A stretch of 64,000 nt of DNA from Defluviitaleaceae bacterium (GTDB lineage: Bacteria > Bacillota > Clostridia > Lachnospirales > UBA5962): NCBI GenBank assembly GCA_009779915.1, contig WRBA01000003.1, positions 62,001-126,000 of the forward strand, in the 5' to 3' direction. This document shows, piece after piece, positions 1 to 64,000 of the stretch. The notes under the pieces were generated by a model, which was not told where the DNA came from, made no database searches, and saw only the letters and a program-made list of their open reading frames with translations. Numbering within the stretch: the first letter of the stretch is position 1; each line of letters opens with the position of its first letter. Made by a program: the position numbers and the translations under genes.

Positions 1-1027
1 CGATAAATTCATTTCTGTCATTAATTTCCCGGGCAATAAATTGGTCTGTGCGGGTTACGAAGTAGTTTGTGTTTGTGAAATCCCCGAAAGCAATACCTGT
101 TTCAACCTCTGTGCGGAATCTTACAAAAGCTTCCTCGAGAGCGTCAAAATCGGATGGAGCCGTAGTCTGCCTAACTTGTCCGGTACTATGGACGAAGTAT
201 AGCGTCGGGTCTACAAACTGAGCTTCTCTAAAATAAGTCCACAGCCAGCTATTATCCTGGGTTCTGTTATTTGTGTTTGCCATATCAATGCCGTAAACCC
301 TAAACCGCGCACCTTGAGCCGCGTCTTGGATACTTGGGACAATATATTTAGACGAATCCAGAGTGCTGTTATACACAACAACTACAAAAGGATTGTTGCG
401 ACGATCCTGATACATACTGCGAACAGCACTTGAAGACATTAGCCTAAAGAAGCTTGTATTTGAAAAGTCTCCAAAATTAGCCGGTCTCTCAGGAGTCGTA
501 GGGGGGGTAGTATCATTTCCCGTAGCTGGGGGCGTAGTTGTAGTTGGCGGCGGCGTTGGAGGAATAGCGGTAATAAAAGCAGTGCTTGTACTTGCATTCC
601 AATCTACTGAAGCCCCTAATGTTTCAACAAAAGCGCGTAATGGAATGTAAGTGAAATTGCCTATAAGCTGAGGCGATACATCCAAATTCATTGTGCCTGT
701 ACGTGAAAACTGCATTACGCCATCATCGTTGAAAACAAATGTTCCAAATTCAACATCAGCTCGATTTATATACATAATCGAATATCTGTTCCCGAAAGTG
801 GTAAGGATACGCCTAGTAGTTCCATCCCACTGAACATCGGCACCTATGGCTTCGCTTATCTCCCTAAAGGGAAGCAGCAGTCTGTCATTAATATTTTGCA
901 GCGGGTTTTCAGGAAAGTAAGGAACGTTGTTAATTACTATATTAGCCGAAACAGGTGCTCCAATAAAAGATGAGGGAATACTAATAATAATCATTATAAG
1001 AGCTAAAGCTAATGCTAGTTTTTTCAA
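1..1027 (-). CDS. Exported protein with copper-amine-oxidase N-terminal-like (stalk) domain, partial
   Basis: The gene runs off the left edge, so its C-terminus is missing. I read it from a TTG at 1027-1025, because AAAGGAG lies about 8 bases upstream and the frame then stays open to base 1. It begins with a signal peptide (KKLALALALIM, then a hydrophobic run ending near SAN). The next ~130 residues look like the copper amine oxidase N-terminal-like domain common in Clostridia (pattern PFREISEAIGADVQWDGTTR and later YIPLRAFVETLGASVDW). A Pro/Thr-rich linker follows (PPTPPPTTTTPP). Beyond the linker the segment FGDFSNTSFF is echoed about 110 residues later by FGDFTNTNYF, so the C-terminal part appears to be a repeated domain. 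Probably secreted or cell-wall associated; the function of the repeated part is not recognised. Confidence 0.8.
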   Translation of the reverse strand, partial: MKKLALALALIMIIISIPSSFIGAPVSANIVINNVPYFPENPLQNINDRLLLPFREISEAIGADVQWDGTTRRILTTFGNRYSIMYINRADVEFGTFVFNDDGVMQFSRTGTMNLDVSPQLIGNFTYIPLRAFVETLGASVDWNASTSTAFITAIPPTPPPTTTTPPATGNDTTPPTTPERPANFGDFSNTSFFRLMSSSAVRSMYQDRRNNPFVVVVYNSTLDSSKYIVPSIQDAAQGARFRVYGIDMANTNNRTQDNSWLWTYFREAQFVDPTLYFVHSTGQVRQTTAPSDFDALEEAFVRFRTEVETGIAFGDFTNTNYFVTRTDQFIAREINDRNEFI

Positions 1028-1117
1028 AGTAAAAACTCCTTTCAATAAATATTTTTATAATAATTATAAAACAATTTAAATAATTTTACAACAAAATTCA
1101 ACAAAATAATAATACCC

Positions 1118-1146
1118 TTGTTAAAATATTATTCAGATGCTAAAAT
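1118..1146 (+). promoter_or_regulatory. Probable sigma-A promoter of the glycolytic operon
   Basis: TTGTTA (1118-1123) and TAAAAT (1141-1146) are separated by 17 bases, about 30 bases upstream of the pgk start codon. It lies in an AT-rich intergenic region between the divergent gene at 1027 and pgk. Confidence 0.6.
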
Positions 1147-1178
1147 ATTACTATAGATGAGACGAAGGAGGAAGAATA

Positions 1179-2369
1179 ATGTTAAACAAAAAAACGTTAG
1201 ATGATATTAATGTATCCGGAAAAAGAGTGCTTTTAAGATGCGATTTTAATGTGCCTGTAAAAGCGGGTAAGATAACCGATGATACACGTATTACAGCAGC
1301 CTTGCCTACAATCAATAAGCTTGTAGAAGGCGGCGCAAAGGTTGTCCTATGCTCTCACTTTGGAAGACCAAAGGAGAGAGAAGAGGAGTTTTCTCTAAAG
1401 CCGGTAGCGGAAAGATTAACCGAGCTTTTAGGTAAAAATGTAAAATTTCTAAAAGACAATGAAGTAGTAAGCGAAAATGTGGTAAACGCCGTATCTAAAA
1501 TGGAAAACGGAGATGTGGCTCTCCTTGAAAATACTCGCTTTAGAAAAGAAGAGACAAAGAATGATAAAAATTTCTCAAAGGAGCTTGCGTCTTTGGCAGA
1601 TGTATTTGTAATAGACGCATTTGGTTCAAGTCACAGGGCTCATTGTTCAACTGTAGGGGTGACGGAGTTTTTGGATACATCTGCTGTTGGCTATTTAATG
1701 CAAAAAGAGATAGAATTTTTAGGCAACGCCGTAAACGATCCTAAACGTCCGTTTGCTGCAATACTAGGCGGTGTTAAGGTTTCTGATAAAATAGATGTTA
1801 TAACAAACTTCCTTGAAAAAGTGGATGTGCTTATAATAGGCGGCGGCATGGCTTATACTTTTATTAAAGCTATGGGTTATGAAATAGGCAAATCTCTTTT
1901 GGAAGAAGACAAAGTGGACTACGCTAAAGAACTGATGGAGAAAGCCAAGGTTAAAGGGGTCAAACTTCTTTTACCGGTTGATACTGTTATAGCGGATGAG
2001 TTTAAAGAAGATGCTAATTTTAAAACTGTGGATATAGATAAAATGGAAGAAGGATGGCTTGGTGTTGACATTGGAGAAAAAACAATGAAGCTCTACGCTG
2101 ACGCCCTTAAAGACGCTAAAACTGTTGTTTGGAACGGCCCTATGGGAGTTTTTGAAATGGATAATTTCGCTAAAGGCACAAAAGCCGTGGCTGAAGTTTT
2201 GGCAAATATTGATGCTACCACGATTATAGGCGGCGGCGATTCAGCGGCGGCAGTTATAGGGATGGGTTATAAGGACAAAATGACTCATATTTCAACAGGG
2301 GGCGGCGCAAGCCTTGAATTTCTTGAAGGCAAGCCATTACCGGGAGTAGAAGCGGTTCAGGATAAATAG
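1179..2369 (+). CDS. pgk: Phosphoglycerate kinase
   Basis: Transfers phosphate from 1,3-bisphosphoglycerate to ADP in lower glycolysis (cytoplasm). The 396-residue length is typical. Visible family signatures are the substrate-binding CDFNVP (residues 21-26), SHFGRPK (59-65), the RAHCSTVG segment, and the C-terminal nucleotide-binding GGGDSAAAV. The start is set by GGAGGAAGAATA just before ATG. It is the first gene of a tight same-strand series pgk-tpiA-gpmI-eno (13, 10 and 27 base gaps) and so is probably co-transcribed with them. gapA, often first in such operons, is not present here; the upstream gene is unrelated and divergent. Confidence 0.97.
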
Positions 2370-2382
2370 GAGGTTTATTGAC

Positions 2383-3123
2383 ATGAGAAAAAAACTAGCA
2401 GCAGGTAATTGGAAAATGAATTTAACCCCTAATGAAGCTCGTGATTTTGCCGCTAAACTTGCTCCAAAAACCAAAGGGGACTCGGATGTGGTCTTTTGCG
2501 TGCCTTTTGTGAGTATTTCTGATGTAGTTAAAGCGGTGGAAGGCAGCGGAGTGTCCGTCGGGGCACAAAATATGCACTTTGAGGAAAAAGGTGCCTTTAC
2601 AGGGGAGATTTCGGCCTCCCAGCTTGTAGGCGCAGGTGCAAAATATATTATAATAGGGCATTCGGAGCGTCGTCAGTATTTTTTAGAGACTGATGAGATT
2701 GTAAATAAAAAACTGATAAAAGCCCTTGAACATGGCTTAATACCAATAGTTTGCGTAGGTGAAACCCTTAAAGAACGGGAAGATGGTATAACTATAGAAC
2801 TTGTAAGGATGCAGCTAAAGAGAGGGCTTTTAAGGCTTACTCCTGAGGATGCGGCGAAAACCGTTATAGCCTATGAACCTGTTTGGGCTATAGGCACAGG
2901 AAAGACTGCCACAAGCGAGCAAGCTGAGGAAGTTTGCGGGGCAATACGGACACTTCTCGAAGAGTTGTACGGCAAAAATACAGCTGAGCAAATTCGCATA
3001 CTCTACGGAGGTTCTGTAACTGCCGATAATGCCAGTGAACTTTTTGCCCAGAAAAATATTGACGGCGGGCTTGTAGGCGGCGCAAGCTTGAAGGACGATT
3101 TTGAAGTGATTGCGAAAGCGTGA
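2383..3123 (+). CDS. tpiA: Triosephosphate isomerase
   Basis: Interconverts dihydroxyacetone phosphate and glyceraldehyde-3-phosphate. Catalytic residues are all in place: Lys11 in GNWKMN, His93 in IIGHSERR, Glu165 in [11 protein letters not shown], and the flexible loop GTGKTA right after it; ILYGGSV near the C-terminus forms the phosphate-binding site. The 246-residue length is normal. AGGAGG lies 11 bases before ATG, overlapping the region just after the pgk stop, in keeping with an operon. Confidence 0.97.
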
Positions 3124-3133
3124 GGTATATTTT

Positions 3134-4687
3134 ATGAGCAGAAAAAATACGATACTAATGATTTTAGACGGCTACGGTTTAAGCTGCGAAAAAGATGGCA
3201 ATGCCATAGCCGCCGCTAAAAAGCCTAATTTGGATAAGATATTTGAAAACTACCCATGGGCAGAAGGGCTTGCATCAGGACTTGATGTGGGACTGCCTGA
3301 GGGGCAAATGGGCAATTCCGAAGTAGGCCATACTAATATGGGTGCCGGACGCGTTGTATATCAGGATTTAACCCGTATTACAAAAAGCATAAAAGATGGT
3401 GACTTCTTTACGAACAAAGCTCTTTTGGGTGCAATGGAAAACTGCAAAAAGCATTCCTCTGCCCTGCATATTTGGGGGCTTACATCTGACGGAGGAGTTC
3501 ATAGTCATACGGAACATTTGTTTGCGATTTTGGATATGGCAGTGAAAAATGGATTGGACAAGGTTTATATCCACTGTATTTTTGACGGGCGGGACACACC
3601 TCCGTCATCAGGCATAGGTTATCTGAAACAATTGCAGGAGAAGATTAAAGAAATCGGCATTGTTAAAATTGCTTCTCTCCACGGTCGTTATTATATTATG
3701 GATAGGGATAACGCTTGGGATAGAGTTGAAAAGTCTTATAGAACCTTAGTTTTAGGCGAAGGGGAAAAGGCAGATGACCCGATAACTTATTTGCAAAAAT
3801 CTTACGATGCATCTGTTACGGATGAATTTATACTACCTTGTGTTATAATGGAAGAAGGGGTGCCAACGGCTTTGGTTAAAGCCAACGATTCTGTTATATT
3901 CTACAATTTCAGACCGGATCGCGCAAGGCAAATTACAAGAGCCTTTGTGGATACTGGATTTAACAGCTTTAAGCTTCCAAAAGGCAACTTTCCTCTCCAT
4001 TATGTATGCTTTACGGAATATGATGCCACAATGCCAAATGTATCCGTAGCTTTTGAGGCTATACCTTTGGAAAATACTTTAGGTGAATATATTTCATCCC
4101 TTGGTATGACTCAGCTTAGGATTGCGGAGACCCAAAAGTATGCCCATGTTACATTTTTCTTTAACGGCGGCACGGAAACTGAGTATAACGGTGAGGATAG
4201 AGTCCTTATCCCTTCGCCGGAGGTTGCCACATTTGATTTAAAGCCTGAAATGAGTGCGGGGGAAGTTACGGATGAGCTTATAAAGCGCATAAAATCGGGT
4301 GCTTATGACCTTATAATAGTAAATTACGCGAACCCTGATATGGTAGGGCATACGGGAGTTTTTGACGCAGCTGTAAGAGGGGTTGAATTTGTTGATGAAT
4401 GTATCGGGCGCGTAATGGAAGCGGTGCTTGAGGTTAATGCATCGGTTTTCTTATGTGCCGATCACGGTAATTCCGATAAAATGGTGGATTTTAATCTTAA
4501 GGAAGATAAATATATACCATTTACGGCACATACTACAAATCCTGTACCTTTTGCAATAATTAATTATCCGGGTGCCAAAGGCATTAAAGAAGGTGGCAAA
4601 TTATGTGATATAGCCCCGACTTTACTTGATATGATGGATATACCAAAACCAAAAGAAATGACAGGCCATTCATTGCTTGTTAAATAG
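3134..4687 (+). CDS. gpmI: 2,3-bisphosphoglycerate-independent phosphoglycerate mutase
   Basis: Converts 3-phosphoglycerate to 2-phosphoglycerate by a Mn-dependent phosphoserine mechanism of the alkaline phosphatase superfamily. The metal-binding DGYG (residues 12-15), the catalytic serine in GNSEVGHTN (Ser62), the central DNAWDR segment, and the metal-binding CADHGNSDKM near the C-terminus are visible. I place the start at 3134 (MSRKNTIL), not at an in-frame ATG 24 bases upstream inside tpiA, because GTGAGG precedes it and homologues begin this way. The resulting 517 residues match the family. Confidence 0.96.
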   Translation: MSRKNTILMILDGYGLSCEKDGNAIAAAKKPNLDKIFENYPWAEGLASGLDVGLPEGQMGNSEVGHTNMGAGRVVYQDLTRITKSIKDGDFFTNKALLGAMENCKKHSSALHIWGLTSDGGVHSHTEHLFAILDMAVKNGLDKVYIHCIFDGRDTPPSSGIGYLKQLQEKIKEIGIVKIASLHGRYYIMDRDNAWDRVEKSYRTLVLGEGEKADDPITYLQKSYDASVTDEFILPCVIMEEGVPTALVKANDSVIFYNFRPDRARQITRAFVDTGFNSFKLPKGNFPLHYVCFTEYDATMPNVSVAFEAIPLENTLGEYISSLGMTQLRIAETQKYAHVTFFFNGGTETEYNGEDRVLIPSPEVATFDLKPEMSAGEVTDELIKRIKSGAYDLIIVNYANPDMVGHTGVFDAAVRGVEFVDECIGRVMEAVLEVNASVFLCADHGNSDKMVDFNLKEDKYIPFTAHTTNPVPFAIINYPGAKGIKEGGKLCDIAPTLLDMMDIPKPKEMTGHSLLVK

Positions 4688-4714
4688 AATAATTATATAA
4701 AAGGAGCTGTTTAA

Positions 4715-6042
<1,328 letters not shown>

Positions 6043-6043
<1 letters not shown>

Positions 6044-6111
6044 AAACACTGAGCGAAGAGAAGAGTTTCTACCTTGATTGCGTAACGAGACTTTTCATGG
6101 AAAAGTCGAGT
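6043..6111 (+). repeat. Structured two-hairpin repeat, copy 1
   Basis: About 69 bases with two stem-loops: GAAACACT...AGAGTTTC (loop starting GAGCGA) and GACTTTTC...GAAAAGTC, joined by an ACGA-containing linker. A second copy lies at 6193-6262. It begins at the last base of the eno stop codon, so it would be the 3' UTR of the glycolytic mRNA. No known RNA family was recognised. Confidence 0.6.
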
Positions 6112-6140
6112 AAAAAAATAAGTGTGCATAGTAGAAAATC

Positions 6141-6176
6141 TATATCAGGTCGGGGAATAAATCTCCGACCTGATAT
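6141..6176 (+). other. 16-bp stem hairpin between the paired repeats
   Basis: TATATCAGGTCGG.. pairs with ..CCGACCTGATATA around an ATAAA loop, with a single G-U type mismatch. There is no U-tract after it, so an intrinsic terminator is not obvious, although it could act as an mRNA 3'-end stabiliser. Confidence 0.5.
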
Positions 6177-6192
6177 AATACGCACATAAAAA

Positions 6193-6262
6193 GAAACCCT
6201 GAGCGATGGGAAGGGTTTCAACAGACAGGTGCAACGAGACTTTTCAAAATGAAAAGTCGAGT
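6193..6262 (+). repeat. Structured two-hairpin repeat, copy 2
   Basis: Second copy of the 6043-6111 unit. The first stem is now fully paired (GAAACCCT/AGGGTTTC) with loop GAGCGATGGGA; the second stem ends in the same AAAAGTCGAGT. It ends 37 bases before the start codon of the phosphatase gene, so it would lie in that gene's 5' UTR if transcription begins upstream. Confidence 0.6.
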
Positions 6263-6299
6263 CAGCTTAGGCTATGATAAATATAAGGGGCAATTATAC

Positions 6300-6983
6300 A
6301 TGAAGAAGCAGGTAAAACTATACATAACCCGCCACGGTGAAACAGAGTACAATAAGGAATACCGTGCCCAAGGCTGGAGCGATTCCCCTCTTACAAAAGA
6401 AGGGCGCGATATTGCCGCAAAGCTTGGGCAAGGGCTTAAGGGTATTAAGTTTGATATGGTATATTCAAGCTCATCTAAGAGGGCTATGGACACGGCACAG
6501 ATTATAATGGATAATATGGGTATAAATTTGCCCCTGCACAGGGATCCGGATTTAAGGGAGCGGGGTCTTGGCAAACTTGAAGGTCAGGTTCTTGGAGCCG
6601 GTCCTTGGTATAAGGCAAATGAAGTGGCAGAAGCAGCAGGGCAAAAAGGCAAACTTGACCTTGACGCACTTGATTATCACTATGAAAATATAGACCTTCA
6701 TACTAAAGTGGAAGTAGAAAAGCCTTATGAGCTTGAAAATTTTGATGAATTTAAAAAAAGGCTCAAAAAAGGCGCGGATAACATCATTGCTAAAGCTCCT
6801 GATGGTGAGTCTAATATATTAATAGTCAGCCACGGTATGGCTATTCTTGGTATGATTTATGCTATAACAGGGGATAAATATGCCCCTACTTTTATTGAAA
6901 ACGCATCTGTAACCTTGATTGAGAATATTGATGGGGTATATTATATCAGTAAAGTTAATGATAAGAGCTATATTGAAGGTTAG
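6300..6983 (+). CDS. Histidine phosphatase family protein (phosphoglycerate mutase-like)
   Basis: A 227-residue member of the branch 1 histidine phosphatase superfamily. The catalytic motif ITRHGETEYN lies at residues 9-18 (His12), a second conserved region is SSSKRAMDTAQ, an acidic ERGLGKLEG segment follows, and the C-terminal catalytic VSHGMA is present. The start at 6300 (MKKQVKLYI) is chosen because AAGGGGC precedes it; the longer frame from 6249 runs through the repeat. Substrate cannot be told from sequence; cofactor-dependent mutase activity is unlikely to be needed since gpmI is nearby. Broad-specificity phosphatase is the safer description. Confidence 0.85.
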   Translation: MKKQVKLYITRHGETEYNKEYRAQGWSDSPLTKEGRDIAAKLGQGLKGIKFDMVYSSSSKRAMDTAQIIMDNMGINLPLHRDPDLRERGLGKLEGQVLGAGPWYKANEVAEAAGQKGKLDLDALDYHYENIDLHTKVEVEKPYELENFDEFKKRLKKGADNIIAKAPDGESNILIVSHGMAILGMIYAITGDKYAPTFIENASVTLIENIDGVYYISKVNDKSYIEG

Positions 6984-7134
6984 ATTTTAGCAGCCAAGAC
7001 TTTTTAAAACTGCGGACAGGGCTTTGCCCCAATTAATTTTTTAACTGTTTTTTTCCAACTGTGGAAAATATATGAATAATAAAAAAATCTCCGGCAATAC
7101 TATAGTCACCATACTCGAGATTATTCGAGTACGA

Positions 7135-7268
7135 TAATACTGTTTCCTGAGCAAAAATATGGAAAGCGCATATTTTTACTTGGGAGGGCGAAGCCCATAA
7201 TACAAAACTTTTGAAAAAAATCAGCAAGCTGTTTTTTCAACATTTTTGTATTAGAAACAGTAAAGTAT
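7135..7268. repeat. Structured inverted-repeat element upstream of the SpoIIQ-like gene
   Basis: The 302-base gap 6984-7285 holds no gene. Its right half is bounded by TACTGTTTC and GAAACAGTA and encloses three nested hairpins (AAAAATATG../CATATTTTT; GGGCGAAGCCC; a long AATACAAAA../TTTTTGTATT arm pair). The layout resembles a four-way junction or a small non-coding mobile element. Just upstream, CTCGAG/CTCGAG-type arms (7114-7129) form another small hairpin. Confidence 0.45.
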
Positions 7269-7285
7269 AAGTCGGAGGTGTAGAA

Positions 7286-8308
7286 ATGGACAACAGAAAC
7301 AAAAGGAACCGCTCCATATTCGAGAAAAGAGGTTTTTATATGGCTCTTTACTCATGTATTGGGGCGGTTCTTGTGCTTGCTATCGGCATAACTTACACTA
7401 CCATGAATAGGGGTAGAGCAGATACAGTAAGCAGACATATTAGACAAGAAAGCCCACCTTTAGCAAATTTGGCACCAGGGATAGTGGGGTATAATTTGGC
7501 AGAGCATAACCACGCCCATAATCACAATCATGTGGATAGGAGCCTTCCGGAATCTAACCATCAAAATGGACAGCCTGTAGAAAATCCGGCAGCAGCACCG
7601 GGGCAGACAGATCAGGCAGCAGCTCCACAGCCTGGGGCACCGCCGGCAGGAACACCGGCAGATAACGAGGTTCCCCGAAACGGTACCGCCTATATAGCGG
7701 GCGCAGATGCCTTGCCTGTATCATTGCCGATGTCCCAAACTTTGGATGATGTGAGAGCAAGAAACGAAGAGAATCAAGATGCTCCCACTGAAGCGCAGCC
7801 TCCCGCGACAGAACAAGCCGTTGCTGAGTGGGATGATGATCCATTAGCCCATGAAGGGGTTTTAGCGGATCCGGTATTTAATATTTTCTCAGGCAGCGAT
7901 GACATGATCTGGCCTGTAAACGGCGAAATTGTAATGGATTTTAGTATGGACAGGCTGATTCATGATGTAACCCTAAACCAGTTTAGGACAAATGATAAAG
8001 TAAGTATAGCAGCCACAATAGGCACTCAGGTTAGGGCTGCCGCTGATGGGATTGTAAGAAGTATAACAACAGACAGGCGATTAGGTAATACAGTAGTAGT
8101 AGAGCATGGAAATGGCTGGTTCACTACATACAGCCAGCTGCAAGATCATATTCTTGTAGAAGAAGGAGATGTAGTGGTAGAAGGACAAGTAATTGGCGGC
8201 GTAGGTGAACCTAGTATATTCTATACTTTGCTGGGAAGCCATCTTTCATTTAGAGTAATGCGTGATGATACGCCGGTTAATCCTATGATAGTACTATCAA
8301 CAAACTAA
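7286..8308 (+). CDS. SpoIIQ-like membrane-anchored degenerate M23 (LytM) protein
   Basis: A 340-residue protein with a short basic cytoplasmic N-terminus, one membrane segment (about residues 19-40), a long low-complexity linker rich in Pro, Ala and Gln with a His cluster (HNHAHNHNH), and a C-terminal LytM/M23 fold (about 205-335: WPVNGEIVMDF, GTQVRAAADGIV, GNTVVVEHGNGWFTTY). The zinc-binding motifs are degraded: the usual HxxxD stretch is replaced by TNDKVSIAA, and the usual HxH is HLS. It is therefore likely non-catalytic, as in SpoIIQ of Bacillus, where the domain scaffolds the forespore-mother cell channel. Family assignment is inferred from architecture. GGAGGTG precedes the ATG. Confidence 0.7.
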   Translation: MDNRNKRNRSIFEKRGFYMALYSCIGAVLVLAIGITYTTMNRGRADTVSRHIRQESPPLANLAPGIVGYNLAEHNHAHNHNHVDRSLPESNHQNGQPVENPAAAPGQTDQAAAPQPGAPPAGTPADNEVPRNGTAYIAGADALPVSLPMSQTLDDVRARNEENQDAPTEAQPPATEQAVAEWDDDPLAHEGVLADPVFNIFSGSDDMIWPVNGEIVMDFSMDRLIHDVTLNQFRTNDKVSIAATIGTQVRAAADGIVRSITTDRRLGNTVVVEHGNGWFTTYSQLQDHILVEEGDVVVEGQVIGGVGEPSIFYTLLGSHLSFRVMRDDTPVNPMIVLSTN

Positions 8309-8636
8309 AGTTTGCAGGGGCTGATACATTTGTGTCAGCCCTTCTATAGTCCTTTCTTCTCGACCTCATTTCAAATGAAACTGAGGTTTCCGCACCGATT
8401 AACAGTTTTTCTTTCTGACGCACTTTTGCAGGCAAGGCGATAAAATGAGTCCCATCACCCATAGGCAATAAAGATGTTGCCCAAGCGGAGCTGCCTATTT
8501 TTGCCGTAACTGCAATTAGACCACGATCCGCAAGGAACTCTAAAGGCTTACTTAAATCCGTTGGTACTGATACATAATGCCAGCCTTTTTCCCGCTCAAA
8601 CAGTTCAACCTTTGCCGTAAAGGTACTATCCATCAT
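8283..8636 (-). CDS. DUF1905 domain protein
   Basis: 117 residues. The N-terminal ~90 residues fit DUF1905 (FTAKVELFEREKGWHYVSVP, later GSSAWATSLLPMGDGTHFIALP). In many proteins this domain is fused to a C-terminal OmdA (YdeI/OmpD-associated) domain; here that half is absent, and a separate OmdA-like gene sits at 39838. The last ~28 residues (from RSRRKDY) are encoded across the terminator hairpin and the 3' end of the convergent gene and look like a read-through tail. It follows the broken methyltransferase with a 3-base gap. Confidence 0.7.
   Translation of the reverse strand: MMDSTFTAKVELFEREKGWHYVSVPTDLSKPLEFLADRGLIAVTAKIGSSAWATSLLPMGDGTHFIALPAKVRQKEKLLIGAETSVSFEMRSRRKDYRRADTNVSAPANFSLLIVLS
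8313..8345 (+). terminator. Hairpin between convergent genes
   Basis: GGGCTGATACA and TGTGTCAGCCC pair around a TTT loop just after the stop of the SpoIIQ-like gene. The following T-run is broken, so termination strength is uncertain. The minus-strand DUF1905 frame reads through it. Confidence 0.5.
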
Positions 8637-8639
8637 AAA

Positions 8640-9509
8640 TCACCTTTTCCTCCTGCATACAAAAATAATCTCACGACCTTCCGGGACGCATGGGCTTTTA
8701 TCATACCATGAAAACTCTTCCGCTACAACAAATCCACATTTTTCCACTAAAGCGCGAAGCTGGGAGCTATAATAATATTTCATTTGCAGGGGTTCGACTA
8801 ATCTTTCTGTACGTCCATCAGGGTAGTTAACAACATATACAAGGCTTGGGTAGAGAATTTGGTTTTGGGTGTCAATTTTCTCACGAATTTCGTAACGCCT
8901 TATACATATGCCGCTTTTTTCGTCCGTTATTTTGCCGATAAAACTTTCCACCCGGCACCGAGTGCGAATTTAAACTTCCATAAGTTTAGAATATAGTTTA
9001 AATTCGCACCAGCTTTCGTCAAGAGGGTTTTTGTAGGGGTTAAAAACATTTAGGATGAAAATGCCGTCGTCCGTTAAATGCTCTCGGGCGCAATTAAGGG
9101 TATTTTCAATATCGTCCTGTGCCGTTACAGCTTGGAAAGCACGGAAAGGAGCTGTAATCAGCACGAATTTCTGCCCCAAAGAAAAGTCAGCCATATTGTC
9201 GTGGATGATTTTTACACGGTTAGTCAGTTCCGGATGCTTTGCCACTTCTTTTGCCAGTTTTTCCCTAAAAATACCCAACATATCCTGTGATAAATCCAGT
9301 CCTATGATGTTAAAGCCTTCTTTAGCCAAAGACAGTGCAACCCTCCCTGTGCCGCAGCCAAGTTCGAGGATTTTGCCGCCTTCACCACACTGCTGCTTCG
9401 CATACTCAATATAAAAGGGGATATCCGGCAAGGGCTGGTTCTTTTCGTGTTCTATATCGTATATCCACGCAGTTTGACGCCATAAATTTTTATTTTTATT
9501 GCTTTCCAT
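8640..9509 (-). pseudogene. SAM-dependent methyltransferase interrupted by a 51-base palindromic insertion
   Basis: The 5' part (start 9509, MESNKNKNLW, with GGGAGG upstream) encodes a class I methyltransferase: motif I ILELGCGTGRVAL, then GLDLSQDML, and DNMADFSLG. Translation meets TAA at 8972-8970 after LDESWCEFKLYSKLMEV. The downstream piece (GTG at 8951) is in the same frame and continues with VESFIGKITDEKSGICIRRYEIR and YVVNYPDGRTERL, the C-terminal part expected for the same protein. Removing 51 bases (8960-9010) joins SWC directly to RVESF and gives one 272-residue protein. The start overlaps the stop of the upstream methyltransferase (TAATG). Likely inactive, or expressed as two fragments. 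Confidence 0.75.
8960..9010. mobile_element. 51-bp palindromic insertion inside a methyltransferase gene
   Basis: On the plus strand the insert is flanked by a direct repeat GCACC (8955-8959 and 9006-9010), as expected for a short target duplication. Its body is an inverted repeat, GTGCGAATTTAAACT against AGTTTAAATTCGCAC, around a short centre. It adds 17 codons, one of them TAA. No other copy was noticed in the window. Confidence 0.6.
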
Positions 9510-10318
9510 TAGATTTTCCTCCCAACATACATTAAATGTTCCGACCAGCTTAAAAGTTCCTCCCGCTCCCAAGTTTTTTCGCATAATGAAAGCCATAAAT
9601 CAATTATTTCTTTTGGCTGAGACATAATGTTGCTCTCACAGGGGGATGTAAGCCCTTCTTGCCCGAAAAGATGGAGCAGCTCAAGAGGGAACTGTGCCAT
9701 AAAAGGCAGTACTTCACTTTGTTCAATGAAAAAAGCTTGTGTAAAAGCCGCTCCCCCTTTGCTTTTTTTATTAATGAAACTTTCCAAAAATCCCGATTCA
9801 AAGGAGTCGGTAGATGCAACATATTCAGGGGCAAACTTCATGCAATAGATGATGCCGCCCATCATGCTGATGAATGAAACAAAAATGACCCCACCCGGCT
9901 TAAGCAAGTTTAGTGCCGCGTTGACTGCTTTTATGCGGTCAGCCTCTTCTAATAAATGGTACAAAGGACCCATGAGGAGTATATAGTCAAACTGTTCATT
10001 AACCAATTTATCAGCTTCACGGGCATCACCTGTTATTGTTTGTATGTAAAGCCCTTGCTGTGCGGATTGCGCCTTTGCAAATTTAGTATTCTCCTCTGAT
10101 AAGTCAAACAAAGTTACATTACAGCCTTTCTCCGCAAGGTATAATGAATACCGCCCGGGACCGCCACCAATGTCAAGGACTTTGTCCTCTGGTTTTATAT
10201 ACCGCTCAAGCATACGGCAGGTTAAAAGAAACTCCGGACGGTTGGCTATACGCATCCATTCAACTTCAACACCATTGTTGTAAAAATCCCGTACTGTTTT
10301 TGTTGTTGTATCCATCAT
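9509..10318 (-). CDS. Class I SAM-dependent methyltransferase under an attenuator
   Basis: 269 residues with a Rossmann methyltransferase core: motif I VLDIGGGPGRYSLYLAEKG (about 47-65), acidic motif VTLFDLSEEN, TGDAREADKL, motif IV DYILLMGPLYHL, and LLKPGGVIFVSFISMMGG. The C-terminal part (FFIEQSEVLPFM, later ELLSWSEHLMYVGRKI) matches a cytosolic class I methyltransferase family of Firmicutes. AGGAGG lies directly before ATG, at the foot of an intrinsic terminator. The gene is preceded by a leader ORF and terminator (10335-10501), so its expression is probably set by attenuation. The methyl acceptor is unknown; the control mode makes an antibiotic- or translation-related substrate a reasonable guess, but nothing in the protein proves it. 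Confidence 0.85.
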   Translation of the reverse strand: MMDTTTKTVRDFYNNGVEVEWMRIANRPEFLLTCRMLERYIKPEDKVLDIGGGPGRYSLYLAEKGCNVTLFDLSEENTKFAKAQSAQQGLYIQTITGDAREADKLVNEQFDYILLMGPLYHLLEEADRIKAVNAALNLLKPGGVIFVSFISMMGGIIYCMKFAPEYVASTDSFESGFLESFINKKSKGGAAFTQAFFIEQSEVLPFMAQFPLELLHLFGQEGLTSPCESNIMSQPKEIIDLWLSLCEKTWEREELLSWSEHLMYVGRKI

Positions 10319-10334
10319 GTTTTCCTCCTAAAAA

Positions 10335-10369
10335 TAAAAAAGCGACTAAGGTTTAAATGCCTTAGCCAC
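10335..10369 (-). terminator. Intrinsic terminator acting as attenuator of the methyltransferase
   Basis: In transcript sense: GTGGCTAAGG (10369-10360), loop CATTTAAA, CCTTAGTCGC (10351-10342), then a run of T. The U-run ends 6 bases before the AGGAGG of the methyltransferase, so termination here would cut off the gene. A segment in the leader ORF (10433-10427, CTTAGTC) can pair with the left arm (GGCTAAG) and would block the stem. Confidence 0.8.
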
Positions 10370-10405
10370 TTGATGGTTTTATAATATGAGTACAATAACT
10401 ATGTA

Positions 10406-10501
10406 TCATTTATAAAAAGCCAAAAGGACTAAGCCTGTGAACGGATTATTCCCAGACATAGTCCATTTATCAAAATTACGAACTTGCGTAAAATTATTCA
10501 C
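10406..10501 (-). CDS. Leader peptide, 31 residues, upstream of attenuator
   Basis: GTG start at 10501-10499 with AAGGAG 9 bases upstream; stop TGA at 10408-10406. The peptide contains NFTQVRNFDKWTMSGNN in its first half and ends GLVLLAFYK. Codons 23-26 (G-L-V-L) cover the segment that can pair with the terminator's left arm. A ribosome finishing the peptide would mask this segment and allow termination; a ribosome stalled in the first half would leave it free. This is the arrangement of ribosome-mediated attenuation seen before several antibiotic-resistance genes. Too short for routine gene calling. Confidence 0.75.
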   Translation of the reverse strand: MNNFTQVRNFDKWTMSGNNPFTGLVLLAFYK

Positions 10502-10529
10502 AATGCTTACTCCTTTCTAAACAATTAGA

Positions 10530-10535
10530 ATTATA
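10530..10535 (-). promoter_or_regulatory. -10 box of the leader/methyltransferase transcript
   Basis: TATAAT in transcript sense, placing the start of RNA about 22 bases before the leader GTG. No good -35 hexamer is seen, so the promoter may be weak or activator-assisted. Confidence 0.45.
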
Positions 10536-10569
10536 GTATCATAGGTAGAGTGAAAAAGCAATACTAACC

Positions 10570-11727
10570 TTACTCCATCCAGCCTTTAAGTTTCTCATGT
10601 GCTACTTTAAGCTCTTCGATAATATTTATTTTTTGCGGGCATTTTGGTTCACATTCGCCGCAGCCTACACATTTATCAGCTGATTTGCCGCCATTTGTTT
10701 GGAACATATATGTCCTTCTTGGCTGGTCAAAACTTTCAAACATCATACCTTCGTTATATTTTGAAAAAGTGCCGGGAATATCAACATTATACGGGCAAGG
10801 CATACAATAGTCGCAGGTAGTGCACGGCACTGTGACTATAGATTTATATGCAGCCCTAGCTTGTACGATTATATTTTTTTCTTTATCGTTTAAGCAATTT
10901 GGAATCATATCAGGCTTACTAAAAAGCTCAATATTTTCTTTAAGCTGCTCCATGGTTGTCATACCGCTTAAAATTGTATTTACTTGAGGTAAATTTACAA
11001 GGTGGCGGAAAGCCCATTCAGCCGGCTTTCTATCCTTGTCATAGGAATCATAAATTGTTTTAACACTCTTAGGCGCATTGGCAAGACCGCCTCCGCGAAG
11101 AGGCTCCATAATAGCAACCGCTAAGCCTTTTTCAGCGGCGTCAAATACAGCCTGCTCAGTAACCTCATAGTCAATATCAAGCATATTTTGCTGGAGAAGG
11201 CACATATCCCAAGGCACGTGATGAAGTGCTTCTTTAAACAAATCATAAGGACCATGGATAGAAAAGCCTACAGCACCTACAAGCCCTTCTTCTTTAAATT
11301 TGAAAAATTGCTCGCAAATTTTTCTGGCTTTCATTTCTTCCCAACTGTTTGATGCAATCATATGGACTATGTAAATATCTATATAATCCGTTCTAAGCTT
11401 TTTAAGGGTAAGTTCTAAATTTTTGCGGATATCCGCATCCGTTTCCATAAGGCGCAGAGGTAGTTTTGTGGCTATTTTAACTTTTTTGCGAAGCTCCCCT
11501 TCAAGTGCTTCCCCTAATATTTCTTCAGAGGTTTGTTTATGGTATACAAAAGCGGTATCGAAATAATTTACACCGTTTTGGGCAGCATAGCGGATAAGCT
11601 CATAGGCTTTTTCCCTATCAACGGGCGCGCTGTCAGGTGCGTGTCCTACCATTCGCGGCAAACGCATACAGCCCATGCCTAAAAGCGATACTTCATAGCC
11701 CAAATTGCCAAACTTACGATATTGCAT
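10570..11727 (-). CDS. Aldo/keto reductase with C-terminal ferredoxin-like domain
   Basis: 385 residues. An N-terminal TIM-barrel aldo/keto reductase (LGMGCMRLPRM; catalytic tetrad candidates Asp and Tyr in NYFDTAFVYH, Lys in KIATKLPL, His in IYIVHMI) is joined to a cysteine-rich C-terminus: CTTCDYCMPCPYNVDIP and CVGCGECEPKCPQ, the latter a CxxCxxCxxxCP [4Fe-4S] motif. This fused form is common in Clostridia and is thought to take electrons through Fe-S clusters. Substrate unknown. AGGAGG precedes ATG. A MITE-like element lies 24 bases upstream of the start. Confidence 0.88.
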   Translation of the reverse strand: MQYRKFGNLGYEVSLLGMGCMRLPRMVGHAPDSAPVDREKAYELIRYAAQNGVNYFDTAFVYHKQTSEEILGEALEGELRKKVKIATKLPLRLMETDADIRKNLELTLKKLRTDYIDIYIVHMIASNSWEEMKARKICEQFFKFKEEGLVGAVGFSIHGPYDLFKEALHHVPWDMCLLQQNMLDIDYEVTEQAVFDAAEKGLAVAIMEPLRGGGLANAPKSVKTIYDSYDKDRKPAEWAFRHLVNLPQVNTILSGMTTMEQLKENIELFSKPDMIPNCLNDKEKNIIVQARAAYKSIVTVPCTTCDYCMPCPYNVDIPGTFSKYNEGMMFESFDQPRRTYMFQTNGGKSADKCVGCGECEPKCPQKINIIEELKVAHEKLKGWME

Positions 11728-11751
11728 TTGATTTCCTCCTTATTAATTCTT

Positions 11752-11916
11752 GGCAACGGTACACAACCTCATTCCGCCATCTTTAACTTAAATTTTCCGA
11801 AATTCATCGTCACGAGCGAAGTTCATGTACTTCGCTCCAGTACTGCACTTCGCGCACTTCTCGACTTTCGAAAAATTTAAGATAAATCTGACGAAAGCAG
11901 GTTATGCACCGTTACC
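11752..11916. mobile_element. MITE-like element, family A copy 1 (divergent)
   Basis: Bounded by GGCAACGGTACACAACCT and its near-complement AGGTTATGCACCGTTACC. The interior has a long imperfect inverted repeat (CTTTAACTTAAATTTTCCGA against TCGAAAAATTTAAGATAAAT). No coding capacity. Confidence 0.65.
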
Positions 11917-12039
11917 TTTTCATCATGTTCACAGTATACATCAATCGACAAACAAAAACAATAATTTTAGGCTGTTAATTTCTCAAATATGTGTTATCAT
12001 ATTATCAAAAGATGCTGTAAAGAAAAAATCCAAAGAGAT

Positions 12040-12798
12040 ATGAGTGATAATATGGACAATGAAAAAACTGCTAACACTGCACCGGCAGATCTTAATAAAA
12101 TAATAATGCAAAGGAAATTTACATGTCCTGTTTGTAATGGCAATTTTGAAAATTGGGATGTGGCATCCTATAAAGTTCGTATTGTAAGAAGTGATACGGA
12201 TTTGCGTAATTATTTTGCACCTTATGACCCGATGTATTATGCAGTTGTAATTTGCTACTGGTGCGGATACAGTGCACAGCGCAGCGATTTTAGCCAAATT
12301 CTCCCTAAGCAAATAAAGCTTATAAGAGAAAAAATTACGCCAAATTTTGTACCTAGCACATATCCTCAAATTTATGATGTAGATATAGCTATTGAAAGAT
12401 ATAAGCTGGCTTTGCAATGCACAGATGCAAAAGAAGGTAAAATAAGCGAGAAGGCTATGATATGTCTTAGGCTTTCTTGGCTTTACAGGGATAAAGATGA
12501 TGAGGAGAGCGAAAAGACTTACAGAGAAGAGGCTCTTAAGGGACTCCTCCAGGCTTTTGAAACTGAGAGATTTCCCATAGCCGGAATGGATCATGCTACA
12601 ATGGACTATTTAATTGGTGAGCTGTACCGCCGTTGCGGAAACTTGGAGGAAGCCTCTAAACATATAGGTAAAGTAATAGTCTTAAGAGGTATAGCCAGTA
12701 GACTTAAAGAGCGGGCATTAGATGTTAAAGACCTTATATTACAAGAAAAAGCTGTATTAGAAAATCCGGTAGAGGAAAATGAAGATAGTAAAGAATAA
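12040..12798 (+). CDS. DUF2225 family protein, zinc ribbon plus TPR-like helices
   Basis: About 252 residues. The N-terminal CPVCNGNF and, some 45 residues on, CYWCGYSA form a zinc-ribbon-like four-cysteine site, followed by a helical region with tetratricopeptide character (YKLALQC, AMICLRLSWLYRD, YLIGELYRRCGN). This is the DUF2225 architecture, frequent in Firmicutes and of unknown function. Start at 12040 (MSDNMDNEK) after AAAGAGAT; 12052 is an alternative. Confidence 0.75.
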   Translation: MSDNMDNEKTANTAPADLNKIIMQRKFTCPVCNGNFENWDVASYKVRIVRSDTDLRNYFAPYDPMYYAVVICYWCGYSAQRSDFSQILPKQIKLIREKITPNFVPSTYPQIYDVDIAIERYKLALQCTDAKEGKISEKAMICLRLSWLYRDKDDEESEKTYREEALKGLLQAFETERFPIAGMDHATMDYLIGELYRRCGNLEEASKHIGKVIVLRGIASRLKERALDVKDLILQEKAVLENPVEENEDSKE

Positions 12799-12817
12799 AA
12801 AATCCCATTTGTATTAT

Positions 12818-12859
12818 GAATCGGTTGCAAGCTGGGCTTTGCCCGCTTGCAACCGATTC
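12818..12859. repeat. Perfect 15-bp-arm hairpin between convergent genes
   Basis: GAATCGGTTGCAAGC and GCTTGCAACCGATTC flank GGGCTTTGCCC. The preceding TATGAATCGG is shared with the multi-hairpin arrays near 42.7 and 62.1 kb, so it seems to be a single module of that repeat class. It may also end transcription of both neighbours. Confidence 0.6.
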
Positions 12860-12920
12860 TACATATCGTAAATTTGTTAAAAGAGAGTGCACAGCACACG
12901 GTCTTTTAACGAAAATATTA

Positions 12921-14285
<1,365 letters not shown>

Positions 14286-14321
14286 TTAATTGCCGTGATT
14301 GAAGAGTGCTGCAAATCTTTC

Positions 14322-14885
14322 TTAATACTCCGGTTCGATAAGACCATATGCATTATCTTTTCTTCTATATACTACATTAACCTCGTCTGTTTCAGTATTT
14401 CTGAAAACAAAAAAGCTGTGACCTAAAAGCTCCATATTCATAACTGCTTCTTCCGCATCCATTGGCTTTAAGGCGAATTTCTTAGAGCGCTTTATGACTA
14501 TGCTGTTTTCGTTTTCCTGCTCCTCATCGTCATAATACTCATCGTTTTGAGGTGCTAAATACGCAAGAAGTTCTTCTTTAAAATTAGGGTCTATTTTAGC
14601 TTTTCTGCTTAACCTGCTTTTAAACTTAAGCATCTGTTTTTCTAAAATATCAACTACTTGATCCAGAGCCGTTTGTATATCAGTATCAGCAACTTCAGCC
14701 CTTAAGGTGTTTTTCTTCAAAGGGATGGTAATCTCAATCTTATTTTCGGACTTGATTGAGGTAAAGGTCACAAAAACCTCGCTGTTTTCGGGAATAAATT
14801 TGGAAAGCCTGTCAAGTTTATCCGTGGTTTTTTGTTTAAGAGCTTCGCCAACAGTAATGCCCTTGCCTGTGAATGAGTAACGCAT
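14322..14885 (-). CDS. hpf: Ribosome hibernation promoting factor, long form
   Basis: 187 residues. The N-terminal HPF/YfiA domain (MRYSFTGKGITVGEALKQ to about residue 100) binds between the ribosomal subunits. After an acidic linker (DDEEQENEN) the C-terminal domain (KRSKKFALKPMDAEEAVMNMELLGHSFFVFRN) is the dimerisation part that makes 100S ribosomes in Firmicutes. Start at 14885 chosen because AAGGGAGG lies 9 bases upstream; an in-frame ATG 69 bases earlier has no such site. Confidence 0.93.
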   Translation of the reverse strand: MRYSFTGKGITVGEALKQKTTDKLDRLSKFIPENSEVFVTFTSIKSENKIEITIPLKKNTLRAEVADTDIQTALDQVVDILEKQMLKFKSRLSRKAKIDPNFKEELLAYLAPQNDEYYDDEEQENENSIVIKRSKKFALKPMDAEEAVMNMELLGHSFFVFRNTETDEVNVVYRRKDNAYGLIEPEY

Positions 14886-14913
14886 ATAAACGCCTCCCTT
14901 ACATAATACTAAA

Positions 14914-14938
14914 ATTATAGCGACTATGCCTATAGTCG
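14914..14938 (-). promoter_or_regulatory. -10 box and adjacent 7-bp inverted repeat upstream of hpf
   Basis: TATAAT (14919-14914 in hpf sense), preceded at once by the inverted repeat CGACTAT-AGGC-ATAGTCG (14938-14921), which fills the spacer and covers the weak -35 position. It could be an operator. Confidence 0.4.
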
Positions 14939-15059
14939 AATCCACTATATACACAGATTATAAATCAAACAAATAAAAATTGCCATAATATTTTGTTAAA
15001 TACTTCTAACAAATGGTTCTAAATTTGTAATAATGCTATAGAAAAGCCGTATAAATTTC

Positions 15060-15119
15060 TGTGGATAATGTGGAAAACTCTGTGTATAACTTATTTTGCC
15101 CCATTTTCTCTGTGGACAA
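15060..15119 (+). promoter_or_regulatory. Cluster of four DnaA-box-like 9-mers
   Basis: TGTGGATAA (15060-15068, perfect complement of TTATCCACA), TGTGGAAAA (15069-15077), TGTGTATAA (15081-15089) and TGTGGACAA (15111-15119) all have the same orientation, each with at most one mismatch, in the 239-base non-coding gap between hpf and radA. The stretch beside it (about 14945-15060) is very AT-rich. No dnaA or dnaN gene is present, so this is not obviously oriC. Confidence 0.5.
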
Positions 15120-15124
15120 AGATT

Positions 15125-16504
15125 TTATCTGGCGCAAGCAATATCTAAAAGCTCTGATAAATTAGAAACCCCATAAATCCTCATATCTTTAGGTTTTTTA
15201 AGCCCTTTGCAATTAGATTTTGGCAATATACATTCATCAAATCCAAGTTTAAAGCTCTCAACAAGACGTGCCTCAGTCATATTGACGGCACGCAGCTCTC
15301 CCGCCAGACCTATTTCGCCAAATATAGCCATATTGGAAGGCGTAGGTACATTTCTAAAATTTGAGGCAATGGCCGCCGCAATAGCAGCATCTAAAGCGGG
15401 TTCGGCAATCCTTATGCCCCCTGCAATATTTATATAGCTGTCACAGCGGCTTAGGTTCATACCGGCACGCTTTTCAAGTACAGCCATAAGCATTGCGACC
15501 CTATTATAGTCTGTACCGCTTACATTTTGGCGGGGCATATTAAAATTTGTATTTGTAACGAGAGCCTGAACCTCCGCAAGTATAGGTCTCGAGCCTGATA
15601 CAGCGCAAGTTATAACTGAGCCTGAAACATTTGCCGGTCTGCCTGAAAGCATATATTCGGAAGGGTTTAAAATTTCCTTAAGCCCCTCCCCTGCCATTTC
15701 AAAAACACCTATTTCATTGGTTTGACCGAAACGGTTTTTAACCGCACGTATAAGTCTGTAGGATGCCTGCTTTTCCCCTTCAAAGTATAAAACAGTATCA
15801 ACCATATGTTCAAGTATTTTAGGTCCCGCAAGAGAACCTTCCTTAGTGACATGACCAACAATTATTGTTGAAATACCCTTTTGTTTACTTAGATGCATGA
15901 AGTGAGCCGTTGCTTCCCTAACTTGGGTTACACTGCCCGGAGACGAAGATAAAGTGCCGGAATACACTGTTTGTATAGAGTCTATTATCAACATATCAGG
16001 TGATACATTGCTTACGGCAGCTAATATCGCTTCCATATTCGTTTCAGCCAATATCATAAGATTGGGAGTTGTTATAGAAAGCCTGTTTGCGCGGAGTTTT
16101 ATTTGGCTTACGCTTTCTTCGCCGGATACATATAGAATTCTTTTACCTTGTTCCCCTATAGTTTGGCAAATTTGAAGTATTAAAGTAGATTTTCCAACTC
16201 CAGGATCTCCTCCTACTAAAATAAGAGAGCCTTCAACAATACCACCTGACAAGACTCTGTCAAGCTCCCCTATTTTGGTGGAAATACGCTCTTCTTTCAT
16301 TGAATCTATACTTTCAAGGGTGTGTATGGAACTGGGGGCTATATTGTCTTTAGTGCCGCTGCCATAGCGCACGCCAGACATATCCTCCCTCTCAAAAAAA
16401 GAGTTGAAGGCACCACATTTAACACAGCGGCCAAGCCATTTTACTGACTCGTAGCCACATGAGTCACATTCGAATATGCTTTTTTGTTTAGCAGCTTTAG
16501 CCAT
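15125..16504 (-). CDS. radA: DNA repair protein RadA
   Basis: 459 residues. RadA/Sms drives branch migration in recombination repair. Order of domains: zinc finger CDSCGYESVKWLGRCVKC (about 14-31), RecA-like ATPase with Walker A GGDPGVGKSTL (about 98-108) and Walker B MLIIDSIQTVY, the family KNRFG motif, then a Lon-protease-like C-terminal domain (NIAGGIRIAEPALDAAIAAA). The neighbour downstream of its start, 7 bases away, is the small DUF6762-like gene. Confidence 0.96.
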   Translation of the reverse strand: MAKAAKQKSIFECDSCGYESVKWLGRCVKCGAFNSFFEREDMSGVRYGSGTKDNIAPSSIHTLESIDSMKEERISTKIGELDRVLSGGIVEGSLILVGGDPGVGKSTLILQICQTIGEQGKRILYVSGEESVSQIKLRANRLSITTPNLMILAETNMEAILAAVSNVSPDMLIIDSIQTVYSGTLSSSPGSVTQVREATAHFMHLSKQKGISTIIVGHVTKEGSLAGPKILEHMVDTVLYFEGEKQASYRLIRAVKNRFGQTNEIGVFEMAGEGLKEILNPSEYMLSGRPANVSGSVITCAVSGSRPILAEVQALVTNTNFNMPRQNVSGTDYNRVAMLMAVLEKRAGMNLSRCDSYINIAGGIRIAEPALDAAIAAAIASNFRNVPTPSNMAIFGEIGLAGELRAVNMTEARLVESFKLGFDECILPKSNCKGLKKPKDMRIYGVSNLSELLDIACAR

Positions 16505-16511
16505 ATTTTAC

Positions 16512-16925
16512 CTACACTTCATAATCGTTTTTTAAATCTTTTATAGCATTATAAACAGAGGATAACTCCTCTTTGTGTATATCTAATATACGTGAAATCC
16601 GCTCTTCCATAATTTCCTGATTTTCGCTGAAATCAAAGGCTGCTTCCCATATAGGATTATAGCCGGAGTCGTCTTCTTCGGCAAGGTTACACACTTCCAA
16701 CAGACTGTCTGTATCATAATAATCAAGCACAGCAGGAAATTCCCATTCTTCTAAATCCCGCTCTGTGGTAAGACGCATATACACAGTGGTTTTAGCATTT
16801 TCCTCAAGGGCGAATATATTGTATATTAGATTTTCATGGAACTCGACAGAGTAGCTGCCAAGTTCCCGCTCCAAAAAGCCTGTCCCTTTATTTTTTAACA
16901 TTATTACGATTACAGTTTCATCCAT
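16512..16925 (-). CDS. Small conserved protein, DUF6762-like
   Basis: 137 residues, acidic, no membrane segment or recognised catalytic motif. Visible features are a beta-rich N-terminal half (VIVIMLKNKG, YSVEFHENLIYNIFALEE, TTVYMRLTT) and a helical C-terminus. It resembles a clostridial family of unknown function often next to radA. ATG at 16925 is preferred; a GTG at 16937 would overlap its own AAAGGAG. Family name is from memory and tentative. Confidence 0.6.
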   Translation of the reverse strand: MDETVIVIMLKNKGTGFLERELGSYSVEFHENLIYNIFALEENAKTTVYMRLTTERDLEEWEFPAVLDYYDTDSLLEVCNLAEEDDSGYNPIWEAAFDFSENQEIMEERISRILDIHKEELSSVYNAIKDLKNDYEV

Positions 16926-16955
16926 AAAAAAGGGCACTCCTTTGGGTAAAGTTCC

Positions 16956-17042
16956 GGCAATGATGCATAACTAGTTTCAGACCATTTTGGTCTTAAACGA
17001 CTATGTTGCTTTTTACTTCAACTTAGGTTATGCACTGTTGCC
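16956..17042. mobile_element. MITE-like element, family A copy 2
   Basis: 87 bases, bounded by GGCAATGATGCATAACTAG and AGGTTATGCACTGTTGCC, with interior ACTAGTTTCAG and TACTTCAACTTAGG matching copies at 34744 and 38271 in the opposite orientation. It lies 31 bases upstream of the DUF6762-like gene. Confidence 0.75.
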
Positions 17043-17077
17043 TTCTATGTGCTCACAGTATAACCGATTAATTTATG

Positions 17078-17131
17078 CTAGGTCAAGGATAGTCGAACAA
17101 TGCGCGCAAGGTTCGACTATCCTTGACCTAG
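17078..17131. repeat. 21-bp perfect inverted repeat at the 3' end of the GNAT gene
   Basis: CTAGGTCAAGGATAGTCGAA and its complement flank a 12-base centre. The stop codon of the minus-strand GNAT gene (17130-17128) lies inside the right arm, so the gene ends in the repeat. A related arm (AAGGTTCGACTCTCCTTGAC) occurs at about 61288. Confidence 0.6.
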
Positions 17132-17829
17132 TCAAACAACCAATAAAGGCAGTCGGCGGATAATTCAAAGCCAATCTTTTTATGAAGGGCAATTGACGCT
17201 GTATTAGGAGGGTTGACTTGGGCAAAAGGAATGTCACCACGTTCCAGAAAAATATTTACCATATAGCTTTCAAGCTCTAGGGCAAAGCCTTGTCTCCTAA
17301 ACTTTTCAAGGACTTTTAATATGCCTATAGACCCTTCCTCGTGGGTACCTGCAAAGCCGCAAAGTTCGTCATTTATAAAGCTGCCGTAAATCGCAGATGT
17401 ACTAAGACGTCTTTTTAGATAATCGTAATCCACATCGTCGTGGTAATGCTCGTAAACTAAATCCAGGTGAGAGAGATTTAAAGGCTGTATATCTAAACGC
17501 CTCTGCTCTATTTTTATAGGCACTTTTTTTGTATAAACCGCTTGAAAGTTTTCCATGCATTTTCTATAATTGTGTTTTTTATGAAGATAAACAGCTATGT
17601 CTTTTTGAAAAACGCAAACAAGATTTTGCCTGCCTGCTTTATCAAATAGCTCTCGCCCCTTGTTAAAATCAGTGATTGAGAGCATATAAGCGTTACTTTC
17701 CGTCTCTCTAAAGAAAACACCGTCGTCCTTAGCATAAAATATATCGGCGGTGCCTCTTTTTATGGGAAAAATCATGCTCATGTGAAACAAGCTGTTTTTT
17801 TCAAGGTATTTTAGAGCTTTTTCTTTCAT
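17128..17829 (-). CDS. GNAT family acetyltransferase
   Basis: 233 residues. The C-terminal ~90 residues carry an acetyl-CoA binding pattern: GFAGTHEEGSIGILKVLEKFRRQGFALELESYMV (R/QxxGxA-type loop RRQGFA), then FAQVNPPNTASIALHKKIGFE, typical of FR47-like GNATs. The N-terminal half is divergent. Start at 17829 (MKEKALKY) follows AAGGAGG; an in-frame ATG 57 bases earlier lacks a site. Substrate unknown. Confidence 0.8.
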   Translation of the reverse strand: MKEKALKYLEKNSLFHMSMIFPIKRGTADIFYAKDDGVFFRETESNAYMLSITDFNKGRELFDKAGRQNLVCVFQKDIAVYLHKKHNYRKCMENFQAVYTKKVPIKIEQRRLDIQPLNLSHLDLVYEHYHDDVDYDYLKRRLSTSAIYGSFINDELCGFAGTHEEGSIGILKVLEKFRRQGFALELESYMVNIFLERGDIPFAQVNPPNTASIALHKKIGFELSADCLYWLFD

Positions 17830-17894
17830 TTTTGCACTCCTCCTTATATTATGAAGTATAATGCTATTAAATTTTGTTTGCAACAAAATTTATC

Positions 17895-17925
17895 CACACC
17901 TCGACTCCTTTGGAATCGAGGTGTG
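17895..17925. other. Hairpin upstream of GNAT gene
   Basis: CACACCTCGACTCC pairs with GGAATCGAGGTGTG apart from one mismatch. A perfect DnaA-box 9-mer TTATCCACA (17890-17898) overlaps the left arm; an isolated match of that kind is weak evidence. Confidence 0.35.
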
Positions 17926-18007
17926 AGGCGTTCGTATAATTTTAAAATTTACTCACTATAGCATATTGAAAAAAATGGGGAAAGAGGTTAAAATTGTTAT
18001 AATCACT

Positions 18008-18036
18008 TAAGAACCTGTATTCATAGATGGATTACA
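18008..18036 (+). mobile_element. Solo end of MITE-like family B
   Basis: TAAGAACCTGTATTCATAGA followed by TGGATTACAG matches the terminal repeat of the element at 36754-36985, but no second end is found. It sits in the 5' region of the aldo/keto reductase gene, 27 bases before its start codon. Confidence 0.5.
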
Positions 18037-18062
18037 GATTCTATCACAACGGAGGAATTTCT

Positions 18063-19016
18063 ATGAAAAATATAATTTTAGGCAGGACAGGCATTGAAGT
18101 TACTGAATTGTGCTTTGGCGCACTGCCTTGCGGTCCATTACAAAAAAACCTGTCGGTAGAAGAAGGGGGCGAATGTATTGCCCATGCCCTTGAGCTTGGG
18201 GTTACTATGGTTGATACCGCTCAAATGTATAACACTTACGCAATGGTAAAATACGCTATGGACAAAACCGGCAAAAGACCTGTTATTTCCACAAAATCCG
18301 CGGCGGCTACTTATGAAGATATGGAAAAGGCTATCAATGAAGCTTTGGAGAAAATGACCCTGGATAAAATTGATATTATGCTCCTTCACGCCGCTAGGGT
18401 AGATGATAATTTATTTGAAATCAGAGAAGGCGCATGGCAATGCATGAAAGATTATAAAGCAAAGGGGCTTATAAAAGCTATCGGCGTTGCAACCCACTCT
18501 GTCCGTACTGTTAGAAAGGCGGCTTCATTAGAAGAGGTTGATGTGGTATTCCCTCTTATTAATAAAATAGGCCGCGGCATAATTCATGGTACTCATGAGG
18601 AAATGGAGAAAGCCATAGAAGAGTGCTTTGCAAACAACAAAGGCATTTATTTTATGAAAGCTTTTGCCGGAGGATTTTTGCTAAATAAATATGATGAAGC
18701 TATGAAATATTGCATGGATCTTTCAAAAGGGCGCGCTGTATTGGTTTTAGGTATGGTTGCAAAGGCTGAGGTGGATATGAATATTTCCTATATCACAGGT
18801 AAAAATGTAGAAAAGGAAATAGAGACCTTAAAAAGTGCCTCTGAGAAGTATTTTATCGTGGTAAAAGGGCTTTGCTCTGCTTGCGGTAAATGTATAGAAG
18901 CTTGCCATTCCGATGCTATTGTTATGGATGAAAAAGCGGCAATTGATAAAGATAAATGTGTAACTTGCGGATATTGTGTTGGCGCTTGCCCTGAATTTGC
19001 TATTAGGATGATATAG
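18063..19016 (+). CDS. Aldo/keto reductase with C-terminal 2x[4Fe-4S] ferredoxin domain
   Basis: 317 residues. The aldo/keto reductase barrel (ILGRTGIEVTELCFGALPCG, MVDTAQMYNTY, KRPVISTKSAAATY, IDIMLLHAARV) is followed by a bacterial ferredoxin domain with two full motifs: CSACGKCIEACHSDAI and CVTCGYCVGACPEFAI. It differs from the AKR at 10570 in that both clusters are canonical. Start at 18063 (MKNIILGRTG) is set by ACGGAGGAATTT; a longer frame would begin inside the solo MITE end. Physiological substrate unknown. Confidence 0.88.
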   Translation: MKNIILGRTGIEVTELCFGALPCGPLQKNLSVEEGGECIAHALELGVTMVDTAQMYNTYAMVKYAMDKTGKRPVISTKSAAATYEDMEKAINEALEKMTLDKIDIMLLHAARVDDNLFEIREGAWQCMKDYKAKGLIKAIGVATHSVRTVRKAASLEEVDVVFPLINKIGRGIIHGTHEEMEKAIEECFANNKGIYFMKAFAGGFLLNKYDEAMKYCMDLSKGRAVLVLGMVAKAEVDMNISYITGKNVEKEIETLKSASEKYFIVVKGLCSACGKCIEACHSDAIVMDEKAAIDKDKCVTCGYCVGACPEFAIRMI

Positions 19017-19108
19017 GCGCAGCCTTTTGTGAAAATGCAGCTTGACTTCGTCGCGCTGCTTCCTCGCCGCAACCCTAATGACTGCAACGATTAACAAGGA
19101 GAATATTT

Positions 19109-20536
19109 ATGATTAGAACACGTTTTGCTCCAAGTCCTACGGGATATATGCATATAGGTAATTTACGGACGGCTCTTTATGAGTATCTTATTGCTAAGCG
19201 GGAGGGAGGCAAATTCCTTCTGCGTATAGAAGATACGGATGCTGAGCGTTTTGTTGAAGGGGCAGTTGATGTAATTTACAACACCCTTAAAATGGTTAAT
19301 CTTAAACATGATGAAGGTCCGGATATAGGTGGTCCTTACGGTCCTTATGTTCAAAGTGAAAGAAAAGATATATATGTTGAGTATGCCAAAAAGCTGATTG
19401 ATACAGGCGCGGCTTATTACTGTTTTTGTTCAAAGGCGCGGCTTGAGTCTTTGCCTAAAAAAAGTGAGGACATAGGCGGCTATGATAATCATTGCCGTGG
19501 TTTAGACCCTTCGGAGAATTTGAGGAAGGGTTTGGGCTATGTTATCCGACAAATGATACCCGAGGGGCAAACTACCTTTAACGATCTTGTATTTGGAGAT
19601 ATAACCGTTGATAATGAAGAGCTTGACGACCAGATTTTGATTAAAGGGGATGGTCTCCCAACTTATAATTTCGCTAATGTAGTTGATGATCATTTAATGG
19701 AGATAACCCATGTTGTACGCGGGGTTGAGTATTTATCAAGTGCCCCTAAGTATAATCTTTTGTACGAGGCTTTTGGCTGGGAGGTGCCTGCCTATGTTCA
19801 TCTGACTCATATAGTAGGTCAGGATGGTGCAAAGCTTTCTAAACGCCGCGGGGATGCTTCTTTTGAGGATTTACTTGCACTTGGCTATTTGCCGGAAGCG
19901 ATAATGAATTATATTGCCCTGCTTGGCTGGAGCCCCGGTGATACCCGTGAGTTTTTTACTCTTTCAGAGCTTACGGAAGCCTTTGATATTAAGGGCTTAA
20001 GTAAGTCTCCATCCGCTTTTGATATTACCAAGCTAACATGGATGAATGGGGAATATTTCAAAAAAATGGAAGGGGATAAATTTTATGAAATGGCACTGCC
20101 TGTGCTGAAAGAGGCTGTTAAAAAAGAAGGGGTAGACTTTAAAGCCCTTGCTGAAATAGTAAAAACCCGTATAAGCTTCCTTAAGGATATTCCCGAGTTA
20201 TTGGATTTTATTGATTGTTTGCCTGAATACGAAACTGACCTTTACATCCATAAAAAGATGAAAACCGACGAGGCTATATCATTAGAGTCTCTTAGGACAG
20301 TTATCATTTACGCAGAAAACCGCCAAGAGCCATGGGAAAATGATGCAATTTTTGCGGAGCTTACGGAACTTGCCGAAAAAGAGGGGCTAAAAAATGGGCA
20401 AATCCTTTGGCCTATAAGAACAGCTCTTTCAGGGAAGCCAACATCCCCATGCGGTGCCTCTGAGCTTATGGTTTTATTTGGCAAGGACGAGTCTGTAAGG
20501 CGTATGAAAAAAGGTGTTGAGCTTTTGGGTAAATAG
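19109..20536 (+). CDS. gltX: Glutamyl-tRNA synthetase (class I)
   Basis: 475 residues. Activates glutamate and charges tRNA-Glu (and possibly tRNA-Gln, as in most Firmicutes lacking GlnRS). The HIGH-class motif is present as [18 protein letters not shown] (residues 7-24), and the KMSKS-class loop as [13 protein letters not shown]-terminal anticodon-binding region present. AAGGAG precedes ATG. I looked for a T-box leader upstream and saw none in the 92-base gap. Confidence 0.95.
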
Positions 20537-20608
20537 GGTTATACTGTATATATATGCTGTATATATACTATAAAAATGCTCACATTATATTTTATAAGGA
20601 GGTTTATT

Positions 20609-20890
20609 ATGAAAAAAGTTGTATTGTATGGAAGTCCTCATTGACCGACCTGTGATCCGGCGAAAGAGGTTCTTTCCCAGAAAAATGTTAATTTTGCTTA
20701 TGCGGATATTACATCTAATATGTTATCCCTTAAACAGTTTTTGAAAATTAGAGACAATAATGAAAGTCACAAAGAAGCCAAAGAAAATGGCAGGGTCGGC
20801 ATACCAACTTTATCTGTAGACGGTGAAACTTACATCCTCGCAGGGGCGGAAGATACTGAAAAGATGATAAACGAGCTAAACCTAGTTTAA
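20609..20890 (+). CDS. Selenocysteine-containing glutaredoxin-like protein
   Basis: 93 codons before TAA with an in-frame TGA at 20642-20644 (codon 12). Reading TGA as selenocysteine gives VVLYGSPHUPTCDPAKEVL, placing U exactly where the first Cys of the glutaredoxin CxxC redox motif belongs (U-P-T-C). The rest supports the fold: a second beta strand NFAYADI, a helix, then GRVGIPTLSVDG with the cis-proline of thioredoxin-fold proteins. A hairpin follows the TGA at the position of bacterial SECIS elements. AAGGAGG stands 8 bases before ATG and a terminator follows. Selenoglutaredoxins are known in Clostridia. An unaware gene caller would miss it or call a pseudogene. Predicted cytoplasmic thiol-disulfide oxidoreductase. 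Confidence 0.88.
20645..20680 (+). promoter_or_regulatory. Candidate bacterial SECIS hairpin
   Basis: GAAAG (20662-20666) and CTTTC (20672-20676) close an AGGTT loop, extended by GG/CC (20659-20660 with 20677-20678) across a bulged C. The loop GG is about 24 bases after the TGA, within the window known for SelB-recognised bacterial SECIS, and its sequence recalls the AGGUCU loop of E. coli fdhF. Confidence 0.65.
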
Positions 20891-20930
20891 TAATTTTGCA
20901 AAAGAGAGACTTTGACAAGATAACAACTTG

Positions 20931-20955
20931 AAAGCCTCCTATTTGGAGGCTTTTT
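20931..20955 (+). terminator. Rho-independent terminator after the selenoglutaredoxin
   Basis: AAAGCCTCC-TATTT-GGAGGCTTTTT, a stem of about 9 bp followed by T5; it separates the gene from glyA. Confidence 0.85.
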
Positions 20956-20990
20956 AATAAGAGATATACAACTACAATGGAGGTTATTTT

Positions 20991-22229
20991 ATGTACAATT
21001 TCAATGTAATAAAAGACACAGACCCTGAAGTGTTTGCTGCACTTGATAATGAGCTTTCACGCCAAAGGACGAATATAGAGCTTATTGCATCTGAGAACTT
21101 CGTATCAAAAGCTGTTTTGGCGGCGGCAGGTTCTCACCTTACTAATAAATACGCCGAAGGTTATCCCGGCAAAAGATATTATGGCGGCTGTGAATATGTT
21201 GATGACTCTGAAACACTTGCTATTGAGCGTGCTAAAAAGATTTTTGGTGCGGATCATGCTAATGTTCAGCCTCACTCAGGGGCGCAAGCTAATATGGCAG
21301 TACTTTTTGCCGAATTAAAGCCAGGTGACAAAATCATGGGGATGAATTTAGACCACGGCGGGCATCTTACCCATGGTCATCCTTTAACTTTTTCCGGTAA
21401 ATATTTTGAAGTTGTAGCTTATGGTGTTGAGGAAGGCTCACAAGTACTTGACTACGATAAGGTTCGTGCTATTGCTAAGGCTGAAATGCCGAAAATGATA
21501 ATCGCAGGTGCCAGTGCGTATCCAAGGACACTTAATTTCAAAGCATTTGGGGATATCGCTAAAGAAATCGGTGCGGTTTTAATGGTTGACATGGCTCATA
21601 TTGCAGGGCTTGTAGCTGCAGGCTTACATGAAAATCCTGTACCCCACGCGCAGTACGTAACAAGCACAACCCATAAAACCCTTAGAGGACCAAGAGGCGG
21701 ACTTATCCTTTGCAAACAAGATTACGCCAAAGCTATTGACCGCTCGGTGTTCCCCGGGCTTCAAGGCGGGCCGTTAGAGCATATTATTGCTGCTAAAGCC
21801 GTATGTTTTGGTGAGGCACTTCAGCCTGCATACAAAGATTATATGAAACAAGTTGTTAAAAACGCTAAAGTCCTTGCTGAAACTCTTATGGCAAACGGTA
21901 TTGATATTGTTTCCGGCGGCACGGATACCCATCTTTTACTTGTTGATCTTAGAAGTATAGGTATTACAGGCAAGGTAGCGGAGAAACTTCTTGATGAGGT
22001 TCATATTACTTGTAATAAAAACACTATCCCCTTTGACCCGCAAAAGCCAATGGTTACAAGCGGTATAAGGCTTGGTACACCTGCTATGACATCCCGCGGC
22101 ATGAAAGAAAATGACGCAGCCCAAATAGCTGAAATTATTGCGGCTGTCCTTAAGGGCGGAGATAAGGACGAGGCTATTCGGAAAGTTAAGGCGATTACTG
22201 ATAAGTTTGCTCTTTATCCGGAGATTTAG
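20991..22229 (+). CDS. glyA: Serine hydroxymethyltransferase
   Basis: 412 residues. PLP enzyme interconverting serine plus THF with glycine plus methylene-THF, the main one-carbon entry point. Signature: PLP lysine in [14 protein letters not shown]; also [27 protein letters not shown] and [20 protein letters not shown] precedes ATG. Linked functionally to fhs at the right end of the window. Confidence 0.97.
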
Positions 22230-22243
22230 ATTCAGAGGGTACC

Positions 22244-22783
22244 ATGAAAATTGTAAATATAAACACATTAAATGAATCACAGCTTAATCAGGCGGCACAA
22301 ATGCTGGTTGATGCGTTTCCCCATTCTTGGGAAACCCTTGATAAAGGGCTGTTTGAAATAAATGGACGGTGGAGTGAGCCAGACACCTTATTCCTTGCCG
22401 CGATTATTGACGGGGAAGTTGCCGGTTGGTGTGGTATACTGCCTCAATATAGCGGCAATGTATTTGAACTGCATCCCTTAGTTGTGCGGGCAGATGTAAG
22501 GGGACAAGGTATTGGCAGGTTGTTAGTCGAGGCGATTTCAAAGGCTGCTAAGGATAAAGGGGGCAAAACTCTTTGGCTTGGTGCTGATGACGAGAGAGAG
22601 GGTGGGGAAACATCTTTTGCCAATACTGATCTCTATGATGATTTGCCAAGGCGTATAAAAGAATTTGACCACGGTACCCACCAAGCTGCCTTTTATATGA
22701 AGCTTGGGTTTAAAATAGTCGGCGTTTTGCCTGATGCAAACGGGATTGGCAAGCCGGATATTTTTCTTGCTAAATCATTGTAA
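22244..22783 (+). CDS. GNAT family acetyltransferase (aminoglycoside 6'-like)
   Basis: 179 residues. Acetyl-CoA binding motif ELHPLVVRADVRGQGIGRLLVEA (RGQGIG loop), then KTLWLGADDE and the C-terminal AAFYMKLGFKIVGVLPDANG. The overall pattern (LFEINGRWSEPDTLFLAAIIDGEVAGWCGI) is like AAC(6')-type relatives, but resistance cannot be claimed from sequence. It starts 15 bases after glyA and may be co-transcribed. Confidence 0.82.
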   Translation: MKIVNINTLNESQLNQAAQMLVDAFPHSWETLDKGLFEINGRWSEPDTLFLAAIIDGEVAGWCGILPQYSGNVFELHPLVVRADVRGQGIGRLLVEAISKAAKDKGGKTLWLGADDEREGGETSFANTDLYDDLPRRIKEFDHGTHQAAFYMKLGFKIVGVLPDANGIGKPDIFLAKSL

Positions 22784-22826
22784 TATACTCATCTGTGTGA
22801 CTATACAAGTTAATGCACTATAATAG

Positions 22827-22857
22827 AACAGGCTGGAGATTAAGCTCCAGCCTGTTT
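22827..22857. terminator. Bidirectional terminator between convergent genes
   Basis: AACAGGCTGGAG-ATTAA-GCTCCAGCCTGTTT, a 12-bp stem with loosely T-rich flank on the plus strand, lying between the GNAT gene and the minus-strand YdjG-like gene. Confidence 0.75.
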
Positions 22858-22863
22858 GTCATT

Positions 22864-24171
22864 TTACCTGCCTGAACGGTTATTTGACCGCGGCTTAGGT
22901 ACACGGACAACATTTCTATACAAAAATGCGTCTTTTCTGTTTGTCAAATTAAAACTGCCCTTACGGATATAATCGCAGGCAACCTCGTTAAAACGTACAG
23001 ATTTTAGCTGACCTCTTTTAACCATCATAATAGAGGTTGAAAGGACGGCGGATATGCCTATAGAGCCTAGTACAGTAGTTTGGGTTAATCCTGTTAAAAG
23101 CCAAGCCATAATAATTAACACAACAGCCGATACAGCGGCAATGGCAATGAGCCTGCGCCAGAAAATGCCCCAATCCATAGGCAAGTCTCCTACAAATTTG
23201 CCGCTTTGCCCGTTCATGGCAAACATATAATTTTTATCTCGCCATGTAACATTCATAAGCCAAATAGGCAAAAGGGCGTATGTAACATTGCTTTTATTTA
23301 AGTATACTCCACGGTATTTTGGCGTAACGGTGGAGTATCCGGTTACAGTGTTTGTAAAAGCCACTTCCGTACTTTTTCTAATGCGCTGGTCGGCACGCTT
23401 CTTACAATGATCGGCGCAAAAATCAAATTTATCAGCCATATACCCTGCTAAGAAAGCGGTTCGGAAAGGTGTCGCTTCCCTTATATCAAAAGGTTCAATA
23501 GATTCCATTAAATCATTTGGCACTTTAGCGGAAGCATCAACGGGGACAGCATCATAAGCCATATCACCTTGGCGGACAACGTTAAAATGGTTGGTTTCAG
23601 TGTAAATATATCTTGTATCGCTCCAAGTGCGGACTTTTGTTGCGCCAAAACGCATAGAGGCATTTAAATCCGCGTCAAAAAGCCAGAAGGGGACGTATAA
23701 GCCTTTTACCTCATCTAAGGTTTTGGTTGTTTTAAAGCATCTTGGCAGTAAAGCTTTGTCGCTTAAATGCTTTAAAAGAGCTTCCTTTGCCGCTTCTTTA
23801 CTTAGTTTAAAAGGTATTATAGTATCAGGTTTAACACAGCCTGATAGCTGACCTTTTAGTACAACAGGGTTGCCGCAGTATGGGCAGCTTGTAGCTGCCG
23901 TGTTTTCCTCTGCAATTATCTCGCCGGCGCAGGAATTACAGGAATACAGGCGCATACTTTCCTGCTCACCTTCGCCCCAAGGTGTATCATCGTGTCCGGA
24001 CCATTCGATTTCGCTTGCTTCACCTGTTTCATCCTTAACGGAGTCGCAATAATCCTTAAAAGCCTCAACTTCAAAGGTAGAGTCGCAAAAAGGGCATTTC
24101 ATCTGCTGGATGCCGCTGTCAAAGTTAAGTGCCCCGTCGCAATTTAGACATTTATAGTCCATTAATACCAT
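22864..24171 (-). CDS. YdjG-like zinc-ribbon membrane protein
   Basis: 435 residues. Two N-terminal zinc ribbons (CLNCDGAL..CPFCDSTF and CNSCAGEI..CPYCGNP), a middle beta-rich region (YVPFWLFDADLNASMRFG, TYALLPIWLMNVTW), and two adjacent membrane segments near residues 345-390 (IFWRRLIAIAAVSAVVLIIMA, LGSIGISAVLSTSIMM). This matches B. subtilis YdjG-type proteins, which together with YdjH/YdjI and PspA are tied to envelope stress. It follows the YdjI-like gene by 12 bases in the same operon; no pspA is present here. Confidence 0.75.
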   Translation of the reverse strand: MVLMDYKCLNCDGALNFDSGIQQMKCPFCDSTFEVEAFKDYCDSVKDETGEASEIEWSGHDDTPWGEGEQESMRLYSCNSCAGEIIAEENTAATSCPYCGNPVVLKGQLSGCVKPDTIIPFKLSKEAAKEALLKHLSDKALLPRCFKTTKTLDEVKGLYVPFWLFDADLNASMRFGATKVRTWSDTRYIYTETNHFNVVRQGDMAYDAVPVDASAKVPNDLMESIEPFDIREATPFRTAFLAGYMADKFDFCADHCKKRADQRIRKSTEVAFTNTVTGYSTVTPKYRGVYLNKSNVTYALLPIWLMNVTWRDKNYMFAMNGQSGKFVGDLPMDWGIFWRRLIAIAAVSAVVLIIMAWLLTGLTQTTVLGSIGISAVLSTSIMMVKRGQLKSVRFNEVACDYIRKGSFNLTNRKDAFLYRNVVRVPKPRSNNRSGR

Positions 24172-24183
24172 AATGATATCCCC

Positions 24184-25470
24184 CTATGGTCTTGGTTTTC
24201 CGCATTCGGCACAAAAACGACCGGTGTTAGCCGTGCCGCATGAACAAGTCCAATTCTCATTGGCTGGTCTGGGAGTACCGCATTCTGAACAAAAACGCCC
24301 CGTATTAGCCGTGCCGCATGAACAAGCCCAATTTTGTTCAGCCGGTTTTGGTGTGCCGCATTCTGAACAGAAACGCCCGGTATTGGCAATGCCGCATGGA
24401 CAACTCCAATTATTACCTTCTGACGCTCCTGTGGGAGGTGGTGCTTGCTGCTGTGCGGCTTGGTTTTGCTGATTCATGGCAAAGAAGTTTTGGGCGTTCA
24501 TGCCGCCGGCTTGTTGTGCCATACCCATACCTAAAAATCCTGTCATAGCTCCTCCGGGATTTTCGCCGGCGGATCTCATAGCATCAGCCTGAGCACTTAC
24601 AAGTGCCGCCCCAGCCATGCCAGGGTCACGCATTACAGCTTTTCTTTGCAGCTGTTTAATCATATCCTCATCTTCTTTTGGTGCCGAAAGGGAGTTAATT
24701 GCAACAGAAATAACTTCAAGCCCACGAAGGCTGCCCCATTGCTCCGATAAAGCAGCGTTAATTGCCTCGGACAGCTCCGTCGTATGCCCGGGGATTGCGG
24801 AGTAGCGCATACCCATAGCGGACATTCTCGCAAAGGCAGGCTTTAAGGCACTTATAAATTCACTTCTAAGCTGGTTTTCAAGGGTGTCCCTTGTATAATC
24901 CCTCTCAACATTGCCTGATACATTGGTGTAAAACAACAATGGGTTTGCCATTTTGAAAGAGAAAACCCCATTACAGCGCAATGATATATCAATATCTAAT
25001 CCAATATTTGTATCAACCACTCTGAAAGGAATGGGAGTGGACGTACCGAATTTATTATTTATCAGTTCCTTAATATTAAAATAGTAAACTCTTTGATCCT
25101 TCGCTGTTTCGCCGCCGTGGGCAAAACGCCTGCCAATGGTTTTAAAAGTATCCACAATACTTGTGCCTAAAGAGCCTGAAAAAACACTCGGCTCTGAAGA
25201 TGAATCCCAAGTAAACTGCCCCGGCTCGGCGCATATTTCAACAACACGACCTTGCTCAACAATCATCATACATTGCCCATCTGCAACGGCAATACCACTT
25301 CCGTTGGAGATAATATTATCATTGCCTCTGTTTGCGCTCCGCCCGGATACTCGTTTTTGCCCTTTTGTTACAAGGACTGTATCAGGTATGGAATCCTGGT
25401 AAAAAAACTCAAGCCATTGGTCGGATATTGTACCGCCTATGGCACTTCCGGCTGCTCTTATTAACCCCAT
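24184..25470 (-). CDS. YdjI-like SPFH/virion-core-like protein with three C-terminal zinc ribbons
   Basis: 428 residues. The N-terminal ~300 residues are an SPFH/band-7-like domain (YYFNIKELINNKFGTSTPIPFRV, LRCNGVFSFKMANPLLFY), followed by an Ala/Gly/Gln-rich low-complexity segment. The C-terminus holds three tandem ribbons, each NWxCxCGxANTGRFCxECGxPxP, spaced 25-26 residues. The tandem units are also near-identical in DNA, suggesting recent expansion. B. subtilis YdjI normally has a simpler tail. AGGAGG precedes ATG. Probably peripheral membrane, cooperating with the YdjG-like partner. Confidence 0.78.
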   Translation of the reverse strand: MGLIRAAGSAIGGTISDQWLEFFYQDSIPDTVLVTKGQKRVSGRSANRGNDNIISNGSGIAVADGQCMMIVEQGRVVEICAEPGQFTWDSSSEPSVFSGSLGTSIVDTFKTIGRRFAHGGETAKDQRVYYFNIKELINNKFGTSTPIPFRVVDTNIGLDIDISLRCNGVFSFKMANPLLFYTNVSGNVERDYTRDTLENQLRSEFISALKPAFARMSAMGMRYSAIPGHTTELSEAINAALSEQWGSLRGLEVISVAINSLSAPKEDEDMIKQLQRKAVMRDPGMAGAALVSAQADAMRSAGENPGGAMTGFLGMGMAQQAGGMNAQNFFAMNQQNQAAQQQAPPPTGASEGNNWSCPCGIANTGRFCSECGTPKPAEQNWACSCGTANTGRFCSECGTPRPANENWTCSCGTANTGRFCAECGKPRP

Positions 25471-25525
25471 ATGTATGTTCCTCCTAATTAAAATTGAAAT
25501 TGAGGGTGTATATATTATTAAATGT

Positions 25526-25553
25526 ATTATATATAATACTACATTTATATCAA
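25526..25553 (-). promoter_or_regulatory. Promoter of the ydjI-ydjG-like operon
   Basis: In gene sense TTGATA (25553-25548), 16-base spacer, TATAAT (25531-25526), about 55 bases before the start codon. Confidence 0.5.
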
Positions 25554-25571
25554 ATTCACAATAGCTAAGTG

Positions 25572-25997
25572 TTACCTTTTTTGTGCCCGGGCTTTAAAAA
25601 GCTTAATAGCAAAATAAGTTACAAGCATAATCATTGCAGGACCGGCAATCAAGTTTATGATGACAGATATTATTGCGTCAAAGCCCCAACCAAAACGTAT
25701 AAACCCCCTTGAGCGAAACGGCACCAAAAAAAACGCTAACAGTGACGGCAGATAAATAAATATAAAAGACTTTCGTATTTTTTCAAAATAAAATATGATT
25801 AAACCAATTATCCCCAAAGCTAAAATAATATAAAAAAGCCCTGATAAATTATCCATATCCCGACCGGAAACTAAGCCGTCATCCGCAAACAAAACCAAAA
25901 TATCGAAAGCAATATCAGGGTCAATGGCAAACCTAAATAGGAGGGAATATAAAAATGAGACAAATGCCAGCAAAAATCTTTTTTTAACTAAAGGCAC
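25572..25997 (-). CDS. Small integral membrane protein, unknown
   Basis: 141 residues with four likely membrane segments (FLLAFVSFLYSLLFRFAI; LFYIILALGIIGLIIFYF; SFIFIYLPSLLAFFLVPF; SVIINLIAGPAMIMLVTYF). Start is GTG at 25997 with GGAGGTG upstream. No family recognised. Stands alone between the YdjI-like promoter and mnmA. Confidence 0.65.
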   Translation of the reverse strand: MPLVKKRFLLAFVSFLYSLLFRFAIDPDIAFDILVLFADDGLVSGRDMDNLSGLFYIILALGIIGLIIFYFEKIRKSFIFIYLPSLLAFFLVPFRSRGFIRFGWGFDAIISVIINLIAGPAMIMLVTYFAIKLFKARAQKR

Positions 25998-26098
25998 GAT
26001 TTACACCTCCACTTTTTATTAGACCTTGACACAGCAGAATGGAATATATGCCGAAAAGATGGTGGGATGAGGTTAGTGGACAGGTCTATTATACCTGT

Positions 26099-27184
26099 CT
26101 ACTCTACAGCAGAGTCAACAACCCCGCCGCAGATAATATTGCCCATTAGGTCATAAAAAACTGCCGATTGCCCCGGCGTTATTGCACGCTGCTTTTCATC
26201 AAAGCGGCAAATGATTTTGTTATTCTCAACCCTTAGGCGGCATTTAGCAGGCTTATGAGCATAGCGTATTTTACCGAGGGCTTCCCTTGGGGCAAAAAGC
26301 CCATCTTCTCCCATAAAATTTACATCAGATGCTATAAGACCATTGGAATACACCCCTTCGTTATCTGAAAGCATTACAGTATTATCCGCTGTATTTATAT
26401 GCCTTACAAACATTGGCTTGCCAAAAGCACCAAGCCCTTTTCGCTGACCGATAGTATAATAAATAAAGCCTTTGTGCCTGCCTATAATTTCTCCCGCTTC
26501 GTTAATAAAATTTCCAGGCTCTATAAGCCCACGCCCGCTTTTTTCAAGGAAGGCACCGTAATCGTCATCAGGTATAAAGCAAATTTCCTGGCTGTCAGGC
26601 TTGTTAGCTGTACTGAGACCAAGATTTGCCGCAATTTTACGCACTTCATCCTTATTCATATCACTGATAGGCATAAGGGTGTGCTTAAGCTGATGCTGGG
26701 TTAGATTATATAAGGCATAGGATTGGTCTTTTGGGTTGCTAAAATCAGCGCAGATAGCCAAACGTCCGTTATCAAGCTGCGAAATCTTGGCATAATGACC
26801 TGTAGCAATGTAGCCGGCATCAAAAGAAAGAGCTTTGGAAAGAAAGCTCTCCCATTTGATATATCTATTACAGGCTATACATGGATTTGGCGTTCTGCCC
26901 CTTAAATATTCATCCACAAAGTAGTCGATAACTTTTTTTTTAAATTCATCGGCAAAATTAAGTACATAAAAGGGTATGTCAAGTGCCGCGGCAACTTTCC
27001 TGGCATCTTCTACGGCTTCTATGCCGCAGCAGCCCCCTTGGTTTTCGATATCGCAGTAATCCTCGTCCTGCCAAATACGCATTGTAGCACCGATAACCTC
27101 ATAGCCTTGCTCTTTAAGTATATATGCCGCAACGGAACTGTCCACCCCGCCGGACATGGCAACCAATACCTTCTTTTTACTCAT
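26099..27184 (-). CDS. mnmA: tRNA-specific 2-thiouridylase MnmA
   Basis: 361 residues. Installs the 2-thio group at U34 of tRNA Lys/Glu/Gln, taking sulfur relayed from a cysteine desulfurase. Visible: PP-loop AMSGGVDSSVAAYIL, catalytic cysteines in NPCIACNRYIKW and SQEICFIPD, and YYTIGQRKGLG. I start it at 27184 (MSKKKVLV); the long upstream frame overlaps iscU. The ATG overlaps the iscU stop by 8 bases (ATGAGTAA), which suggests translational coupling to the Fe-S genes. Confidence 0.96.
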   Translation of the reverse strand: MSKKKVLVAMSGGVDSSVAAYILKEQGYEVIGATMRIWQDEDYCDIENQGGCCGIEAVEDARKVAAALDIPFYVLNFADEFKKKVIDYFVDEYLRGRTPNPCIACNRYIKWESFLSKALSFDAGYIATGHYAKISQLDNGRLAICADFSNPKDQSYALYNLTQHQLKHTLMPISDMNKDEVRKIAANLGLSTANKPDSQEICFIPDDDYGAFLEKSGRGLIEPGNFINEAGEIIGRHKGFIYYTIGQRKGLGAFGKPMFVRHINTADNTVMLSDNEGVYSNGLIASDVNFMGEDGLFAPREALGKIRYAHKPAKCRLRVENNKIICRFDEKQRAITPGQSAVFYDLMGNIICGGVVDSAVE

Positions 27185-27599
27185 GGTGATGATCCTCAGC
27201 GCGGGGAGGTCTAACCCCTTCAATTGTAATGCCATTTTTTTGGGAATAGTCCCAAAGGGCAGCCATAATGGCCTCTTGTGCAAGTACAGAGCAGTGAAGT
27301 TTTGCGGGAGGCAAGCCGCCAAGGTCCTCAACGACAGCCTTATTGGTAACATTAAGTGCTTCTTTAATAGTTTTACCCTTAATCATTTCAGTAGCCGCAC
27401 TTGACGAAGCCACAGCAGCACCGCAGCCAAAGGTTTTAAATTTAACATCTTTTACTACATCGCCGTCAATGTCCAAAAAAATCTTCATTATGTCACCGCA
27501 TTGGGCATTGCCAACTTCACCAATGCCGCTTGCGTTCTCGATTTCCCCAACATTTCGCGGATTTGCAAAATGATCCATTACTTTTTCTGTGTATTCCAT
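27177..27599 (-). CDS. iscU: Iron-sulfur cluster scaffold protein IscU/NifU-like
   Basis: 140 residues. Three conserved cysteines in GNAQCGDIMK, FKTFGCGAAVA and KLHCSVLA, with the Asp of CGD that favours cluster release. Ends in EDHHHE, an unusual His-rich tail that overlaps the mnmA start. Scaffold for clusters built with sulfur from IscS. Separated from iscS by about 200 bases that contain a mobile element. Confidence 0.93.
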   Translation of the reverse strand: MEYTEKVMDHFANPRNVGEIENASGIGEVGNAQCGDIMKIFLDIDGDVVKDVKFKTFGCGAAVASSSAATEMIKGKTIKEALNVTNKAVVEDLGGLPPAKLHCSVLAQEAIMAALWDYSQKNGITIEGVRPPRAEDHHHE

Positions 27600-27618
27600 T
27601 TGTATCTCTCCTTTAGCT

Positions 27619-27784
27619 TAGAGCCTATCCCTTAATAAGCGGCTTCGTGTTTTTTTGTCTTTTTCCTGTTTAACTACGCCGGTGTCCGCTTGCAGGTCAG
27701 CTTTGCACATGCGGCACTCACACCTTCTTGTTAAACAGAAAAAATCCTGCAAAATCCCTTCGCTGTTATTAAGGGATAGGCTCG
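27619..27784. mobile_element. MITE-like element, family C copy 1, inside the isc group
   Basis: Bounded by TAGAGCCTATCCCTTAATAA and TTATTAAGGGATAGGCTCG. The interior has an imperfect inverted repeat (TTTTCCTGTTTAACTA.. against ..TTGTTAAACAGAAAAAA). It fills almost all of the iscS-iscU gap. A 42-base version is at 62324-62365. Confidence 0.7.
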
Positions 27785-27797
27785 TATCCGTTATACA

Positions 27798-28958
27798 TTA
27801 TTTCGCCAATGGCGACATGGCGCGGAGTTTATTAACTATCGGTCCGATTTCGGCAATAAGTTTATCGGCATCTTCATCTGTATTATAACGGCCTGCACTT
27901 ACCCGTAAGGAGCCATGCGCCTTTTCATGAGGCAGCCCAAGAGCCATAAGGACATGGGAAGGGTTTAAGGAGCCTGATGTACAAGCTGAGCCGCTTGACG
28001 CCGCAATACCTTTCATATCAAGCATAAGAAGGATTGATTCCCCTTCAACATAATCAAATGAAATATTCGCATTGCCCGGCAGACGTTTATCCCTATGACC
28101 GTTTAGTTGTGAATTTGGTACACTTTCAAGTATTCCGTCTATAATTTTGTCGCGGAGTTTACGAACCCTTACGGATTCGCCGGCCATTTCCCGGGTAATA
28201 AGTTCGATTGCACACCCAAGACCGACTATGCCTGCTACATTTTCCGTACCGGCTCTCCTGCCTTTTTCCTGACCGCCGCCATGAATAAAGGAAGGCAGTT
28301 TAACGCCGCTTCTCACATAAAGGGCACCTGCCCCTTTTGGTCCGTGAAATTTATGAGCGGATAGTGTAAGCAAATCCACACAATCTTTTACTACATTAAC
28401 AGGTACATGTCCCACCGCTTGAACCGCGTCCGTGTGGAACAATATATTATTGGCACCGGCAATTGCGCCTATTTCAGCAATGGGTTGTATAGTTCCAATT
28501 TCGTTATTGGCATACATGATGGATATTAAGATAGTTTCAGGGCGGATGGCAGCTTTAAGGTCGCTTATTTTTATAATCCCTGAGCTGTCAACAGGTAAAT
28601 AGGTAATATCAAAACCATTTTTGCTTAAATATTCGCAAGAGTGAAGCACTGCGTGATGCTCAATATTACTTGTGATAATATGATTGCCCTTGTCCTTATT
28701 GGCAAAAGCGGCTGAGATTATTGCCCAGTTATCAGACTCTGTACCGGAGCCTGTGAAAAATATTTCAGCAGGTTTTGCGCCAATGGCGGCAGCTGTCTGC
28801 TCCCTTGCTTTTTCTATGGCGTTTTTGGCTTCTCTGCCAAGTTTATAAACAGATGAAGGGTTGCCGTAAGCATCTTTTAAAAAAGGTGCCATTGCTTCAA
28901 AAACCTCATCTCTTACTTTTGTTGTAGCTGCATTATCAAAATATATAAAATCAGACAT
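27798..28958 (-). CDS. iscS: Cysteine desulfurase IscS/NifS
   Basis: 386 residues. PLP enzyme that removes sulfur from cysteine for IscU and MnmA. FDNAATTKV near the N-terminus, IEHHAVL, the PLP lysine in LSAHKFHGPKGAGALY, and the catalytic cysteine in SSGSACTSGSLNPSHVL are present. Start at 28958 (MSDFIYFDN), 1 base after the iscR stop, with GGAGATGA upstream; a further in-frame ATG 15 bases earlier lies in the iscR coding end. Confidence 0.95.
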   Translation of the reverse strand: MSDFIYFDNAATTKVRDEVFEAMAPFLKDAYGNPSSVYKLGREAKNAIEKAREQTAAAIGAKPAEIFFTGSGTESDNWAIISAAFANKDKGNHIITSNIEHHAVLHSCEYLSKNGFDITYLPVDSSGIIKISDLKAAIRPETILISIMYANNEIGTIQPIAEIGAIAGANNILFHTDAVQAVGHVPVNVVKDCVDLLTLSAHKFHGPKGAGALYVRSGVKLPSFIHGGGQEKGRRAGTENVAGIVGLGCAIELITREMAGESVRVRKLRDKIIDGILESVPNSQLNGHRDKRLPGNANISFDYVEGESILLMLDMKGIAASSGSACTSGSLNPSHVLMALGLPHEKAHGSLRVSAGRYNTDEDADKLIAEIGPIVNKLRAMSPLAK

Positions 28959-28959
28959 A

Positions 28960-29391
28960 TTAATCATCTCCATAAAGTTTTCTATGATTATTAACTAAAT
29001 CCATGATGGTTATTGATTCAACCACATTCGTAACACTTTCGTATATTTTTTCCCACACTCCTTTAGTGACACAGGGACTGCACACGCCGTCGCCGCAAGT
29101 TTCGTCAGTGCTGTCAAGGCATTTAGCCGGATATAGGGAGCCTTCTAAAATATTTAGAATGCGGCCAACTGTAATATCCTCCGGGCTTAATTTCAAACTA
29201 TACCCGCCGCCGGCACCTCTTACAGAGTTTAATATACCCGCCTTTTTTAGCTTAATAATAAGCTGCTCCAAATAATTTTCAGAAATTGCAAGGCGCGCGG
29301 CAATACTTTTTATACTGACGGACTTGCCCTCTTGAGCAGCAATATCCACAACGGCTTTAAGCCCGTAGCGGCTTCTTGTGGAGAGTTTCAA
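28960..29391 (-). CDS. iscR: Rrf2-family regulator IscR-like
   Basis: 143 residues. Winged-helix DNA-binding half (KLSTRSRYGLKAVVDIAAQ, ISENYLEQLIIKLKKAGILNSVRGAGGGYSL) and a cysteine group YPAKCLDSTDETCGDGVCSPC for a [2Fe-2S] cluster, spaced roughly as in IscR. Start is TTG at 29391 with GGGAGTGG about 6 bases upstream. It heads the iscR-iscS-iscU-mnmA group and likely represses it when clusters are plentiful. Confidence 0.92.
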   Translation of the reverse strand: MKLSTRSRYGLKAVVDIAAQEGKSVSIKSIAARLAISENYLEQLIIKLKKAGILNSVRGAGGGYSLKLSPEDITVGRILNILEGSLYPAKCLDSTDETCGDGVCSPCVTKGVWEKIYESVTNVVESITIMDLVNNHRKLYGDD

Positions 29392-29448
29392 AGTTACCAC
29401 TCCCAATTATATTTTATATACTACTATTTTAATAGGGTTTGCTTAAAA

Positions 29449-29477
29449 ATGATACCACTCTTGTTATTGAATGTCAA
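29449..29477 (-). promoter_or_regulatory. Promoter of the isc operon
   Basis: In gene sense TTGACA (29477-29472), 17-base spacer, TATCAT (29454-29449). Downstream, a small inverted repeat CTATTAAAATAG (about 29423-29434) sits where a repressor such as IscR could bind. Confidence 0.6.
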
Positions 29478-29573
29478 GCGTTTTAGTAGGGATTTTTTTC
29501 TTGTTAATTTTACCAACTGTATGTTAAAATAAATTCATACTAAATCTTAGGGCTAGAAGAAAGGCGGTCGAAT

Positions 29574-31073
29574 ATGAATATTAACAAGCTTGTGGAAGAT
29601 TTTGACAAATTGGAGCATGAATATCAGCAGCTTAACCGCGCCCAGACCATAATAGGATGGGATAGGCGTGCTATGATGCCCTCTGCGGCAGTTAAAAGCA
29701 GGTCAAAAACATTAGGATATTTTTCCGGTAAGTCCCATTACATACTCACAAGCCCCGAAACTATGAAAATTCTCGATAAACTAACAGAGGCAGGGGATAA
29801 ACTTGACAAAGCTGCAGCGGCTCGTGTTAGGCTTTTTAAAAGAACCGCTGACAGGATGGTAAAAATCCCCGGGGAGATGTTTCAAAAACACACATCACTT
29901 AGAATACAATCAGAAACTGCTTGGGAGCGCGCAAAGCATGCCAATGACTGGGAAGGCTACCGCCCATATCTTGAGGAATTGGTAAATATTACAAAAGAGA
30001 CAGTGGAAATTTGGGGTTACGAAGGTTCTCCCTATAACGCCCTTGTAAGTTTTAGCGAAGAAGGCATGACTTCAGAGAAACTTGAGGAGCTTTTTGGCGG
30101 CATAAAAGAAGGGGTTGTGCCACTGGTTAAAAAAATAGCCGAGAAGGATAATTTTGACGATAGTTTTGCGAAAGCCTCCTTCCCGGTTGACATCCAAAAG
30201 AAAATGAATCAGGAGCTTATTGGTATAATCGGCTTTGATTTAGACAGGGGGCGTTTGGCTGAAAGTGAGCATCCTTTCTGTACATCATTTGGCTGTAATG
30301 ATGTACGCCTTACCACTCACTATTATGAGGATAAGTTTTTACAAGCATTTTTTGCCTCCATGCACGAAGCTGGACATGGCATGTACGAGCAAAATATTCC
30401 TGAGGAGTACGAATTTACAATGCTTGGACGCGGGCTTACCGGCGGGATGCATGAAAGTTCTTCAAGATTTTGGGAGAATATGGTAGGCAGGAGCTTGCCT
30501 TTTTGGAATGCCAATTTGGAATTTGTACGCGGGTATTTTCCACAGCAGCTTAAAGACATAGATGTTATGGATATGTACCGTGCCGTTAATAAAGTGGAGC
30601 AATCACTTATCAGGATGACCGCTGATGAGCTTACCTACAACCTCCATATAATGCTTAGGGTTGAGCTTGAGAAAGATTTATTTGAAGGTCGTGCCAAAGT
30701 TGCCGATTTATCTGAAATGTGGAATGAGAAAATCTTTGAATATATGGGTATACGACCGGAGAACGACACGGTTGGTATACTTCAAGATGTCCAATGGCCG
30801 GCGGGGATGTTTGGGTATTTCCCATCCTATACTTTAGGAAACCTTTATAACGCCCAATACAGCGCGTTTATGAAAAGGGAGTTGGATTTTGATAAGCTGG
30901 TGGAAAACCGTGAATATGACAAAATCCTTGACTGGATGAGAAAAAACCTTTACAGTTACGCAAGTCTTAGAACGCCGTCAGAGACCATGACAGCACTGAC
31001 GGGAGAAGAGGTGAATGCGAAGTATTTAGTGGAGTATTTGACGGAGAAGTTTACTAAATTGTATGGGGTGTAA
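29574..31073 (+). CDS. Carboxypeptidase Taq family metallopeptidase (M32)
   Basis: 499 residues, the usual size. The zinc-binding HEAGH is in FFASMHEAGHGMYEQN, followed by GMHESSSRFWENMVGRS (third ligand Glu region), plus HPFCTSFGCNDVRLTTHY, typical of M32. Removes C-terminal residues from peptides in the cytoplasm, in keeping with peptide use. GAAAGGCGG precedes ATG. No neighbour in an operon. Confidence 0.95.
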   Translation: MNINKLVEDFDKLEHEYQQLNRAQTIIGWDRRAMMPSAAVKSRSKTLGYFSGKSHYILTSPETMKILDKLTEAGDKLDKAAAARVRLFKRTADRMVKIPGEMFQKHTSLRIQSETAWERAKHANDWEGYRPYLEELVNITKETVEIWGYEGSPYNALVSFSEEGMTSEKLEELFGGIKEGVVPLVKKIAEKDNFDDSFAKASFPVDIQKKMNQELIGIIGFDLDRGRLAESEHPFCTSFGCNDVRLTTHYYEDKFLQAFFASMHEAGHGMYEQNIPEEYEFTMLGRGLTGGMHESSSRFWENMVGRSLPFWNANLEFVRGYFPQQLKDIDVMDMYRAVNKVEQSLIRMTADELTYNLHIMLRVELEKDLFEGRAKVADLSEMWNEKIFEYMGIRPENDTVGILQDVQWPAGMFGYFPSYTLGNLYNAQYSAFMKRELDFDKLVENREYDKILDWMRKNLYSYASLRTPSETMTALTGEEVNAKYLVEYLTEKFTKLYGV

Positions 31074-31164
31074 AACTTAGGTCGCCGGCAGGTGCAAATC
31101 ACACGACTCATCTTAATGTAGGCTTTTTTAATCCGACCGATACGTCATGTACCTGTACTTATAC

Positions 31165-31554
31165 TTATAGCTCCATCATTTCAAAGATGATATTACCCAC
31201 ATGGGCTGCAGCCGAAAAGTCAGTAATGGGATTGCCGTCCAGCCACAGCTGTTCTAAGCGGACAAGACCTGAAAGAGGGGTAATGTCACTTATTTGGTTA
31301 TTACTAAGGAACAGTTGTGTTAGGTTCGTGCTAAATTGTTCCCCAAGAATAGTTATATAATCAGGGGGTTCATCTGCTTGCTGTGCCGGCGGCACTTGTT
31401 CCGGTGCAGGTGATGGGGAAATAGTCTGATGATTCCCTGCGCCCTCGCCAAAGTAATTTTCTGTAATTCCTGATTCTCTGCTGCAGGCAGCAAGCCATGC
31501 CATTAAAAAAGCAGCGATTAAGACGATATATGCTTTACACAGCAAATTTTTCAT
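31165..31554 (-). CDS. Small lipoprotein with leucine-rich repeat remnant
   Basis: 129 residues. Signal peptide with lipobox WLAACSRE (lipidated Cys near residue 24), Pro-rich spacer, then about two internalin-like repeats (LTQLFLSNNQISDITPLSG; LVRLEQLWLDGNPITDFS). Leucine-rich-repeat proteins are usually much longer, so this may be a truncated relative. Start at 31554 (MKNLLCKAY) after GGAAGGAAAA. Function unknown. Confidence 0.6.
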   Translation of the reverse strand: MKNLLCKAYIVLIAAFLMAWLAACSRESGITENYFGEGAGNHQTISPSPAPEQVPPAQQADEPPDYITILGEQFSTNLTQLFLSNNQISDITPLSGLVRLEQLWLDGNPITDFSAAAHVGNIIFEMMEL

Positions 31555-31597
31555 TATCCATTTTCCTTCCTCTATGTATGGGAGAAGCCCATATTTA

Positions 31598-32383
31598 TTA
31601 TAAATATTCATACAATTCATTTATGCCGGACAAGACAATATCTGCCTTAATTTGTGATTTTTCATACATCTCCATAGTCGTTTCACCGCTTAAAACAAGG
31701 AGGCTTGTTATACCTGCCCTATTGCCCAGTTCAATATCAGTATATAATCTGTCGCCTATAACGATAGTGTCTTTTTCCGTAAGCCCTGTTTCTTCCAGGG
31801 CTTTGTCTATGCAATATCTTTCAGGCTTGCCAAAGCTTTTATCAGGGCTTTTGCCTGTAGCTTCTTTAATAAGAGCCATAAAACTCCCAACATCAGGCAC
31901 ATAATATCCTAAATCTGTCGGGCAGACAAAATCCGTATGGGTGACAAAATAAGGGGTGTTTTTATGTAAAAGTTCGGTTATTTTAAGGAGTTTGGTATAG
32001 TTAAGCTCTGTATCATAGGTGAGAAGGAGGCAATCAGGGTTTTTATCACAAAAAATGAATCCATTTTCCTTAATATATGCGGAAACTGCCTTATTAGCGG
32101 CCCAGTAAATTTTGCTCATTTTGGTGGATTTTAAATAATCCAAAGCAGTGTCAATTGAGCTTATTAAATTAATATTGTCCGTATCAAGCCCGGCTTTTTC
32201 AAGATTTCCAATATAATGGGAGGGCAGTTTGGAGGAATTATTAGTAACCATATAAATATGCTTATTTTGTGAATTTAGTTTCAAAAAAACATCTTTTGTT
32301 TTTTCAAAAAGGCGGTTATCCAAGGATATAGTGCCGTCAATATCAAATATAAACAGCTTTTTATCACGAATTATATCAAGCAT
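31598..32383 (-). CDS. HAD-IIA family phosphatase (NagD/AraL-like)
   Basis: 261 residues. Catalytic motif I FIFDIDGTISLDNRLF (residues 11-26), motif II VTNNSS, motif III lysine in SFGKPERY, and motif IV VIGDRLYTDIELGNRAG, spaced as in HAD-IIA enzymes with a type C2 cap. Probably dephosphorylates a small phosphorylated metabolite such as a sugar phosphate or a nucleotide. GGAGTTTTTTT precedes ATG. Confidence 0.88.
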   Translation of the reverse strand: MLDIIRDKKLFIFDIDGTISLDNRLFEKTKDVFLKLNSQNKHIYMVTNNSSKLPSHYIGNLEKAGLDTDNINLISSIDTALDYLKSTKMSKIYWAANKAVSAYIKENGFIFCDKNPDCLLLTYDTELNYTKLLKITELLHKNTPYFVTHTDFVCPTDLGYYVPDVGSFMALIKEATGKSPDKSFGKPERYCIDKALEETGLTEKDTIVIGDRLYTDIELGNRAGITSLLVLSGETTMEMYEKSQIKADIVLSGINELYEYL

Positions 32384-32522
32384 AAAAAAACTCCTTCATA
32401 AAAAAATCAAAAATCCCCTTTTTACAGTATAGCATAATAGCCTAAAATGTCAAAACGATAATGCAATATCTATAAGAAATATACAATTAATGACTATGGC
32501 GGCTTAAGGTCAGATGAGTATA

Positions 32523-32551
32523 TTGACATTTGATAACAAAGGGAGTACACT
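32523..32551 (+). promoter_or_regulatory. Promoter of PEP carboxykinase
   Basis: TTGACA (32523-32528), 17-base spacer, TACACT (32546-32551), about 55 bases before the start codon. The 200-base gap otherwise shows only AT-rich sequence. Confidence 0.55.
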
Positions 32552-32608
32552 GACCTTGCAATGAGATTCTGTAAGGAAAAATCATAATGATTTCAGGGGG
32601 ATTTTTTC

Positions 32609-34369
32609 ATGACTAAGAACCAAAATCTTCTAAGCTGGATTGATGAAATGACAAAGCTTACATCACCTGATAAGGTCGTTTGGATTACAGGGGAAGAAAG
32701 CCAGCTTGAAGAGCTTAGAAAAATGGCATGTGAAAGCGGGGAGCTTATTAAGCTTAACCAAGAGAAGCTTCCGGGCTGTTATTTACATCGTTCTCATATA
32801 AACGATGTTGCACGGGTTGAGGAGCGGACTCTTATCTGCACAAAAGAAAAACAGCACGCGGGACCTACCAATAATTGGATGGAAAAAGACGCAGCCTATG
32901 CCATGATGAAAGAGTTGTTTAAGGGTTCCATGAAAGGCAGGACAATGTATATAATCCCATTTAGTATGGGACCTGAAGGCTCTAAATTTGCTAAAGTCGG
33001 TATAGAGCTTACGGATTCGGCTTATGTTGTACTAAATATGGCGATAATGACGAGAGTTGGGCAAAAAGCCCTTGACTCCTTAGGGGATTCCAATGATTTT
33101 GTAAGGGGCTTGCACTCGATTGCAAAACTTGACCCTGAGCATAGATATATTTGCCATTTTCCTGATGATAACGCTATTTGGTCTGTTAATTCGGGCTATG
33201 GGGGCAATGCCCTGCTGGGTAAAAAATGCTTTGCCCTTCGCATAGCATCAACCCAGGGGCAAAGAGAGGGCTGGCTTGCGGAACATATGCTTATATTAGG
33301 GATTGAAAACCCTAAAGGTGAAGTTAAGTATGTAGCGGCGGCGTTTCCGTCCGCTTGCGGTAAAACTAACCTTGCAATGTTAAGACCTAATGAATATTAC
33401 TCCTCCAAAGGCTATAAATTCTGGACAGTTGGTGATGATATTGCGTGGCTTAGAATAGGCGATGACGGAAGGTTATGGGCAATTAACCCTGAAGCGGGCT
33501 TTTTTGGCGTGGCACCCGGCACCAGTGAAGAGAGAAATCCAAATGGCTTAGCTGCTACTCAAAAAGGCACAATATTTACAAATGTAGTACATAACCTTGA
33601 TGACAATACTATATGGTGGGAGCGGCTTGATAATAACCCGCCTAAAAATGCTCTTAACTGGAAAGGTGAGAAATGGAACAGCGATGAAGGTACTTCTGGG
33701 GCTCATCCAAACAGCCGCTTTACAGCATCGGCAAGAAATTGTCCTTGTATAAGTAAAGAGTTTGATAATCCAAACGGTGTGCCTATTTCAGCTATTGTAT
33801 TTGGTGGCAGAAGGGCTAAAACCGCGCCCTTGGTATATGGTGCCAGAGATTGGCAGCATGGTGTATTTTTAGGTTCTATCATGGCGTCAGAGACTACGGC
33901 AGCAGCGGCAGGTGAAGTAGGCAAAGTCCGCCGGGACCCTATGGCAATGTTACCTTTCTGCGGTTATAATATGGGAGATTATTTCACTCATTGGCTTGAA
34001 ATAGGTAAAAAGCTTGGGGATAAAGCACCTCTTGTGTTTAACGTAAACTGGTTTAGGACTGATGAAAAAGGCGACTTTGTATGGCCGGGATACGGTGAAA
34101 ACGCTCGTGTGCTAAAATATATATTAAACTGTGTTGAAGGAGACGCTCATAAAGTTGATGAATGTATAGGCTTTATGCCAACCAGTGATGATATTGACCT
34201 TGAGGGTATGGATTTGACAAAAGATGATTTGGATTTCCTCCTTTCTTTAGATAAAGATTTATGGAGAGAAGAGACTGAGGGCATTAAAGCTTTCTATGAT
34301 ATGTTTGAAGGTACTATACCCAAGGAATTATATGAGGAATTGGATATTTTGAAGAAAAAATTAGGATAA
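32609..34369 (+). CDS. pckG: Phosphoenolpyruvate carboxykinase (GTP-type)
   Basis: 586 residues. Interconverts oxaloacetate plus GTP with PEP. The GTP-type family is identified by the kinase-1 loop AAFPSACGKTNLAML (around residue 250), ISAIVFGGRRAKTAPLVYGARDWQHGVFLGS, and RDPMAMLPFCGYNMGDYFTHW. The ATP-dependent family has a different layout. In anaerobes it serves gluconeogenesis or PEP/oxaloacetate exchange. Start follows CAGGGGGA. Confidence 0.95.
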   Translation: MTKNQNLLSWIDEMTKLTSPDKVVWITGEESQLEELRKMACESGELIKLNQEKLPGCYLHRSHINDVARVEERTLICTKEKQHAGPTNNWMEKDAAYAMMKELFKGSMKGRTMYIIPFSMGPEGSKFAKVGIELTDSAYVVLNMAIMTRVGQKALDSLGDSNDFVRGLHSIAKLDPEHRYICHFPDDNAIWSVNSGYGGNALLGKKCFALRIASTQGQREGWLAEHMLILGIENPKGEVKYVAAAFPSACGKTNLAMLRPNEYYSSKGYKFWTVGDDIAWLRIGDDGRLWAINPEAGFFGVAPGTSEERNPNGLAATQKGTIFTNVVHNLDDNTIWWERLDNNPPKNALNWKGEKWNSDEGTSGAHPNSRFTASARNCPCISKEFDNPNGVPISAIVFGGRRAKTAPLVYGARDWQHGVFLGSIMASETTAAAAGEVGKVRRDPMAMLPFCGYNMGDYFTHWLEIGKKLGDKAPLVFNVNWFRTDEKGDFVWPGYGENARVLKYILNCVEGDAHKVDECIGFMPTSDDIDLEGMDLTKDDLDFLLSLDKDLWREETEGIKAFYDMFEGTIPKELYEELDILKKKLG

Positions 34370-34396
34370 ATAATATTTATGAATGGAGATGAATTT

Positions 34397-34741
34397 ATGA
34401 TTAAGCTTAAAAGCGAAATGCAACGGACAATTGTAAACAATTTGCGTGGCGGTGAAGGCAGTCTTACTCGTGAGGACATATTTACACCGGAAGAAGCTTT
34501 GGAAAAAACCAATATGATAGCAGTATTAACCATACCTGACGGAAGTTCCATAGGGGAACATATTCATGGACCGGAAGCTGAAATGTACTACATACTTTCC
34601 GGCACTTTGAGAGTAACGGATAATGGTATTACTAAAGATTTAGTGCCTGGAGACGCTGTATTTACAGGGGGCGGAACAGCCCATAGTGTGGTAAATATGT
34701 CAGGTAAAGAAGCTTCGATGCTTGCGATTATTATTAAGTAG
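34397..34741 (+). CDS. Cupin domain protein
   Basis: 114 residues, a single beta-barrel cupin: motif 1 GSSIGEHIHGPEAEMYYILSG (with the two His and a Glu metal ligands) and motif 2 PGDAVFTGGGTAHSVVN. Start at 34397 (MIKLKSEM) with GGAGATG upstream, 27 bases after pckG, so probably co-transcribed. Ligand unknown. A family A element follows 2 bases after the stop. Confidence 0.85.
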   Translation: MIKLKSEMQRTIVNNLRGGEGSLTREDIFTPEEALEKTNMIAVLTIPDGSSIGEHIHGPEAEMYYILSGTLRVTDNGITKDLVPGDAVFTGGGTAHSVVNMSGKEASMLAIIIK

Positions 34742-34743
34742 TA

Positions 34744-35014
34744 GGCAACAGTGCATAACCTAAGTTGAAGCAATTTTTTAGAGCGGTACGAGTGTAAGCG
34801 AGTGTTTTGCGACTACGATTTTTCCGCGGTTTTTGGAAAAGGAGACTTCCGGCTAAAGCCGGAACCGAGCCTTGCAGCTCGTCCGCTATTGCGGGTCAAG
34901 GGAGACTTCCGGCTAAAGCCGGAACCGAGCCTTGCGGCTCGTCCGCTATTGCGGGTCATTGTTGAAGCAAAAAGCGATAAAAAAATTGCCTGAAACTAGT
35001 TATGTACCATTGCC
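34744..35014. mobile_element. MITE-like element, family A copy 3, with nested insertion
   Basis: Ends GGCAACAGTGCATAACCT and CTAGTTATGTACCATTGCC match copies at 16956 and 38271. Unlike them it carries about 200 extra bases between direct repeats GTTGAAGCAA (34764-34773 and 34961-34970). The gap 34742-35171 holds no gene; it contains this element, a terminator and a short GC-hairpin at about 35087-35107. Confidence 0.75.
34841..34960. repeat. Tandem duplication of a 60-base three-hairpin unit
   Basis: Two copies, 34841-34900 and 34901-34960, nearly identical. Each has stems TTCCGGC/GCCGGAA, CGAGC/GCTCG and CCGC/GCGG. They lie inside the nested insertion of the family A element. Confidence 0.8.
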
Positions 35015-35030
35015 GGCAGATTTTTCCATT

Positions 35031-35062
35031 AAAAAGGCTGGCGTATTGCGCCAGCCTTTTTT
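35031..35062. terminator. Bidirectional rho-independent terminator
   Basis: AAAAAGGCTGGCG-TATT-GCGCCAGCCTTTTTT with A- and T-runs on each side, so it can serve both the pckG-cupin transcript and the minus-strand htrA gene. Confidence 0.85.
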
Positions 35063-35171
35063 CAGCACTTATAAAGTGCATTGTTGTTGGGACGCCCTTT
35101 CGGGCGTACCTAAAAGGAGAGGAGTTTATCGAAATATAAGAGGCTGTTTAGGGTTTGACTTAAACAACTCC

Positions 35172-36626
35172 TTAGAAATTAGCACTGCTATACTCTAAAA
35201 GAGTTACTTGCAAGGTTATTGTTGTCATTTCATCTCTAACACGGCGGATGAGTATAATCTCAACCGTATCACCTACACTGCGGCTTCTCACTTCCTCCGC
35301 AAGTATATCAAAATTAAGAACAGGCTGCCCGTCAAAGCTGGTTATAATATCGTGCTGCATAATACCTGCGTTATACGCCCCTGTGTCGGGGATTACCGAA
35401 TCAACTACCACACCCATAGCAGGCAGGCTGAAAGCCCTTGCCACATTTTCAGTTATGGTTGCGCCCCGGACGCCTAAAATCGGTCTTGGCTGCTGGTTTC
35501 TAATTTGCTCAATTATAGGCATTGCCACATTGGAGGTAAGGGCATAGCCTGTTCCTTCAACACTGGCCTCAACAAATTTCATCATATTAATGCCTATAAC
35601 CTCGCCTCTCAAATTAAGGAGAGGACCGCCGCTGTTGCCAGGGTTTATTGCGGCGTCAGTCTGAATTACCGTAAAAGTCCTGTTGCCATATTCAAGCTCT
35701 TTGTCCACAACGCTTACAAAACCGAATGTAGCAGATGTGCCGCGGCCTAAAGCATTGCCTACAGCTATTACAAAATCCCCTACACGCATACTTTGGGAGT
35801 CTGCGAAGGCGGCAATTGTAAAATCATTTATGCCAAGTGCCTGGACATCACGTACTAAGACAGAGAGTACAGCCAAATCAGCATCGAAATCCCTTCCAAC
35901 AAAAGCAGCGGAAACATCACCGGCACCTTGAATGGATACGCCTACACGCTCGGCACCATCAATAACATGGTTACTTGTTACTATAAAAAGTCTCTCATCA
36001 TCTCTGTCAAATATAATGCCGGTTCCGCCTTGTGGGACTAAGCCGCTTCCATCAGTGCCGGGAAAACTGGGCGCACCGGGAATGTTGAAGAAATTACTTG
36101 CCACAGGAGCAGGTTTATAAGATGTAAGATTAACCACGGAAGGCTTTATGGACTCAATAAGATCTGCAAAGCTCATAACTCCTGTAAGAGGATCAACTTG
36201 CACAAGAGGCGTATCCCCTATTTCCATATCCCCTACAAAAGAAAAATTAGGCGGGTTAAAAACCATATCGGAACGAAGTGCCGTAGCAGGTGCAAACCGC
36301 GAATCATGCCAAGTGCCGGCAGCAAATATAGCAAGCCCTGCTGACAATCCGCATAGTACAGCTGCGACACATACCAAAAGTGCTGTGCGTTTAAAGGTCA
36401 TCTTTGATGGGTTTTTGACAGTTTCTTTAAAAAAGTCACAGGAATTATCTAGTGCAGCTCTATTATCGCCTAAATTTTCTGTAACAATACTGTCTTCGGA
36501 AATTTCTCTTTGACCAAATTCGGGCTCAGCTGGTTCAGGTATAAGATTTAAATCCCTATCTATTTCAGCTTGAATTTTGTCAATTTCCCAAGGGTCAAAC
36601 TGCTTATCAAGAGAGTCATCGTTCAT
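35172..36626 (-). CDS. HtrA/DegP-like serine protease, membrane anchored (first)
   Basis: 484 residues. A ~75-residue acidic cytoplasmic N-terminus is followed by one membrane segment (RTALLVCVAAVLCGLSAGLAIFAAG), a trypsin-like domain with His in VTSNHVIDG, Asp in DADLAVL and Ser in PGNSGGPLL, and a C-terminal PDZ domain (PILGVRGATI, VIPDTGAYNAGIMQHDIITSFDGQPV). Exported-face quality-control protease. A second HtrA gene lies upstream with a mobile element between them. Confidence 0.93.
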   Translation of the reverse strand: MNDDSLDKQFDPWEIDKIQAEIDRDLNLIPEPAEPEFGQREISEDSIVTENLGDNRAALDNSCDFFKETVKNPSKMTFKRTALLVCVAAVLCGLSAGLAIFAAGTWHDSRFAPATALRSDMVFNPPNFSFVGDMEIGDTPLVQVDPLTGVMSFADLIESIKPSVVNLTSYKPAPVASNFFNIPGAPSFPGTDGSGLVPQGGTGIIFDRDDERLFIVTSNHVIDGAERVGVSIQGAGDVSAAFVGRDFDADLAVLSVLVRDVQALGINDFTIAAFADSQSMRVGDFVIAVGNALGRGTSATFGFVSVVDKELEYGNRTFTVIQTDAAINPGNSGGPLLNLRGEVIGINMMKFVEASVEGTGYALTSNVAMPIIEQIRNQQPRPILGVRGATITENVARAFSLPAMGVVVDSVIPDTGAYNAGIMQHDIITSFDGQPVLNFDILAEEVRSRSVGDTVEIILIRRVRDEMTTITLQVTLLEYSSANF

Positions 36627-36753
36627 GATAATATTACCTCCAAAGTACCAAAGCTAAAAAATTCATATGGATTATACATTGAGTTAATCCAATATAATTC
36701 TAATAAATATTTTTTAAGATAATGTGAATAGAGTGTAAACATTAGTAAACATT

Positions 36754-36985
36754 TAGAACCTATATTCATAGAGCTATTACGCATCTTTTTGGCTTGTTTT
36801 TTATCATGCGACGTCAGCACTCACTTGCATTCGCACAATCACTTTGTGATTATGCTCAGAAGGATTATCTTCGAATACTTTGAGTGCAAATGCTTGAATT
36901 TGCATGAATGCCGCGTTCGCGCTTCCTTGCCTTATAAAAAAACACTCAAAAATTCACGTAATCCATCTAAGAACACAGGTTCTTA
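36754..36985. mobile_element. MITE-like element, family B
   Basis: Ends TAGAACCTATATTCATAG and, inverted, TAAGAACCTGTGTTCTTAG; interior partly shared with the solo end at 18008. The interior contains short inverted repeats (AATCACTTTGTGATT). Its right end supplies the TAA stop of the second htrA gene (36985-36983). The non-coding gap 36627-36982 holds this element and AT-rich flank. Confidence 0.75.
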
Positions 36986-38248
36986 GAAAGACCTTGGGGC
37001 GTTAGCGTCACGGATTTCCGCACTTAAGATGAGTTCCCTTGTGCCGTTTCTATCACTTCTTACAACTATAATATCAACTATAGTGCCAACTTCTATTTGC
37101 GGGATAAATTCCGTAAGCTGCTCTATCGTCAGTATTTCTACACCGCCGATATTTGTGATTATGTCGCCGGCTTGCATACCTGCAGCAGCGGCACCTGAAT
37201 TTCTGGAAACTTCCGCAACGAAAACACCTAAGGCAGGCAGATTGCTGCCCTCTTTAAGCTCTTCATCAACAGTTGCGCCTCTCGCAATACCTAAAAATGG
37301 TCGCTGAACATTACTCCGCTCCATTATCTCATTAAAAATTTCCTTAACGGAGTTTGAAGGAATGGCAAAACCCATGCCCTCGACTCCTAAGCCTTGGAGC
37401 TTAGCCGTATTTACACCTATAACCTCACCACGGAGATTAACAAGTGCGCCGCCGGAGTTGCCGCCGTTAATTGCCGCATCTGTTTGAATTGTTTCCAAGA
37501 TAGTATTAAATTCAGTAGGGATTGTGCGGCCTTTAGCGGATACAATGCCTAAAGTAGCCGATTGACCTTGACCCATTGCGTTGCCTATAGCGATAACGGT
37601 TTGACCGACTTCTATAAGAGACGCATCACCAAAAACAGCTATTTTGTAATTATCTATCCCTGCGTACTCCATATCCCCACGGGAAACTTTGATTACCGCT
37701 ATATCCGATTCTCTGTCCGAGCCTACAAGAGAAGCGGCAACAGACACATAGTCATCAAGAGATATTTCAACACTTTGAGCGTTTTCTATAACATGGTAAT
37801 TGGTAATTATATAAATATAATCCTCATCGGCGGAGCTTATTATGCCGCTGCCTGCCCCAGGTCTTGCCATCGGGCGGTTAAAGAAATCCCTGCTTATTAT
37901 AGAAGTGTTTATACTTACCACCGAGTAGGATGCCTCCCTTATAACAGAGACAACGGTGGATTCAGGTGCAGCAGCCAAGGGGGAGGCAAGGAAGCCGGGA
38001 GTCTCACTAATCGTAGGAAGAATTAAGTCAGCTGCAAGCCCTAATAAGGGTTGTGCTGCTTCCGTTGATATGTTATATGAGGTGTTTTCAGCGTGAAAAG
38101 CACCCCCAAGCCCAAGTCCAAAGCCAAAACTTCCCGATGCTAAAACAGCTGTAAGCCCCAGTGCCAAAAATTTGCCCCATTTATTTTTCTTCTTTTTAGA
38201 TTTAGGGGGTTCGTAATAATACCCTTCGTAATTGTTATAGTTGTTCAT
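36983..38248 (-). CDS. HtrA/DegP-like serine protease (second)
   Basis: 421 residues. N-terminal membrane anchor (FLALGLTAVLASGSFGFGLGLGG), Tyr-rich cytoplasmic start, protease domain with His in ITNYHVIENA, Asp in RESDIAVIKV and Ser in INGGNSGGALVN, then a PDZ domain (PFLGIARGAT, NSGAAAAGMQAGDIITNIGG). The two htrA paralogues share architecture but differ in their cytoplasmic tails. The last codons and stop fall at the edge of the family B element, so the extreme C-terminus (NAPRSF) may have been altered. Confidence 0.92.
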   Translation of the reverse strand: MNNYNNYEGYYYEPPKSKKKKNKWGKFLALGLTAVLASGSFGFGLGLGGAFHAENTSYNISTEAAQPLLGLAADLILPTISETPGFLASPLAAAPESTVVSVIREASYSVVSINTSIISRDFFNRPMARPGAGSGIISSADEDYIYIITNYHVIENAQSVEISLDDYVSVAASLVGSDRESDIAVIKVSRGDMEYAGIDNYKIAVFGDASLIEVGQTVIAIGNAMGQGQSATLGIVSAKGRTIPTEFNTILETIQTDAAINGGNSGGALVNLRGEVIGVNTAKLQGLGVEGMGFAIPSNSVKEIFNEIMERSNVQRPFLGIARGATVDEELKEGSNLPALGVFVAEVSRNSGAAAAGMQAGDIITNIGGVEILTIEQLTEFIPQIEVGTIVDIIVVRSDRNGTRELILSAEIRDANAPRSF

Positions 38249-38270
38249 GAAAATTCCTCCTATCTATGTT

Positions 38271-38344
38271 GGCAACAGTGCATAACCTAAGTTGAAGCAA
38301 AAAGCGGCAAAAAAATTATCTGAAACTAGTTATGCACCATTGTC
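38271..38344. mobile_element. MITE-like element, family A copy 4 (compact)
   Basis: 74 bases: GGCAACAGTGCATAACCT to CTAGTTATGCACCATTGTC. It is the shortest full copy and shows what copy 3 looked like before its insertion. It lies 22 bases upstream of the second htrA start codon, where a promoter or 5' UTR would be. Confidence 0.75.
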
Positions 38345-38426
38345 TGTTCCTATTTCTTAAATCAAAGTATAGACCCTCATTTTTAAGAAAATATGTATGG
38401 TTTGTAAACATTTTCATAAAATTTGT

Positions 38427-38488
38427 TAAGAACCAGCAGTTAATAAGCCGAAAAGCAGATTTACAGCTTATTGACCGCTGATTCTAAG
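38427..38488. repeat. Imperfect 22-bp inverted repeat
   Basis: TAAGAACCAGCAGTTAATAA.. against ..TTATTGACCGCTGATTCTAA around a 14-base centre. The first bases (TAAGAACC) recall family B ends. It lies in the divergent 357-base gap between htrA and acpP, which otherwise holds the family A element and the acpP promoter. Confidence 0.5.
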
Positions 38489-38521
38489 AGTGTATTTTTT
38501 TAAATGCGACAAAATACCCCC

Positions 38522-38549
38522 TTGACAATATCCACCAATCTGGTAAAAT
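38522..38549 (+). promoter_or_regulatory. Promoter of the fab operon with possible FabT-like box
   Basis: TTGACA (38522-38527), 16-base spacer, TAAAAT (38544-38549). Just downstream, TTTTAACTATCAATA (38561-38575) resembles half of a FabT-type palindrome; a MarR/FabT-like gene ends the operon. Confidence 0.6.
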
Positions 38550-38605
38550 TACTTAAGGATTTTTAACTATCAATATCCTAATTTATAAAAAAGGGGACTT
38601 AAACA

Positions 38606-38839
38606 ATGTCAACGTTTGAAAAAGTTAAGGAATCTATTGTAAATTCACTTCAATGCGACGAAGATATAGTGACTATGGAGGCCTCTGTTACTGAGGATCT
38701 TGGAGCAGACAGCCTTGATATTATGGATTTAATAATTGAGCTTGAAGACAGCTTTGGTGTGAAAATTGAAGACTCAAGAGCAAAAACAATTAAAACCGTA
38801 GGGGATATTGTTGCTGTTATTGACGAGTTGGCAGGTTAA
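38606..38839 (+). CDS. acpP: Acyl carrier protein
   Basis: 77 residues, acidic and helical. The phosphopantetheine site is the serine of GADSLDIMDLI. AcpS, which loads the prosthetic group, is encoded at 58862. First gene of the type II fatty acid synthesis cluster; AAAAGGGGA precedes ATG. Confidence 0.96.
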   Translation: MSTFEKVKESIVNSLQCDEDIVTMEASVTEDLGADSLDIMDLIIELEDSFGVKIEDSRAKTIKTVGDIVAVIDELAG

Positions 38840-38841
38840 TC

Positions 38842-39828
38842 ATGGCAGTAAAAAAAGGGATTAAAATTCTGGGCACGGGCAGTTCCGTGCCCGATTTTGA
38901 AGTTCCCAATGATGAGTTTGCAAAAATCCTTGATACAAATGATGAGTGGATAACAGAGCGGACAGGGATTAAAACCAGACGCTTCGTACAAGAAGGGGAA
39001 ACTTCTTTGACCCTTTGTGAGGATGCCTGTAAAAAAGCCATTTCAGAAGCGGGGATAGATAAAGAGGAGATAGGTATTGTAATCGTTGGCACATGTACCG
39101 CCGATTATATAACTCCGTCAATGGCTTGTCTTTTGCAAGGTTCTTTAGGGCTTGATGAAAGGACTTTGGCTTTTGATTTAAACGCGGCATGCAGCGGGTT
39201 TGTTTATTCACTTAATACGGCTTATTTACTTCTTCACGGCAGCTTTAAAAAGTATGCCCTTGTAGTTGGGGTTGAGGTTTTATCAAGGGTGCTTGATTAT
39301 ACGGACAGGGGAAGTTCAATATTATTTGGTGACGGTGCCGGTGCTTGTGTTATAGAGTTGAGCGGCGAAAAGCCATTTGTATTTGAAGCAGGTTCCATAG
39401 GCGGTGCCGAATCTTTGAATATCCCCATGACGTATCAGGAGAAAAACCCGTTTACCAATAAAGAGCCTGATACTCATAAACAAGTGGTAAATATAAACGG
39501 CAACGAGGTTTACCGCTTTGTACAGGACGCTTTCCCTAAAAGCGCGGCTATTGTATTTGAGCAAGCCGGTATAACGCCGGATGAGATAGATTATTTCATA
39601 TGTCATCAGGCTAATTTACGTATTTTGATGGCGTCTGCTAAAAAACTAAAAGTACCTTTTGAGAAATTTTTTGTAAATATTGATAAATACGGCAATACTT
39701 CCGCCGCAAGCGTAGCAATTGCCCTTGATGAGCTTAATAAAACAGGGACACTTAAACGAGGGCAAAAACTTATCCTTGCCGGATTTGGCGGTGGGCTGAC
39801 TTATGGCAGTGCGTATTTGACTTGGTAG
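38842..39828 (+). CDS. fabH: 3-oxoacyl-ACP synthase III
   Basis: 328 residues. Initiates fatty acid synthesis by condensing acetyl-CoA with malonyl-ACP. Catalytic triad visible: Cys in LNAACSGFVYSL (about residue 113), His in ICHQANLRIL, Asn in YGNTSAAS. Begins 2 bases after the acpP stop. Confidence 0.96.
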   Translation: MAVKKGIKILGTGSSVPDFEVPNDEFAKILDTNDEWITERTGIKTRRFVQEGETSLTLCEDACKKAISEAGIDKEEIGIVIVGTCTADYITPSMACLLQGSLGLDERTLAFDLNAACSGFVYSLNTAYLLLHGSFKKYALVVGVEVLSRVLDYTDRGSSILFGDGAGACVIELSGEKPFVFEAGSIGGAESLNIPMTYQEKNPFTNKEPDTHKQVVNINGNEVYRFVQDAFPKSAAIVFEQAGITPDEIDYFICHQANLRILMASAKKLKVPFEKFFVNIDKYGNTSAASVAIALDELNKTGTLKRGQKLILAGFGGGLTYGSAYLTW

Positions 39829-39837
39829 GTGAGAGTT

Positions 39838-40056
39838 ATGGAGCAGGACAAGAAGGCAGTTATTGTGCCTGGGGAACTTAGTGCTGTTATGGAAACAGAT
39901 TTTGAGGCGAAAGAATTTTTCGCAAGTCTATCTGATGGCTATAAGCGGGGTTACTGTGACTGGGTAGGCAGCGCAAAACAAGAATCCACCAGACAAACCC
40001 GTGCAGGCAAAGCACTTATTATGCTGCAAAACAAACAAAAAACCCTAAAAACTTAA
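39838..40056 (+). CDS. Short OmdA (YdeI/OmpD-associated)-like protein within fab operon
   Basis: 72 residues. The core LSAVMETDFEAKEFFASLSDGYKRGYCDWVGSAKQ matches the OmdA domain, usually the C-terminal part of YdeI/DUF1905 proteins. Here it stands alone between fabH and fabK, 9 and 13 bases away. Start at 39838 (MEQDKKAV) after GGTGAGAG. Role in lipid synthesis is not known; it may simply be an inserted gene kept in frame with the operon. Confidence 0.7.
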   Translation: MEQDKKAVIVPGELSAVMETDFEAKEFFASLSDGYKRGYCDWVGSAKQESTRQTRAGKALIMLQNKQKTLKT

Positions 40057-40069
40057 GGAATGAGATTTT

Positions 40070-41005
40070 ATGGAGCTTAAAAATATTTTAGGTATAAAAT
40101 ACCCCATTATCCAAGGTGGTATGGCGCGTATTGCAACCGGGGCTTTCGCGGCGGCAGTCTCTAACGCCGGTGGAATTGGGCTTATAGCCTCAGGCGGGAT
40201 ATCCGCTAAAGAGCTTAGGGAGCAGATTAAAATTGCCAAAGGGCTTACAGATAAGCCTTTTGGAGTTAATATAATGCTTATGGACAAGGAAGCGGATGCC
40301 TGCGCGGAAGTTGTGGTTAGTGAGGGAGTAAAATTCGTAACCACAGGTGCGGGAACCCCTGATGCATATATGCCGGCTTGGAAGGAAGCAGGGATAATTG
40401 TATTTCCTGTCGTTGCATCTGTAGCCACTGCTAAGCGGGCTGAACGCTCCGGTGCAGACGGCGTAATAGCTGAAGGCACGGAAGCAGGCGGGCATATAGG
40501 TGAAATTACCACTATGGCTTTAGTACCCCAAGTTAAGGCGGCGGTTTCAATTCCTGTTGCAGCAGCGGGGGGGATAGCCTCAGGTGAGCAAATGCTTGCC
40601 GCCCTTAGTCTCGGTGCTTGCGGCGTGCAAATTGGCACGGCTTTACTTGCGGCAACCGAATGTCCTATACATGAAAACTATAAGCAGGCACTTCTTAAAG
40701 CAAAAGATATAGATTCCGTTGCGATAGGTCGCATTGGGGGCATACCTGTCAGGGTACTTAGAAATCAAATGTCCAGAAATTATATTGCCTCGGAAAAAGA
40801 AGGTGCCACAAAAGAAGAACTTGAGGAATATACCCTTGGCGCACTTAAAAAAGCTGTTATAGAAGGGGATGTAACAAACGGCTCCCTTATGGCAGGGCAA
40901 ATTGCAGGTATGATTAAAGAAATAAGACCGGTTAAAGATATTTTAGATGATATATATAACGGTGCTATCAAGACCCTGGATAATATGAAGGGGAGGTTGG
41001 TGTAG
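40070..41005 (+). CDS. fabK: Enoyl-ACP reductase II (FMN-dependent)
   Basis: 311 residues, a nitronate monooxygenase/FabK-type TIM barrel: YPIIQGGMARIATGAFAAAVSNAGGIG at the start, GADGVIAEGTEAGGHIG and PVAAAGGIASGEQML for the FMN phosphate site. Position inside the fab cluster supports FabK over nitronate monooxygenase. Stop is directly next to the fabD ATG. Confidence 0.94.
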   Translation: MELKNILGIKYPIIQGGMARIATGAFAAAVSNAGGIGLIASGGISAKELREQIKIAKGLTDKPFGVNIMLMDKEADACAEVVVSEGVKFVTTGAGTPDAYMPAWKEAGIIVFPVVASVATAKRAERSGADGVIAEGTEAGGHIGEITTMALVPQVKAAVSIPVAAAGGIASGEQMLAALSLGACGVQIGTALLAATECPIHENYKQALLKAKDIDSVAIGRIGGIPVRVLRNQMSRNYIASEKEGATKEELEEYTLGALKKAVIEGDVTNGSLMAGQIAGMIKEIRPVKDILDDIYNGAIKTLDNMKGRLV

Positions 41006-41938
41006 ATGTCATTAGCATTTTTATACGCCGGTCAAGGCAGCCAGAAAGAGAAAATGGGTGAGGATTTTTATAATACTTACCCTCAAGTACAGGAAATATT
41101 TGATAATCCAAGTGCCGGATTTAATATAGCGGACATTTGCTTCAACGCAAGTTTGGAAACCCTTACAAAAACAAAATATACCCAGCCTTGTATGGCAGCT
41201 TTTGGTGCGGCGGTAACGAAGCTTTTGTTTGAAAAAGGCATAAAGCCTGATTATACGGCAGGGCTTTCTTTAGGGGAATACGGTGCCCTTTACGCAGCCG
41301 GTGTTTTTGATGTGGATACAATGCTTGAACTTTTAGCTTACAGAGGCAAAGTAATGGAAGAAACCACCGCAGGGCTTAATACTAAAATGGTGGCTGTTAT
41401 CGGTCTTTCGGAGGATGAAGTTAGGGAAGCTTGCAAAAAAGCCCAAAATACGGGGCTTGGCACTGTGGCTCCCGCTAACTTTAATTCGGTTGGGCAAACT
41501 GTTATAGGCGGTGCGGAGGAAGCGGTTGCAAAAGCGTCGGAAATTTGCGCCGAAATGGGTGCAAGGCGATGCTTGCCCCTTAATGTTAGTGCGCCGTTTC
41601 ACACCCCTTATATGGAAGAAGCTTCCAAATTAATGAGTAAGAAACTTAAAGGGGCAAAGTTTGGTGATATGGGAATACCTGTAATACACAATGCCACAGC
41701 GGATTTCTTACAAAGCGGGCAAAGTGTTGCACAACTTTTGGAAATTCAGATAAAAATGCCTGTGCTTTTCCAAAAATCTATTGAAAAGCTTGCTGAAATT
41801 GGAGTGGACACGGTTGTAGAAATAGGTCCGGGCAACGCTATTTCAGGCTTTATTAAAAAGACGGCACCAGGCATAAAAGTGTATTCGATAGAGGATATTG
41901 AAAGTTTTGAGGGAGCCGTAAAGGCTTTGGAGGCATAG
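41006..41938 (+). CDS. fabD: Malonyl-CoA:ACP transacylase
   Basis: 310 residues. GQGSQ oxyanion element at the start (FLYAGQGSQKEKMG), nucleophile serine in TAGLSLGEYGALYAAG (GLSLGE), and the catalytic His in PFHTPYM. Charges ACP with malonyl groups for FabH and FabF. Confidence 0.95.
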   Translation: MSLAFLYAGQGSQKEKMGEDFYNTYPQVQEIFDNPSAGFNIADICFNASLETLTKTKYTQPCMAAFGAAVTKLLFEKGIKPDYTAGLSLGEYGALYAAGVFDVDTMLELLAYRGKVMEETTAGLNTKMVAVIGLSEDEVREACKKAQNTGLGTVAPANFNSVGQTVIGGAEEAVAKASEICAEMGARRCLPLNVSAPFHTPYMEEASKLMSKKLKGAKFGDMGIPVIHNATADFLQSGQSVAQLLEIQIKMPVLFQKSIEKLAEIGVDTVVEIGPGNAISGFIKKTAPGIKVYSIEDIESFEGAVKALEA

Positions 41939-41941
41939 TAA

Positions 41942-42679
41942 ATGGATAAGAGAAATGTTATAGTAACCGGGGCAGGACGTGGTATAGGCCGTGCTATATG
42001 TGTAGAGTTTGCCAAAGAAGGGGCAAATATTGTTATAAACTACTCAAGGGACGCAGAAGGCGCGGAAATTACGAAAAACCTCTGTGAGGAGCTTGGAGTA
42101 AAAGCCATTACCGTAGCCGCTGATGTGGCTAAATACAATGAGGCTGAAAAGCTCTTTGCAGCTTGTGAAGAGGCTTTTGGTATGCCGCATATTTTAGTAA
42201 ATAATGCAGGCATAACAAAGGATAATCTCCTTATGCGTATGAGTGAGGAGGATTTTGACAAGGTTATTGAAGTTAATCTTAAAGGCTCATTTAACTGTAC
42301 GAAGCTTGCTGTTTCCTCCATGTCTAAAAAAAGGTATGGACGTATTATAAATATAGCAAGTGTTGTTGGGCTTTCCGGCAATATTGGGCAGGCTAATTAC
42401 GCGGCTTCTAAAGCAGGGCTTATTGGGCTTACCAAATCCGTGGCTAAAGAGCTTGCCAGAAGAAATGTTACGGTAAACGCTATAGCTCCCGGATTTATTG
42501 AAACAGATATGACTCTTAATCTGCCTGATGAGGTAAAATCGGCCATGCTTAGCTCCATTCCGGCTAATAGGTTTGGGCAGGCAGAAGATGTGGCCAAAGC
42601 AGCGGTTTTCTTAGCCGGTGAAGCTGCTGATTATATAACAGGACAGGTTATTAGTGTAGATGGTGGTATGCATATGTAA
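41942..42679 (+). CDS. fabG: 3-oxoacyl-ACP reductase
   Basis: 245 residues, short-chain dehydrogenase. NADP-binding TGAGRGIGRAI near the N-terminus, NNAGITKDNLL, catalytic Ser and YAASKAGL, and the C-terminal GQVISVDGGMHM typical of FabG. 3 bases after fabD. Confidence 0.95.
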   Translation: MDKRNVIVTGAGRGIGRAICVEFAKEGANIVINYSRDAEGAEITKNLCEELGVKAITVAADVAKYNEAEKLFAACEEAFGMPHILVNNAGITKDNLLMRMSEEDFDKVIEVNLKGSFNCTKLAVSSMSKKRYGRIINIASVVGLSGNIGQANYAASKAGLIGLTKSVAKELARRNVTVNAIAPGFIETDMTLNLPDEVKSAMLSSIPANRFGQAEDVAKAAVFLAGEAADYITGQVISVDGGMHM

Positions 42680-42682
42680 TTA

Positions 42683-42835
42683 ATCGTTAGGAGCAGTGCT
42701 TCGCCCTGCTCCTAACGATGTTACTGTATGAATGAATCGGCTGTTCGCTTTCAGCTCATGGTCGCCGATTCTCCTCGAACAGGCAGAGCCTGTTATGCGG
42801 ATTTACGCGCCTGCGGCGCTTAAAGAGCATTGAAG
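42683..42835. repeat. Multi-hairpin array between fabG and fabF
   Basis: The 189-base gap contains consecutive stems: ATCGTTAGGAGCAG../..CTGCTCCTAACGAT, then the linker TTACTGTATGAAT, GAATCGGC../..GCCGATTC, AACAGGC-AGA-GCCTGTT, and a GCGGATTTACGCGCC-type stem. The linker and order match 44112-44253 and in part 62049-62230. Confidence 0.65.
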
Positions 42836-42868
42836 TTTCTTCAATTAATTATTGAGGTGATTTAGAGT

Positions 42869-44098
42869 ATGAACAGAAGAGTTGTTATAACAGGTATAGG
42901 AGCTATAACCCCCCTTGGAAATGACGCGTTAAGCACATGGCAGGCAATAAAAGCAGGCACAAATGGTATTGCGCCAATAACCGCTTTTGACACAACGGAT
43001 TTTACTGTCAAACTGGCGGCGGAGGTTAAGGTAGAGCTTAAAAATTACATACCTGCCGCCGAGCTTCGGAAAATGGATAGATATACTTCTTTGGCTGTTG
43101 TCGCCGCTATGGAAGTACTTAAAGACAGCGGCATAACTGCCGAAAATACTGACCTTCACAGGGCTGGATGCTTTGTATCATCAGGCATAGGCGGGTTATC
43201 AACTATAGAGCGGGAACACTCAAAAGGGCTTGAGCGCACTTTTGAGAGAGTTTCGGCAATGTTTATACCTATGTCCATAGCTAATATGGCGGCAGGTAAA
43301 ATCTCGATTATGAGCGGCTTTAAAGGCTATTGTATGGCTCCCGTTACCGCCTGCGCCGGCGGTACTAACGCTATCGGTGATGCAATGCGCCAAATCCGCC
43401 ATGGATATGCTGATGTTATTATGGCCGGAGGTTCGGAAGGGTGTATTTCTCCTCTTGCTGTTGGAGGATTTTCTGTTATGGGTGCGCTTCATCAAGGGAA
43501 TAACCCAAATCGGGCATCTATCCCATTTGATGCGGAGCGTTCAGGTTTCGTAATCGGTGAAGGTGCTGCAATGCTAATGCTTGAAGAATATGAGCATGCC
43601 AAAAAACGGGGCGCGAAGATTTATGCTGAGGTACTAGGCTACGGTGCAACAAGCGATGCTTACCATATAACTGCCCCCGACCCGGACTCACGGGGAGGTG
43701 AGCTTGCAATGGAAGAGGCTATAACAGACGCGGGGCTCAAGCCTTCCGATATAGGTTATATAAACGCTCACGGTACATCCACCCCATTAAACGATAAGGG
43801 TGAAACTAAGGCAATAAAGACAGTATTTGGTGATGGGGCGTACAAAACTCCAATAAGCTCCACAAAATCCATGATAGGTCATACTTTAGGCGCAGCGGGG
43901 GCTGTTGAAGCTATCGTATGTATTAACGCCATTAGGGAAGGGTTTTTGCCTCCTACGATTAATCACTCTGTGGCTGACCCTGAATGCGATTTGGATTATA
44001 TCCCAAACACAGGGCGGGAAGCTGATATTAAATACGCTTTATCCAACTCACTTGGCTTTGGCGGGCATAACGCTACTTTAGTATTTGCGAAGATTTAG
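42869..44098 (+). CDS. fabF: 3-oxoacyl-ACP synthase II
   Basis: 409 residues, condensing enzyme for chain elongation. Catalytic Cys in APVTACAGGTNAI, His in INAHGTSTPLND and His in STKSMIGHTLGAAGA form the Cys-His-His triad. Preceded by GAGGTGATTTAG. Separated from fabG by a hairpin array that may alter the relative expression of the two halves of the cluster. Confidence 0.96.
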   Translation: MNRRVVITGIGAITPLGNDALSTWQAIKAGTNGIAPITAFDTTDFTVKLAAEVKVELKNYIPAAELRKMDRYTSLAVVAAMEVLKDSGITAENTDLHRAGCFVSSGIGGLSTIEREHSKGLERTFERVSAMFIPMSIANMAAGKISIMSGFKGYCMAPVTACAGGTNAIGDAMRQIRHGYADVIMAGGSEGCISPLAVGGFSVMGALHQGNNPNRASIPFDAERSGFVIGEGAAMLMLEEYEHAKKRGAKIYAEVLGYGATSDAYHITAPDPDSRGGELAMEEAITDAGLKPSDIGYINAHGTSTPLNDKGETKAIKTVFGDGAYKTPISSTKSMIGHTLGAAGAVEAIVCINAIREGFLPPTINHSVADPECDLDYIPNTGREADIKYALSNSLGFGGHNATLVFAKI

Positions 44099-44104
44099 GA
44101 GCCT

Positions 44105-44260
44105 TCGACTTCGCAAAAATGCCCTTGAGGCTTCGCCTCTTAGGCATTTTTACGAGATTACTGTATGTATGAATTAAAAGTTCCATTGGCTTCGCCTCGA
44201 AACTTTTAATTCTCCTCAGGTGGGCAGAGCCCACCTTGCGGATTGAAATCCGCGATGCTA
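44105..44260. repeat. Multi-hairpin array between fabF and fabZ
   Basis: Stems in order: AAAAATGCC../..GGCATTTTT with GAGGCTTCGCCTC at its tip; linker TTACTGTATGTATGAAT; GAATTAAAAGTT../..AACTTTTAATTC; AGGTGGGC-AGA-GCCCACCT; GCGGAT-TGA-ATCCGC. Same order and linkers as the fabG-fabF array, but different stem sequences. Confidence 0.65.
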
Positions 44261-44311
44261 GAAAACCGTATTTTTTGATAGACTGATACTCTTGCAAGAG
44301 GAGGCTTTTAT

Positions 44312-44740
44312 ATGGAGCTTAGTAACGACCAAATAAAACAAATACTGCCCCATCGTTACCCTTTTCTTTTGGTGGATAAAATAACGGAATGTGCACCGGG
44401 CGAGATGGCTAAGGGCATAAAATGCGTATCCGCTAATGAAATGCAGTTTTTAGGGCATTTTCCTGAAAAGAGTGTGTTTCCGGGAGTTTTGATATTGGAG
44501 GCAATGGCACAAGTTGGGGGCATTGCAATACTTACTTTGGCTGAAAATAAAGGTAAGCTTGCCTTCTTAGGGGGCATGAAAAATGTTAAATTCCGTGCCC
44601 AAGTAGTTCCCGGAGATGTGTTGGAAATGGAATGCACAATGACCAGAATGATGGGCAATGTAGGTATAGGCGAAGCCAAGGCAATGGTAGAGGGCAAACT
44701 TGCTGCAAGTGCCGAGTTTACATTCGCGCTGGGAGAGTAG
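44312..44740 (+). CDS. fabZ: 3-hydroxyacyl-ACP dehydratase
   Basis: 142 residues, single hot-dog fold. ILPHRYPFLLVDKI near the start, catalytic His in FLGHFPEKSVFPGVLILEAMAQ and the Glu in the following helix. Completes the elongation cycle. AAGAGGAGG precedes ATG. Confidence 0.96.
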   Translation: MELSNDQIKQILPHRYPFLLVDKITECAPGEMAKGIKCVSANEMQFLGHFPEKSVFPGVLILEAMAQVGGIAILTLAENKGKLAFLGGMKNVKFRAQVVPGDVLEMECTMTRMMGNVGIGEAKAMVEGKLAASAEFTFALGE

Positions 44741-44752
44741 AGGGATAACCTA

Positions 44753-45214
44753 ATGCTTGAAAAATCTTTAGCTGACATATATCTTAAGGTTAAACTTAAT
44801 TTTTACCGTAATATCTTCTCCCGGTTTGAGGAGCGCGAAGCAAGCCTTACAGCGGTGGAAACTTTTTGTGTTGAAGTTATCCATGCACTTAATAAGCCTA
44901 CTATAAGCCAATTTTCTGAATTTGTGATGATCTCTCAGGCCAATGCCGCATATAAAATACAAAGCCTTATTAAAAAAGGCTATGTTAAAAAAATCCAGTC
45001 AAAAGAAGATAAGCGGGAGTACAGGCTTGCGGTAACTGAGAAATTTGACAGATATTATCTCATAAGCCAAAGGTATCTCTTAGAGGTGTCAAGAAGGATT
45101 GGGAAGCGTTTTCCAAAGGAAAAACTGGCTGAGTTTGAGGAAATGATGGCTGTGATTAATAGTGAGCTTATGCCGGAAATTGATTTGAGTAAATATATTA
45201 ATGGAAGGGAATAG
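44753..45214 (+). CDS. MarR-family transcriptional regulator, FabT-like
   Basis: 153 residues, winged helix with a recognition region ISQFSEFVMISQANAAYKIQSLIKKGYVKKIQSKEDKREYRLAVT. Its place at the end of the fab operon is that of FabT in some Firmicutes (in streptococci FabT is at the head of the cluster), so it probably represses fab genes with acyl-ACP as corepressor. The effector is inferred, not visible. Starts 12 bases after fabZ. Confidence 0.78.
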   Translation: MLEKSLADIYLKVKLNFYRNIFSRFEEREASLTAVETFCVEVIHALNKPTISQFSEFVMISQANAAYKIQSLIKKGYVKKIQSKEDKREYRLAVTEKFDRYYLISQRYLLEVSRRIGKRFPKEKLAEFEEMMAVINSELMPEIDLSKYINGRE

Positions 45215-45218
45215 GGTG

Positions 45219-45255
45219 TCGGGTGAGAGTGTGTGGCTCTTACCCGATATTTTTA
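45219..45255 (+). terminator. Terminator of the fab operon
   Basis: TCGGGTGAGAG-TGTGTGG-CTCTTACCCGA followed by TATTTTT, just after the FabT-like gene and overlapping the ribosome site region of the next ORF. Confidence 0.75.
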
Positions 45256-45268
45256 TGAGGGTGAGGTT

Positions 45269-45574
45269 ATGAAAAAGGCTGTGCTGTTTGATTTTGGTGG
45301 AGTGCTTACTTTGGACGAAACCGGGTCGGAGTCTATATGCAGCTATATTGCCAAGGTCACAGAGGTAAATAAAGAGCTGCTTAAGATGGAGCATAGAAAG
45401 TTTAACCCTGAGCTTTTAACAGGGAAATTGAAACATGAAGATATATGGCAAGCGTTATGTGACAGGATAGGAGAGCGAATAGATATAGAGGCTTTATATG
45501 AGTCTTTTATACATACCCTAAATTATATTTTGGAGAAAATAATATGCTTCCTAAATATTTACCTAATCATCTAA
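45269..45574 (+). pseudogene. Truncated HAD-like hydrolase
   Basis: 101 residues. Only the N-terminal half of a HAD phosphatase is present: motif I KKAVLFDFGGVLTLDE, then part of the helical cap (LTGKLKHEDIWQALCDRIG). The protein ends in an unrelated hydrophobic tail (IICFLNIYLII) and motifs II-IV are missing. Start at 45269 after GGTGAGGTT. It overlaps the convergent next gene by 8 bases. Probably a remnant. Confidence 0.65.
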
Positions 45575-45953
45575 AAATTTCAAATAACCCCTCTACAGGA
45601 CCATAGTATTCGCTTTTATTCCAACCAAGGATAATCATTCCTATTAATGGTAAAAAAATCAAAATTAGGGCAAAAACCTTTGTTTCCCCAAATGCCTTGG
45701 CAAGTGCAAAGGAAAATATAATATGCCATAGCAAAAGTAAAAGTGCAATAAGTGGGTAGAAAATTGATAATATAGTTATTAGAAACGGTAAAAGACAATA
45801 CCATCCTTTCCCTTCTCCAAAAACTGCCGTATGTAAGTCCCAAGCCCCAATAAAAGGCAATATTAGCTGTTGCCAACCATAAAACATACCTGCCTTCTCC
45901 AAAAGCCCAAACATCGCAATCATACCGAGTATCAGAGATAGTATCCATTGCAT
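45567..45953 (-). CDS. Small membrane protein, DUF5684-like
   Basis: 128 residues, four hydrophobic segments (ILSLILGMIAMFGLLEKAG; GWYCLLPFLITILSIFYPLIALLLLLWHI; VFALILIFLPLIGMIILGW). The ending FLPLIGMIILGWNKSEY is reminiscent of DUF5684 proteins. Start is unsure: ATG 45953 with AGGGG about 12 bases away, or TTG 45965. Function unknown. Confidence 0.55.
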   Translation of the reverse strand: MQWILSLILGMIAMFGLLEKAGMFYGWQQLILPFIGAWDLHTAVFGEGKGWYCLLPFLITILSIFYPLIALLLLLWHIIFSFALAKAFGETKVFALILIFLPLIGMIILGWNKSEYYGPVEGLFEIFR

Positions 45954-46050
45954 AATAATATTCAACCCCTAATTATTTTTAAATTTAATATACATTTTAA
46001 GACCACATGCCCTAAATGTCAATAGTCCGTATTGTCCTAAAATAAAATAT

Positions 46051-46179
46051 TATAGCAAACGGCTTTCGAAATCGTGATTCGGCGGCGCGCTAAAACCTTT
46101 GGTTTTGCCCAAAAGCACCTACCCCAACTACTTTTGAACCGCACTTGCCCAATCACGTTTCTCAATGTCGTTTGCTATA
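46051..46179. mobile_element. MITE-like element, family D
   Basis: 129 bases bounded by TATAGCAAACGGCTTTCGAA and, inverted, TATAGCAAACGACATTGAG; the next bases (ATCGTGATT / ACGTGATT) also match. Non-coding. It separates the DUF5684-like gene from the truncated XRE gene. Confidence 0.65.
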
Positions 46180-46191
46180 CTGGGTGGGATA

Positions 46192-46350
46192 ATGAATTTA
46201 AGAATCAGAGATATGCGTGAAGACAGAGATATAAATCAGGATACAATGGCTAAATACTTGCATTATGACAAGTCTGGATACTCCAAATACGAAAGAGGCG
46301 AAAGGGAAACTCCCTTACGCCTCATATTAAAGATAACCGCCTCACGATAA
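46192..46350 (+). pseudogene. Truncated XRE-family helix-turn-helix protein
   Basis: 52 residues. The HTH core is intact (NLRIRDMREDRDINQDTMAKYLHYDKSGYSKYERGERETPLRLI), but the sequence stops after LKITASR, before the last helix and the usual AxxYxVSxDYLLG ending. It runs 9 bases into the 3' end of the convergent csaB fusion. Likely a broken regulator or a minimal HTH. Confidence 0.6.
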
Positions 46351-48561
46351 CAACCGTATAGCCCCCTTGGCATCATTGCCTGACAGCCCTTTCAGTCTCT
46401 CACATTCTCTTGCAATTTTCTCCCGAGCCAAATCCGGATTTTCCATAATAATATCTACCATTTCTTTAAGTGCCCTTAAATCCAAATCCGAAGTATCCAC
46501 ATGGGATTTTTCATTCATATATTCTATAAAACTCGCTACCTTAGGGTCGTAAACTAAGCCAATTACGGGAAGTCCAACACTTGCAGCGTAAATAAGGGTA
46601 TGAAGGCGCATACACATAGCAAATTCAGCTTTGGATACGATGGACATAAGAGGCCTTGCCTCGTAAACTTTGGATAAAACAAGGGATTTGCAGCTTAGCT
46701 TTCTGAGCGTCTCTTGGATTATTGAGATATCTATTTTTTGCATAGGCACAAATAGAGGCGTAAGATTATATTTTTCGGCAACATAATCTATGGCATTTAC
46801 CATTTTATCCACAAAGACCGTTTCGTTATATTGCCAAGGTCTTAAATTGACTACAAAATATTTCTTAGAATGCTCTATTTTTTCAAAAGCCAGTATTTCG
46901 TCCATTTTGCTTCCTTCTTCTATATCAAGAGAAAACACAGGGTCTACGCTGATTACTATATTTGGGTTGGTAACACCAAGCTCCTTAATATCGTCCATAG
47001 ATTTAGGGTCACGGAGGGAGATATAGTCGCATTTGTCCAAAGCCCGCCGTGCCATGGGGATGTTGCGCTCCTTGGTTATAGGACCTATGCCGTTGCCGTA
47101 AACCATAACTCTCATTTTTAAAAACTTAGCCATATGCACTAAAAAAGTATAGTAAATAAGCGACCTTGTGCTGGTTATATCCTGTATAAGGCTGCCGCCG
47201 CCGTATATAAAAAGGCGGGTTTTTTTCATATATTTGTATATGCTGAAAAAATTCAAACGGTTTATGGAAAAGACCTTATGCTCCTTCGCCGCTTCTTGTG
47301 GGCGTTTGCTAAGCACCAGCATTGCAAGGTCTTCTTTTTCTTTACGAAGGGCAGTTATAATAGCCTCAAGTATAGCGTCGTCCCCTGAGTTTGCGTAACC
47401 GTAATAACCGCAAAACATCATATCAAAGCGTTGGTGTAGAGCGATTTCTCGATTTAGTACAGTTTCATATATTTCAATTGATTTGCGCTTCATACTTTCT
47501 CTGGAGAAATGGGCTTTGGCATGGCAGTAAAGTCTTTTGCCATGGAGAGCAGCCGTTTCAGGGTCGTTTATATAGCTGATTATGCCTTTTGCCAAAGCGT
47601 GATAATCGCTTTCAGGGACTAAAATACCATTATCACCATCTGCAATCAAATCCGGTATGCCTCCAACAGCAGTGGATACGGTGGTTTTTTCCATAAGCGC
47701 CCCTTCAAGGAGCATATAGGGAAAACTTTCGGAGCGGGAGGCACACACATTTATATCAATTGCGTTTATAAAACTGAAAATATCCTTTACAAAGCCTGTG
47801 AATATTACTTTATCGGAAATGCCAAGGTCATTTGTCATGTTTTTAAGGCTTGCTCCTAAATCTCCTTCACCTGCAAGGAGGAATAGTACGTCATCATGGG
47901 ATTTGAGTATTTCGGCAGCGGCTTTGAGGAAGATGTCATGCCCCTTAACATAGTCAAAGCGGCCTATTATGCCGATTAGAGTTTTCCCTTCCCCATCAAC
48001 TCCAAAGCGGCTTAAAAACTCATTTTTTTGGCAGTAAGCAATCTCTTTGTCAAAATCAATAGTATTGTATACGGAAAAAACCCGATCCCCTTCAAAACCG
48101 CGGTTTATAAGCATAGAGCGAAAGCTTTCGGACACGCCGATGTAGTAGTCCAAAGTACGGAGGGCAATAGCATTTAATGATGTATAAAATATTTTCTTAT
48201 ACAAATTGCCGGTAAAATCCAGCTTATAATCACTGTGGACAGTGGTGATTATAGGCACTTTAACATGCAGCTTTAGAAGCATAGAGATAAAATTGGCACG
48301 TGCCCCGTGAGTGTGGATAATATCATAACCATTCTCCCGCACATATTTAGCAAGAGGTCTTAATATCCTTAAATCATTCCTGTGCTTTTGCTTAAACAGG
48401 ACAGAATGAATAGGCATATCCTGAATTTCTTGATAGAATACGCCTTCCGTAAAACAAGCTATGGTAACATCAATTTCTTCATTAAGCGCCAGGAGTAAAG
48501 CAAAAACAGAGGTTTTAGCTCCTCCTTTATCACCGCCTGATATTAGATGCAGTACTTTCAT
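46342..48561 (-). CDS. csaB: Fusion of GT4 glycosyltransferase and CsaB-type polysaccharide pyruvyl transferase
   Basis: 739 residues, two enzymes in one chain. Residues ~1-375 are a GT4 glycosyltransferase (LHLISGGDKGGAKTSVFALL, ITTVHSDYKLDF, GIIGRFDYVKGHDIFLKAA, SESFPYMLLEGALMEKTTVST). Residues ~385-735 are a polysaccharide pyruvyl transferase (CGYYGYANSGDDAILEAII, FIYGGGSLIQDITSTRSLIYY, VYGNGIGPITKE, MCMRLHTLIYAASVGLPVIGLVYDPK). CsaB adds ketal pyruvate to secondary cell wall polymers, the ligand of SLH-domain S-layer proteins. The fusion would couple chain building and pyruvylation. Last gene of the polysaccharide operon; overlaps the ligase gene upstream by 32 bases. Confidence 0.9.
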   Translation of the reverse strand: MKVLHLISGGDKGGAKTSVFALLLALNEEIDVTIACFTEGVFYQEIQDMPIHSVLFKQKHRNDLRILRPLAKYVRENGYDIIHTHGARANFISMLLKLHVKVPIITTVHSDYKLDFTGNLYKKIFYTSLNAIALRTLDYYIGVSESFRSMLINRGFEGDRVFSVYNTIDFDKEIAYCQKNEFLSRFGVDGEGKTLIGIIGRFDYVKGHDIFLKAAAEILKSHDDVLFLLAGEGDLGASLKNMTNDLGISDKVIFTGFVKDIFSFINAIDINVCASRSESFPYMLLEGALMEKTTVSTAVGGIPDLIADGDNGILVPESDYHALAKGIISYINDPETAALHGKRLYCHAKAHFSRESMKRKSIEIYETVLNREIALHQRFDMMFCGYYGYANSGDDAILEAIITALRKEKEDLAMLVLSKRPQEAAKEHKVFSINRLNFFSIYKYMKKTRLFIYGGGSLIQDITSTRSLIYYTFLVHMAKFLKMRVMVYGNGIGPITKERNIPMARRALDKCDYISLRDPKSMDDIKELGVTNPNIVISVDPVFSLDIEEGSKMDEILAFEKIEHSKKYFVVNLRPWQYNETVFVDKMVNAIDYVAEKYNLTPLFVPMQKIDISIIQETLRKLSCKSLVLSKVYEARPLMSIVSKAEFAMCMRLHTLIYAASVGLPVIGLVYDPKVASFIEYMNEKSHVDTSDLDLRALKEMVDIIMENPDLAREKIARECERLKGLSGNDAKGAIRLLS

Positions 48562-50443
48562 TTACAATTACCTCTCCGCTATCATTTATATGAACCATGG
48601 CAAGTATAAGCCCGCTCATAAGCCAAAACACAAGCATTACGCGAGGGTAAAACCACACATACTCCGACATGCCAAAAACTACAAATGCCGTAAGGGAAGC
48701 AAGCCCTGCCGCTAAGTATATTTTAAGCTCCCTATCAAAAACTGCAATATATGACGAAATACTGTATTTAAAAAGCCGCAAAAGATAGGCTAAGAAGGCT
48801 AAAAGTGCCCCAATGCCGCTGTGTGCAAGGATGTTTAAAAACATATTGTGGGCGTGCATAGCATTCCAAGCAGAAGGATGGGCATAACCTCTGTATATGG
48901 AGATGAAAGCGGATGGACCCATGCCTATGCCTTGTACCCAATAATTTTCAAGCATACGGAAAGTCCCTTCCCAAATACGAAGGCGGTATATGCTTGAGGT
49001 ATCCTGACCGATTGTAAGGAGCCTATCAATTACACTTTGTGGCAAAAACGGTATAGATAATAATAAAACAATAAGGGCAATAGGTACAAGCCTAGGTGAA
49101 GATACAAGTACGAAAACACCCATACCTGCCATTAAGGCCACATAACCCATCCTTGAATAAGTAAGGGCAAAAGCAGCAACACATATAAAAAACGCCCCTG
49201 TAAGTAAAACCCGCTTAATATCAGATTTGGTAGTTATAATCATAGCAAGGACAAAAGGGAGAAGCATACTCCAGCTTTCCGCATCGTTATTAGGGTTGCC
49301 CAGAGTTGAATAAAGGCGGGCAAGTCCTTGACTCCTTGTTAAGTCGGTAAATTCAGACCTAATTTCAATACCCATAGTGAACTGATAGAGACCGAATAAA
49401 GACGTAAGCAGCACAGCCACGGCTAGTATTAAAAAAAACAGGCGCAGGTCTTTAATACTTTTAACGATATTTATAATAAGTATCGAATGGATAATGCAGG
49501 CAAGAAGTATAATAAATACCCGCAGGCTGTCCATGCCGCCGAAACCTGTAAAAATACTCAAGCAGCAGAAGAATATAAACATTATAAGAGCCGGTGAGAT
49601 ATGCTTAAAGGAGATTTTCATAGGCTTTGTCATAAACCATTTGATAGTGTAAACGCCTGCGTAAAATATTGCCGAGAGGAGTATTAGCATATTATTCCAC
49701 AAAGGGTCAGGGATGATTAACATCCCAAGGAAAAAGAGCATGTAGGAGAGTTTAAGATTGAAGAATGTGAATATAACAAGACCAAAGCCTACAGTCAGGA
49801 TAACAGCAAGCCTTAGAGGTAAAAACACTAAGGTCAAGCCAAAAGCAATACCTAATAACAAGTGAATAAAGCGGAATATGCGTGGTGCTGCATAGTCTTT
49901 GTCAAATAAAGCGGCATCCCTGCCGTCAAAAAACCACTTGACAAGCCTTACAGGCACACAATTTCTAAAAGCGATTGCTAAGAATTTAGGTAAATAAACC
50001 CCGCACAATACAAACAGCACCGCTAACACACTAAAAGCAGGCAAAAGTAGTGTCCCTGCCCTAAATGGAGCCATTGTAAGGAATATACCGCAAAGCCAGA
50101 GTGCCGATGCGGTGATAAAGCCTTCGAGGGTACTGAGAGGGGTTACGGCAATATGAAAAAGCTTTCGGTTCAAGCTGTTTTTGTTTGCTTTAACGATGTT
50201 GTTAAACAGCCGCCCAAACCCTAAGACAATGAGGCTGACCACAAAAGCTATTGGACGCAGTATAAAAGAACCCTGCCAATAATCCGTATAATCCGTACTT
50301 AAAAAGCTTTTAAGGATAGAGCTGTTTTTAGCTGCTGAGCCTATTGCTGCAAAGACTTTATAAACAAAACTATATTCGAAATAGTAGTTAAGCTTTGTCA
50401 ATACAGCAATTGTTGTTTTTATTACCAGGCTGTTTGTATTCAT
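48530..50443 (-). CDS. O-antigen ligase-like polysaccharide polymerase
   Basis: 637 residues with about 10-12 membrane segments and the Wzy/WaaL-type periplasmic loop containing ARLYSTLGNPNNDAESWSM and GIGMGPSAFISIYRGYAHPSAWNAMHAHNMFLNILAHSGIGA, the conserved His-rich loop of the family. Expected to ligate or polymerise an undecaprenyl-linked glycan at the outer face of the membrane. Start at 50443 (MNTNSL) after GGTGAACGA; a GTG at 50476 overlapping the GNAT stop (GTGA) is possible. Confidence 0.85.
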   Translation of the reverse strand: MNTNSLVIKTTIAVLTKLNYYFEYSFVYKVFAAIGSAAKNSSILKSFLSTDYTDYWQGSFILRPIAFVVSLIVLGFGRLFNNIVKANKNSLNRKLFHIAVTPLSTLEGFITASALWLCGIFLTMAPFRAGTLLLPAFSVLAVLFVLCGVYLPKFLAIAFRNCVPVRLVKWFFDGRDAALFDKDYAAPRIFRFIHLLLGIAFGLTLVFLPLRLAVILTVGFGLVIFTFFNLKLSYMLFFLGMLIIPDPLWNNMLILLSAIFYAGVYTIKWFMTKPMKISFKHISPALIMFIFFCCLSIFTGFGGMDSLRVFIILLACIIHSILIINIVKSIKDLRLFFLILAVAVLLTSLFGLYQFTMGIEIRSEFTDLTRSQGLARLYSTLGNPNNDAESWSMLLPFVLAMIITTKSDIKRVLLTGAFFICVAAFALTYSRMGYVALMAGMGVFVLVSSPRLVPIALIVLLLSIPFLPQSVIDRLLTIGQDTSSIYRLRIWEGTFRMLENYWVQGIGMGPSAFISIYRGYAHPSAWNAMHAHNMFLNILAHSGIGALLAFLAYLLRLFKYSISSYIAVFDRELKIYLAAGLASLTAFVVFGMSEYVWFYPRVMLVFWLMSGLILAMVHINDSGEVIVNESTASNIRR

Positions 50444-50472
50444 TCGTTCACCTGCATCCTTTCGAAGCAATC

Positions 50473-50976
50473 TCACGATTTAAAGAAAAAAACATCACAT
50501 AAGGATCCGTCTATATGTTTTGCATTTGGGTGGGACTTTACAAGCTCATATTCACCTTTTGTATATTCATCAACGGCTTTATGCCAAAAATGTGCCGAGG
50601 GCTCGTTTTTGGGGATGTAGGCAAGCTGCCACTGCCCTTTGTGGATGTCAAGGGTTTTAAAGAAAGCTTCCTTGCCTATGCCTGAGCGGCGGTAGGCATA
50701 CATTACAAAAAATTCAGCCAGGTTGAAGTCGGTTTCAGTGTCCTTATAAGGGTGTGTATGAACCATTACAAAGCCTGCAAGCTTTCCGTCAACTTCGATA
50801 AAATATGCCCATCTATTTTTTTCGATCCAATAGTAGTCAAGATAGGGATAAGCGTATAAGCCCAGCTTGTTAACATCTCTATTGTTGTACTGTGAAAATT
50901 CGTATTCATACTTTTCCAAAAGATTTAAGAGTATCTCACGCTCGTCTAACGGAACCAGTCTAAGTTCAATATTCAT
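50473..50976 (-). CDS. GNAT family acetyltransferase
   Basis: 167 residues. WAYFIEVDGKLAGFVMVHTHP, then FFVMYAYRRSGIGKEAFFK (RRSGIG acetyl-CoA loop), and WHKAVDEYTKGEYELV. Lies inside the polysaccharide operon, so it may acetylate a sugar or cell-wall precursor; this is an inference from position. Confidence 0.8.
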   Translation of the reverse strand: MNIELRLVPLDEREILLNLLEKYEYEFSQYNNRDVNKLGLYAYPYLDYYWIEKNRWAYFIEVDGKLAGFVMVHTHPYKDTETDFNLAEFFVMYAYRRSGIGKEAFFKTLDIHKGQWQLAYIPKNEPSAHFWHKAVDEYTKGEYELVKSHPNAKHIDGSLCDVFFFKS

Positions 50977-50977
50977 T

Positions 50978-51475
50978 CTAGGAACTCACCTCGCTAAGTC
51001 CTGAAATTCTCATAAATATAAAACTTCTCCCAACCCGGACTGTAAGGCTGTGACCAATACCGTAGCGGTTGCCTGCTATTTGTATTCCGTGCTCAAAAGG
51101 GGTCGCACTAAGCCGGGTAGTTATCTCCAAGGAGGAATGCCCTTCCTTATTACTTCGTACAGTATTTCCGTATCTGTCCGCATTCCAAACAATAGCATCT
51201 TGGACGTCTAAGTAAGTTACATTGCCAAGGAATAAATTGCGAGGGTCGTCAAAAAGAGCGTCCCCAATACTTATACCCTCTACACGAAAATTTTCGACTT
51301 CTTCCACAAAAAAGCTTAAAGTAAACTCCCGTGTTTCAGGCTGGGCGATTACAACAGGTGTGCCGCCCCTAAACTGCATAAATATAAAAGCCGCAATACC
51401 TATTACAGCAAAGACAATACACAAATCTATAATATTTATTTTACCAAATACCTTTGCGTCTTTATCTATTATCAT
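50978..51475 (-). CDS. DUF4330 family membrane-anchored protein (second of pair)
   Basis: 165 residues. Short cytoplasmic start (MIIDKDAKVFGKINIIDL), one membrane segment (CIVFAVIGIAAFIFMQF), then an extracytoplasmic beta-rich domain (FTLSFFVEEVENFRVEGISIGDALFDD, NKEGHSSLEITTRLSA). DUF4330 proteins are found in clostridial envelope clusters; function unknown. Paralogue of the gene just upstream. Confidence 0.82.
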   Translation of the reverse strand: MIIDKDAKVFGKINIIDLCIVFAVIGIAAFIFMQFRGGTPVVIAQPETREFTLSFFVEEVENFRVEGISIGDALFDDPRNLFLGNVTYLDVQDAIVWNADRYGNTVRSNKEGHSSLEITTRLSATPFEHGIQIAGNRYGIGHSLTVRVGRSFIFMRISGLSEVSS

Positions 51476-51487
51476 ACCTATCTCCTC

Positions 51488-51982
51488 CTACATCTCAACA
51501 GGGCTTACATCTGTTATAAACAGCTGAATTTTTGCTATCCCTGCCCATATTATAATTTGTGTGCCGTTTCCGTATAAATTGCCGTTTAAAAGAACAGTGC
51601 CATCAACCATCCGCCCCATAACTTGAGTTTGGATGGTGACGGAAGAGTGCCCCTCCATAGGGGATGCTACTTCATTGCCATCTATATCCGGCATGAAATT
51701 GATGCTCTCCCCTACCTCAATATTTATTATATTGCCCATAAATGTGCCGTCGGTGTCGTTTTCAACTCTTGCGCCCCGCTCCAAAGCCTCAACTGTAAAA
51801 TTCTCCAAAGAGTCTTTGAAAAAAGTGATGACTACAGGCTGCTCCCGTCCGGCTGCGGCTGCCCTTGCGTTTGTGCCGATATTAAGATATACAACCATAA
51901 ATACCATAATAAGCACAACTACCGCGAATATATCGATTAGGCTTATTTTACCAAATAGCCTGCCTTTTTTGTCTATTATCAT
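51488..51982 (-). CDS. DUF4330 family membrane-anchored protein (first of pair)
   Basis: 164 residues, same plan: MIIDKKGRLFGKISLIDIF, membrane segment (AVVVLIMVFMVVYLNIG), then VVITFFKDSLENFTVEALERGARV and MEGHSSVTIQTQV. Shares the EGHSS and GN(L/R)YG motifs with the following gene; clearly a tandem duplication that has diverged. 12 bases separate the two. Confidence 0.82.
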   Translation of the reverse strand: MIIDKKGRLFGKISLIDIFAVVVLIMVFMVVYLNIGTNARAAAAGREQPVVITFFKDSLENFTVEALERGARVENDTDGTFMGNIINIEVGESINFMPDIDGNEVASPMEGHSSVTIQTQVMGRMVDGTVLLNGNLYGNGTQIIIWAGIAKIQLFITDVSPVEM

Positions 51983-51988
51983 AATATA

Positions 51989-53062
51989 CTACCTCCCAAC
52001 TGCCTCATTATAAATATTGTAGGCAGTTTTTATTGAATTGTCCACATTAAATATTTCTTTTACGGCTTTTCTTGCGTTTTTGGACATTTTTAAGGTGTTT
52101 TCAAGGTTGTCAATTATGTGGGACATTGCGTTTGCAAGTTTGTCACGGTTTCCATAAGGTACAAGAATACCACAATCAGTTTTTTCGTTAATTATATCAG
52201 GATTACCGCCCACATTGGTGGCAATAATGGGAAGCCCCCCCTCCATTGCTTCTAATATGGCAAAACTTAAGGCTTCCGAGGAGGAAGAGTTTATAAAACA
52301 GTCGGAATTTAGGAGGAGGCTGGGTGTATCATCACAATATCCGGGCAGTGAGATGTTTTCCAAAAGATTGTGCTGCTCTACGAACTTTTTAGCATCTTCA
52401 TAGAGAGGGCCATCTCCCGCGATTGTTAGGGTAAATTCGAAACCCCGCTCTTTAAGTGTTTTAGCCGACTCAAGGAGGAAAAATATACCTTTCTCCTCTG
52501 AAAAGCGTGTGAGAGTTACGAAGGCGAATGGCTTTGAGTTTTTCAACGGCCGCTCAAAGTTTTCCCTGTAATAAACCCCATTGTACACAAGCTGTACTTT
52601 GTCCGCAGGATAGTTGTTTTTAATGAGCAAATCCCTAACCGAATTGCACACGGCAACAGTCCTAAAATTTTCATTCATAAAAAACTTATTCATAAACCGC
52701 CAAAGGGTGTTGTTAGGGGTGTTTATATGGCAGGTGTGAATTATATTTGTCCTGTTAGCGTAAAGCTTTTTTGAAAGGATGGCAATATAATTTTCTCTTG
52801 CAAATTGGGTGTGGATAATGTCTATTTTATTGGCTGTACAATAGCCGGCAAGAGATTTAGCGGCTTTTAAGTCAAAAGGGGCTTTCATATTAAGGCATAG
52901 TATATTTTTAGTAATACCCTCCATTTGGCTAACAAGAAGTCCGGTCTCATTATATACAAAGAAAATATTGCCCCCTTGAGCTTTGGCATATTCAGCCATG
53001 AGCTTTACATATTTTTCACTGCCGCCTTTTCCGGCGTAATTTATTAAATAGAGTATGTTCAC
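51989..53062 (-). CDS. GT4 family glycosyltransferase
   Basis: 357 residues, GT-B fold. Acceptor-side NYAGKGGSEKYVKLMA, IIHTCHINTPN, VYNGVYY, then the donor-binding half FVTLTRFSEEKGIFFLLESA and SSSEALSFAILEAMEGGLPIIATNVGGNPDI (EALSFAILE is the E-x7-E motif). Cytoplasmic, probably adding a sugar to an undecaprenyl-linked chain. 2 bases after the MurJ-like gene's stop. Confidence 0.9.
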   Translation of the reverse strand: MNILYLINYAGKGGSEKYVKLMAEYAKAQGGNIFFVYNETGLLVSQMEGITKNILCLNMKAPFDLKAAKSLAGYCTANKIDIIHTQFARENYIAILSKKLYANRTNIIHTCHINTPNNTLWRFMNKFFMNENFRTVAVCNSVRDLLIKNNYPADKVQLVYNGVYYRENFERPLKNSKPFAFVTLTRFSEEKGIFFLLESAKTLKERGFEFTLTIAGDGPLYEDAKKFVEQHNLLENISLPGYCDDTPSLLLNSDCFINSSSSEALSFAILEAMEGGLPIIATNVGGNPDIINEKTDCGILVPYGNRDKLANAMSHIIDNLENTLKMSKNARKAVKEIFNVDNSIKTAYNIYNEAVGR

Positions 53063-53064
53063 AA

Positions 53065-54573
53065 CTAAGCCTCCCTTTTAAAAATAGTCAATAGGGTAGG
53101 GATTTTAAGTGCAAAAGCTGCTGCGAAATAGGCAATTACACCAAATATCGCGGGGATTAGCAAATTTATAAGCCGTATACCGGTAAAGCTCAAGCTCCTC
53201 CCAAAACCAGCCGCTAAAAGCATAACAACGGCCGCCAGGAGGATTTTTGCAAAATTAAGGGCAAGAGAGCGGTTGATAAAAGAAACTTTATGATTTAGCC
53301 TGAAAATCAACCCTAAAACCCCTAAAAATGCTGATATACAATAGGCTACAGGCATAGAGTAAGGACCGAGGCGAGGTAAAAGTATCAAAGTTGAGGTAAT
53401 ACTAATGCCCATAATCAAAACACCGAAAAAGGCAGGAGTTTTGGAGTCTTTAGTTGAGTAAAAAGCCCTATCTAATGCCTCTTTCATACTTATGGCAATA
53501 ATGCCGATGGAGAAAAGCCCAAGGAGATTTCCCGCCATAACTATATCAGCACTGCCATAGCCGTGTTCGCGCCAGCCAAGGAGAAAATCCATAATCTCAT
53601 AGCGCAAAAGTAAAAAACCAAGGGCGGCAGGCAGTACAATGAAAACAGTGAATAAAAGGGAGTTTCTCAAGCTGTCCATATACCCATCAGAATCAGCTTT
53701 TGCCCAAAGAGCGGACATTTTAGGGAAGTAAACACTTGCTATAGCATAAACTATAGTAAGCATGAAAACTTGTACGAGCAGTTGAGAGTAATCCATAATA
53801 GCAACTGTTCCAAAACCAAAAGCAACAGTGTGGTTAAATATAAAATTAATCTGATAGGACGAAACAGAGATAAGGACAGGAACGCTTAATTTCCCGGCCA
53901 TTTTTATATGAGGGTTTTTTAAATCAAATGAAAATTTATAGCGGTACCCAAGTTTATACATAGCAGGCACCATAATTAAAGGCTGTAAAAAAAGACCCAA
54001 AGCTGTTGCGAATATAAGACCTGTTACCCCAAACCGATCGCCTAAAAAAACCAAATAAAGTATCATAACTATCCCGCCGGGAGCCGATACAAAAGCAGGG
54101 AGCCTAAATATTCCATTTGACTGCAAAAGCCCTTGGAATATTGAACTAAAGCCGAAAAAAATCATAACAGGCATTAGAAAACGGAGAGTAAAGGTTAAAT
54201 AAGCCGCATGCTCATAGCCCGGACCCGCTACAAAGTCTGAAATCATAGGGGCGGCTAAAATCCCCGCAAAAACAAGCATTCCGATAATTACCATTGAAAT
54301 GCTGATAATATTGTCTATGAATTTTTTGGCTTCATCCCTACGCTCTTCCGCTAAAAGTGAGGTATACACAGGTATCATTACGGTGTTAATAGCCGTACCA
54401 ACTACATTAAATAAAACATTAGGCACATTAAGAGCGTAGTTAAAGGCATTTAGCAAGGGGTTAGCCATACCAAACATTGCTAAATACATAGTGCGCCCTA
54501 AAAGGGTTAAGGCGCGCCCAGCAAGGGATATTACAGCCACGTCTGCCGCGCTTCTATTTTCTGAAGGGTTCAT
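53065..54573 (-). CDS. MurJ/MviN-family lipid-linked oligosaccharide flippase
   Basis: 502 residues with about 13-14 membrane segments. Family pattern RSAADVAVISLAGRALTLLGRTMYLAMFG at the start, NVVGTAINTVMIPVYTSLL, and YSTKDSKTPAFFGVL. As the first gene of a polysaccharide operon it may export the polymer precursor rather than peptidoglycan lipid II; both remain possible. Start at 54573 (MNPSENRS); no Shine-Dalgarno is seen because the promoter's -10 box ends just 7 bases upstream. Confidence 0.88.
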   Translation of the reverse strand: MNPSENRSAADVAVISLAGRALTLLGRTMYLAMFGMANPLLNAFNYALNVPNVLFNVVGTAINTVMIPVYTSLLAEERRDEAKKFIDNIISISMVIIGMLVFAGILAAPMISDFVAGPGYEHAAYLTFTLRFLMPVMIFFGFSSIFQGLLQSNGIFRLPAFVSAPGGIVMILYLVFLGDRFGVTGLIFATALGLFLQPLIMVPAMYKLGYRYKFSFDLKNPHIKMAGKLSVPVLISVSSYQINFIFNHTVAFGFGTVAIMDYSQLLVQVFMLTIVYAIASVYFPKMSALWAKADSDGYMDSLRNSLLFTVFIVLPAALGFLLLRYEIMDFLLGWREHGYGSADIVMAGNLLGLFSIGIIAISMKEALDRAFYSTKDSKTPAFFGVLIMGISITSTLILLPRLGPYSMPVAYCISAFLGVLGLIFRLNHKVSFINRSLALNFAKILLAAVVMLLAAGFGRSLSFTGIRLINLLIPAIFGVIAYFAAAFALKIPTLLTIFKREA

Positions 54574-54580
54574 GATGTGA

Positions 54581-54609
54581 ATTATAGCAAACATAAGTAA
54601 ATAGTACAA
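54581..54609 (-). promoter_or_regulatory. Promoter placed for a leaderless or near-leaderless mRNA
   Basis: In gene sense TTGTAC (54609-54604), 17-base spacer, TATAAT (54586-54581). A start of transcription 7 bases below the -10 box falls at the ATG of the MurJ-like gene (54573). Confidence 0.55.
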
Positions 54610-54798
54610 GCTTATCCCATATTCTTAAACTTTGCTTACAGGAAATTTAAGAAAATGTTTCTAAATTTGAATGAAGTAGGCGAAAAATGGCGAAAAATGC
54701 GGCTTTTCGTATATTACGCCAATATTTACCCCTCGTTGAAAAGCTCAGGGGTTTGTGGTACACTAGGTGAAGCAATGTCGACTTTTAAGGAGGAACAT

Positions 54799-57600
54799 AT
54801 GAGAAAATACATAGCTAAACTAAGTAAAAATATATTGGTTTTAGGGCTTTCGGCTTTAATTTTGTTACAACCGGTTACGATGGAAGCCGCGTTTTTCTTC
54901 CAAATGGGGAGAACGGAAAATATGGCAGCAGGCATTACATATGAAGACCGCCTCATGGCTACACGTGCAGGGCTTATAAATGTATCTGTTGTATATGTTG
55001 ATATACATACACCTTATGTGGAACTTAGACCGATTGCGCCGGCTGCATATGGTTCTCGTGCCTCAGTTTCTTCTATGGTACTTGAAAGCGGAGCAATGGC
55101 AGGGATAAACGCGGACTTTTTTGATATGGGTATAAACCCATCGACTCCTTTTGGCGATGTGGTTGCAGACGGGCAAGTAATATCTATGGACGTAAATAGA
55201 CCGGGATACTCCACCTTCTTTATTGACGGTGAAGGCAACCCCTTTATTGAATACATAGAGCCTGAGTTTATTTTTCTAAACAACGGTCAGCGTAATTTAA
55301 GAATCCATGCTATGAATAAGTTTTTGAGAGATTTCTCCGCTGTATATTTTGACAGAAACGCTATTACGGACACAGCTGGGCTGGACGCACGATTTTCTGA
55401 TTTATGGAAATATGTAGTGGAAGACGGCAGGATTACATACATAGGCACAAGTACAGTAACTGTGCCTGAAAATGGTTTTATAATCGTAGCGGCAGCAAGG
55501 TATGCCGGATATTTTACTGAATCTGTAAGAGTTGGTGACACCGCTGAATTTAGAGTGGAAGCCAGATTTGATTACAACCAAATGCAAGCTGCAATTGGGG
55601 GTGCCGGAAAAATTCTCTTAAACGGCGAACCTGCTGACTGCGGGTTTGTAGTGGCGCCAAATGCCCGTCATCCACGTTCGGCAATCGGTATAAGCAGAGA
55701 TGGCACAAGGGTTATTCTAGCGGTAGTTGATGGCAGAGGCATAAGTATAGGTGCCACCCATGCTGAAATGGCTGAAATAATGTTAGGACTTGGAGCGTAT
55801 CACGCGGCACATTTTGACGGAGGCGGCTCCTCGACTTTAGTGGCAGATACCCATTTTATGAATGGTGCCGCTGTAAGAAACAGACCATCAGACGGTGCAC
55901 AAAGGGCTGTTGTAAATGCTCTTGGAGTATTCCACACGGCGGAGATTGGAGAGGTTACAAGCCTACTTATTAATCCAAGTTCTGAGCGGGTGTTTATGGG
56001 CGATTCTGTTACTCTTGATGTGAGAGGGCTTGACGCAAACGAAAGAATAGCTCCTCTAAACCCTGAAAGACTTAGCTTTTCCGCCACGGAAGCCGGCAGA
56101 TGGGAAGGCAATACCTTCTATACGTCGGAATTTGGGCTTAATATGCTATATGCAATATATAATGATGTGGCTGTAGGGTATGTTTATTTAAACACTTTGG
56201 ATTTGGCTCAAATAATCCCTCAGCCCAGTCAAATACGTGTAAACTCAGGAGCGTCCCAAAGGATAACAATGCGCGGTATAGGAATGGATGGGACAACAGC
56301 CCCTCTTAGAAACGCGGCTTTTGAGGTAGTTCCCGCTGAGCTTGGTACTGTAACTGACGACGGAGTGTTTACTGCAAACTCCGGCGGCGTAACTCAAGGG
56401 TTTATCAGGGTTACATCCAGTGGGGTTAACGCTTTTATACCTGTATCCGTAGGCACTGTAACCGAGTGGGTGACAGGCTTTGATCAGAGAGATATTCCGA
56501 TTGAATTTAGCGGTGTTGGCAATGGGGTAACCGGCTCTGTGGCTTATGATGACTCGCTAAACAACCCTGGAAATTTTGCCCTTAGGCTGAACTATCAATT
56601 TGGTGTGAGTGAGCTTACTCAGGCGGCTTATTTAAACCTTATGGAACCTATAACATTTGACAATAATTTATATGCGTTTGAAATAGCTGTATTCGGTCAC
56701 GGAGGAGGCGGCTGGGTTAGAGCTTCTGTAAGAGATGCCGCAGGGGAAGTTCATTTGATTGATATAGCTCCGAATGTTGATTTTAGCGGATGGAGAAACC
56801 ATATAGTAAGAATACCTGAAGGGGCAATGCAGCCTGTTAGCCTTGAGCAGTTTTATGTGGTTGCGCTTAGAAATGATAATACCAGCGAGCTGTCTTTATT
56901 CTTTGATGATTTAAGAGCCCAATATGCGGTGCCTATTGGGGATGTAGCCGTCCCTGCCGGAGACCGTTTTAGAAATCCTTTTGAAGCTGTATTAAGTGCG
57001 GATAAACAAGTTGGGCATATTGACTTAACTTTCGTTGGAAACACTATTATAAGCGATGAGGACTTAAGACCTGACAATTACGGCAATTTACAAAGAAATG
57101 CCTTGTTAAGATTTACTCAAACGGCAGATCAGGCGTTTTTCGTAGGACCTGCGGATACGGAAGTTGTGGAAGGTATAAGATTTAGCGGAAATTATCACTT
57201 CCGCAGCCACGGTAATTATGCTATAATTGAAATGAGTGCGAGAACCGGCTCCTTAGCAGGAACATCTCCAGGTAACTGGGCATTCTTCAACGAAGCGGCA
57301 AACTCCGATGCAAGACATATAATTATCCTGCTTGACAGAAGACCGGATACTTTTAATATGACGGCGGAGTACGAACTTTTCCATCAAGCTTTAAGAGAGC
57401 TTAGAGAAGACCATGGAAAAACGGTGTTTGTAGTAACTGCCTCAGGTCTTTCATCAAGCTCTACGGTAATTGATGGTATAAATTACATAAACCTGGGTGC
57501 TTTGTTTAACTTAAACGGCGAAATTAATAATGAATTTAGGATATTAAGAATAAGAATTGACGGAAACCGCATAGCTTTTGAATTGCAGAGTTCTGTGTAG
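54799..57600 (+). CDS. Exported phosphodiester glycosidase (NAGPA-like) multidomain protein
   Basis: 933 residues. Signal peptide (YIAKLSKNILVLGLSALILLQ), then a phosphodiester glycosidase domain (about 45-375) with VSSMVLESGAMAGINADFFD, ARHPRSAIGISRDGTRVILAVVDGR and the signature HFDGGGSSTLVA. An Ig-like/Big-type stretch (INPSSERVFMGDSVTLDV, SQIRVNSGASQRITM) and a jelly-roll-like carbohydrate-binding region (NPGNFALRLNYQFG, VRASVRDAAGEVHLIDI) follow, then a C-terminal calcineurin-like segment (HIIILLDRRPDTFN). Likely removes or edits phosphodiester-linked sugars at the cell surface, next to an envelope glycan cluster. AAGGAGG sets the start; the longer frame upstream has no site. Confidence 0.85.
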   Translation: MRKYIAKLSKNILVLGLSALILLQPVTMEAAFFFQMGRTENMAAGITYEDRLMATRAGLINVSVVYVDIHTPYVELRPIAPAAYGSRASVSSMVLESGAMAGINADFFDMGINPSTPFGDVVADGQVISMDVNRPGYSTFFIDGEGNPFIEYIEPEFIFLNNGQRNLRIHAMNKFLRDFSAVYFDRNAITDTAGLDARFSDLWKYVVEDGRITYIGTSTVTVPENGFIIVAAARYAGYFTESVRVGDTAEFRVEARFDYNQMQAAIGGAGKILLNGEPADCGFVVAPNARHPRSAIGISRDGTRVILAVVDGRGISIGATHAEMAEIMLGLGAYHAAHFDGGGSSTLVADTHFMNGAAVRNRPSDGAQRAVVNALGVFHTAEIGEVTSLLINPSSERVFMGDSVTLDVRGLDANERIAPLNPERLSFSATEAGRWEGNTFYTSEFGLNMLYAIYNDVAVGYVYLNTLDLAQIIPQPSQIRVNSGASQRITMRGIGMDGTTAPLRNAAFEVVPAELGTVTDDGVFTANSGGVTQGFIRVTSSGVNAFIPVSVGTVTEWVTGFDQRDIPIEFSGVGNGVTGSVAYDDSLNNPGNFALRLNYQFGVSELTQAAYLNLMEPITFDNNLYAFEIAVFGHGGGGWVRASVRDAAGEVHLIDIAPNVDFSGWRNHIVRIPEGAMQPVSLEQFYVVALRNDNTSELSLFFDDLRAQYAVPIGDVAVPAGDRFRNPFEAVLSADKQVGHIDLTFVGNTIISDEDLRPDNYGNLQRNALLRFTQTADQAFFVGPADTEVVEGIRFSGNYHFRSHGNYAIIEMSARTGSLAGTSPGNWAFFNEAANSDARHIIILLDRRPDTFNMTAEYELFHQALRELREDHGKTVFVVTASGLSSSSTVIDGINYINLGALFNLNGEINNEFRILRIRIDGNRIAFELQSSV

Positions 57601-57631
57601 AAATATGTTATACTTGGGTACCTGGTAAAAA

Positions 57632-57675
57632 TCGTTTAAAGCCGTTAGCCACGAAGGGGATGGCGGCTTTAAACG
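57632..57675 (+). other. Long hairpin just before the Ig/TPR gene
   Basis: TCGTTTAAAGCCG pairs with CGGCTTTAAACGA, with an inner GCC/GGC pair and a GAAGGGGAT-type loop. It ends 6 bases before the AGG of the next gene. It may end the upstream transcript or occlude initiation; no U-tract follows. Confidence 0.5.
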
Positions 57676-57687
57676 AATGGAGGCATT

Positions 57688-58521
57688 ATGCCCGATTATT
57701 CCGACCCCAAAATTAGAATCGCCACAACAGACCCGAGCCTTAAGGATAAAATATCCGTAAGGCTTATAGGCGATAATTTAGAGCAGATTCATTGGTATAT
57801 CAGATTTAGTGCGCCCCTAGACCCTGCCACTGTAACCGCAAAAAATATGGATGTTACGGATACGGAAGGCTATATCATGCGTACAGTTATACGATATGAC
57901 GCGGATAGGAATATGATTGCGCTTTCGCCTTTGGACTCCTATATGGAGGGGCTATATTATATTCTGCATATTTCCAAAAAAGTTAAAAGCGACAGAGGCA
58001 AGCCATTAGGGAAAGAGGTTTATGTGCTTTTTAAGCTTTTAGATGGAAAAATTTCCGAGTATGAACTTTTAAAGTCAACGGTTAAGCCCCCAAAGCCGGT
58101 TCCAAGACCTAAAAATTACGATAATATGATGGTTAAAAGACATATATCGCCGGCACAGCATGCTAATAAGGAGAAGGAAAAGGCTAAATACGAAGATAAA
58201 AGTACAATCCCTTACAAAGAGATTAATATTAATATTTTGATAAGTTTGACAGGGCTTGCCGGGCTTATTGCAAGTCTTTATTTTAATATTGGATTTGTTA
58301 TACCTGTTGCTATAGCAATATCTCTTTTAGGGGTTGCCCATATAGTTAAACAAACGATAAAACCGGCTTTTAGAGCGCGTGTACGCTACAATATAGGGGC
58401 TGTACACTTTAATAAAGGCAGATATGAGAAGGCAAAGAATCATTTAAGAAGGGCTTATAGATTAAATCCTAAAGACGAGGATGTTGAACATGCTTTATAT
58501 AGGCTTAAGTTTCATGAATGA
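57688..58521 (+). CDS. Ig-like / membrane / TPR protein, unknown
   Basis: 277 residues. N-terminal Big_5/SbsA-like domain (IHWYIRFSAPLDPATVTAKNMDV, RNMIALSPLDSYMEGLYYILHI), a Lys-rich linker, two membrane segments (ILISLTGLAGLIASLYF; IGFVIPVAIAISLLGVAHIV) and a final TPR unit (RYNIGAVHFNKGRYEKAKNHLRRAYRLNPKDED). The order is unusual. No signal peptide is seen, so topology is unclear. GGAGG precedes ATG. Confidence 0.7.
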   Translation: MPDYSDPKIRIATTDPSLKDKISVRLIGDNLEQIHWYIRFSAPLDPATVTAKNMDVTDTEGYIMRTVIRYDADRNMIALSPLDSYMEGLYYILHISKKVKSDRGKPLGKEVYVLFKLLDGKISEYELLKSTVKPPKPVPRPKNYDNMMVKRHISPAQHANKEKEKAKYEDKSTIPYKEININILISLTGLAGLIASLYFNIGFVIPVAIAISLLGVAHIVKQTIKPAFRARVRYNIGAVHFNKGRYEKAKNHLRRAYRLNPKDEDVEHALYRLKFHE

Positions 58522-58569
58522 TATTTTTTAATAAAAGCTGCTGTGGTTGGTATGAATCGGCTATGATGT

Positions 58570-58839
58570 TTAATACAGTCTCTTCCCGCAATGTTTGCAA
58601 AACTGCCCTAAAGACCCTTTGGAAAGAAGCAGTTCGCGGCAAAATGGGCATCTATAGTACATAAAAGCTATTACAGCGGCGCAAATAAGCAGAGAAAGCG
58701 CAATAACCAGTAAAACCATTACGAAAGTATCGGATCCGTCTAAGGTGCCGTTTTCAAGAAAATAAGATAAAATTAAAACCCCGACAAGGGATAGTAACCC
58801 CAAACCCATGCTTAGAGCTTGCGCTGTTTTGTAATACAT
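58570..58839 (-). CDS. Small two-TM protein with C-terminal zinc ribbon
   Basis: 89 residues. Two membrane segments (LSMGLGLLSLVGVLILSYF; FVMVLLVIALSLLICAAVIAFMYY) and a C-terminal ribbon CPFCRELL..FCKHCGKRLY. Start at 58839 (MYYKTAQ) with CCGGAGG upstream. Function unknown; widely seen architecture in Firmicutes. Confidence 0.65.
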   Translation of the reverse strand: MYYKTAQALSMGLGLLSLVGVLILSYFLENGTLDGSDTFVMVLLVIALSLLICAAVIAFMYYRCPFCRELLLSKGSLGQFCKHCGKRLY

Positions 58840-58861
58840 ATTTATCCTCCGGATACATTTC

Positions 58862-59233
58862 TCAATTCTCAATTACCACATAAGCAATTGCCATTTCTTT
58901 TGAATGTGAAATGCTTAGAAAAATATTTAATGCCTCAAGTCTTTCAAACTCTAAAAGGGCTTTTCCATGCAGGATAACATAGGGAGCGTTTTTATCACTC
59001 CTAAGGATTTCAATATCTATAGGCATAATGTCACCAAACCCTATGCCAAAGGCTTTAGCAACCGCTTCTTTAGCACAAAAATTACCGGCGGCAGTGGCAG
59101 ACGCACAAAAGCCTCTTTCATTTATAAGTTTAATCTCTTTGTTGGTAAAATATCTATGCAAAAAATTCTCTTTCTCCAAAGATTTTTTAATCCTGGCTAT
59201 TTCGATTATATCGCATCCTATACCCAAAACCAT
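58862..59233 (-). CDS. acpS: Holo-ACP synthase
   Basis: 123 residues. Transfers phosphopantetheine from CoA to ACP (serine of acpP at 38606). GIGCDIIEIARI at the start with the Mg-binding Asp, and NFCAKEAVAKAFGIG with the catalytic Glu-Lys; SISHSKEMAIAYVV at the end. Start overlaps the upstream gene by 16 bases; GGGGAAG precedes ATG. Confidence 0.95.
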   Translation of the reverse strand: MVLGIGCDIIEIARIKKSLEKENFLHRYFTNKEIKLINERGFCASATAAGNFCAKEAVAKAFGIGFGDIMPIDIEILRSDKNAPYVILHGKALLEFERLEALNIFLSISHSKEMAIAYVVIEN

Positions 59234-59859
59234 TTTTTCTTCCCCATATTTTCCGCTTTGTCAAGCTGATCTATTACATCAGCGCCTATTAGCTTATGTA
59301 AGAGGTTATAAGTCATTTGATGGCAGGTTTCGTTTTTTGCGAGTTCTTCTGTCATTATTCTAGTTTCTTCACGTAATTGCGTTATTTTAGGCTCAAGAAA
59401 ATCAATGCGCTTTTTGCTCTCACTCATAAGACCGTGGCATATTTTTATGGTTTCTTCTAAAAGATTGCGATTAGTATTCTCTAACTCTTTTTCGATATTT
59501 TTCAAACGCCGCTCGGACAGCAGAAGGTAGGCGTTGATTTTAAGTATTACAGTTTTTGACTTGCGTATTTTAAGTTTAGCGGACTTTTTACCTTCTTTAA
59601 AGGCTTCTGTAGTCAAGCTGTTTATTATACGTATTGCTTGCTGCTTTTTATCAGATAAAAGCTTGATTTTTTCTCTTATACGCGCCTCTTCTTTCATAAA
59701 ATCAACAATTCGCATTTCACAATCTTTAATCTTTGCATTTTTATATTCCCGAGGAAAAAGAGCCAGCCAATATTCGTCAAATATCAGCAAGGGCATATTT
59801 GCCATACCAACTATATCCCTTATTGAATCATCGGTTAAAGTGAGCTTAATGCCAAGCAT
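59218..59859 (-). CDS. Coiled-coil protein of unknown function
   Basis: 213 residues, Lys/Glu-rich helical (IREKIKLLSDKKQQAIRIINSL, SERRLKNIEKELENTNRNLLEE), with a non-coiled N-terminal part LTDDSIRDIVGMANMPLLIFDEYWLALFP and a C-terminal MTYNLLHKLIGADVIDQL. Upstream of and overlapping acpS. GGAGG sets the start. No family recognised. Confidence 0.65.
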   Translation of the reverse strand: MLGIKLTLTDDSIRDIVGMANMPLLIFDEYWLALFPREYKNAKIKDCEMRIVDFMKEEARIREKIKLLSDKKQQAIRIINSLTTEAFKEGKKSAKLKIRKSKTVILKINAYLLLSERRLKNIEKELENTNRNLLEETIKICHGLMSESKKRIDFLEPKITQLREETRIMTEELAKNETCHQMTYNLLHKLIGADVIDQLDKAENMGKKKWFWV

Positions 59860-59937
59860 ATGCGCGCCTCCATCAAGAGTTATAATTTATTATCGGCATA
59901 AATATCTTTTATCAAAACAAAATGGTAAAATTGCACT

Positions 59938-59966
59938 TTGACATTTCATAGTTTATAATATAAAAT
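59938..59966 (+). promoter_or_regulatory. Promoter before the single-TM protein
   Basis: TTGACA (59938-59943), 17-base spacer, TAAAAT (59961-59966). Confidence 0.55.
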
Positions 59967-60000
59967 ATAATTAAGCAAGTGTAAAATGGGGGGTGTTTTT

Positions 60001-60552
60001 ATGAATATTAGGGGCGAAAATAAATATGCTTTGATAGTTTTTGCGCTAATGCTTGTACTTACAGGTGCGCTTGTGTTTGTGGCTTTTTTTCTTCTGCCTC
60101 AGTTAGGCTCCAGTATGAACATAGTTATCTCAGGGGTTAATAACGAGCTTGTCCATGTGCCAAGGGTGTCTAATATAGTTCGTGATTATTATGGGTTTGA
60201 GCATACAGTTGAAGTGGATTTTACTATAGCGGTAGATGAAAGTATACGCAGGGATTTAGATATAGACTCTATCCATACCGGAATAACGCAAACAATGGGC
60301 AGCCTGGACTACGATAGGATAAATGCCGTAGGCGGCATGGACTATATAAAAACAGAAATTATAAGAGAACTTGGAAATCATATAAATCATGAGGATTTTA
60401 GAGGGCTGTATATAAGAAATATAACTCGCGATGATAATCCGGCAATCAGAGCCTTAGATGCCTTTAACCTTGCAAGGGCGGATGAGCCGCCGGAAAGTTC
60501 GAGAAGAAATAATGTTTCAGAGTTTTTTAGAGGGCTTGGGTGGAGAAATTAA
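60001..60552 (+). CDS. Single-TM exported protein, unknown
   Basis: 183 residues. One membrane segment (YALIVFALMLVLTGALVFVAFFLL) followed by a mixed extracytoplasmic region ending EFFRGLGWRN. Start at 60001 (MNIRGENK) after GGGGGGTG. Its own promoter and terminator flank it, so it is a monocistronic gene. No family recognised. Confidence 0.6.
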   Translation: MNIRGENKYALIVFALMLVLTGALVFVAFFLLPQLGSSMNIVISGVNNELVHVPRVSNIVRDYYGFEHTVEVDFTIAVDESIRRDLDIDSIHTGITQTMGSLDYDRINAVGGMDYIKTEIIRELGNHINHEDFRGLYIRNITRDDNPAIRALDAFNLARADEPPESSRRNNVSEFFRGLGWRN

Positions 60553-60570
60553 TTATTTGGCAAAAATCAT

Positions 60571-60600
60571 AAAAGCCTGCTTAAGCGGGCTTTTTCTTTT
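60571..60600 (+). terminator. Rho-independent terminator
   Basis: AAAGCCTGC-TTAA-GCGGGCTTTTT followed by further T. Confidence 0.85.
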
Positions 60601-60613
60601 TAGAAATCTGTAC

Positions 60614-60642
60614 TTGCATACAGGGATATGATGAGGTATAAT
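60614..60642 (+). promoter_or_regulatory. Promoter of the SLOG-domain gene
   Basis: TTGCAT (60614-60619), 17-base spacer, TATAAT (60637-60642). Confidence 0.55.
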
Positions 60643-60680
60643 CAGACCATGGACTAAAAGTTTATTGTAGGAGAAATACC

Positions 60681-61253
60681 ATGAGTGAAATTTTATTTTT
60701 TCGTGAATACGGTGACTTTGGATATACTACAGGGGTTGACGATTGGGAAGCTCTAAAGCCGATAACTTGCGCTTTTACAGGGCATAGACCTAAATATTTC
60801 TCTTTCAAATTCAGCGAAAATGCGGAAGGGCTTTTAAAAATCAGAAAAAAGATTGATGAAGAAATAGAAAAAGCAATACAGGATGACTACTCTATTTTTC
60901 TATCAGGAGGAGCTTTAGGTGTTGATACTTGGGCAGCTCTTTCTGTTCTTGAGTTTAGAGAGAAGCATTATCCTTTTATACGCCTTGAACTGGTGCTTCC
61001 CTGTCTTGGTCAAGAAAGCAGATGGAGCAAAAAAGCTAAAGAAACTTATGCTCATTTACTGGATAATGCGGATTTGGTAACAAGAACAGCACGCAAACCT
61101 TATTTTGACGGATGTATGAAGCTGCGAAATGACCTTTTGGTAAGGCGTTCATCAAGGCTTATAGCAGTGTGGAACGGGAAGCCCTCAGGTACCGGTCAGA
61201 CTGTAGGAATGGCTGAGCGGCAAGGGCTTACGCTAAATATTATTGATGTTTGA
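60681..61253 (+). CDS. SLOG domain protein (DUF1273/YpsA-like)
   Basis: 190 residues. Rossmann-like SLOG fold: TCAFTGHRPKYFSF at the start, FLSGGALGVDTWAALSVLE (GG-A-GVD nucleotide-sugar binding loop), and VRRSSRLIAVWNGKPSGTGQTVGMAE. Usual for YpsA-type proteins, in which nucleotide or NAD-derived ligands are suspected. GTAGGAG precedes ATG. Confidence 0.85.
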   Translation: MSEILFFREYGDFGYTTGVDDWEALKPITCAFTGHRPKYFSFKFSENAEGLLKIRKKIDEEIEKAIQDDYSIFLSGGALGVDTWAALSVLEFREKHYPFIRLELVLPCLGQESRWSKKAKETYAHLLDNADLVTRTARKPYFDGCMKLRNDLLVRRSSRLIAVWNGKPSGTGQTVGMAERQGLTLNIIDV

Positions 61254-61274
61254 GTAAGAGTGTGCTTTTAATGA

Positions 61275-61312
61275 GACCTAGAGGCGTTCAAGGTTCGACT
61301 CTCCTTGACCTA
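61275..61312. repeat. Degenerate arm related to the 17078 inverted repeat
   Basis: AAGGTTCGACTCTCCTTGAC followed by CTAAG matches the right arm of the 17078-17131 repeat with one mismatch. The partner arm is largely missing. It lies in the 191-base gap before the next gene. Confidence 0.45.
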
Positions 61313-61444
61313 AGGGGAACCTTCGTTAAGTCTTTTTTTATTTGCCGCGTTCATATAGTAACCTATACGCTATCAGAACCCATTCCTTCTCTCTTTGCAT
61401 ATATTATTACCATGTATAACACAAAACCAGCATGGAGGGATTAT

Positions 61445-62008
61445 ATGTTTTACTATGAAAACAGTGACGGGAGCTTTGAAAAGCTGATACAGGACTATAT
61501 TTCATCTTCCGGTAAAATTGGGTATGAAATAGGCAAAGGCTGGCCTCATTTTAGCCTTTCTGATTTGGAAGAAGAGACGAAAGGTGTTGACGGTCAGGAA
61601 TATGGCTTTAACCCTGCCTTAGCAGAAATGGAAGCTGCGAATATAATCGATGATATACCACAAATAAGCACATCTTTTTTTGAAGAAGAGATGGGTCACA
61701 TGAGGAATCTGATGGGGGAGCTTACTAAAAAAATAATACCGGCTATAGATGAGGTGCTTAATGATTATGATTACGAAGGAAGCCCCTTATTTGAAGAGCC
61801 TATAAGTGATAAGCTTTTTTGTGAGATTGTGGAAAAAACTATGCAACAGGCGGCATTTTTAATAAATAATGTTAGAGAGATTATGCTTGAGACAAAGGGA
61901 GGCGCATGGGATAGGCGCGATCTTTTATACTGTATTTTTGAAGAAATTGTTCTTAAGGAGATATTTACTGTGAGAAGACACCATCACAGGCTTGTAAAAG
62001 ACCATTGA
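61445..62008 (+). CDS. Hypothetical protein, helical, acidic
   Basis: 187 residues starting MFYYENSDGSFEK, with GGAGGGATTAT directly before. Rich in Glu and aromatic residues; helical (MRNLMGELTKKIIPAIDEVL, EKTMQQAAFLINNVREIML). Ends in a basic-His segment RRHHHRLVKDH. The longer in-frame reading from 61250 crosses a repeat and is not preferred. No family recognised. Confidence 0.6.
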   Translation: MFYYENSDGSFEKLIQDYISSSGKIGYEIGKGWPHFSLSDLEEETKGVDGQEYGFNPALAEMEAANIIDDIPQISTSFFEEEMGHMRNLMGELTKKIIPAIDEVLNDYDYEGSPLFEEPISDKLFCEIVEKTMQQAAFLINNVREIMLETKGGAWDRRDLLYCIFEEIVLKEIFTVRRHHHRLVKDH

Positions 62009-62048
62009 TAGTAAACTAAACAGGGTAAGTCCATAAATGGTTTGCCCT

Positions 62049-62230
62049 CAGACTGAAGACAAAGTCTTCAGTCTGTTCGAAAAAATGGCAAAGCCATTTT
62101 TTCGAGATACTTAAGGTATGAATCCGCTTGCAAGGTTTTGCTCTGCAACCCCTTGCGATCAGCGGATTTCCCTCAGTCGGGCGAAGCCCGACTTGCAGAT
62201 TAAAATTGGGAAACTCTTTGTTTCCCAACC
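62049..62230. repeat. Multi-hairpin array before hutI
   Basis: The 455-base gap 62009-62463 holds no gene. It contains at least five stems: CAGACTGAAGAC-AAA-GTCTTCAGTCTG; TCGAAAAAATGGC-AAA-GCCATTTTTTCGA; GAATCCGCT../..AGCGGATT with an inner CAAGG/CCTTG; AGTCGGGC-GAA-GCCCGACT; TTGGGAAAC-TCTTT-GTTTCCCAA. Shared linkers with the arrays near 42.7 and 44.1 kb (TATGAATC, CCCTCAG, TTGCAGATT). Confidence 0.65.
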
Positions 62231-62323
62231 CCTTCCGCTACTTGGAAATGGGTTTGTCTATACTCTGAGGGCAAGCCAATGAAGGGTTTGCCCTTAACCG
62301 AAATCCTGATTTCGACGAGGAAT

Positions 62324-62365
62324 TTAGAGCCTATCCCTTTGCTGTTATTAAGGGATAGGCTCTTA
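62324..62365. mobile_element. Minimal MITE-like element, family C copy 2
   Basis: 42 bases: TTAGAGCCTATCCCTT and AAGGGATAGGCTCTTA around TGCTGTT. The right arm with TGTTATTAAGGGATAG is identical to the end of the 27619-27784 copy, so it looks like an internal-deletion derivative. Confidence 0.7.
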
Positions 62366-62381
62366 TAGTAAAGCTTTAGCC

Positions 62382-62410
62382 TTGCGCTCTGTTAATACCT
62401 AAGGTATAAT
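62382..62410 (+). promoter_or_regulatory. Promoter of hutI
   Basis: TTGCGC (62382-62387), 17-base spacer, TATAAT (62405-62410), 17 bases downstream of the family C element. Confidence 0.5.
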
Positions 62411-62463
62411 GAAGTATCAAGGTTTTTTATTGTGTATTTAAGAAAATCCAAAAGGGGATATAT

Positions 62464-63687
62464 ATGGCAGATTTACTTATTAAAAATATTGGAGTTTTGG
62501 CAAGCCCTAAAGGTCAAGCTCCTTTAAAAGGCGCAGATATGAGCAATATAACGATTGCCGAAAACTGTGTTATAGCTGCAGAGAAGGGTATAATAACATA
62601 TATAGGCACGGAAAAAGACGCCCCAAAATCAAAGGAAGTTTTGGATGCAGGCGGCAGGCTTATAACCCCCGGTCTTGTGGATGCTCATACTCATCTTGTT
62701 TTTGGCGGCTGGCGCCAGCATGAGTTTGAGCTTAAGCTTAAAGGTGCCGCTTATTTGGATATATTAAAAGCCGGCGGCGGTATTTTATCTACTGTGGAGA
62801 AAACCCGCGCTGCCACCGAGGATGAGCTTTTTAATAAAGCCAAGGATATAAGCCTTAAAATGGCTAAGCACGGCACAACTACAATCGAAGCCAAAAGCGG
62901 CTATGGTCTTAATTTAGAAGACGAGCTTAAACAGCTTAAGGTTGTAAAAAGGCTGAATAATGAGACAGACCTGGACTTTGTATCGACTTTTATGGGAGCT
63001 CATGCGGTTCCTCCTGAATATAAGGGCAGGTCAGAGGATTATATTGATTTTATTTGCAATGAAGTTATGCCTATAGCCGCCGCAGAAAAACTTGCGGATT
63101 TTTGTGATATATTTTGTGAAACAGGAGTTTTTGATGCAATTTTGTCTGAAAAGCTTCTGTTAAAGGCACGAGAGCTGGGATTAAAGCTTAAAATCCATGC
63201 GGATGAAATTAATCCTGTAGGCGGTTCGGAGCTTGCAGGGCGCATGAAGTGCCATTCGGCTGAGCATTTAATAGCCGCAACTGATGAGGGGATTGATTTG
63301 TGTGCCAAGGGGGGTGTTATAGCTGTGCTGCTTCCCGCTACAAGCTTTTATTTGGACAAGCCTTACGCAAGGGCCAGATATATGATGGATAAAGGTATTG
63401 CTGTGGCTGTTGCCTCAGATTTTAACCCAGGTTCAAGCCCTAATTTTAATATGCAATTTCCTATGAATCTGGCGTGCCTTAAATATAAAATGACACCTAA
63501 AGAGGCATTAAGTGCAGTAACTTTAAATGCTGCCGCTGCTATCGGTATGGCGGATAAAATAGGAAGTATAGAAATCAGGAAAAAAGCGGATATAGTAATA
63601 TGGGACGCCCCTGATTTAGATTATTTGTTCTATAGATATGGTAATAATCAAGCTTTATATACAATCAAAAACGGAGGTATATTGTAA
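62464..63687 (+). CDS. hutI: Imidazolonepropionase
   Basis: 407 residues, amidohydrolase superfamily. Opens 4-imidazolone-5-propionate to formiminoglutamate in histidine breakdown. Metal-binding [56 protein letters not shown] and the catalytic Asp in [12 protein letters not shown] are all visible. Its product feeds one-carbon units to tetrahydrofolate, which fits the downstream fhs. Confidence 0.95.
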
Positions 63688-64000
63688 TGAAATCTGATAT
63701 TCAAATCGCTCAAGAATGCAAAATGGAAAAAATCAACAAAATCGCTGCTAAATTAGGTTTGACCGAGGACAATTATTCCGCTTACGGCAAATATAAAGCC
63801 AAAGTCGATCATAGGCTGTTAAAAGGAATGCAGGATAAAAAAGATGCTAAGGTTATCTTAGTAACAGCCATAAGCCCGACTCCCGCAGGGGAAGGGAAAA
63901 CTACTACAACCGTAGGACTTGGTGACGCTCTTACTAAAATCGGCAAAAAGGCTGTTATTTGCCTTAGAGAACCGTCTTTAGGACCTGTATTTGGAGTTAA
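63687..64000 (+). CDS. fhs: Formate-tetrahydrofolate ligase, 5' part
   Basis: Open at the right edge; about 104 residues are seen. [20 protein letters not shown] at the start, the P-loop [20 protein letters not shown] (about 63-82) and [13 protein letters not shown] are diagnostic. Forms 10-formyl-THF from formate and ATP. The ATG overlaps the hutI stop (TAATG), with GGAGGT 9 bases before, so the two are coupled. Confidence 0.95.

Follow-up and report, generated by a model that had tools for sequence, protein, structure and literature searches.

In the window (the whole stretch of 64,000 nucleotides that was analysed), the minus strand carries three operon genes, the first two for methyltransferases, which follow a short leader open reading frame (ORF) and an intrinsic terminator. 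An aldo-keto reductase gene lies upstream on the same strand and ends at 10570. The features are as follows.

10535-10530, minus strand: putative -10 box TATAAT, from the sequence
10515-10510, minus strand: ribosome site AAGGAG of the leader
10501-10406, minus strand: leader ORF MNNFTQVRNFDKWTMSGNNPFTGLVLLAFYK, GTG start, 31 codons
10457-10464, minus strand: segment 1 (anti-antiterminator) GGACTATG, partner of segment 2
10427-10435, minus strand: segment 2 (5' arm of the antiterminator) GGCTTAGTC, which holds CTTAGTC (10433-10427)
10410-10417, minus strand: left arm of the bridging stem UUUUAUAA, between segments 2 and 3
10377-10384, minus strand: right arm of the bridging stem UUAUAAAA
10360-10371, minus strand: segment 3 (5' arm of the terminator and 3' arm of the antiterminator) AAGTGGCTAAGG
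10331-10351, minus strand: segment 4 CCTTAGTCGCTT and the T-run of the intrinsic terminator
10324-10329, minus strand: ribosome site AGGAGG of methyltransferase 1
9509-10318, minus strand: methyltransferase 1, ATG at 10318, 269 amino acids (Pfam)
8640-9510, minus strand: methyltransferase 2, second operon gene, 58% identical to the intact gene at locus L002
8283-8636, minus strand: DUF1905 protein, third operon gene, 117 amino acids (Pfam)

The original prediction, made from the sequence of the window, had described the -10 box, the AAGGAG, the 31-residue ORF, the terminator, the complementary pair CTTAGTC/GGCTAAG and the methyltransferase ribosome site, and every one of these parts lies where it had been placed. 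The terminator consists of a 12-bp stem (10371-10340), which includes GGCTAAG (10367-10361), and the T-run that follows (to 10331). In the folded free RNA, the AAGGAG of the leader pairs with CCUUUU immediately 3' of segment 2. The -35 region of the promoter is poor, and for that reason the TATAAT site is omitted by the promoter scan.

Chance level of the signals

The free leader folds with -54.8 kcal/mol (z = -4.5), and none of 200 shuffled sequences was as good. The 7-base match between CTTAGTC and GGCTAAG, on which the original prediction had built, is present, but as evidence by itself it does not exceed chance: dinucleotide shuffling of the leader produced a run of at least 7 bases complementary to the left arm of the terminator in 210 of 300 cases, the real leader having a run of 8. 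We therefore dropped this pairing as stand-alone evidence. The full switch behaviour was seen in 7 of 300 shuffled leaders and, with slightly less strict cut-offs, in 6 of 120, and is thus an event of about 2-5%. Because the key pairing alone is not above chance, the comparison with homologous loci was decisive; conservation at related loci is what raises the switch in the window above chance.

Distribution of the attenuator

The search for homologues of methyltransferase 1 covered one genome collection as well as whole genomes from the same order, the same class and two families. The same leader precedes orthologues of methyltransferase 1 (68-74% identity) at three loci, L002 (from a Defluviitaleaceae MAG; L009 is the same contig), L004 and L011. 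A fifth copy, L024, was found with a covariance model built from the four orthologous loci; there the attenuator precedes a methyltransferase that is 28% identical, a distant paralogue, followed by a GNAT acetyltransferase gene. A sixth locus, L017, was recognised by inspection and carries a diverged form in front of a 47% identical methyltransferase: it has GGCTTCCGTCG where the others have GGCTTAGTCG, with segments 3 and 4 altered to match. Its ORF has 37 codons, and its start codon lies 69 nt from segment 2, a spacing that is 65-78 nt at the other five loci with the leader ORF. A predicted ribosome site, a start codon and an ORF of 29-37 codons are present at all six loci.

The attenuator is absent upstream of the close homologues L010, L012 and L015, and none of the homologues of the L024 methyltransferase (L040-L052) has it. 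Plasmids and phages, searched with the leader DNA, yielded no related locus, and neither did viral contigs, against which two proteins and two DNA patterns were run. Weak matches to the covariance model at L025, L026, L028-L035, L053 and L054 were rejected as plain terminators or chance matches lacking a leader. At L006 and L007, the similarity was limited to the ribosome-site stretch. We also rejected L005/L027, where a terminator-like remnant without a leader stands ahead of a broken ORF. The L005 sequence (1500-1590) has a terminator and a ribosome site resembling the 3' half of the attenuator, including TATAAAACCAT, and is perhaps a decayed copy. At L016, which encodes a 62% identical methyltransferase, a 17-codon ORF and a terminator are found, and masking of the leader creates no antiterminator in the folding prediction. 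The short leader of this locus, MRRKNGWNDMFCIKYNI, is a different one; together with a strong terminator it lies roughly 100 nt ahead of the methyltransferase, which is possibly under independent regulation.

Conservation of the RNA and of the ORF

All 9 columns of GGCTTAGTC are invariant among the four orthologous loci, compared with 9 of 34 for the leader codons 5' of segment 1. The sequence of the leader peptide differs among the loci and is not conserved. The codon frame of CTTAGTC also differs, being frame 2 in the window and L002 and frame 0 in L004, L011 and L024; what is kept is therefore the RNA, not the peptide. The leader ORF nevertheless remains open through CTTAGTC, its stop codon lying 14-18 nt beyond at the four orthologous loci and 35 nt beyond in L024. 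These sequence patterns point to selection on the RNA and on its being translated rather than on the peptide. The original prediction had looked to homologous loci for a conserved leader peptide together with covarying stems; the pairing and the ORF were indeed kept, and the peptide was not.

In the five-locus alignment, which was fitted to the structure and so favours pairing in L024, 92% of the cells are paired and 4 pairs are changed on both sides; its covariation score was reached by 1 of 500 shuffles, and slid versions of the alignment drop to 26-57%. By element, the helix of segments 1 and 2 is 83% paired, with one pair that is C-G, A-U or G-C depending on the locus, the bridging stem is 91% paired with two two-sided changes, and the terminator stem is paired in 98% of the cells. 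Covariation between segments 2 and 3 was no better than in shuffles among the four closest loci, where it is uninformative because this pairing hardly varies. Support for the antiterminator comes instead from L017, in which the pairing segments have changed together: its segment 3 pairs well with its own segment 2 (-11.2 kcal/mol) and poorly with those of the other loci (-4.4 to -7.6 kcal/mol). Each of the six loci shows the alternative pairings.

Folding predictions and the proposed switch

For the fold test, a ribosome was placed at codon k, all RNA as far as its leading edge was masked, and segment 4 was left out as not yet made. When segment 1 was masked in this way, the predicted probability of the antiterminator was about 0.9-1.0 at all six loci. 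The stall codons predicted to give the antiterminator were 9-18 in the window, 11-17 in L002, 11-18 in L004, 14-21 in L011, 12-18 in L024 and 6-18 in L017. With a ribosome at codons 1-8 of the window leader, segment 1 is predicted to stay free to sequester CTTAGTC. The original prediction had placed the effective stall in the first half of the leader; this fits for codons of about 9-18, and the model argues against codons 1-8. In the folds computed for both states, as that prediction had envisaged, masking of the leader forms the antiterminator, and the alternative pairings are predicted at all six loci.

In the free RNA, segment 2 is sequestered by upstream sequence with a predicted probability of 0.85 in the window and 1.0 in L011. 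L002 and L004 have a weak anti-antiterminator, the upstream sequestration is weaker at these two loci and in L024, and in the free leaders of all three the pairing of segments 2 and 3 is favoured about half the time or more; at these three loci, the off state must therefore rest on ribosomes translating through segment 2 of the leader or on kinetics. The conserved AU-rich bridging stem is predicted to persist in both states and to draw the arms of the antiterminator together.

These data would fit the following mechanism. In the free leader, or in the leader behind a ribosome that has finished, segment 1 would pair with segment 2, so that segment 3 would be available to segment 4 for the terminator, and the operon would be off. 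With a ribosome stalled at roughly codons 9-18, segment 1 would be covered, and the bridging stem would position segment 2 close to segment 3 for pairing; no terminator would then form, and RNA polymerase could read through into the methyltransferase genes. Termination, readthrough and the ribosome stall are events that we infer from this model. The reading of the locus as an attenuator in which a stalled leader ribosome frees the antiterminator and turns on the methyltransferase is well supported by the sequences and predicted folds of the six loci.

Candidate signals and other explanations

The predicted stall zones of the six leaders contain no R/K-X-R/K arrest motif and no shared peptide that would name an inducer, and no leader has a run of codons for a single amino acid. 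The Ala, Ser and Thr residues of the stall zones were not used as a sign of chloramphenicol-like arrest, some of these codons being dictated by the segment 1 RNA.

An attenuator that is real and senses a cue unrelated to antibiotics, for instance scarce charged tRNA or a general slowing of translation, with enzymes serving metabolism or stress responses, is in our view unlikely. Such a cue would agree with the missing antibiotic stall motif, with stall-zone peptides that vary by locus and with methyltransferases that match generic families only. However, codon runs like those of biosynthetic attenuators are absent in every leader, the operons contain no biosynthetic genes, and a cargo of methyltransferases and acetyltransferases resembles modification enzymes.

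A riboswitch binding a ligand or metabolite, with the short ORF present by chance, is improbable. It would share the terminator, the antiterminator and the conserved bridging stem, and the Rfam trpB motif (RF04312) matches weakly, at 30 bits vs the gathering threshold of 59 bits. Yet no Rfam family reached threshold within the window, an aptamer-like conserved loop is lacking (5 of 23 loop columns are invariant), and the six loci have a ribosome site, a start codon and an ORF that stays open beyond segment 2 in spite of the frame shift. The remaining explanation, a plain terminator of the aldo-keto reductase gene with the complement and the ORF due to chance, would suit the nearby end of that gene on the same strand and the frequency of 7-base complements, but it is contradicted by the comparative data and hardly credible: upstream genes vary among the loci, which indicates that the terminator moves together with the methyltransferase, and spacing is matched and changes are compensatory across loci.

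We thus return to the ribosome-mediated transcription attenuator that would hold an operon of modifying enzymes off unless translation of the leader stalls, a reading to which we assign a probability of roughly 0.7. Most likely, this RNA switch, present in different bacteria at a total of six loci, turns the enzymes on only upon stalling of the ribosome, much as antibiotic-inducible resistance genes are controlled.

Relationship to known attenuators

As in bmrB/hflXr-type leaders, a predicted leader ORF with a ribosome site lies upstream of the gene at the six loci, an intrinsic terminator stands between leader and gene, and mutually exclusive antiterminator and anti-antiterminator structures overlap the ORF. 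In Bacillus subtilis, the bmrB leader of bmrCD allows readthrough under lincomycin, erythromycin or chloramphenicol (PMC4191407); its layout is alike, with a leader ORF over the anti-antiterminator and antiterminator and then a terminator, whereas that terminator lies inside the leader ORF and the cargo is an ABC multidrug transporter. In rli80/hflXr (lmo0762) of Listeria (PMC6310831), the anti-antiterminator, antiterminator and terminator come in the same order and a small ORF spans the anti-antiterminator, but the leader has 14 codons with an RLR macrolide motif, and the cargo is a ribosome-splitting factor. The leader peptide of B. subtilis tlrB (yxjB) likewise governs termination before a methyltransferase (PMC6851288). 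It differs in its 9 codons, its RYR motif, the lack of an identified overlapping antiterminator and additional translation attenuation. The enzyme there, RlmA(II), methylates 23S rRNA and belongs to a family absent from the matches of methyltransferase 1. The drug-induced cplR of Clostridioides difficile (PMC10201436) shares a clostridial leader ORF and an intrinsic terminator; unlike in the window, its ORF has three codons, the terminator hairpin also hides the ribosome site, and the cargo is an ABC-F factor.

The element apparently forms a new family of this known kind of regulator (bmrB, hflXr, tlrB and cplR leaders). The original prediction had suggested an undescribed system, and this apparently holds, as no Rfam family reached threshold and the literature searched contained no description of it.

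Attenuators with such a layout flag genes that are needed only under ribosome trouble, and following them has yielded real resistance factors (hflXr and ABC-F genes). The occurrence of the attenuator on methyltransferase 1, and again on a distant paralogue, makes these enzymes candidates for coping with translation inhibitors. By analogy with known leaders, the trigger of the stall may be an antibiotic that targets the ribosome, or a comparable translation stress, and the enzymes may be protective through modification of either the drug or the ribosome. A drug-inducible resistance operon of Clostridia, in which the attenuator would respond to ribosome-targeting antibiotics by switching on methyltransferases of a new class that modify antibiotics or ribosomes, frequently accompanied by methyltransferase 2, DUF1905 or GNAT partners, is a tentative proposal that we consider possible but lean against.

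Methyltransferases and operon partners

Methyltransferase 1 is a class I SAM-dependent enzyme (Pfam Methyltransf_25, E = 1.7e-18), with matches confined to generic families of the Methyltransf_25/11 type. None of the curated NCBIfam families scored above cut-off, and the protein models of Erm, Cfr and RlmA(II)/TlrB gave no match. Since no rRNA methyltransferase family matched methyltransferase 1, action on rRNA and a role in resistance find no support there. A PADLOC mad2 match was rejected as due to the generic methyltransferase domain alone. The nearest solved folds are mixed, mostly small-molecule and peptide SAM methyltransferases; in the structure model, the Rossmann core is confident and the C-terminal part weak, and the fold search was uninformative on the target because the model is weak beyond the core.

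The operon partners recur in varying combinations: the window has methyltransferase 2 and the DUF1905 gene, L002 has methyltransferase 2, L004 has DUF1905 plus a gene called GNAT-like from its sequence alone, and L024 has GNAT beside its own distant methyltransferase; in L011, the methyltransferase gene stands alone. This mix of small modifying enzymes would suit detoxification more than housekeeping. DUF1905 genes follow methyltransferase genes at two loci (8283-8636 in the window and L004:328-675).

In the window, methyltransferase 2 is broken by a 48-bp palindromic repeat with an in-frame stop. This near-perfect palindrome (GTGCGAATTTAAAC...GTTTAAATTCGCAC, 8962-9009) belongs to a family of which the same genome has some 20 near-full-length copies, 84-92% identical, along with numerous half copies. 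The family is MITE-like or REP-like, and some of its copies lie near each other.

Follow-up and report, generated by a model that had tools for sequence, protein, structure and literature searches.

A predicted selenocysteine glutaredoxin of a Defluviitaleaceae bacterium with a recoding hairpin conserved in Clostridia

In the window, by which we mean the whole 64,000-nucleotide stretch that was analysed, a small reading frame starting with an ATG at 20609 meets a TGA at codon 12 (20642-20644) and then stays open until a TAA at 20888-20890. This raises the question whether the TGA ends the gene or is translated. With the TGA read as selenocysteine (Sec), the frame yields a product of 93 residues, MKKVVLYGSPHUPTCDPAKEVLSQKNVNFAYADITSNMLSLKQFLKIRDNNESHKEAKENGRVGIPTLSVDGETYILAGAEDTEKMINELNLV. 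The source genome is a draft of 2.45 Mb in 63 contigs, listed as 93.6% complete. We consider it very probable (about 0.97) that this is a monocistronic selenoprotein gene in which codon 12 would be recoded as Sec by SelB and a SECIS element; recoded codon, SECIS, machinery and fold are established at the level of sequence comparison. The features of the locus are the following:

20609..20890, + strand, Sec glutaredoxin gene, 93 codons plus TAA (PF00462, homologues, AlphaFold2 model)
20596..20602, + strand, ribosome-binding site AAGGAGG (sequence)
20642..20644, + strand, TGA read as Sec, residue 1 of U-P-T-C (aligned with the first CxxC Cys of all Cys homologues)
20651..20653, + strand, TGT, resolving Cys15 of UxxC (Cys in 18/18 Sec genes)
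20662..20676, + strand, SECIS apical hairpin GAAAGA-GGT-TCTTTC (18/18 Sec genes in the same register; bSECIS constraints; codon fixation)
20931..20955, + strand, terminator-like hairpin AAAGCCTCC-TATTT-GGAGGCTTT with T tail (by-eye reading)

The AAGGAGG lies 6 nt before the ATG, in agreement with the ribosome site described in an earlier note on this DNA. The same note had proposed a terminator. A terminator-like hairpin can indeed be read by eye downstream of the TAA, but it is absent from the output of the scan tool. The gene stands unaccompanied between gltX and glyA (neighbour names by sequence reading), and a gene neighbourhood comparison of 14 Sec loci revealed no neighbour that is conserved. 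An Rfam search across the locus gave no match.

Pfam Glutaredoxin (PF00462) was matched across the TGA with 39.9 bits (gathering cut-off 22.9). The AlphaFold2 model, based on a 37-row alignment, shows a glutaredoxin fold with a mean pLDDT of 94.2, the redox motif where helix 1 begins (helix at residues 15-24 after the motif) and an extra helix at residues 52-59. The full-length thioredoxin-fold protein that had been suspected around the TGA is thereby borne out, and the name glutaredoxin is right for fold and Pfam family. The best small-protein PDB match by VIA-align was cGrx1 of Clostridium oremlandii (7c10; Z 10.4, 75 aligned residues, rmsd 1.7 A). Native cGrx1 is a Sec glutaredoxin and 7c10 its Cys version (PMC7642778). 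Both proteins come from Clostridia and share the glutaredoxin fold and a U-P-x-C motif whose N-terminal residue is Sec. The sequence match, however, covers only residues 2-46 of the window protein (E 4e-5), which with 93 aa compared to 84 aa adds a conserved LKxFLKxRD...VGIP segment including helix 52-59.

Sec glutaredoxins of the UxxC type have been known since 2005 (reports 2005-2006), and one is studied biochemically and structurally. The bacterial PF00462 representatives (Sargasso Sea set, PMC1088965; PMC1794560; review PMC13188914, representative WP_010943784) have the Pfam family, the UxxC and a bSECIS right behind the UGA in common with the window gene. The UXX-star families (NF041114, NF041211, NF041212) are likewise small and glutaredoxin-like, and U occupies the N-terminal position of their active site, but the window protein missed these models (30.7, 27.2 and 19.7 bits against cut-offs of 66, 72 and 100), and its family is characterized by U-x-x-C with a resolving Cys. 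No NCBIfam model reached its cut-off for the window protein.

Homologues were searched in 392 order-level and 391 class-level genomes and in one named contig collection. They are 26-60% identical to the window protein over the full length. A TGA at the first CxxC position was found in 18 genes of 18 Clostridia genomes, the window's genome and 17 others; identity of the products to the window protein, in those measured, is 36-60%. By contrast, 42 other homologue rows (a few of them near-identical) carry Cys at this position. Since Cys homologues of the CPDC/CPTC type align there, the claim that the TGA takes the place of the first redox Cys holds. Conservation of the protein is continuous through codons 1-45 and extends over the full length beyond the TGA. 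Among the TGA carriers with names are a MAG of the Defluviitaleaceae (WRBF01000001) and Candidatus Aristotella avistercoris, which both belong to the Clostridia. selB scored above cut-off in 4/4 order-level TGA genomes tested vs 4/16 other genomes tested. Of 13 class-level TGA genomes, 10 had a tRNA-Sec above 60 bits; its absence from the TGA-bearing drafts G519, G603 and G657 (listed as 88, 80 and 95% complete) is attributed to incomplete assembly.

Six further genomes (G472, G499, G543, G446, G594 and G549) gave weaker matches, namely glutaredoxin-like frames with one in-frame TGA and low subfamily scores, which may represent Sec glutaredoxins outside this subfamily. A close Cys relative from the same order (G024, L021 1492-1791) reads CPDN, a monothiol variant which has lost the resolving Cys, in a genome with selB. 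Scanning contigs with the single window protein as query gave no match, and no homologue was found in phages. Seven loci were found on viral contigs, and those translated are ordinary Cys glutaredoxins of other subfamilies. The plasmid collection gave four matches; the two that were read, from Acetoanaerobium noterae and Fusobacterium vincentii, carry Cys and lack a TGA.

Behind the TGA of the window gene, the stem GAAAGA (20662-20667) / TCTTTC (20671-20676) closes the loop GGT (20668-20670), which is separated from the TGA by 23 nt. A hairpin GAAAGA-G[G/T]N-TCTTTC is located at +20 to +34 from the T of the TGA in all 18 Sec genes. In 16 of them, including one whose inner pair opens to give a 5-nt loop, there are 6 or more pairs and all are Watson-Crick; the other two contain one G-U each. 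In none of the 42 Cys rows is the hairpin formed. Constraints published for bSECIS elements are a loop of 3-9 nt, an upper stem of 4-16 bp, a G in the first two loop positions, a distance of 16-37 nt from the UGA and an MFE of at most -7.5 (PMC13188914). The window hairpin satisfies them with a GGU loop of 3 nt, 6 bp, 23 nt and -7.8 kcal/mol. Folded alone, it is not significant compared to shuffled sequence (z -0.45), so a SECIS could not be proven from this single sequence; it is the conservation across 18 genes that proves it. The hairpin of the earlier note thus exists and is of bSECIS type, but lacks significance as a single-sequence fold.

The hairpin also fixes the codons that encode it. 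Glu is GAG in 18/18 genes, compared to 28% in the remainder of these genes (P 9e-11), Leu is CTT in 18/18 vs 20% (P 3e-13) and Ser is TCN in 18/18 vs 30% (P 5e-10), P values that are too small as related genes are counted as independent. At the protein level, Ser occupies the hairpin-encoded position in 18/18 Sec genes vs 1/42 Cys rows. The outer pairs differ among genes and still pair in many of them (UA, GC, CG); this covariation is modest because the core never varies. In the protein, the RNA hairpin would impose a KExLS motif. This motif may be new, and so may the subfamily, which has the extra helix and no matching NCBIfam model. In one genome without clear tRNA-Sec (G633), the homologue L071 has Cys, yet the AAA GAG ... 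CTT codons of the element are kept while the stem is broken, so that the locus resembles a SECIS in decay.

The machinery for Sec insertion is encoded outside the window, as had been predicted for selA, selB, selC and selD. Contig C13 carries a selA-selB-selC operon with adjacent genes for SelA (462 aa) and SelB (636 aa, 371.5 bits) and, directly behind them, a tRNA-Sec of 66.5 bits with the anticodon TCA (ARAGORN). selD was found on contig C25 (378 bits). It is itself a selenoprotein gene in this genome, with its own in-frame TGA in CASGGUTAK (L048 1323-1325). A glycine riboswitch (51.6 bits) follows immediately after the tRNA-Sec gene. Farther along C13, a few kb past selC, lie grdB (497 bits; L096 39-1280) and grdA (269 bits; L096 3014-3484). 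Both genes have an in-frame TGA at their known Sec motifs (UxxC and CxxU), and the space between the two is taken by trxB and trxA. With selABCD present, Cys homologues aligned and a bSECIS-type hairpin in place, the earlier reading as a Sec glutaredoxin with U-P-T-C stands. Neither of the two findings it had named as speaking against it, absence of selABCD or a sequencing error for TGT/TGC, was encountered.

Could the TGA nevertheless be something else? The window comes from a draft of 63 contigs and the gene is otherwise an ordinary glutaredoxin, so a TGT/TGC misread in sequencing or assembly, or a pseudogene, might come to mind. The chance of this is practically negligible, as 17 other genomes have the same TGA, the hairpin is restricted to TGA genes and the protein is conserved over its full length after the TGA. 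Alternatively, the TGA might be a true stop, with a second protein translated from the ATG at 20720; the mechanical ORF list indeed contains only this downstream remnant of 56 aa (20720-20890). No ribosome site is evident before 20720, however, conservation is unbroken from codon 1 to codon 45 and the protein would lose its redox motif, making this explanation very improbable. Sequencing error, pseudogene and ordinary stop are excluded by the conserved TGA, the SECIS and the fixed codons. Genome-wide reassignment of UGA to Trp, Gly or Cys would fit a TGA where relatives have Cys, and recoding of the tRNA-Cys(UCA) type occurs in nature. TGA is, however, the stop of 7 of the 48 long window ORFs and is therefore not globally reassigned; the canonical selA, selB, tRNA-Sec and selD of the genome and the TGA-specific hairpin likewise argue for site-specific recoding, and we regard reassignment as hardly credible.

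A different matter is what the Sec protein does. A role other than disulfide reduction, e.g. binding of metal(loid)s or Hg as suggested for UXX-star, would be in line with the weak UXX-star profile match (30.7 bits, cut-off 66) and with glutathione synthesis (PF04262) not being found. This role appears unlikely, since the resolving Cys is present in 18/18 Sec genes, as in dithiol redox proteins, and the flanking ORFs, inspected by eye, include no recognised metal-resistance neighbours. The U-x-x-C with its invariant resolving Cys points to the preferred function, a predicted dithiol-type (selenol-thiol) redox chemistry. In the proposed mechanism, the ribosome would reach the UGA at codon 12, where SelB, docked on the hairpin that follows after 23 nt, would deliver selenocysteyl-tRNA(Sec), and translation would continue to a thioredoxin-fold protein of 93 residues with the redox motif U-P-T-C. 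The selenolate at position 12 would presumably attack a disulfide or another oxidised sulfur, and Cys15 would resolve the intermediate to give a Sec12-Cys15 selenenyl-sulfide, followed by re-reduction. Glu-Cys ligase (PF04262) was not found in the genome listed as 93.6% complete, which makes a glutathione-dependent glutaredoxin activity doubtful. As thioredoxin reductase and thioredoxin are present, along with MsrA, the thioredoxin system or other thiols are favoured as electron donor; the reductant would be thioredoxin/TrxB or a low-molecular-weight thiol taken up from outside, and not glutathione of the cell's own making.

In a maximum-likelihood tree built from 58 rows, all 18 Sec genes cluster with 7 Cys genes in a single group of 25 members (support 90/93), and 6 state changes are needed; the tree was computed from only 101 columns and is unrooted. 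Because hairpin sequence and register are the same in all Sec genes, an early gain of Sec followed by several losses is likely, as far as can be judged from a short and unrooted tree. The genome G002, of the same family as the window's genome, holds both copies of the subfamily, a Sec version with U-G-S-C and a Cys version with C-A-D-C (L020, L050). We consider it possible, at slightly less than even odds, that these genes form an undescribed Sec glutaredoxin-like subfamily with an extra helix, a likely early or single gain in Clostridia and repeated reversions from Sec to Cys, in which the SECIS dictates KExLS and this imprint is lost together with Sec; the listed Sec glutaredoxins entered this comparison by description only.

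Under the standard code, gene callers would fragment the gene, and together with its 17 relatives it is likely missed or truncated in public annotation, NCBIfam scores being below cut-off here. The tree group of 18 Sec genes and 7 Cys genes, including the genome with both copies, constitutes a compact case for Cys/Sec exchange, in which an amino acid sequence is visibly constrained by an RNA hairpin.
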